From the IMG/VR virus record IMGVR_UViG_3300027668_000097, positions 1-24,319 of that record: a stretch of 24,319 nucleotides of DNA, one strand, 5' to 3'. The DNA is from a virus. A program made the translations under genes and the position numbers. This document shows, piece by piece, positions 1 through 24,319 of this stretch; within the stretch, counting starts at the first letter, position 1, and each line of letters starts with the position of its first letter. Under the pieces are notes generated by a model. That model had not been told where the DNA came from and did no database searches. It saw only the letters and a program-made list of their open reading frames with translations.

Positions 1-23
1 GAACAGCAATTGGTGTAACCTAA
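1..23 (+). CDS. 3' end of an upstream gene, possibly major capsid protein (partial)
   Basis: Frame 3 reads T-A-I-G-V-T and stops at TAA (21-23); frame 1 also stops early (16-18), so the frame is not certain. The gene lies directly upstream of a terminator and of the tail adaptor gene, which is where the major capsid gene sits in T7-type phages. The identity is inferred from position only; too little sequence is visible to recognise a family. Confidence 0.3.
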
Positions 24-29
24 AAGACT

Positions 30-53
30 GGGGCGGTTCGCCGCCCCTTTCTT
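30..53 (+). terminator. Rho-independent terminator with UUCG tetraloop
   Basis: A perfect 7-bp GC-only stem (GGGGCGG at 30-36, CCGCCCC at 41-47) closes a TTCG tetraloop and is followed by TTTCTT. This is a compact, very stable hairpin between the upstream gene and the tail genes. In T7-type genomes a terminator after the capsid gene reduces transcription into the tail genes; that role is inferred here from position. The T-tract is short, so termination is probably partial. Confidence 0.75.
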
Positions 54-71
54 ACCTCTTGGAGAACGCTC

Positions 72-689
72 ATGGCCGCTGGTGACACTTCGCTTTCAAT
101 ATGTTCGGACGCTCTAATATTGTTAGGCGCAGCTCCTATATCATCTTTCACAGAGGGCAGTGATGGCGCACAAGCTTGTGATCGCTTGTATCCTGATCTT
201 CGTGATAACGTCATTGCAAACTATATGTGGAGCTGGAGCGTAAAGAAGGTTCAGATTGCTCGTTTATCTACCAACCCACTTGATGAATGGAAGTATGCCT
301 ATCAGCTACCAGGCGATATGCTATCTGGTGTTATTGCTTTATTTCCTAGCAACGGCACTAATCAATCTTCTGCAAAGTATGGATGGGATATTTACGGTGA
401 CCAATTATTTACAAATTTTGAAACGGTTTTTATTGATTATCAAAGCACAGTTTCAGAGGCTAAAATGCCAGTGTATTTTGTTAGACTGCTTCGTACAGCA
501 TTAGCGGCAGAGCTTGGCTTTGTAATTACTGACCAATTAGCTAAATCAGACTATTTTCGCTCCCTGGCGTTTGGCTCCCCAGCGGATGCTAACCGTGGTG
601 GTTTAATGCGAGAAGCAATAAACATTGATAGCCGTGGCAAGCTGCCACAAGTTATTGAGGATTATTCTTTAATTAATGTGAGAAACTAA
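72..689 (+). CDS. Tail adaptor / tail tubular protein A (T7 gp11-like)
   Basis: 205 residues. The N-terminus (SICSDALILLGAAPISSF at about residues 8-25) followed by the segment with YPDLRDNVIANYMWSWSVKK is characteristic of gp11-type tail tubular A proteins, which form the dodecameric ring joining the portal to the nozzle. Length matches the family (about 190-210 residues). The Shine-Dalgarno site GGAG sits 7 bases before the ATG at 72. The nozzle gene starts two bases after the stop codon, the usual gp11-gp12 order. The assignment rests on recognition of conserved motifs and gene order; no search was run. Confidence 0.88.
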   Translation: MAAGDTSLSICSDALILLGAAPISSFTEGSDGAQACDRLYPDLRDNVIANYMWSWSVKKVQIARLSTNPLDEWKYAYQLPGDMLSGVIALFPSNGTNQSSAKYGWDIYGDQLFTNFETVFIDYQSTVSEAKMPVYFVRLLRTALAAELGFVITDQLAKSDYFRSLAFGSPADANRGGLMREAINIDSRGKLPQVIEDYSLINVRN

Positions 690-690
690 T

Positions 691-2889
691 ATGCGGGTTG
701 TACAGTTCCAAACAAATTTCTCTGTTGGTGAGCTTGATCCGCTTCTTCGCGCTCGAACAGATTTGGCACAATATCAAAACGCTGTTGAAGAAGCCACCAA
801 TGTAGTCATTCAGCCGCAAGGTGGCTTTAAGCGCCGTGAGGGTTTAAGATTTGTCTATGACTTTGGCACAGGCTTTACTGACTTTAAGATAATTCCATTT
901 GAGTTTAGTGTGACTGATAGCTATTCTTTGGTTTTTGTTAATCAAAGGATTTACGTTTTTAAGGCTGGAGTTCTTCAAGCAAATATTAATGGAACGGGCA
1001 ATGATTTTATAGCCGCCACACCTATTACGGCTGCTATGCTTGATGAGATAAATTACACTCAAGCGGTAGATACATTGATACTTTGCCATGAGGACTTGCA
1101 AACAAAGCGTTTAGTTAGAAATTCAGATACAAGCTGGACTTTAGAAAACCTTCCTTTAAAAAACCTGCCCCAATACCCCTATGCATTCAGCACGCACTTG
1201 CCAAATTTCACAATTACGCCCAGCGCGTCTACTGGAAATATTACTATAACGGCGTCTGCTGCAACTACGGATACTGGAAATGCTCAAGCTGGTTCAGCCA
1301 ACACAATTACGTTAAAATCTTCAAGTTCGTTTTCGTCCGATGATGCACCTAACGGAATGTTTGTCAAAATTACTTCTGGTACTGGATCAGGTCAAACGCG
1401 CCAGGTTGAGGATTATGTTGGTTCTTCAAAGGTACTAACAGTATATCCTCCTTGGGATACTGCGCCGAATGGAACGTCAAACTATTCTGTACATCCCTTT
1501 GAAGCTTCTGCCGTTGGTGGATTTGCTCAAGTAACAAGCACATTTGGCCGCGCTCGTTATGTTGAATTTGTTTCTAACACGGTAATGAAGGCTGTTACCG
1601 AAGTTAGTTTTTTTGACACAAGTGCAGTTGTTGCTGGAAACTGGGAAAGCGAACAGGGATATGAAGACGTTTGGTCTAATGCCCGTGGCTGGCCCAGGTC
1701 TGCCGCTTTCCATGAGGGGCGTCTATATTTTGGTGGATCTAAATCAAGAGCTAATACAATATGGGGTTCGCAAGTTATAAATTTCTTTGACTTCGGGGCT
1801 GGAAGTGGGCTTGATGATGAAAGCGTTGAGGCAACAATAAACACAAATCAGCTTAACAGCATTGTTAATTTGTTTTCTGGAAACGACTTGCGCGTCTTTA
1901 CTACTGGCGCAGAGTTTGCGGTTCTTCAGTCTGGCGATAATCCGATTACTCCATCCACTTTCTTTGTTCGGCCACAGACACGGCTGGGAACAAAACCTGG
2001 TCTTCCAATTGAAGATCTTAACGGTGCTACCGTGTTTATTCAAAGGCAGGGTAAATCTTTAAACGCCTTCCAGTTCGGTGACAAAACTGCATCATACCAG
2101 GTGCAGCCTCTTTCTGCTCTTAGCTCTCACCTGTTAAAGAACCCGATTGACCTGGCTGCTAGACGCGCTGCCTCTACTGATGAGAGTGATCGCATATTTA
2201 TTGTAAACGGAACAGACGGATCTATGGCCGTTTACTCTATTCTAGTGGGGCAGAATGTTATTGCGCCTAGCCGTTTTACTACAGATGGCGATTTTATTGC
2301 GGTATCGGTTGAGATTGCTGATGTTTATGTAATTGTTAAACGCACAGTAAACAGCCAAGTTAGGTATATGCTGGAGAAGTTTGATTCTAGTCTTACGCTG
2401 GATAGCGCCAAGACGGGCGGAGCTGCTAATTCAGTGGCAATGACACAGCTACGGGGTAAGACAGTAGCAATAATACGCGATGGCGTTGTGCTGACCTCTC
2501 AGACGGTCCCCGCCTCACCATTTACAATTACCTTTACAACACCGGCAACATCTAGTTTTCAAGTCGGATTAGATTATCCTGTTACAGTTAGAACTATGCC
2601 AGCCGAACCTGTGCTTTCGGGTGGATCTGTGCAGGGATTTAAGAAGCGGATCATTCAAGTTGATGCAATTGTAAACAACACTCAAGACATGACCATTAAT
2701 GAAAAAGAAATTTCGTTTAGAAGTTTGGGCGTTGATGTCCTTGACATAGCGGTTAAGCCATTTACCGGCACTAAGGTTGCACATGGATTTTTGGGCTTTA
2801 GTCAAACGGGACAAATTACAATAAGCCAAACCGTACCTTTGGCTATGACCGTTCTTGGTCTTGATTATCGTTTAAGCGTGGGGAATTAG
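691..2889 (+). CDS. Tail nozzle / tail tubular protein B (T7 gp12-like)
   Basis: 732 residues. The N-terminus (NFSVGELDPLLRARTDLAQY and then a GGFKRREG segment) is the standard opening of podophage nozzle proteins. Later segments such as SGNDLRVFTTGAEFAVLQ and VRPQTRLGTKPGLPIEDLNG (about residues 395-450) belong to the beta-rich propeller body of the family. The protein would form the hexameric nozzle below the adaptor and contact the fibres. There is no signal peptide or membrane segment. The ribosome site (GTGAGAAAC) is weak, so translation is probably coupled to the adaptor gene ending two bases upstream. Confidence 0.87.
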   Translation: MRVVQFQTNFSVGELDPLLRARTDLAQYQNAVEEATNVVIQPQGGFKRREGLRFVYDFGTGFTDFKIIPFEFSVTDSYSLVFVNQRIYVFKAGVLQANINGTGNDFIAATPITAAMLDEINYTQAVDTLILCHEDLQTKRLVRNSDTSWTLENLPLKNLPQYPYAFSTHLPNFTITPSASTGNITITASAATTDTGNAQAGSANTITLKSSSSFSSDDAPNGMFVKITSGTGSGQTRQVEDYVGSSKVLTVYPPWDTAPNGTSNYSVHPFEASAVGGFAQVTSTFGRARYVEFVSNTVMKAVTEVSFFDTSAVVAGNWESEQGYEDVWSNARGWPRSAAFHEGRLYFGGSKSRANTIWGSQVINFFDFGAGSGLDDESVEATINTNQLNSIVNLFSGNDLRVFTTGAEFAVLQSGDNPITPSTFFVRPQTRLGTKPGLPIEDLNGATVFIQRQGKSLNAFQFGDKTASYQVQPLSALSSHLLKNPIDLAARRAASTDESDRIFIVNGTDGSMAVYSILVGQNVIAPSRFTTDGDFIAVSVEIADVYVIVKRTVNSQVRYMLEKFDSSLTLDSAKTGGAANSVAMTQLRGKTVAIIRDGVVLTSQTVPASPFTITFTTPATSSFQVGLDYPVTVRTMPAEPVLSGGSVQGFKKRIIQVDAIVNNTQDMTINEKEISFRSLGVDVLDIAVKPFTGTKVAHGFLGFSQTGQITISQTVPLAMTVLGLDYRLSVGN

Positions 2890-2891
2890 AT

Positions 2892-3389
2892 ATGGTTGCT
2901 TTAGCACCAGCAATTTTAACGGCGGGAAAAGCCGCCATGACGTTTGCATCTTCTGGAGGCGGTCAGCTATTAATGGCTGGAGTTTCAGCAGCGGGTCAGA
3001 TGTCAGCCGGTAGATCCCAGCAAAGAGGTTATGACGCCCAGGCGTTGCAAGCAGAGCTACGCGGCAGATCTGAGGCTATTGCCTATAAGCAAAGAGGCGC
3101 TGACGCTTTGAGAAACCTAAATGAAACACTGGCGGCAATCGTTTCTAGGTCTGCGGCTGGCGGTGTTGATCCCACTTCTGGCTCTGCTTCTACCTTGCAG
3201 GGATACGCAATGAATGAGGGAGTAAGAGAGCAATCAATAGCTGCCGACAATGCGGTATTGGCGCTGGGCCAAGCTCAAAGCCAAGCGGGAATTTATAGAT
3301 CTGCTGGTAGGTCTGCGATGTTATCGTCTTATGTTTCTGCTGCCGGATCTGTAGGCCAGGGTGCATATCGATACGGACAATTGAGTTAG
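2892..3389 (+). CDS. Internal virion protein, gp14-like
   Basis: 165 residues, rich in Ala, Gly, Ser and Gln. An apolar N-terminus (about residues 3-40) is followed by an amphipathic helical region (LRGRSEAIAYKQRGADALRN) and the segment AAIVSRSAAGGVDPTSGSAS, a pattern I associate with gp14-type ejection proteins, which leave the capsid first and form a pore in the outer membrane. Length is near the family's (T7 gp14 is 196 residues). It starts two bases after the nozzle stop codon, and GGGG before the ATG may act as ribosome site. Its place between the nozzle and the giant internal proteins supports the call. Confidence 0.75.
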   Translation: MVALAPAILTAGKAAMTFASSGGGQLLMAGVSAAGQMSAGRSQQRGYDAQALQAELRGRSEAIAYKQRGADALRNLNETLAAIVSRSAAGGVDPTSGSASTLQGYAMNEGVREQSIAADNAVLALGQAQSQAGIYRSAGRSAMLSSYVSAAGSVGQGAYRYGQLS

Positions 3390-3399
3390 GAAAACAAGC

Positions 3400-6069
3400 A
3401 TGGCAATTCTCCCTAGATATCAGCGACTTGGCATTGTTGACCGTCAGCCAACGCAAACAGATTTTGCTGACACGCGGGAAGCCGCCCGTCTTGGTACTAA
3501 TATTTCTCAGCAAGTTAGCCGGATGTCTGATTTTGCAATGAAGCAAGGTGCTGACGATGCTAAAATGAGGGGTGAAGAGCTTATCCGTACTGATGGAGCC
3601 TTCCCCACTCTTAAAGATATTAAATCAAAGGGTGGGCCTAGAAGTATTGCTGAAAAATCTGCATACGCTTTAGGTTCTCAGGTAGCTGTTGCTCAAGTCC
3701 AGGCAGATGCCGAAGTATATATTATGCAGATCCTTAACGATGGTGAGAAAAACAAAACATCTTTCACCCAAGTCCAGGCACAACTAAGGGATCTTACCGA
3801 TGGTTATTCATCTGCGTTAGCTGACGTTGATCCTGGGGCGTCAATGCTTCTGCAAACACGTTTAGGTGGGGCTATAGGAAAAGCTGAAGAACGCTATTCT
3901 AATTTTTATGTTGGAGTTCAAGCAGCCAGATCTGCAAAGAAACTAACTGATATTGCTGACTTAAAACTTAATGAAATACTTGAGAGTGCCATACGGGCAG
4001 GGAGTAACTCACAAGAACAAATATCACAATCAGTTGCGGATGCTGTAACATTGCTTGCTGGGTTAGGCGCTACTGAGGAACAGCTTGATGCCTTTGAGGT
4101 TGGCACTAACAATGCAGCTTATAAAGAAAAAGCAATATTTGAATTTAATAAATCTTCTATTCCTGAACAAGAAGAAATGCTATCAACTCTTCTGACTACT
4201 CCGATGCCTGGAATGTCATTAGAAAAAACTCAATCATTTAGAAAATCCCTAACGTCTACTTATAATAATAATTTAAGAGCGCAGGCTTCAAAGAGTGCTG
4301 GAGTTGTGGCTGATGTTAGAGAACAAGCCGGTATCCTTTCCAAAGGTGGGATGCCCAGCCTAGCAGAAATAGAGCGCCTAAAAACCGCAGCTATTAATCT
4401 TGGTGAAAACGAAAGCGGCTTAAAAGCACAAGAGGCAGTTAGGATGCTTGAGTTTAATGCTGAAAGAGCTTCAGTCTATAGGCAGATGTCATTTGAAGAT
4501 TTAACCGCTGAAGTTGATGACTTAAAGGGCGGCATGGAAGGGCAGGGCCGTGCGGGTCGTGATACTTTAATTGAGGTTGATACCTACAACGCTGCTGTTA
4601 CTTATTTAGCTGCGGCTCAAAGAAAAGTAGATGGGCTTGAGGCTCAAGAAAAAGAACAATTTCAACCTTTCATTAATCTTGCAACCGAATCCTTATCTGC
4701 TCTTAAAAAAGAATTAGATTCGGGACAGCCACTGAGCCAATCATTTATTGATAATTTAAGAAGCAAAATCGGAAATATTCCAGAACGATTAACAAAAGAA
4801 ATATTGCGGGATTTATCGAATCTTGAGGACATGAACGAGCTTGCCACTGATTTATCTACGGCAAGACCCGCTGATATAGAGAAGTTTATATCAGATTATT
4901 TAAAAACAGGTTCTACAGTTCGCCAAGGTCCTGGACTTGACGGAAGCCCTGGTGAAGATACCTTTGTGGGTGCAAAGGGCGTTGATACTCCTTTCGAGTT
5001 TGAAGTTAGAGATCTTGCAGAAAAAATGCTTTCTAATATGAAAGCCGAGCTTAAATCAGATCCAATTTCATTTGCTGCAAAAGTTGGATTAAGTGATGGT
5101 AGCGGTAATGGAGTTAACATTACTCCTATAGATTTCACTGATCCTAGCAAAGTCAGTGACCAGATCTTACAGCGCATAGGGGACGCCAGGTTGGTATCTG
5201 GTAAATACGGATCTCCAATACAATTTCTTACAATTTCAGAAAAATTAGCAGTTAAAAACATTCTTGAAAATGGGACGATGGCAGATCAAATGATAGTTCT
5301 TGGCCTTATCGTTGAAGGCTCTGGTCAAAACTCTCCGAAGTTTTTAGAGGAAATATCTAAAGAATCTCCATTCTTTGCCCAAGTCGGATCTCTTGTATCT
5401 AGTCAAACTGGCAGTGGTCTTGCTAGTGCTGAATCTGCTTTAAGGGGTCAAATGCTAATATCAGATCCAAAAACTCAAGGCCCTGCTGAATTTACAAAGA
5501 CAAACATAGATCCAGCATTTAGAAATTTAACTTCTGAATCTCTTGCAAAGGTCGATGGGGCTTTAGCCCCCATTATGCTGACCGCATCTGCAATTTACGC
5601 TGATGTTGCTAGATCTGATGATTTCTTTAACGAAAGTAAATGGATTGACTCAATTAATAGAGCAATGGGCGCAGATATAAATGCTGGCACTGGCGGTGTC
5701 CAAGAGGTTAGAGATTTAAACACTTATATATTCCCTGGATTTACTTCGGATAATTATGAGAACGCTTTAGAAACTGCAACGCCACAGGATATAATGGCAT
5801 CCATTTCAAGCATCAGAAATTCTGTGCCAGATGCGATTGGATATGGTACATCCTTAGATCCAGAAATGCTTGAAGCCTTGGGGGGATTTAAAAGGCCCAC
5901 CCGCGATGATCAAAACGCCTATACTTCTGGAAGTGATGATTACAATCTGGTTTATGCTGGAGGAAATAATTACGAAATAAAGTATAAAAATCAACAAACA
6001 ATTTTAGATACTGACGGCGAAGCTGTTTTGATTGATATGCGAAAGCTTATAGAAATGACCCTGCCATGA
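3400..6069 (+). CDS. Large internal virion (ejection) protein, gp15-like position
   Basis: 889 residues, mostly predicted helical, without signal peptide or membrane segment. The N-terminus (IVDRQPTQTDFADTREAARL, then a repeated AxQV/AEVY helical region) resembles the start of internal core proteins in marine podophages. It is in the gp15 position after the gp14-like gene, and the next gene overlaps it by ATGA (6066-6069). I see no enzymatic motif. In T7, gp15 and gp16 form the periplasmic tube and motor for DNA entry; a similar structural role is inferred from order and size. The ribosome site AGGA lies about 9 bases before the ATG. Confidence 0.72.
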   Translation: MAILPRYQRLGIVDRQPTQTDFADTREAARLGTNISQQVSRMSDFAMKQGADDAKMRGEELIRTDGAFPTLKDIKSKGGPRSIAEKSAYALGSQVAVAQVQADAEVYIMQILNDGEKNKTSFTQVQAQLRDLTDGYSSALADVDPGASMLLQTRLGGAIGKAEERYSNFYVGVQAARSAKKLTDIADLKLNEILESAIRAGSNSQEQISQSVADAVTLLAGLGATEEQLDAFEVGTNNAAYKEKAIFEFNKSSIPEQEEMLSTLLTTPMPGMSLEKTQSFRKSLTSTYNNNLRAQASKSAGVVADVREQAGILSKGGMPSLAEIERLKTAAINLGENESGLKAQEAVRMLEFNAERASVYRQMSFEDLTAEVDDLKGGMEGQGRAGRDTLIEVDTYNAAVTYLAAAQRKVDGLEAQEKEQFQPFINLATESLSALKKELDSGQPLSQSFIDNLRSKIGNIPERLTKEILRDLSNLEDMNELATDLSTARPADIEKFISDYLKTGSTVRQGPGLDGSPGEDTFVGAKGVDTPFEFEVRDLAEKMLSNMKAELKSDPISFAAKVGLSDGSGNGVNITPIDFTDPSKVSDQILQRIGDARLVSGKYGSPIQFLTISEKLAVKNILENGTMADQMIVLGLIVEGSGQNSPKFLEEISKESPFFAQVGSLVSSQTGSGLASAESALRGQMLISDPKTQGPAEFTKTNIDPAFRNLTSESLAKVDGALAPIMLTASAIYADVARSDDFFNESKWIDSINRAMGADINAGTGGVQEVRDLNTYIFPGFTSDNYENALETATPQDIMASISSIRNSVPDAIGYGTSLDPEMLEALGGFKRPTRDDQNAYTSGSDDYNLVYAGGNNYEIKYKNQQTILDTDGEAVLIDMRKLIEMTLP

Positions 6070-9000
6070 TTTTTGGATCTTCCCAAACAAACCCAGCCTT
6101 AAATCCTAGCGAATATAGGAGCAAGCCCCCAGCGCCTTGGTTGGAAAATGTAACAACGGCCTTTACCGTTGGAAAGTTTAATGGTGACAGTGGTTCTAAT
6201 AGCGAAGGTTTTGCAAAATTTGAAGCTTGGAAACCCATTATGGATGCTTTGAAAGATTTTGAAGTTCCTGGCTTATCAAAATATTATGGACAAAACGAAT
6301 ATATAAACCCTGGTACGCTTTTAGTAAGCTCCCCTTTAGCTGGTAATATTGGTGGAGATCAAAGAGGCTATAACCAATTAGCAGAAAACATATTTAGTTT
6401 TATCCGTGATAATCAATCTACGCTGCCGCCAGATCTAGCTTCTGTAAATGAAGAAACCTTTGCCGAAATGACAAAGGATTTTGTTATGGGGCAAAGGGCC
6501 GAGCTTGAAGAGCTTTACGAAACCAACCCAGGCATGGCCGGTGCGATTGGTAGGTTTATAGGATCTATGGGAGCAACAGGTGCTGACCCAATAGCCCAGG
6601 CAACAATGCCTTTCGGGGGATGGTCTAAAAGCTTGTGGAAAAGAATGGCGCAGAACGCTCTTATAAACGGTGGCACTGGTGCTATTTCAGAAGTAGCAGT
6701 TAAAGATTGGTATGACGAACTAGGTCTTGAATATACATTTAAGGATTTTGTGTACAATGTCGGAGCAAACGCTGCTTTCGGCGCGGCCCTACCTCTCGCT
6801 GGTCGTGGATTTAGACTTAGTGTTGAACAGTCTCAAAGGGGTTGGAGAGCCTTAACTGCAAACGGAACAAAGAACGTAACCCCAGAAGATCAACTAGTAA
6901 TAGATGCTATGACAAACCAGGCGGATCTTGAAGCGGCAAACCCATTTGTTACGCCAGATCCTAATGAGGCGATATCGGTTCACAACCAGCGGTTAGAAGC
7001 AGCAAGCGCGGCCACGGCTAATGCTGAACCAGTTATTATTCCTCAAGACGCAGGGCTTCCAATCAGGGCAGATGCTATAGATAATCTTGACGGTGTTATC
7101 TTTAAGTATGATCCTGATGAAATTGAAATTGATGCTAAGACTTTTCAGTTTAAATCTGACAGTGATGAGCTTGGCGTTACAAGCCGATTGAGGGATGAAG
7201 TCGTTTGGGATGACTCCGCCTCTGGCACTGTTCACGTTTACGAATATGCCGATGGTCGTGTAGTTATTGCCGATGGACACCAACGATTAGGTCTAGCAAA
7301 AAGAATTAAAGCTCAAGACCCTTCTCAAAAAATAACAATATACGCCCGTAAGTTTAGACAGGTCGATGGTATTACTCCACAACAGGCAATGGTTGAAGCT
7401 GCTCTGAAAAATATAGTTGAGACTGAGTTTTATTCCCCAGGTAGAGCTATTGATGCGGCAAAGGTTCTTAGATTTGACCCAAGCAAAGAGTCGAGGCTTC
7501 CACGCACACAAATAGCGGTTCAAGCTAGGGGCATGATGCGTTTAAGCGATGATGCTTTTATGTCAGTTGTAAACGAAGTTATACCTCCTAACTATGCTTC
7601 TATTGTTGGCAGATTAATTGATGATGCTGGCTTGCAAGAAGCGGCAATTAAAGTTCTTTCTAAAACAAAACCGGCAACTGCTTTCGAGGCAGAGGCTATA
7701 ATTCGTCAGGTTCGAGAGTCAGATACCGATCAAATTAAACAGATTGATCTTTTTGGCGAGAGCTTTTTTACTGAAACTCTTTATATTGAAAGGGCTAAGA
7801 TATTAAATAATTCTTACAAAGAGCTGCGCCGTGATAAAGCAGCGTTTGAAACCTTGGTAAAAAACTCAGAGCGTTTAGAAGCTGAAGGAAATGTTCTTGT
7901 AAAAAACGCAAACCAGAAAAAGGTGACTACAGATGCCCAAACGATCACGCTCCTCCAAGCCCTCGCAAACCGCAAAGGCCCCCTCTCAGACGCCCTTAAC
8001 GAAGCCGCAAGAACAGCCAAAGACACAGGAAGCGACGTCGAGGCTACAGCAGGCTTTATCGACGCTATCAGAAAAGCAATTGACGGAGGCGATTTCGAAC
8101 GCATATCAAATGGCGACATTGGACGCTCTATCAATGATCCAGCGCCGATCTCAAAATCTGAGATTGAAGAACCAGCTCTTGACGGATTCGACGAACCAAC
8201 AGGCATAGCAGCGCAACGCCAGGCCGACCAGCTAGAGCAAGATATGTTTCGTGTTGAAGAGGTTACACCCGACGTTTCCGCAAGAAGTCCTAATGATATA
8301 GAGGCGGATCTAAAAGCGCGTCAGCCGGTAGAAACTGTTGATGATATATATGCAATTGCGGATGAATCCCAATCCTACATTGCAACAATAGCTGCGGATA
8401 TTGAAAGTGATCTTGGAGTTACCTTTGACAACCCTGGATTAAAGAAGATCAAAGAAGCCAAAAGTAAAATGCAGCGCAAAGGATATGTTTCATCAAATCA
8501 AATGACGGACATATCGCGCGGTGGATTTATAATTAATAAAGCAGAAGATGCTGACGCTATTGTTGCTAGATTTGGACGGGATGCAGAAATATTGGATGAA
8601 GGCTGGAATTTCACACCGGCTGGATACTTTGATCGCAAGCTTTTAGTCAGAACGCCAAACGGTATTGTTTCTGAAATTCAAATATGGTCGCCAAAGCTTC
8701 GCGCTGCAAAAGAAGAAACCGGCACTAAGCTTTATACTAAGATGCGGAAATCAAAAGATCCGGCAGAGGTGGAAGCTATATCTCTTCAAATGAGAGAGCT
8801 TTATGCAAATGCTTTAAAAAGCGAAGATCAATCTTTCAGATCATTGTCAGGCATAGATAACTTGCCAAAAGTATCTTCGAATGCAGACATAAACGCCGCT
8901 TCGTCAGGGATCACTCGTCCTGTCTCAAAGACATCTGGAGCGTCTACTGATGTCCAAGCGCCACCTGGCTCAAGGATCGCCACGGCTTCTGATGGTGAAA

Positions 9001-9233
9001 TGGAAATAGCGGGACGTCCGTCCCAATTAACAAATATCATGGATGATACCTCCGACCTCAATTTAGATATCACTTCGGCAGATGTCAACCTTGATCTTGA
9101 ATTTCCTATGGGACAAAAGGCAAATGCTGCTGGAGATGATTTAGAAGTTGTACCTATGACCTTATCAAATTTGAAAAAAGAATTGGATCAACAGGAATTA
9201 ATGATTAAGCGTTTGGAGTTCTGCACAATATGA
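6066..9233 (+). CDS. Giant ejection protein with ParB-like and RelA/SpoT-like domains
   Basis: 1055 residues in the position of T7 gp16. Seen in the sequence: a helical N-terminal region with apolar stretches (about 150-250); a ParB-like segment at about 339-470 with the core VVIADGHQRLGLAKRI, where DGHQR is residues 403-407; a helical, charged linker (about 500-780); and a C-terminal segment at about 779-910 with the order of RelA/SpoT synthetase motifs. These are a K-rich helix (KKIKEAKSKMQRKG, 793-806), D815-I-x-R, an alternating hydrophobic strand (GGFII), G853-Y854, and E870-I-Q-I after a P-N-G turn. Such multi-enzyme virion proteins are known as polyvalent proteins in phages. Catalysis is not shown: the His that normally follows the GY motif is replaced. 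The gene overlaps both neighbours by ATGA. Codon use changes at about 7930-8240 (see the overlapping frame). I see no transglycosylase motif of the T7 gp16 type. Confidence 0.8.
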   Translation: MIFGSSQTNPALNPSEYRSKPPAPWLENVTTAFTVGKFNGDSGSNSEGFAKFEAWKPIMDALKDFEVPGLSKYYGQNEYINPGTLLVSSPLAGNIGGDQRGYNQLAENIFSFIRDNQSTLPPDLASVNEETFAEMTKDFVMGQRAELEELYETNPGMAGAIGRFIGSMGATGADPIAQATMPFGGWSKSLWKRMAQNALINGGTGAISEVAVKDWYDELGLEYTFKDFVYNVGANAAFGAALPLAGRGFRLSVEQSQRGWRALTANGTKNVTPEDQLVIDAMTNQADLEAANPFVTPDPNEAISVHNQRLEAASAATANAEPVIIPQDAGLPIRADAIDNLDGVIFKYDPDEIEIDAKTFQFKSDSDELGVTSRLRDEVVWDDSASGTVHVYEYADGRVVIADGHQRLGLAKRIKAQDPSQKITIYARKFRQVDGITPQQAMVEAALKNIVETEFYSPGRAIDAAKVLRFDPSKESRLPRTQIAVQARGMMRLSDDAFMSVVNEVIPPNYASIVGRLIDDAGLQEAAIKVLSKTKPATAFEAEAIIRQVRESDTDQIKQIDLFGESFFTETLYIERAKILNNSYKELRRDKAAFETLVKNSERLEAEGNVLVKNANQKKVTTDAQTITLLQALANRKGPLSDALNEAARTAKDTGSDVEATAGFIDAIRKAIDGGDFERISNGDIGRSINDPAPISKSEIEEPALDGFDEPTGIAAQRQADQLEQDMFRVEEVTPDVSARSPNDIEADLKARQPVETVDDIYAIADESQSYIATIAADIESDLGVTFDNPGLKKIKEAKSKMQRKGYVSSNQMTDISRGGFIINKAEDADAIVARFGRDAEILDEGWNFTPAGYFDRKLLVRTPNGIVSEIQIWSPKLRAAKEETGTKLYTKMRKSKDPAEVEAISLQMRELYANALKSEDQSFRSLSGIDNLPKVSSNADINAASSGITRPVSKTSGASTDVQAPPGSRIATASDGEMEIAGRPSQLTNIMDDTSDLNLDITSADVNLDLEFPMGQKANAAGDDLEVVPMTLSNLKKELDQQELMIKRLEFCTI
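7933..8208 (+). CDS. Possible overlapping ORF inside the giant ejection gene
   Basis: A 91-residue frame lies in the +1 frame of the ejection gene. AAGGTG sits about 7 bases before its ATG, a plausible Shine-Dalgarno site. The product is basic and Pro/Gln/Ser-rich at the N-terminus (MPKRSRSSKPSQTAKAPSQ), with a helical second half (about residues 36-80). The reading frame almost exactly covers a stretch where the host gene abandons its usual T/A-ending codons for C-ending ones, as expected if two frames are constrained. The alternative is a recombined segment from a more GC-rich relative, with the frame open by chance. No family is recognised. Confidence 0.25.
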   Translation: MPKRSRSSKPSQTAKAPSQTPLTKPQEQPKTQEATSRLQQALSTLSEKQLTEAISNAYQMATLDALSMIQRRSQNLRLKNQLLTDSTNQQA

Positions 9234-11698
9234 CTTTTAAAAATTGCATTGATGATGGCGTTAAGGCTGGAGAAATTAACCAAGAGAGTGCTGACGAAAT
9301 CTTTAGCCTCTTTGATGAGTTGGAAGTTAAGTATAATAAGCAAATGGGTGGGGCTGCTGCTACAGCAAGAGCTGCTGGCGAAACAACCATTGCAACCAAA
9401 AAGCTCATATTAGAGCGCAAGCGCCGTGCTATGCTCCAGGCTAAGACCTGGCAGAAAATAAAAATACATCTGGATACCTTTAAAACAGTTACTGGCATTC
9501 AGAACAAATACAAAGCTGCATTAGATTTATTCGAGCAGTCTCAAACATCTAAATTTCAAAGCGTTGCTCAAATTCATTCCGTAGTAAAGAACAGAGCTAA
9601 TTCAACTATGAATGAATATCTGGCTACGTTTAAAAGAAATATTATTGGGGAAACTCAGGAAAAAGCTAAGTTAAAGAATTTAATTCGTGAAATTTTTGGG
9701 GAAGATACTGGAGATATTTCTGCCAGGCAGATGATGGAGGGCTGGAAAGCTTCCTCTGAATATCTTCGCAAAAGGTTTAATGCTGCTGGCGGAGCTATAG
9801 TTAATAGAATTGATTGGGGCCTTCCTCAGTTTCACGCCTCTATTAAAGTTCGTTCTGCTGGATTTGCTGAGTGGAGCAATTTTATTCGTGGCCGTTTAGA
9901 TTTAAACAAAATGGTTGACGAGCAAACCGGCTTGGCATTTTCTCCGCAAAAACTTGAGATTGCCTTACGAGATTCTTATGAAACTATAAGATCAGATGGG
10001 TCTAACAAAATAAAAGAAGGTCAATATTCGGGCAATAAATCTCTTGCTTCTAGGAACCAAGACCATCGTTTCTTTGTATTTAAGGACGCCGAATCCTGGA
10101 TGGAATACCAGGAGAAATTTGGTAACCCTAACCCATTCGATGCTATGATGGGTCATATAGATACAATGTCGCGTGATATTGCTATGATGGAAGTCCTGGG
10201 GCCAGATCCAAAAGCAACCGTTAGATTTGTTAAAGATACTTTAAGAAAAGAAGCTGACCTATCAGGTGATGAAAAGCAAATGAGAGCAGCCACAAAATCA
10301 GGGGAAGCTGTGGATGATCTATATTCTGTAATTGTTGGAACTAATAACGCTCCAGTTGACGGGGTGTTTGCTACTGGATTTGCCGGTCTTCGCCAAACTC
10401 TGCAATCGGCCCAACTTGGATCTGCTGCCGTTGCCGCTGTTACGGATATGAATTTTGGTAGAATAGCCAGGGGAATGAACGGGCTTCCACAAACTAAAAT
10501 TCTTAATAGTTACTTAAAGCTTATGAACCCTCTTACCCTTAAAGAAAAAGGCAAGCTGGCTATAAGAATTGGCCTAACTGCTGAAGGTTGGTCATCGCTT
10601 GCAGCCGGTCAAATGCGTTATGTTGGAGATATGTCAGGGCCGGAAGTTACCAGGCGAATAAGTGATTTTGTTATGAGGGCCTCGTTGCTTTCCCCTTGGA
10701 CCCAGGCCGGTAGATGGGCCTTTGGCATGGAATACCTTGGCTTTCTAGGTGATAATGTTGGCAAGACCTTCGATCAGCTACCGGCAAATATGCAGAAAAG
10801 CATGAACCACTACAATATTGGCGCGGAAAAATGGGAGGTAATGAGGAAGACCCCCCTTCACGAACATGAAGGCGCGTCATTCCTTACTGCTGATAAGATT
10901 GAAAACCGTACTGACATAAGCGCCGGTGATGCTCAAGACTTGGCAACCGCTTTAATGGTTATGATAGACACAGAAACTAACTTTGCTGTTCCAAGCACTT
11001 CAATTAGGGGACGTACTGCATTAACTGGAGACACAAGGCCAGGGACAATAGCCGGTGAGCTGACCAGATCTTTTGCTATGTATAAAGGTTTTGGGGTTAC
11101 GTTAGTTAATACTCATATCATGCGTGGCTTGGCTCAACCAACGGCCCGTGGCAAAGGCACTTACTTTGCAGATCTATTAATTAGCACGACACTAATGGGC
11201 GCTTTGGCAATGCAGCTCAAAGAAATGAGTAAAGGTCGCGATCCAAGGCCAATGGATAGTCCTGAGTTTTGGGGCGCGGCTCTGTTGCAGGGCGGTGGTC
11301 TAGGTATATATGGCGATTTTATGTTTGGAAATGTAAACAGATTTGGCGATGGATTAGCATCTACAATTGCCGGTCCTGTGGTTGGGTTTGCAAGCGACCT
11401 TCAAAAGCTTACTATTGAAAATATTATTCAAGCATCCCAGGGTAAAGATACAAACGCGGCGTCAGAGTTTATTAGCTTTGCTGGCAGATATACACCTGGA
11501 TCATCTCTTTGGTACTCCCGTTTGGCACTAGAGAGACTTGTACTTGACCAGGCGAAACTATGGGCTGACCCCAAGGCAAGGACTAAGTTTAGAAGAAAAG
11601 AAAAAGACTATAGGAAACAGTATGGTCAGAAATCTTGGTGGTCTGCTGGTGACACTTCACCCTCAAGATCTCCAGATCTATCAAACGTGTTTGATTGA
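9230..11698 (+). CDS. Large ejection protein, C-terminal partner of the gp16-type complex
   Basis: 822 residues, starting by ATGA overlap with the preceding ejection gene. N-terminal coiled-coil helices (about 1-130) precede a conserved-looking core (EYLRKRFNAAGGAIVNRIDWGLPQFH, followed by a W-rich segment to about residue 300) that I associate with large phage polyvalent or internal virion proteins. Apolar stretches lie at about 640-720. The C-terminus is strongly basic (RTKFRRKEKDYRKQYGQ) and ends W-W-x-x-G-D-T-S-P-x-R-S-P-D-L-S, an ending I recall from comparable podophage proteins. No catalytic motif is evident. It probably acts with the two preceding proteins in DNA delivery through the envelope; this is inferred from order and size. 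Confidence 0.72.
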   Translation: MTFKNCIDDGVKAGEINQESADEIFSLFDELEVKYNKQMGGAAATARAAGETTIATKKLILERKRRAMLQAKTWQKIKIHLDTFKTVTGIQNKYKAALDLFEQSQTSKFQSVAQIHSVVKNRANSTMNEYLATFKRNIIGETQEKAKLKNLIREIFGEDTGDISARQMMEGWKASSEYLRKRFNAAGGAIVNRIDWGLPQFHASIKVRSAGFAEWSNFIRGRLDLNKMVDEQTGLAFSPQKLEIALRDSYETIRSDGSNKIKEGQYSGNKSLASRNQDHRFFVFKDAESWMEYQEKFGNPNPFDAMMGHIDTMSRDIAMMEVLGPDPKATVRFVKDTLRKEADLSGDEKQMRAATKSGEAVDDLYSVIVGTNNAPVDGVFATGFAGLRQTLQSAQLGSAAVAAVTDMNFGRIARGMNGLPQTKILNSYLKLMNPLTLKEKGKLAIRIGLTAEGWSSLAAGQMRYVGDMSGPEVTRRISDFVMRASLLSPWTQAGRWAFGMEYLGFLGDNVGKTFDQLPANMQKSMNHYNIGAEKWEVMRKTPLHEHEGASFLTADKIENRTDISAGDAQDLATALMVMIDTETNFAVPSTSIRGRTALTGDTRPGTIAGELTRSFAMYKGFGVTLVNTHIMRGLAQPTARGKGTYFADLLISTTLMGALAMQLKEMSKGRDPRPMDSPEFWGAALLQGGGLGIYGDFMFGNVNRFGDGLASTIAGPVVGFASDLQKLTIENIIQASQGKDTNAASEFISFAGRYTPGSSLWYSRLALERLVLDQAKLWADPKARTKFRRKEKDYRKQYGQKSWWSAGDTSPSRSPDLSNVFD

Positions 11699-11719
11699 AT
11701 AGAATAACCGTGCTATAAA
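11691..11719 (+). promoter_or_regulatory. Sigma70-like promoter for the tail fibre genes
   Basis: TTGATT (11691-11696) and TATAAA (11714-11719) are separated by exactly 17 bases. The -35 box overlaps the last codons of the preceding gene. Transcription would start near 11726, and the fibre gene follows with AAGGA about 7 bases before its ATG. The match to the bacterial consensus suggests host RNA polymerase drives fibre expression separately from the long upstream operon. It is a prediction from spacing and sequence only. Confidence 0.55.
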
Positions 11720-11744
11720 TTGAGCGATTAAAAAGGAAACAGAT

Positions 11745-14700
11745 ATGAGTGTCCCAATCAACCCTGTTGTAAGGAGAGTTCAGTTTACTGGTAATACCAG
11801 CACTGGACCTTTTGCCTTTAGCTTTAACATACTTGCAGCAACCGATATTTCTGTGCATAAAAACGCAGCAACATTAACTTTAACTAATGACTATAGCGTT
11901 TCAATTAGCTCAAACGGTACTGGTTCAATTAGTCTTGGAGTTGCTTTGCAATCTTCAGATGTTCTTACAATCATTGGTGGTCGTGAGTTATCTCGAACAA
12001 CAGACTTTGTTACTGCTGGTGATTTGTTGGCTTCAAGCTTGAATGAACAACTTGATAGTAATGTTATCATGGCACAACAGCTTGATGAAAAAATTAATCG
12101 TTCTTTATTTCTTGACGCTGGTGATGTTTCTACAAACCTCAAGCTCCCCGTAAAGAATGTGCGTAAGGGTACGGTTCTGGGGTTTAACGCAACAAGCGGA
12201 GATCCAGAAGTCGGTCCAAAAATTACCGCTGTTCAGTCTTTAGCTAATGTTACTGCGGCTATTAATGTTCTCGGTACGACTGCTGCTGTCGAAGACCTGT
12301 CAATCTTAGGTACAGCCGCCATTGTAGAAGACATGAGCATACTGGGTACAAGTGGCAATGTAACGGCAATGGGATTGCTTGGGGTTAGTGCCGTTATCAC
12401 TGACATGGGTATTTTAGGCACGGCTGCTATCGTAGAGGACATGGCTTTATTAGGCACGTCTGGCAACGTATCTGCAATGGCCTTACTGGGAACATCAGCA
12501 GCAGTCGCTGATATGGCCATTCTAGGCACATCTGCAATCGTAGCTGATATGGCAATTTTAGGTACAGATGATGTTGTAGCCGACATGAATATTCTGGGAA
12601 GCTCAGATGTTGTCACTGACATGAATTTGTTAGCTACCGCTGCCGTTATTGAAGACATGGGTCTACTAGCTACAAGCGCTAATGTAGCCGCAATGGGTAA
12701 CATTGGTACGTCAGCTAACGTAACTTCTATGGGCTTACTGGGAACAAGTGCCGTTGTTACAGATATGGGAATATTGGGAACCGCCGCTATCGTTGAAGAT
12801 ATGAGCTTACTAGGAACAAGTGCTAATGTAACTTCAATGGGGTTGCTCGGCACAAGCGCTGTAGTAGAAGACCTGGGGTTACTGGCAACAAGTGCAGTGA
12901 TTGAAGATATGGGATTACTGGCAACCTCTGCTGTCATTGGGAACATGGGGTTGCTTGGTACGAGTGGCAATGTAACGGCAATGGGTAATGTTGGCGGTTC
13001 AATAACTAACGTCAATACTGTGGCTTCAAATGTTGCTGGAGTTAATAGTTTTGCAGAACGATATAGGATAGCATCTTCAGCACCATCAAGCTCCTTAAAC
13101 GTGGGAGATTTATATTTTGACACATCGGCTAACGAACTAAAAGTTTATAAGTCTAGTGGTTGGGCAGCGGCTGGTTCTACTGTTAATGGTACATCAGCTA
13201 GATTTCATTACGATATAACTGGCACGCCAACGACAGTAAGTGGCAGTGATGCCAATAGTAATACTTTAGCTTACGATGCTGGTTTCATCGACGTCTACGT
13301 CAATGGTGTCCGAATGTCACCAGCCGATATAACAACAACCTCTGGTTCATCAGTCGTTTTTGCAAGTGCTTTAGCTGCTGGAGATGAAGTTGACATTGTG
13401 GCATTTGGTACGTTTGCAGTAGCAAACATTGTGGCAACTGGTGCATTAAACTCTGGATCAATAACAAGTGGATTTGGCACGATTAATAATGGGGCCAGCA
13501 CAATTACAACTACTGGTGTTGGTTCATTCGGATCTTTAGATATTAGTGGTGCAATAGACGTAGACGGCACAACGAACCTTGATGTGGTAGACATTGATGG
13601 CGCTGTCGATATGGCACTTACTCTTGCTGTTACAGGTGTAGTCACAGCCAACGCTGGTGTGGTTGTAGATAATATTACAATAGATGGTCAAGAGATTGAT
13701 GTAAGCTCTGGTGACCTAACGCTAGACGTTGCAGGGGATATTTTCCTTGATGCTGGTGGAGATAATATAAAGTTTTTATATGGTGGTACAACTTATCTTG
13801 ATTTTTATAAATCAGGAAGTAGCATAGGACTTTACCAAGCTGTTCAAGATGGAGACTTCCTATTTCAAGGCAATGATGGCGGTGCTTCAATTACCGCATT
13901 GACCCTTGATATGTCTAATGCTGGTGCGGCTACGTTTAACTCTCAGGTAAGTGCAGACAATTATACTGTTGCTGCGGGAGGCGTATATACAACCGCCGCT
14001 GGTAACGATTTAAACATTGTCTACCCAGACGGGCGTTCACTGTTCGTAAAAGAAGCGGGAACCACCCACCTTACTGTAGATAATGTAGGGACTCTGATAG
14101 TAGGCGGGACAACCAAAGTATCTCATGGGCAATCTATTCCATTCCAAGCGGGTGAAGGAGGTAACTTTTTTACTATCCAACGAAATGACGGTCAAGATGT
14201 TTTGGAAGTTAATACAAAAACTGACACGGCTGTTACAAGAACGCATTTTGCACTTAATAATTCTAACGGCACTGTCGGCACTATTCAAACACAAGGTTCA
14301 GGAGTAGCCTACAACACCTCATCAGACCACCGACTCAAAGAAAACGTAGACTATAGTTGGGATGCCACCACCCGCCTTAAGCAACTCAAGCCAGCTAGGT
14401 TTAACTTTATTGCTGATGCTGACACTACAGTCGATGGTTTCCTCGCACATGAGGCACAGGCTGTTGTCCCTGAGTGTGTCACAGGCACACACAACGAAAC
14501 TCAAACATTAACTAAAGTTGTACTCTCATCAAGCAACACTGTGCTTGCAGAAAATATTGAGCAATCAGATTGGACTGCTGGCAAATCAGCTACAACAGAT
14601 GAGGATGGGAATGCAGTAGCAGCCATCTACCCATCAGATAGCACATGGGCAGCAGAGCATGTTGTGCCAAAAATGCAGGGCATTGATCAATCCAAACTCG

Positions 14701-14762
14701 TCCCACTGCTTGCCAAAACAATAATCGAATTAGAAGCTCGCATCACAGCATTGGAGGCTTAA
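11745..14762 (+). CDS. Tail fibre protein with T7-type N-terminus, tandem repeats and S74 chaperone
   Basis: 1005 residues. Residues 1-125 match the T7 gp17 N-terminal domain that anchors fibres to the tail (VRRVQFTGNTSTGPFAFSF near the start, then LDSNVIMAQQLDEKINRSL). Residues 170-421 are 21 tandem 12-residue repeats of the form VxDMxxLGTxxx. A linker typical of marine phage fibres follows (DLYFDTSANELKVYKSSGW, then FIDVYVNGVRMSPADI), then a beta-rich region with LDVVDIDGAVDMALTL. The C-terminus is an intramolecular chaperone of peptidase S74: S860-D861-H-R-L-K865, with cleavage expected between S860 and D861, releasing about 145 residues after trimer folding. It would be the main host-recognition fibre. 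The next fibre gene starts 4 bases after the stop codon. Confidence 0.92.
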   Translation: MSVPINPVVRRVQFTGNTSTGPFAFSFNILAATDISVHKNAATLTLTNDYSVSISSNGTGSISLGVALQSSDVLTIIGGRELSRTTDFVTAGDLLASSLNEQLDSNVIMAQQLDEKINRSLFLDAGDVSTNLKLPVKNVRKGTVLGFNATSGDPEVGPKITAVQSLANVTAAINVLGTTAAVEDLSILGTAAIVEDMSILGTSGNVTAMGLLGVSAVITDMGILGTAAIVEDMALLGTSGNVSAMALLGTSAAVADMAILGTSAIVADMAILGTDDVVADMNILGSSDVVTDMNLLATAAVIEDMGLLATSANVAAMGNIGTSANVTSMGLLGTSAVVTDMGILGTAAIVEDMSLLGTSANVTSMGLLGTSAVVEDLGLLATSAVIEDMGLLATSAVIGNMGLLGTSGNVTAMGNVGGSITNVNTVASNVAGVNSFAERYRIASSAPSSSLNVGDLYFDTSANELKVYKSSGWAAAGSTVNGTSARFHYDITGTPTTVSGSDANSNTLAYDAGFIDVYVNGVRMSPADITTTSGSSVVFASALAAGDEVDIVAFGTFAVANIVATGALNSGSITSGFGTINNGASTITTTGVGSFGSLDISGAIDVDGTTNLDVVDIDGAVDMALTLAVTGVVTANAGVVVDNITIDGQEIDVSSGDLTLDVAGDIFLDAGGDNIKFLYGGTTYLDFYKSGSSIGLYQAVQDGDFLFQGNDGGASITALTLDMSNAGAATFNSQVSADNYTVAAGGVYTTAAGNDLNIVYPDGRSLFVKEAGTTHLTVDNVGTLIVGGTTKVSHGQSIPFQAGEGGNFFTIQRNDGQDVLEVNTKTDTAVTRTHFALNNSNGTVGTIQTQGSGVAYNTSSDHRLKENVDYSWDATTRLKQLKPARFNFIADADTTVDGFLAHEAQAVVPECVTGTHNETQTLTKVVLSSSNTVLAENIEQSDWTAGKSATTDEDGNAVAAIYPSDSTWAAEHVVPKMQGIDQSKLVPLLAKTIIELEARITALEA
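12252..13007 (+). repeat. 21 tandem 36-base repeats in the tail fibre shaft
   Basis: By eye, 21 consecutive units of exactly 36 bases encode 12-residue repeats with consensus V-x-D-M-x-x-L-G-T-x-A-x; the first unit (TAAINVLGTTAA) and the last (VTAMGNVGGSIT) are the most divergent. Hydrophobic residues fall at fixed positions, fitting a regular shaft (coiled coil or beta-structure), not disorder. The DNA is degenerate at third positions, so the array is old or under protein-level selection. It ends directly in an NVNTVASNVAGVNS segment, another fibre repeat type. Confidence 0.9.
13545..13670 (+). repeat. Duplicated fibre segment, copy 1
   Basis: This 126-base segment of the first fibre gene aligns without gaps to 14835-14960 in the second fibre gene, with about 23 mismatches by my count. 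The last 30 bases (13641-13670) are identical. Most differences are at third codon positions, so protein sequence (LDVVDIDGAVDMALTLAV) is conserved. It indicates an intragenomic duplication or shared fibre module. Confidence 0.85.
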
Positions 14763-14765
14763 TAG

Positions 14766-15686
14766 ATGACAAAAGCAAAAGAACTCAGTGAGCTAGCATC
14801 TGCTGCAACAGTCACGTCAGGAAACGTAGCCCTGAGTGGTGGCTTAGACGTAGATGGGGTTACAAACCTAGACGTTGTAGACATTGACGGCGCTGTTGAC
14901 ATGGCACTTACTTTGGCGGTTGGTGGCGCAGTCACAGCCAACGCTGGTGTGGTTGTAGATACAATGACACTAGATGCGGCTACCCTTACAGCCACAGGTT
15001 CTCTTACTATTGATGCGACTGGCGATATTAACCTTGATGCAGATGGTGCTGATGTAAACCTTTTAGACGCTGGGACTACTTATGCGCATCTTAGTAATGT
15101 TTCTGGGGACTTTTATGTAACTACCCCAACGCAAGATAAAGACATATTAATACGAGGCAATGACGGCGGCAGTTTTATAACTGCATTGAAGTTTGATATG
15201 TCTGACGAAGGTGCTGCAATATTCAACTCCACAATAAAGCTAGGGACTAACCGTGGGATATACATTGGCGGGACTAGTGCCGCAAATTATCTTGAAGATT
15301 ATGAAACTGGTTCCGCAACTTTAACTTGGAGTGGAACGGGCGGATCAGCGAACACATCGAGTACAACATGGAACTATGTGAAAATTGGAAGTCTGGTCAC
15401 TGTAACTGGGAATACGAGTTCTGCACTTCCAAACGCAACTGGAACGATTGTACTTACGGGCTTGCCCTTTGCGTGCAATCGTAATGCGGCTGGTTCTATA
15501 TTGTATCGCCAATTAAACCCACCAAGTGGTATGCATACTATGGTTGCTTTTGCACAAAGCGGCACAACACAACTCATGCCTTTTTGGTCAGGATCTAATG
15601 CATATGTTCAACTAAATTCCTCAGATTTTAACGCTAATGGCGCTCAAGATATGTACATGACCGTTAGTTACTACACCACATCATAA
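14766..15686 (+). CDS. Second, short tail fibre / receptor-binding protein
   Basis: 306 residues without the T7-type anchor domain. The N-terminal third shares a segment with the preceding fibre (residues about 24-65). The middle has repeated short beta-strand turns (LTIDATGDINLDADGADVNL). The C-terminal half is Ser/Thr/Gly/aromatic-rich (from about residue 185), which fits a beta-sandwich tip. No chaperone domain is present. GGAGG lies 8 bases before the ATG. It could be a secondary adhesin attached to the first fibre or an alternative tip domain; its lack of an anchor suggests that it binds the first fibre. Assignment is by composition, shared module and neighbour. Confidence 0.75.
   Translation: MTKAKELSELASAATVTSGNVALSGGLDVDGVTNLDVVDIDGAVDMALTLAVGGAVTANAGVVVDTMTLDAATLTATGSLTIDATGDINLDADGADVNLLDAGTTYAHLSNVSGDFYVTTPTQDKDILIRGNDGGSFITALKFDMSDEGAAIFNSTIKLGTNRGIYIGGTSAANYLEDYETGSATLTWSGTGGSANTSSTTWNYVKIGSLVTVTGNTSSALPNATGTIVLTGLPFACNRNAAGSILYRQLNPPSGMHTMVAFAQSGTTQLMPFWSGSNAYVQLNSSDFNANGAQDMYMTVSYYTTS
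14835..14960 (+). repeat. Duplicated fibre segment, copy 2
   Basis: Partner of 13545-13670 (gapless, about 23 mismatches in 126 bases, final 30 bases identical). The copies are 1290 bases apart in direct orientation, so recombination between them would fuse the two fibre genes in frame (1290 is a multiple of 3) and delete the S74 chaperone of the first. Confidence 0.85.
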
Positions 15687-15693
15687 CGAATTA

Positions 15694-15713
15694 ACCCTGT
15701 GGGATTACAGGGT
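15694..15713 (+). other. Hairpin between fibre and lysis genes
   Basis: ACCCTGT (15694-15700) and ACAGGGT (15707-15713) form a perfect 7-bp stem with a 6-base loop, followed by a small GGAC/GTCC-type repeat. No T-run follows on either strand, so it is not a classical terminator; an mRNA processing or stability site between the fibre and lysis genes is a possible role. Confidence 0.55.
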
Positions 15714-15740
15714 CGGACAGTCCATAAAGGGAGATAAAAT

Positions 15741-16055
15741 ATGTCGAATACTGATATAACAAAGGTAATTGAATACGACAAAATTGAGGTTGTGCAATCT
15801 TGGAACATACAAGTTCGCAAGGCTACGAAGATCATGGAAGAACAGGCAGACGGCTCATTAACTGAGCTTAGTCGTGCGTTTCACAGACACGTTCTTCAGC
15901 CGTTTAACTCAGTCAAAGCTGACGATGATAGCTGGACACACACAGCGACAGACATCTCTGCTGAACATGCAAGCGTACAAGCTATAGCTAACGCCGCTTG
16001 GACTACCGCTGTGGGCAACGCATACAAAGCTATGCGCGAAGCGCAAGATCAGTAG
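15741..16055 (+). CDS. Small conserved-looking protein of unknown function
   Basis: 104 residues, soluble, acidic, no signal peptide or membrane segment. GGGAG lies 8 bases before the ATG, and composition matches the neighbours, so it is a genuine gene. The first third (KIEVVQSWNIQVRKATKIME) looks like a beta-alpha unit; the rest is helical (about residues 72-100). It opens the lysis cassette. I do not recognise a family. Roles as a fibre-assembly helper or a virion decoration are possible from position alone. Confidence 0.7.
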   Translation: MSNTDITKVIEYDKIEVVQSWNIQVRKATKIMEEQADGSLTELSRAFHRHVLQPFNSVKADDDSWTHTATDISAEHASVQAIANAAWTTAVGNAYKAMREAQDQ

Positions 16056-16064
16056 ACAGGTTTT

Positions 16065-16544
16065 ATGATTGAGGTCTTGGCTCTTGCTGGCATGGTTACA
16101 CAAGTAGCTGGTGGTATTAGCTCTGCTATCAAGGCGGGTAAAGATATTAATCAACTCATGCCCGCCTTCGGTAAACTTGCTGAGATTGAAAGTGAAATAA
16201 ACTTAGCTGAAAGTGGAAAGCACAAAGGCCCACTAGGTCGTCTTAGCTCCTCGGAGCAAGAAGGCTATGCTATAGCCGCTGCGCGCATGGCTCATAAAAA
16301 AGCTTTGGAAGAACTACGTTCGCTATGCAGAAGCGGTCCCAATGCGGAACCAGGATTATGGGACATGGTTGTATCTGAAACAGCGAAGGCCCGTAAGAGA
16401 AAGAAGCTAGCTCTTGAGGAAGAGGCAGAGAAGCGTGATAAGATCTTTTGGTTTCTATCAATAGCTTTCTTCGTAGCTTTATTTGCAACTGCTACTGGCG
16501 GTATGATTTGGGGTGCTGCCCTATGGGCGGGGAGTAATAAATAA
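16065..16544 (+). CDS. C-terminally anchored membrane protein of the lysis region
   Basis: 159 residues. A weakly apolar N-terminus (1-25) is followed by charged helices (about 40-128; the end is very basic and acidic: KARKRKKLALEEEAEKRDK) and one strong membrane segment near the C-terminus (about 129-151). This helix-plus-terminal-anchor layout recurs beside fibre and lysis genes in marine phages, as I recall it. An inner-membrane spanin or lysis regulator is possible, but spanins normally carry an N-terminal anchor. The next gene starts at its last base. The ribosome site is weak (AGG). Confidence 0.7.
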   Translation: MIEVLALAGMVTQVAGGISSAIKAGKDINQLMPAFGKLAEIESEINLAESGKHKGPLGRLSSSEQEGYAIAAARMAHKKALEELRSLCRSGPNAEPGLWDMVVSETAKARKRKKLALEEEAEKRDKIFWFLSIAFFVALFATATGGMIWGAALWAGSNK

Positions 16545-16870
16545 TGACGGAATTTGAGAAAGCAGACCTAGACGCCAATGGTTCTATTTGTGTTGATGAG
16601 TGGGCGTTGCTGGATCTAGAAGACAGGCGAAGGCGCTTAGATGATGAAGACAGTAAGAGAGATATGCAAAGAAGAGTTGTGTACTTTTGCCTGTTCGGGA
16701 TGTTGCTGTATCCTTTCTGTATTATTGTAACTGCTTGGATAGGGTTAAGTGAGGCTACATCTGCACTAAGTTCTATTGCTGGAATTTATTTTGTAAGTGT
16801 TGCTGGTATAATAGGTGTGTTTTTTGGCGTAACAAACATGGGGAAAAGCAATGTTAAACATAGTGAGTAG
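16544..16870 (+). CDS. EF-hand membrane protein of the lysis cassette
   Basis: 108 residues. Residues 8-19 (DLDANGSICVDE) form a canonical 12-position calcium-binding EF-hand loop: Asp at 1 and 3, Asn at 5, Gly at 6, Ile at 8, Glu at 12. A very charged helix follows (24-44), then two membrane segments (about 46-68 and 74-99). Similar layouts occur in marine phages as uncharacterised proteins, to my recollection. It overlaps both neighbours (one base upstream, 20 bases downstream with the holin-like gene), so it belongs to the lysis operon. A calcium-responsive holin or antiholin role is inference only. Confidence 0.75.
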   Translation: MTEFEKADLDANGSICVDEWALLDLEDRRRRLDDEDSKRDMQRRVVYFCLFGMLLYPFCIIVTAWIGLSEATSALSSIAGIYFVSVAGIIGVFFGVTNMGKSNVKHSE

Positions 16871-17192
16871 CCTTGCGGGGCTGGCAACAAGTGTGATTGA
16901 CGGCAAGACTGCGGTCAAGAAAGCTGAAGCTCAGACTAAGATGAAGATTGCTACTGGAGAAATCACTTGGGAACAGTCTGCTATTGAGGCCAGTAAGGAC
17001 AGTTGGAAGGACGAAGCCTGGACTTTATGCTTTATTTTCATAGTGTTAGGTAGCTTTGTGCCTGGGCTTCAGCCTTACATGGAACAAGGATTTATTAATC
17101 TACAAGCTGCGCCAAGCTGGTTTAGTTGGGCGATGTATGCTTCAATAGCCGCCAGCTTTGGAATCCGTACAATGAAGGGTTTAAGAAAATGA
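16851..17192 (+). CDS. Holin-like protein
   Basis: 113 residues. An N-terminal helical part (1-50) is followed by SWKDEAWTLCFIFIVLGSFVP (first membrane segment, about 56-72) and a second membrane segment (about 89-106), with a basic tail (RTMKGLRK). The SWKDE-aromatic entry to the first segment is typical of holins beside endolysins in marine phages. It overlaps the EF-hand gene by 20 bases and the endolysin by ATGA (17189-17192), giving the usual holin-endolysin pair. It would form the inner-membrane lesion that releases or activates the endolysin. GGGG lies 7 bases before the ATG. Confidence 0.75.
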   Translation: MLNIVSSLAGLATSVIDGKTAVKKAEAQTKMKIATGEITWEQSAIEASKDSWKDEAWTLCFIFIVLGSFVPGLQPYMEQGFINLQAAPSWFSWAMYASIAASFGIRTMKGLRK

Positions 17193-17710
17193 AAGATAAC
17201 TTTAATGAATGCTTAGAAATGTTACTCAAGCACGAAGGCGGTTTTGTAAATCATGAAAAAGATCCTGGCGGAATGACAAATCTTGGTGTGACCAAGGCTG
17301 TGTATGACGAATGGACAGGAAAGGTAAGCACTGAGGAAGACATGAGGGCGCTGACGCCTGACGATGTTGCCCCGATATACAAGAAAAACTATTGGGATAA
17401 AGTCTGTGGTGATAATTTACCTGGCGGCTTAGATTGGGCGGCCTTTGATTGGGCTGTTAATTCTGGAAGCAAACGCCCAGCCAAAGCAATTCAAAGAGCT
17501 GTTGGGTCATTTCAGGATGGATCTATTGGGCCTATGACATTGCAATCTGTTGCTGATGTAGATCCAGAACGGATCATTGAGGCTGTTTACCACACGCGAC
17601 AGAAATTCTATGAAAATCTCAGCACTTTTGATACCTTTGGAAAAGGTTGGACCAGAAGAAATAAAGAAACTCTTGAGGCAGCTCTTGTGATGGCAAATAA
17701 ACCAACGTAA
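17189..17710 (+). CDS. Endolysin, glycoside hydrolase family 108
   Basis: 173 residues from the ATG at 17189. This start overlaps the holin stop as ATGA and has GAAGGG 9 bases upstream; an earlier in-frame ATG at 17126 lies inside the holin gene and lacks such a site. LLKHEGGFVNHEKDPGGMTN (12-31) is the GH108 signature, with E16 of the EGG motif as the expected catalytic acid. The C-terminal half (from about residue 95: AIQRAVGSFQDGSIGPMTLQ) is the peptidoglycan-binding domain usual in the family. No signal peptide, so export depends on the holin. It cleaves glycan strands of peptidoglycan. Confidence 0.93.
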   Translation: MKDNFNECLEMLLKHEGGFVNHEKDPGGMTNLGVTKAVYDEWTGKVSTEEDMRALTPDDVAPIYKKNYWDKVCGDNLPGGLDWAAFDWAVNSGSKRPAKAIQRAVGSFQDGSIGPMTLQSVADVDPERIIEAVYHTRQKFYENLSTFDTFGKGWTRRNKETLEAALVMANKPT

Positions 17711-17719
17711 AAGTATTAG

Positions 17720-17814
17720 GTGGGCGGTACAATCTTAACAGTCTTTGCCACGGGGTAGATTTGTTTTGGTTCGTGCTACCAAATGTGCCAACATTATCGC
17801 AGCCGCCCACACCA
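17720..17814. other. Structured non-coding stretch between convergent operons
   Basis: An 8-bp perfect inverted repeat (GTGGGCGG at 17720-17727, CCGCCCAC at 17803-17810) encloses 75 bases and is followed by ACCA. Inside is a perfect 6-bp stem with a 7-base loop (TTTGGT 17765-17770, ACCAAA 17778-17783), with alternative pairings GGTAG/CTACC and ATTTG/CAAAT. The outline resembles a tRNA acceptor stem and anticodon arm, but no T-arm or D-arm consensus fits on either strand. It lies where late (plus) and early (minus) transcripts collide. No T-run follows directly, so it is not a simple terminator. Possible roles are a small RNA or a bidirectional end structure. Confidence 0.4.
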
Positions 17815-18045
17815 TTACTTTAGTTTAGGTCTTGCTCTTGGTCGCATACTTTCTGACGGAAGATCCGTTTCAATGCATTGCGCCATGCTATTGCGAGAAA
17901 ACTCATGGTATATAATCGGGTATATAGCATCGATCGCCCTGGAACATAGATCGCTGTTTGGAAAATATATTGTAGATTTAGCTTCGTAACTTTCTACGCC
18001 ACTCGTCACAACATATGTAAGCACCAAGGCAAACCAGTAAGTCAT
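17815..18045 (-). CDS. Small secreted protein, last gene of the minus-strand operon
   Basis: 76 residues. The N-terminal apolar segment (MTYWFALVLTYVVTSGV) looks like a signal peptide or anchor. A polar part with two Cys (SDLCSRAI and MAQCIETD) may form a disulphide after export. The end is Pro/Arg-rich (RPRARPKLK). Its ATG overlaps the stop of the upstream HTH gene as TAATG, strongly suggesting translational coupling and a real gene; its own ribosome site is poor. I recall comparable small proteins with a CIETDxPSxS segment in phages but no known function. A plus-strand frame over the same bases lacks these supports. Confidence 0.62.
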   Translation of the reverse strand: MTYWFALVLTYVVTSGVESYEAKSTIYFPNSDLCSRAIDAIYPIIYHEFSRNSMAQCIETDLPSESMRPRARPKLK

Positions 18046-18761
18046 TAAGCTTCACTCGCCTGGCGATAAAGATAAACTTTATTCTTTTTGTTTCCGCCTG
18101 GAGGATTAACAATACTTCTATCAACTTTACCTTCACGAAAAAGATTGTGCATAAAGAGAGCTGTTGACCTGACATCGAACCCAGTAAGTTCAGATATCTG
18201 TGAAGTTGTTTTTGGTTTAGATACTATCGTTTTTAATATTTTACCTCGTCTATCTAAACTTTCCCGTTTTGCAAAATTAGAGTGCTGCCACCCTTCCTTT
18301 TTATGGATGGGAAAACCTGGTCGCAACTTTCTTTTAATAAGATCGTGTTCAAAGCAAACCCATTTGTACCAATATTTAATTTCTAATTTCTCAGAAATAG
18401 ATTTAGCCTGGAAAAAAAGATCTTTTAACTTTTTGTCGATTGCTGCTCTACTATTTGCAGCAATGATTGGATCTCTTCCAGCTTCTGTTTTAGGTTGTAC
18501 CTCTGGCTCTGTTGAGATTGATCTATCATTATTTTTAATAGGCGTGACATTCTCATAGTCGCAGCCACCCTGATCTCGTTTAAGTCTTTCTTCTCGACGC
18601 TTTTCATTAACTCTTCTCCTTTCATCAATAAATGTAAGTCCATAATCTTTAGAATATTTAAGCACAGTTTGGTAAGGTATGTCTAAGGTTCCAGACGCTT
18701 GACGTTTACTTAGGCCCTGTTCTGCGGCCCTCACCAATGCAATTAATATTTCTGGTTTCAT
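18045..18761 (-). CDS. Two-domain DNA-binding protein (HTH plus winged helix)
   Basis: 238 residues. N-terminal HTH of homeodomain or Mor type at about 5-42 (AAEQGLSKRQASGTLDIPYQ). A basic, low-complexity linker (about 48-110) leads to a helical middle part (about 110-165). The C-terminal winged helix (about 170-233) includes SQISELTGFDVRSTALFMHN and a wing ending KNKVYLYR. The architecture fits a phage transcriptional regulator. It overlaps the small HTH gene upstream by ATGA and the secreted protein downstream by TAATG; GGGGAG lies about 10 bases before its ATG. Position at the distal end of the early operon would suit a middle or late switch, but that is inference. Confidence 0.75.
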   Translation of the reverse strand: MKPEILIALVRAAEQGLSKRQASGTLDIPYQTVLKYSKDYGLTFIDERRRVNEKRREERLKRDQGGCDYENVTPIKNNDRSISTEPEVQPKTEAGRDPIIAANSRAAIDKKLKDLFFQAKSISEKLEIKYWYKWVCFEHDLIKRKLRPGFPIHKKEGWQHSNFAKRESLDRRGKILKTIVSKPKTTSQISELTGFDVRSTALFMHNLFREGKVDRSIVNPPGGNKKNKVYLYRQASEA

Positions 18762-18955
18762 TTTGTTTTTCTCCCCTGCCGAATATACAGCCAGTTAATA
18801 TCGTTTCTTTTTACAAACGTGTTTAGATTGGTTAGCGTTGTGCCTAATATTTTTGCGGCTTCCGTTTGCGTAAACCTGGATTGAGCCAAGCTTTCGACCA
18901 ACTCAATCCTTTCTTTTTTGTGACGGATTGTCATCTCTCCCCAACATTCCATCAT
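18758..18955 (-). CDS. Small HTH protein
   Basis: 65 residues. The HTH (SRFTQTEAAKILGTTLTNLN, about residues 26-45) is of the Fis or homeodomain-like type, followed by a short basic tail (YIRQGRKTK). The layout resembles the N-terminal domain of the next gene, so the two may be related or work together. Start: the ATG at 18955 overlaps the upstream stop as ATGA, which favours it; an internal ATG at 18934 has GGGGAG but almost no spacing. A DNA-binding regulator or recombination accessory factor are both possible. Confidence 0.72.
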   Translation of the reverse strand: MMECWGEMTIRHKKERIELVESLAQSRFTQTEAAKILGTTLTNLNTFVKRNDINWLYIRQGRKTK

Positions 18956-19674
18956 TCAGATCCGTTTTGTGCGCCCAGGCCACGCAAGCTTTTAAGGTAA
19001 GCCTTTTCAATCTGATCTCCAAAAGCTTCTCCGACTGCTGTAATTGTGTCAGAATTGTGTTCTTTCAACTCTTTCAGCAATGTCATCCGCCTACGCGGCT
19101 CAACCGCTTCGCCATCTTTGTCGTGAGTAGTTGAGCAATAAATTCCAAACATCTTAATCAAACTTTTAGCAAACTCCTGGTGTTCTAGCTTCTTCAGCTC
19201 CTTGCCGGTGTGGCTTAGTAGTGAAACCGTTGGGGCATCTGGGACCGGAGCGGGTGCTGGCGCGGCTGCTTGCTGTGCCTGGGCTTTTGCCTTGCGTGGT
19301 ACAGCGTCAATCTCGTTGAGGCTGGCATATGTGCCGCCATGCAACCCTATCGACGCCAGAGCGCGGCCTATAGCGCTTGTTTCGCAATTCTCTAGCGCGG
19401 AAGTCTTATTTACGTTTGAGCTTCCACGGATCTCCTCCGCCATTCCTGACCCTACGATCATACCCGCTTCGTTTATCACTGTTGCTTTGATAACCACGCG
19501 CTTGCCATCATCTAACAGGATCTCTGTGTTGATCCCGTGATTTAGTGCAAATGCTTTTCGGAATGCCTCAACGCGCACGAATACTTCTGTATATTTCTTT
19601 CCGCCCCGCTGCGTGACACCGTGGCTACGGTTAAGATCGTTCACTTCGGCCATTGCTGTTTTTAAATCGGTCAT
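18952..19674 (-). CDS. Putative single-strand annealing / ssDNA-binding recombination protein
   Basis: 240 residues from the ATG at 19674, which overlaps the upstream gene as ATGA and has GAGG 6 bases before it; an ATG at 19719 lies inside the upstream gene. The folded part (about 1-125) ends with SALENCETSAIGRALASIGL (92-111) and then the segment GGTYASLNE. This E-T-S-A-I-G-R-A-L motif recurs in phage recombination proteins that sit next to Gp157-type genes. An Ala/Pro/Gln linker (about 129-148) leads to a charged C-terminal helical domain (about 155-235), which may contact partner proteins. The exact family (Rad52-like, ERF-like or other) cannot be fixed by eye. It would act in phage DNA repair, recombination or replication. 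Confidence 0.65.
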   Translation of the reverse strand: MTDLKTAMAEVNDLNRSHGVTQRGGKKYTEVFVRVEAFRKAFALNHGINTEILLDDGKRVVIKATVINEAGMIVGSGMAEEIRGSSNVNKTSALENCETSAIGRALASIGLHGGTYASLNEIDAVPRKAKAQAQQAAAPAPAPVPDAPTVSLLSHTGKELKKLEHQEFAKSLIKMFGIYCSTTHDKDGEAVEPRRRMTLLKELKEHNSDTITAVGEAFGDQIEKAYLKSLRGLGAQNGSE

Positions 19675-20156
19675 TTTATCCTCACTGTGATTGATGGTTG
19701 GCCCATTTGAAATTGGCATCCTGGAACGCTTTCGCCCTGATCCATTTGTTTTTTAATTGCTGCCAGGTCGGGCTTGATTGTAACTTTTGTTAGCTGCGAA
19801 GGAATTTCCGCCTCATCAAATATCTTAACGCCCCATCTGGCTTTGGTTCTGCTAATTGTGGCTATCGGGTGCTTGATCTTTGTTTCTCCCATAGCGTCTA
19901 AAAGATGTCCAATTGTTATTGAAATTGCATTTTGCCTGGCAGCCAATCTTTTTGATCTGGTAGAATATGTTGCTGCAAGATCTTTCATTGCGACTTCGTG
20001 CGCGGCTGCTTCAGTGCGCTCCTCGACAAGCTTGCCCATAATCTCCATAGCATCTGTTTCGCCATCTAATGTGTCGAGAAAAGTATCCTGGTCATCGCCG
20101 GTTATCATTCGGATCTGATCCGACATGGCTGAAATTTCCTCAAATTTAATGTACAT
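19671..20156 (-). CDS. Gp157-family protein (Sipho_Gp157)
   Basis: 161 residues. The layout fits the Siphovirus Gp157 family: a central long helix with Glu/Ala/Arg repeats (VEERTEAAAHEVAMKDLAAT and on to about residue 90), then MGETKIKHPIATISRTKARW, then EIPSQLTKVTIKPDLAAIKK and a C-terminal EGESVPG-type turn (here QGESVPGCQF). The family's biochemical role is unknown; it is common beside recombination genes and has been linked to phage resistance in streptococci. Start at 20156 is supported by AAGGAAGGGG 7 bases upstream; the second ATG (20126) has GAGG at a longer distance. It overlaps the winged-helix gene by 11 bases. Confidence 0.85.
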   Translation of the reverse strand: MYIKFEEISAMSDQIRMITGDDQDTFLDTLDGETDAMEIMGKLVEERTEAAAHEVAMKDLAATYSTRSKRLAARQNAISITIGHLLDAMGETKIKHPIATISRTKARWGVKIFDEAEIPSQLTKVTIKPDLAAIKKQMDQGESVPGCQFQMGQPSITVRIK

Positions 20157-20478
20157 AAGTTTTCCCCTTCCTTGTTATTTTCCAAACAATTTCATTATTT
20201 CCAAATGAATTATTAAATCGCTTTTCTGTTACTTCAATCATTTCCATTTCTAACAGTTCCGAAAGTCTCGGCCGTATGCTAAACAAAGATAGCTTGGTCG
20301 CACTGGCTATCTGTTCCCCTGACGCGCTGCCTCCAAGCGCGTGTAGCCCTTGCAGGGTTTCGAGGCGTCTGCCTACGACCGATCGGGCCACCTTGTGCGC
20401 TGCCGCCTGTGACGTTTCTCCCGTTGCAAGGCGGTGGTGCATTTTTTTAATGATTACTTGCAAAAGTTGATTAGTCAT
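20146..20478 (-). CDS. Small winged-helix protein
   Basis: 110 residues. N-terminal helices (1-45) precede a winged HTH: ETLQGLHALGGSASGEQIAS and KLSLFSIRPRLSELLEMEMI form helices 1-3 (about 38-80), and the wing ends in EIVWKITRKGKTYV. It resembles MarR-like or restriction-subunit-type winged helices that read DNA. AGGAG lies 7 bases before the ATG. It overlaps the upstream Cys4 gene by 8 bases. A phage regulator or an ssDNA or dsDNA accessory protein are both possible. Confidence 0.75.
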   Translation of the reverse strand: MTNQLLQVIIKKMHHRLATGETSQAAAHKVARSVVGRRLETLQGLHALGGSASGEQIASATKLSLFSIRPRLSELLEMEMIEVTEKRFNNSFGNNEIVWKITRKGKTYVH

Positions 20479-20656
20479 TGATGCTCTCCTTTTTGAAAAC
20501 TAAAACTGTCTCTTTTCCACTGCTGTTGCAAAAAAAACAATCGATTGATTCAGTCATCTGAGTTCTATAATTAAGATCCCTCAAATATCCGTTTCCGTTA
20601 CAATTTCTACAAATTGCGTTTTCATCTACAATAAGTTTTTGGTTGTTTATTTCCAT
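20471..20656 (-). CDS. Small Cys4 zinc-binding protein (DnaJ-type CxxC motifs)
   Basis: 61 residues. Two CxxC knuckles (C16-R-N-C19-N-G-N-G and C40-F-F-C43-N-S-S-G) with the CxxCxGxG spacing seen in DnaJ zinc domains are separated by 20 residues, so one zinc site is expected. The start lies one base after the preceding 33-residue gene's stop. The ribosome site is weak, so coupling is likely. Function unknown; such mini-knuckle proteins in phages may bind nucleic acid or protein partners. Confidence 0.68.
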   Translation of the reverse strand: MEINNQKLIVDENAICRNCNGNGYLRDLNYRTQMTESIDCFFCNSSGKETVLVFKKESIND

Positions 20657-20657
20657 T

Positions 20658-20759
20658 TTAAAAACACCAGACGAAAGAAAATGTTAAAAATACAATAACC
20701 CCGCCGACAATTAGGCCGCATCCAAAACCAATCAGCGCGGCAAAATCTGTTAAATTCAT
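20658..20759 (-). CDS. 33-residue membrane peptide
   Basis: The frame encodes MNLTDFAALIGFGCGLIVGG followed by VIVFLTFSFVWCF: a short polar start, then one membrane segment covering most of the peptide. The ATG follows the stop of the preceding 28-residue frame directly (TAAATG), and GGAGG lies 10 bases before it. Only one base separates its stop from the next ATG. Tight packing, ribosome site and clean membrane composition argue it is real despite its size. Function unknown; inner-membrane effectors of this size are common among early phage genes. Confidence 0.62.
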   Translation of the reverse strand: MNLTDFAALIGFGCGLIVGGVIVFLTFSFVWCF

Positions 20760-20846
20760 TTATAAAGCACCTCCAAAAAATAAAATTACATAGAGTGTAA
20801 AGAAAATAGCCATCACACCCACACCGTCTTTGATCCATTCTTTCAT
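20760..20846 (-). CDS. 28-residue membrane peptide
   Basis: The frame encodes MKEWIKDGVGVMAIFFTLYV followed by ILFFGGAL: an amphipathic charged start and one membrane helix. AGAAGGGGG lies about 5 bases before the ATG at 20846, and the next gene begins immediately at its stop codon. The longer frame over this region (63 residues from 20838) is Trp/Cys/Phe-rich nonsense in another phase. I consider this peptide and its downstream neighbour a coupled pair. Confidence 0.62.
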   Translation of the reverse strand: MKEWIKDGVGVMAIFFTLYVILFFGGAL

Positions 20847-20858
20847 TTCATCCCCCTT

Positions 20859-21089
20859 CTAGCCGTAATGCTTTTCAAAAACTAAAAGCACGGTTCCGAT
20901 CGCCTTGGAAGAATAGCCCTTGATGTAAAGGATCTGCTCAACAAAGAAATATTCCAGAGACGCAATGTCATCGAACTCAAACCTCCAATACTTTTCGCCG
21001 TGATGGTTCTTATGGATTTCAAATTGATCTTCTAAAACCTTTTCTATGTTAGCCATACGATCGGTCATATTGGTGTTATTAACTGTCAT
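20859..21089 (-). CDS. Small protein of unknown function
   Basis: 76 residues, soluble. The first third is polar and helical (MTDRMANIEKVLEDQFEIHK), the middle is aromatic (HGEKYWRFEFDDIASLEYFF) and the end is mixed alpha-beta. AAAAGGAG lies about 7 bases before the ATG, an excellent ribosome site. It follows the first copy of the repeated intergenic hairpin. I recognise no family. Confidence 0.7.
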   Translation of the reverse strand: MTVNNTNMTDRMANIEKVLEDQFEIHKNHHGEKYWRFEFDDIASLEYFFVEQILYIKGYSSKAIGTVLLVFEKHYG

Positions 21090-21106
21090 TTTATTCTCCT
21101 TTTGAC

Positions 21107-21141
21107 TTAGTGATGCGCCCGAAGGCGCACTGCAAAATCAA
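21107..21141 (-). repeat. Repeated intergenic hairpin element, copy 1
   Basis: Read on the minus strand: TTGATTTTGCAG (containing the upstream gene's TGA stop), then stem GTGCGCC, loop TTCG, stem GGCGCAT, then CACTAA. The stem spans 21113-21130 (6 Watson-Crick pairs plus a G-U). The flanks are nearly identical to copy 2 at 21966-22003, but the stem bases differ in a compensatory way. No U-run follows, so it is not an ordinary terminator. It sits between a stop codon and the next Shine-Dalgarno site. Confidence 0.85.
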
Positions 21142-21497
21142 TTCCAATGCTGTTGCAAGTAAGCTGGGCCTGTCCACTGAACCCAATCAAAGTTGCCTTC
21201 GACAATGTTGCCCCTTGCTTTGTTCCGTGCTGGTGTCGCCCAACCAGCAGGGTAAAGAATGTCGCCTTTCTTAAACTTCCGATCATCGTCAACATTAACA
21301 ACAAAGCCCCAAACGCTACTCATAGGAGTGCCGCCGTTGCCCGTCATAATCTTGATGTATTTCTTGCCAACATTAAAACCCAAACAATTGTCAAAATCCT
21401 CAATCATCTTTTGTTTCACGTTTTCATCATTGCTAAACTTACAGCTTGCGTAATCAGCCTTGATAACGGCGATCAGTTTTTGTATCTGCTTTTCCAT
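21138..21497 (-). CDS. Small conserved phage protein of unknown function
   Basis: 119 residues. A helical start (1-45) leads to a beta-rich part: VGKKYIKIMTGNGGTPMSSV, WGFVVNVDDDRKFKKGDILY, then PAGWATPARNKARGN and a W-T-G-P-x-Y-L ending. I recall this order (K-Y-I-K-I, W-G-F-V, KGDIL, GWATPARNKARGN, WTGPxYL) from T7- and T4-type marine phages, where it is unassigned. AGGAG lies about 8 bases before the ATG. Its stop codon is part of repeat copy 1. Confidence 0.78.
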   Translation of the reverse strand: MEKQIQKLIAVIKADYASCKFSNDENVKQKMIEDFDNCLGFNVGKKYIKIMTGNGGTPMSSVWGFVVNVDDDRKFKKGDILYPAGWATPARNKARGNIVEGNFDWVQWTGPAYLQQHWN

Positions 21498-21512
21498 TTT
21501 CTTCTCTCCTGA

Positions 21513-21746
21513 TTAATATTGAGGTTGATAGTTAATTTTGGGAACGCTCATTTTTATTCCCTGCCATCCAGTTTGCGCGATCGCAACCGCAGTTGCCGCC
21601 TGGGCTGGAGTGGCTTTGATTTCCCATTCATCAACTGCAAACTCAACAGCCGCGTTGGCAGCAGATTTCCAATCAGCAGTCATCTCGTAAGAAGTCAAAG
21701 CGCTTTCTGCCATTTGCTGAATTTCCCATTCACTCATATAAGCCAT
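21513..21746 (-). CDS. Small acidic protein of unknown function
   Basis: 77 residues, Ala/Trp/Glu-rich and helical (EIQQMAESALTSYEMTADWK, then AANAAVEFAVDEWEI). A polar C-terminus ends in YQPQY. The ATG at 21746 directly follows the stop of the upstream gene (TAAATG), so coupling is likely; a second ATG at 21737 is possible. Composition fits the neighbours. No family recognised. Confidence 0.66.
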   Translation of the reverse strand: MAYMSEWEIQQMAESALTSYEMTADWKSAANAAVEFAVDEWEIKATPAQAATAVAIAQTGWQGIKMSVPKINYQPQY

Positions 21747-21947
21747 TTAACAGATCCTCATAACTTGACCGGCTTGCGCCGCATTGAACCAGGTTTCTTG
21801 CCCAGCCTTGTCGCCGGACTGGATCATACCCATCAAGCTTTTCTCGAAGATGATATCTTCAATATCAGTCTGCCTTTCGCCAACCTGGCTAGTGCCGCCA
21901 TTGTCGAACAAGTCCAACACCGCAGCTTCTTTTTGAATCTTAGCCAT
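21747..21947 (-). CDS. Small protein of unknown function
   Basis: 66 residues from the ATG at 21947, preceded by GAGG 9 bases upstream; a longer frame from 22016 would cross repeat copy 2 and the upstream gene's stop, so it is rejected. Mostly helical (MAKIQKEAAVLDLFDNGGTS, DIEDIIFEKSLMGMIQSGDK). Its stop abuts the next ATG. No family recognised. Confidence 0.66.
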   Translation of the reverse strand: MAKIQKEAAVLDLFDNGGTSQVGERQTDIEDIIFEKSLMGMIQSGDKAGQETWFNAAQAGQVMRIC

Positions 21948-21965
21948 CCTTATTTCCTCTCTTGG

Positions 21966-22003
21966 TTTAGTGATGCAGCTCGGAAGCTGCACTGCAAAAT
22001 CAA
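21966..22003 (-). repeat. Repeated intergenic hairpin element, copy 2
   Basis: On the minus strand: TTGATTTTGCAG (containing the upstream gene's TGA), stem GTGCAGCT, loop TCCG, stem AGCTGCAT, then CACTAAA. The stem spans 21973-21992 (7 Watson-Crick pairs plus a G-U). Compared with copy 1 the inner stem changed from GCC/GGC to AGCT/AGCT while both sides still pair. Copies 1 and 2 bracket the 66-, 77- and 119-residue genes. Confidence 0.85.
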
Positions 22004-22260
22004 GCCTGGCAAACATTTAACATACCTGGGTTGCTCCATTCAGCAAACAAACCGTTGGCATCCAATATCTCGTTGATCTTGTTGTTTACTCCGAAGTCAT
22101 CTAAGGCCCCGCCTGGAAACTCACAGTAATAGTCGGCCCAGCAAACTTTGCCGTTATCTTCGCCGTTGATTTTAAAGTCGCTGTGATCCCAATCGTTTAT
22201 GATTACTGGGCAACCGATTTTCTTCAAGGCGTTATAAGCTTTTCTCATGTTCTGTTTCAT
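22000..22260 (-). CDS. Small protein of unknown function, first gene of the minus-strand operon
   Basis: 86 residues, acidic, Trp- and Asn-rich. MRKAYNALKKIGCPVIINDW opens it, followed by DHSDFKINGEDNGKVCWADY and an ending INEILDANGLFAEWSNPGML, a mixed alpha-beta small domain. GAGAGG lies about 8 bases before the ATG. It is the first gene after the divergent control region and therefore the most highly transcribed early gene, if the promoter is correct. No family with known function recognised. The last codon and stop fall inside repeat copy 2. Confidence 0.72.
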   Translation of the reverse strand: MKQNMRKAYNALKKIGCPVIINDWDHSDFKINGEDNGKVCWADYYCEFPGGALDDFGVNNKINEILDANGLFAEWSNPGMLNVCQA

Positions 22261-22382
22261 TTTTGATTCCTCTCTTGATTAACTTCACCTATTAGACTAA
22301 TGTGATATCACAACAGGGTCAATACAATTATTAACAAAATGTGGATTTATTTTACAAGTTACTGAAAACAAAGGAAAAGAAA
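22261..22382. promoter_or_regulatory. Divergent control region
   Basis: 122 AT-rich bases between the minus-strand early operon and the plus-strand replication operon. Minus strand: TTGACC (22322-22317), 17 bases, TAGTCT (22299-22294). Plus strand: TTGATT (22275-22280), 17 bases, TAATGT (22298-22303). The -10 matches are weak in both directions. The palindrome at 22301-22312 lies inside the spacer of the minus promoter and next to the -10 of the plus promoter, so one bound protein could control both. The plus transcript has a leader of about 70 bases. Confidence 0.5.
22301..22312. promoter_or_regulatory. Perfect 12-bp palindrome, candidate operator
   Basis: TGTGATATCACA is self-complementary over 12 bases. 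It sits in the divergent intergenic region and overlaps the candidate promoter elements. The adjacent ribbon-helix-helix protein (22383-22628) or one of the minus-strand HTH proteins are candidate ligands. I found no second identical copy. Confidence 0.55.
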
Positions 22383-22628
22383 ATGAAATATCAATCGAAG
22401 GGATCAACTAAAAAAGCTCTGATCGTGCGGTTGCCGGTTGATTTAAAGACTCGACTTGATATCGAAAGCAACTTGCAGGGAATATCACAAAGCCGCCTGG
22501 CAACTGAGCTGATATCGAATGGACTAGATCAAACTGTGGTTCATCTAGCGACTGAAGCGCATGATGCCAGGGAAGCCGCCTGGTCAGAAGGTCAGGTAGA
22601 TCTTGAAAACTGGCTGAATCGGATATGA
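22383..22628 (+). CDS. Ribbon-helix-helix DNA-binding protein
   Basis: 81 residues from the ATG at 22383, which has AAAGGA about 7 bases upstream; an ATG at 22341 lacks one. The strand KKALIVRLPVDLKTRLD (about 9-25) and the two helices up to LATELISNGL (about 48) form an Arc/CopG-type ribbon-helix-helix. An acidic, Trp-containing tail follows (EAAWSEGQVDLENWLNRI). Such proteins bind short palindromes as dimers; autorepression at the 12-bp palindrome is a testable guess. It overlaps rusA by ATGA. Confidence 0.78.
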   Translation: MKYQSKGSTKKALIVRLPVDLKTRLDIESNLQGISQSRLATELISNGLDQTVVHLATEAHDAREAAWSEGQVDLENWLNRI

Positions 22629-23032
22629 CCAAAACTTATATTTGGTTACCAGGTCAACCGGTCGGGAAGGGCCGCCCTAGATTTACCAGGACGGGTAGGG
22701 TCTACACCCCAGATAAAACTCGAAAGTTTGAACATCGCCTGGCTGCAACTGCATCCAATTACATGATTTTGCACCAGCTAGAGCCTACAGACAAACCGTG
22801 CCGCGTTATCATCAGGGCGCAATTTGAGATTCCAAAGAGCTGGACCAAAGCAAAGAAGGCCCAGGCAATCAACAACGAGATCTACCCAGGGCGTCCCGAT
22901 ATCGACAACATTGCCAAAATCGTCTTGGATTCATTCAATAGCGTGGTTTTTGAGGATGATGACCAAGTTTATGATCTGCGAGTAGTTAAAACTTATGGAG
23001 ATCCGTGCCTAGTTACGGAAGTGATATGGTAA
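22625..23032 (+). CDS. rusA: RusA-type Holliday junction resolvase
   Basis: 135 residues. The N-terminus (WLPGQPVGKGRPRFTRTGRV) and the central block GRPDIDNIAKIVLDSFNS (89-106) followed by EDDDQV are diagnostic of RusA. The catalytic set is D92, D94, K98 and D113, corresponding to D70, D72, K76 and D91 of E. coli RusA. The enzyme is a dimer that nicks four-way junctions symmetrically, resolving recombination intermediates before packaging. Length fits (120-140). It starts by ATGA overlap with the ribbon-helix-helix gene and is followed by a leader region and the initiator gene. Confidence 0.93.
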   Translation: MTKTYIWLPGQPVGKGRPRFTRTGRVYTPDKTRKFEHRLAATASNYMILHQLEPTDKPCRVIIRAQFEIPKSWTKAKKAQAINNEIYPGRPDIDNIAKIVLDSFNSVVFEDDDQVYDLRVVKTYGDPCLVTEVIW

Positions 23033-23033
23033 T

Positions 23034-23071
23034 AAAAAAGACCCCTGCAAGCAGCAAATCTTGCAAGGGTC
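23034..23071 (-). terminator. Intrinsic terminator facing left (minus strand)
   Basis: GACCCCTGCAAG (23040-23051) and CTTGCAAGGGTC (23060-23071) form a 12-position stem with one C-A mismatch on the plus strand (G-T wobble on the minus strand) and an 8-base loop. On the minus strand it is followed by six U (23039-23034); on the plus strand no U-run follows. It therefore acts best on leftward transcripts, although no minus-strand gene is visible to its right in this window. Confidence 0.7.
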
Positions 23072-23114
23072 TATACTGTAGGATACACTGAAAGAACCAA
23101 AAACCAATGCAGCA

Positions 23115-23140
23115 GCAGGGTCAGAATAGGCTGATCCTGC
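23115..23140 (+). other. Leader hairpin upstream of the initiator gene
   Basis: GCAGGGTCAG (23115-23124) and CTGATCCTGC (23131-23140) form a 10-pair stem including one G-U, with a 6-base loop (AATAGG). It lies 22 bases before the initiator ATG. It may tune initiator translation or be part of an antisense RNA reading leftward to the terminator at 23034. Confidence 0.55.
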
Positions 23141-23162
23141 CCAAATGAAAAGGGTTAAAACG

Positions 23163-23855
23163 ATGTCACACTACATGACTGCACTGGCGATGCAGAAAAA
23201 GGGGATCAAGCCCGTCACAAAAATTGTGCTTTACTGGATAGCTGACCACCACAACAGCGAAACAGGCGCTTGTTTCCCAAGCTTGGCAACACTTGCAACT
23301 GAATGTGAGATGGATCGAACCACCATCATTCGTCATATTGATTCACTTTGCAGCATGGGGTTCATCGAAAAGGTAGAGAGAAACCGCAACAATGGGTCCA
23401 GAACTAGTAACGGATATCGCTTAAACCTAGTAAAACAACCCGTCGTTAATTGCGACCCCCCCCGTCGCAAAATGCAACCACCCCCCGTCGCAATTTGCAA
23501 CCCCCTTAACCTTGGAAGTAATAACCTTGGAAATATAACCAGTAATAAGGATATGTCTATTTTCGAAGATCTATGGAAAATGTACCCCAAGAAACAAGGA
23601 AAGGGGACAGCAAAAACTGCATTGGTAAAGGCATTACGAAAGGTGTCAGCCGATCAGCTACAGCACTCACTAGCGTTATTCGTCCAATCTTGGGGTAATA
23701 AAGATCGCAAGTACCTCCCATTCTTGGCAACATGGCTAAACGGTGAACGCTGGGATGACGAGCTTCAAGCGCCCTCGTTGCAAGACATGACATCAGATCA
23801 ACAGATGCAAACAATACTTGGATCACTCCAGGACGACAGAAAGTTACTCCAATGA
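23163..23855 (+). CDS. Replication initiator-like protein (HTH plus C-terminal domain)
   Basis: 230 residues from the ATG at 23163, which has AAGGG 8 bases upstream; the ATG at 23145 has none. Residues about 5-85 form a winged HTH of the type found at the start of phage and plasmid replication proteins (ALAMQKKGIKPVTKIVLYWI, then FPSLATLATECEMDRTTIIR). A Pro/Asn-rich linker (about 92-130) is encoded by the iterons. The C-terminal part (about 132-215: FEDLWKMYPKKQGKGTAKTA, then YLPFLATWLNGERWDDE) is a helical module that recurs in phage O-like and primosomal proteins. It would bind the iterons and recruit the replisome. The next gene overlaps by ATGA. Confidence 0.82.
   Translation: MSHYMTALAMQKKGIKPVTKIVLYWIADHHNSETGACFPSLATLATECEMDRTTIIRHIDSLCSMGFIEKVERNRNNGSRTSNGYRLNLVKQPVVNCDPPRRKMQPPPVAICNPLNLGSNNLGNITSNKDMSIFEDLWKMYPKKQGKGTAKTALVKALRKVSADQLQHSLALFVQSWGNKDRKYLPFLATWLNGERWDDELQAPSLQDMTSDQQMQTILGSLQDDRKLLQ
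23439..23550 (+). repeat. Candidate replication origin: iterons plus AT-rich region inside the initiator gene
   Basis: Three imperfect palindromic cores: GTCGTTAATTGCGAC (23442-23456), GTCGCAAAATGCAAC (23464-23478) and GTCGCAATTTGCAAC (23487-23501), spaced 22 and 23 bases apart (about two helical turns) and separated by C-runs. They are followed by a direct repeat of TAACCTTGGAA (23507-23517 and 23522-23532) in an AT-rich stretch, a possible unwinding element. The plan (iterons, then AT-rich DNA, inside the initiator gene) is that of the lambda origin in gene O. Confidence 0.65.
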
Positions 23856-24319
23856 ACTATTCAGACAGAACGCGCGTAATCGGATACTGGTTACAGCTAG
23901 AGCTGCAATCCTACGATGTACCGGCAAACCACACCACATCAAGAGCAGCAACCGAAATGTCAGCAATGGTCGAGGATATCAACTCAGAGATATCAACTAA
24001 CATCAATGAAGACGCCCTTAACAATGTTCTGAGCAAGATGTCGCAAGATGTACGGAAGAACAACCGCACACGATCATGGCCCACTTCTTACAATTTCGTG
24101 AAGGCAGCACAGAAATGCTCCGCTGCGTATCAACCCGCACAGATCGGATCAAGCCAACCCACCGCATTCGATGCAGATGCAATAGCAGCCAGGCGAATGA
24201 ACGAAGGCCAGCCAGTAGCAGAAACATACGTCAAAGGATCAGGAGCAGATAGGCTATTGGAAAAAAACTTCGTCACACTGAGTGTGATAGACATGTACCG
24301 GCAGAGTTTGGAACAAAAC
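23852..24319 (+). CDS. Partial gene after the initiator, possible helicase loader
   Basis: The frame opens with the ATG overlapping the initiator stop as ATGA and stays open for 156 codons to the end of the window, so it is truncated by the window. The visible part is soluble and helical (MNYSDRTRVIGYWLQLELQS, then AATEMSAMVEDINSEISTNI). A Trp/Tyr segment (RSWPTSYNFVKAAQKCSAAY, about residues 77-96) and an Ala-rich part follow. Lambda-like phages place a helicase loader or helicase here; no ATPase motif is visible yet, so the call is from position only. Confidence 0.7.
   Translation, partial: MNYSDRTRVIGYWLQLELQSYDVPANHTTSRAATEMSAMVEDINSEISTNINEDALNNVLSKMSQDVRKNNRTRSWPTSYNFVKAAQKCSAAYQPAQIGSSQPTAFDADAIAARRMNEGQPVAETYVKGSGADRLLEKNFVTLSVIDMYRQSLEQN

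Follow-up and report, generated by a model that had tools for sequence, protein, structure and literature searches.

The window, that is, the whole 24,319-nt stretch of viral DNA analyzed here, carries on its minus strand a leftward operon that opens with an 86-aa gene and in which two copies of a hairpin element, A and B, bracket a block of three genes. The first-pass annotation had placed genes for 66, 77 and 119 residues between two minus-strand copies with common flanks, and this was confirmed, as were its closer observations: the stems differ yet pair (GCC-TTCG-GGC in one copy, AGCT-TCCG-AGCT in the other), the upstream stop codon, here TGA, is found at the identical place in both copies, and a Shine-Dalgarno (SD) site then follows. 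The pattern TTTTGCAGTGC-N-GCATCACTA matches exactly twice in the window, at 21108-21137 and 21968-21999 (minus strand), where dinucleotide shuffles expect 0 matches. A covariance model of the element likewise finds two copies only in these 24.3 kb, at 21953-22006 (copy A, E 7e-17) and 21093-21144 (copy B, E 1e-16), the next match having an E of 0.36. The hairpin element is real. The features of the locus, all on the minus strand, are the following, in the direction of transcription.

22000-22260, minus: 86-aa gene (family F8), first in the leftward operon; the element follows it in 11 of 11 relatives
22000-22002, minus: stop codon TGA of the 86-aa gene, within the 5' arm of copy A
~21961-22004, minus: copy A of the hairpin element, 3' of the 86-aa gene; upper stem 21973-21992, UCCG loop 21981-21984
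21956-21961, minus: SD-like GAGAGG directly 3' of copy A, next ATG at 21947 (sequence inspection)
21747-21947, minus: 66-aa gene (family F1), in the bracketed block; its neighbors are variable, without any element
21513-21746, minus: 77-aa gene (family F13), in the bracketed block
21138-21497, minus: 119-aa gene (family F5), in the bracketed block; the element follows it in 18 of 18 relatives
21138-21140, minus: stop codon TGA of the 119-aa gene, within the 5' arm of copy B
~21102-21141, minus: copy B of the hairpin element, 3' of the 119-aa gene; upper stem 21113-21130, UUCG loop 21120-21123
21096-21101, minus: SD site AAGGAG directly 3' of copy B, next ATG at 21089 (sequence inspection)
20859-21089, minus: 76-aa gene (family F6), first after copy B; a more conserved gene run begins here

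The first G (21961) of the GAGAGG of copy A is also a partner in the outermost pair of the hairpin.

Several other signals were seen in the window. Upstream of the 86-aa gene lies a promoter-like TTGACC-17-TAGTCT (22294-22322, minus strand), whose spacer holds a perfect palindrome, TGTGATATCACA (22301-22312). Both are conserved in relatives L003, L008, L058, L127 and L191, whatever gene follows, and the palindrome looks like a putative repressor operator in an early promoter. A RusA resolvase is encoded at 22625-23032 (plus strand), and just after this rightward gene comes a strong terminator-like hairpin for leftward transcription (23039-23072; 13 pairs, then TTTTTATT). A Mu Gam-like end-protection protein is encoded at 19671-20156 (minus strand). 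Finally, a GGGGCGG-TTCG-CCGCCCC hairpin followed by TTT (30-47, plus strand), just 5' of a 205-aa gene, may be a late-operon terminator or a site of processing there.

Fold and distribution of the element

RNA folding predicts a minus-strand hairpin of ~45 nt composed of a lower stem, an internal loop, an upper stem and a tetraloop. The lower stem, of 8-10 bp, pairs UUGAUUU.. with ..AAgUCAA, with one or two mismatches in some copies, and leads into a 2x2 internal loop (CA/CA) and an upper stem of 7-8 bp, the first pair of which is an invariant G-U. The hairpin described in the first-pass annotation is present, but only its top had been seen and it was too short; the flanks also pair together. 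In all copies the cap is a UNCG tetraloop, either UUCG, UCCG or UACG and no others, closed by a C-G pair in the copies with 3-bp or AGCC stems, including copy B, and by U-G or U-A in the other copies, including copy A. Hardly any variation is seen in the internal loop and the adjoining AGUGC...GCAUCA, and the stem above them varies with compensation. The SD begins at the end of the 3' arm or at most 1-2 nt beyond, and its core is unpaired in the predicted folds. The minimum-energy fold was identical in all six copies tested, with z between -2.4 and -4.7 in five, and window copy A alone folded no better than its own shuffles (z -0.8). A shorter hairpin with a CAU bulge (AGUG/CACU) was rejected: 100% of its cells pair, but it leaves unexplained the minimum-energy folds, the pairing of the flanks and, at columns 12-37, a linked change of G/A and C/T. 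An integron attC-like site was rejected as well, since its ATTTAAC is present in one variant by chance and no partner box was seen on inspection.

Further copies were sought in IMG/VR with pattern scans, with scans anchored on the proteins of neighboring genes and with the covariance model, which was built from 20 distinct copies. The matches listed by two loose scans of the collection were mostly due to chance and were filtered by structure. A first set comprised at least 44 copies in at least 34 records, the window counted, with two copies in ten records and 29 distinct sequences; one extra copy came from L278, a divergent group member whose tail protein is 77.5% identical to that of the window. 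In total, there are at least 45 copies in at least 35 virus records, all in one marine phage group, and since many of these 35 records are near-identical contigs, the independent observations are far fewer than 45. Weak third matches that lie 5' of the 86-aa gene (16.8 bits, E 0.41) and resemble its leader and SD were left uncounted.

Outside this group the element was not found in the collections searched. No Rfam match reached the gathering score in the window or in seven relatives. Exact patterns found no real copy in 84,980 bacterial and archaeal genomes, the first yielding 0 matches and the second one Bacteroidota match that does not pair and lacks the context of the element. A blastn search of 50,697 phage records with the element returned no copy, only 18-base matches (E 3) in tape-measure genes of Streptomyces phages. 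Among known phage records, the best match for the 732-aa tail protein of the window is Methylophilales phage MEP301 (47.7% identity), in whose complete genome the covariance model finds no element. Inheritance from the MEP301 type of phage was rejected, as there is no copy there and, under the criteria used, no UNCG hairpin either. The YqaJ and ERF recombinases of MEP301 have no homologue in the window or in 16 relatives.

Selection on RNA structure

Across the 20 distinct copies, standard pairs fill 92.5% of pair cells (87.0% in shuffles). Both sides are changed in 23 cells, where shuffles lead one to expect 8.0, and the covariation score reaches 0.225, against 0.121 in shuffles. Not one shuffle out of 500 equaled the paired fraction, the double changes or the covariation score. 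When pairing partners were slid by 1-3 columns as a control, 28-48% of cells paired, with 0-3 double changes. A gap-free alignment of 13 copies, including that of L278, agrees with the 20-copy result. Change on both sides is found in four pairs only, however, 8-9 pairs being invariant, and of the five covariation measures applied to the 20-copy set, two (the number of doubly changed pairs and that of further pair types) are no higher than in shuffles. The covariation evidence thus rests on few columns, to which the loop, strand and conservation data are added.

As for the strand, G-U pairs (52, eight of which are an alignment artefact of 3-bp stems) far outnumber A-C mismatches (8), so the sense strand pairs better (92.5%) than the antisense strand (80.3%), and these wobbles show the sense strand to be the one predicted to fold. 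A DNA cruciform, which the first-pass annotation had allowed for, or any other strand-neutral inverted repeat, is consequently not favored, the UNCG loop being moreover a feature of RNA. Conservation is also high. Between the window and 12 relatives the element is 87-100% identical, versus 69-76% for the 3'-terminal 240 nt of the 119-aa gene, and it is more conserved than the upstream coding sequence in 12 of 12 comparisons.

We looked for a lack of further copies and for a loss of pairing in related phages, either of which had been held to speak against selection for structure. Copies were found and their pairing is kept, and selection for RNA structure is supported by these further copies together with the compensatory pairs, the UNCG loops and the sense-strand G-U pairs. 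Judged from the sequences, it is well supported that the hairpin would fold in the mRNA and act, and be selected, at the RNA level.

Function of the element and gene exchange at the joint

The element has a fixed place between genes. In 44 of 44 copies the upstream stop codon lies within the 5' arm, either as a TGA at a fixed place (41 copies) or as a TAA five bases later (3 copies), and the same later TAA, read by eye, is used in L278, where the upstream gene encodes 168 aa with no relative detected in the window or in L127. The next start codon comes after the SD. Protein clustering on both sides of the joint, with gene-order maps based on rough gene calls that missed a few genes, shows that the upstream gene nearly always belongs to one of four unrelated families, which the element follows in 18 of 18 (F5), 11 of 11 (F8), 3 of 3 (F20) and 6 of 7 (F10) cases, and that ten families are found downstream. 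These combine freely: five different families come after the 119-aa family, one downstream family is found after three upstream families and after a short unclassified gene end (L016), and another is likewise found after three. Comparison of gene content between the copies in relatives, as suggested earlier, revealed differing blocks, with genes swapped on both sides. The twin copies lie 331-1027 nt apart, and the second is nearly always at the border between accessory genes and a more conserved gene run, the exceptions being L004 and L009, where an accessory gene follows the second copy, and L259, where a 44-aa gene is inserted.

Relatives of the bracketing genes were also seen elsewhere. An 80-nt stretch of the 86-aa gene matches Roseobacter phages CRP-13 (its gp07, 81% identity) and CRP-207 (79%), and since no hairpin follows the CRP-13 gene, the 86-aa gene can evidently be passed on without the element as well. 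For the 119-aa gene, a relative with 39% identity is encoded by Pelagibacter phage Mosig EXVC030M, and other marine viral contigs (L160-L167) hold more distant relatives, the element being absent in those checked.

The reading that we favor, and in which we have about even confidence, is that the element is an intercistronic hairpin for mRNA processing or stability and for translation spacing, akin to the CUUCGG hairpins of T4, which also acts as a homologous seam. For its specific role we infer nuclease processing, an exonuclease barrier or ribosome hand-over. The leftward early mRNA would carry the element as a structured joint, with the upstream stop in its 5' arm and the SD after its 3' arm, where a UNCG-capped hairpin separates two cistrons. 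This hairpin could be an exonuclease barrier and/or an RNase III-type processing site, which would give the upstream message a protected 3' end and the downstream message a structured 5' leader beside a free SD. On reaching the stop codon and terminating there, a ribosome would open the lower stem, and we propose that folding is thereby tied to upstream translation. Since the ~50-bp joint is conserved, it would also offer a stretch of homology where genes swap while stop, hairpin and SD stay in place.

That the hairpin instead serves translation coupling or reinitiation, governing the hand-over of ribosomes from the end of the upstream gene to the next SD, is possible, if rather doubtful. It could do so through partial occlusion in the absence of upstream translation, relieved when a ribosome terminates, or by holding stop and SD near each other. 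The stop always within the 5' arm and the SD directly 3' of the 3' arm fit such coupling, as does a joint in L091 (minus strand, ~700-760) that follows a 92-aa-type gene and has lost hairpin and SD alike; as in coupled genes, this gene ends at a TAA ~9 nt before the next ATG. The hairpin is missing and thus dispensable at this one joint. However, the predicted folds leave the SD core unpaired, which makes strong occlusion unlikely, and the element occurs with unrelated genes on both sides.

The first-pass annotation had further offered the element as a recombination seam, and here the part that stands is that genes are swapped on both sides, with breakpoints in the element. In L014 the 77-aa gene is 98% identical to that of the window, through the next SD and start, the place of the 119-aa gene is then taken by an 86-aa-type gene, and homology returns exactly at the element and continues into the 76-aa gene. 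On inspection, the L014 element joins the upper stem of the type that follows 86-aa genes to the tail of the type that precedes 76-aa genes, a hybrid make-up which suggests that the crossover took place inside it. The 44-aa gene inserted in L259 has a second copy of the 3' half of the element next to it, and so lies between two copies of that half. Together with the free combination of upstream and downstream families and the differing content of the blocks bracketed by twin copies, these cases would suit a conserved DNA joint retained primarily for early-gene exchange, with the hairpin secondary. We nevertheless consider this improbable. Neighboring element-free junctions shuffle as much: seven different genes come next after members of the 66-aa family F1, at joints that lack the element, so that regional shuffling does not need the element, which is therefore not a dedicated recombination site. 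Moreover, a DNA joint needs no compensatory changes, UNCG loops or strand bias, and any conserved sequence becomes a seam by itself. These sequence comparisons favor a view of the element as a conserved RNA part which doubles as a good seam.

A binding site for an RNA-binding protein of phage or host, a regulator or antiterminator that recognizes the CA/CA internal loop, is very unlikely: it would suit the near-invariance of this loop and of AGUGC...GCAUCA below a stem varying with compensation, but no candidate protein is known, a conserved internal loop may equally serve a nuclease, and the copies lie between genes inside an operon, unlike nut and put sites, which adjoin a promoter.

We tentatively suggest that RNA part and seam make up a gene joint of dual purpose, selected in the mRNA as an RNA element and serving also as a modular connector that carries stop, hairpin and SD. 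If so, a gene replaced between a start and a joint would be expressed at once, and pairs of joints would let whole early-gene blocks be exchanged or deleted. Turnover of small early genes is fast in phages, and most of these genes lack a known function; a recognizable joint that stays fixed amid changing genes is a sequence handle for accessory genes in marine phages, for which the covariance model is directly usable on metagenomes. The joint also offers a testable example, on a small scale, of the mutual influence of mRNA structure and gene exchange.

Comparison with known phage elements

The first-pass annotation had likened the element to the ESAS of cluster K mycobacteriophages, which are imperfect 17-bp inverted repeats with a 4-13-bp spacer, present in several copies directly upstream of the SD of small non-structural genes (PMC3203893). 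Their function is reported as unknown, there are 11-19 SAS copies, and ESAS go with particular downstream families (PMC3203893). Our element likewise has a long inverted repeat, with a 4-base loop, in several copies and directly upstream of the ribosome site of small non-structural genes, and the resemblance, judged on layout, is an analogy only. In contrast to ESAS, it is present in 1-2 copies, contains the upstream stop codon and follows particular upstream genes. Furthermore, the 13-bp GGGATAGGAGCCC of cluster K is absent at the ribosome sites, with one 3-mismatch match elsewhere in the window, fewer than expected by chance, which argues against an ESAS.

The PeSLs of T4-like phages are mobile promoter/stem-loop cassettes (Arbiol 2010, Comeau 2014, both as cited in PMC4503421). 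Like these, the element is a short intergenic stem-loop where small early genes shuffle between related phages, with an SD and a stop codon in place of promoter and terminator. A scan for sigma-70-like promoters, other promoter types being outside its scope, found none at either copy, nor is there a terminator-like site or a T run at either, and an identity as promoter or intrinsic terminator was rejected. This argues against a PeSL-type unit as the citing paper describes it, and on these comparisons the element is neither a cluster K SAS nor a T4 PeSL.

T7-like phages have RNase III sites between their early genes, which are imperfect ~20-bp hairpins with an internal loop. The element is similar in each of these respects, but its internal loop is symmetric and its cleavage only putative, and we know of no sequence relation between the two.

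The element is akin to the UUCG hairpins that are common between phage genes, one of which stabilizes the gene 32 mRNA of T4 (Tuerk et al. 1988, via PMC8948821). By that account, CUUCGG hairpins are UUCG-capped stems found mainly between genes in phage genomes, and our element, with its UNCG tetraloop on a stable stem between genes, belongs to this kind. It differs from them in its greater length, to which a lower stem and a 2x2 internal loop that is conserved belong, in a tetraloop that varies within UNCG, and in flanks, stop and SD that form one conserved unit. The hairpin is a previously uncatalogued family within a known kind of phage element, and its unusual trait is that stop codon, hairpin and SD are one conserved unit at the joints where early genes are exchanged.
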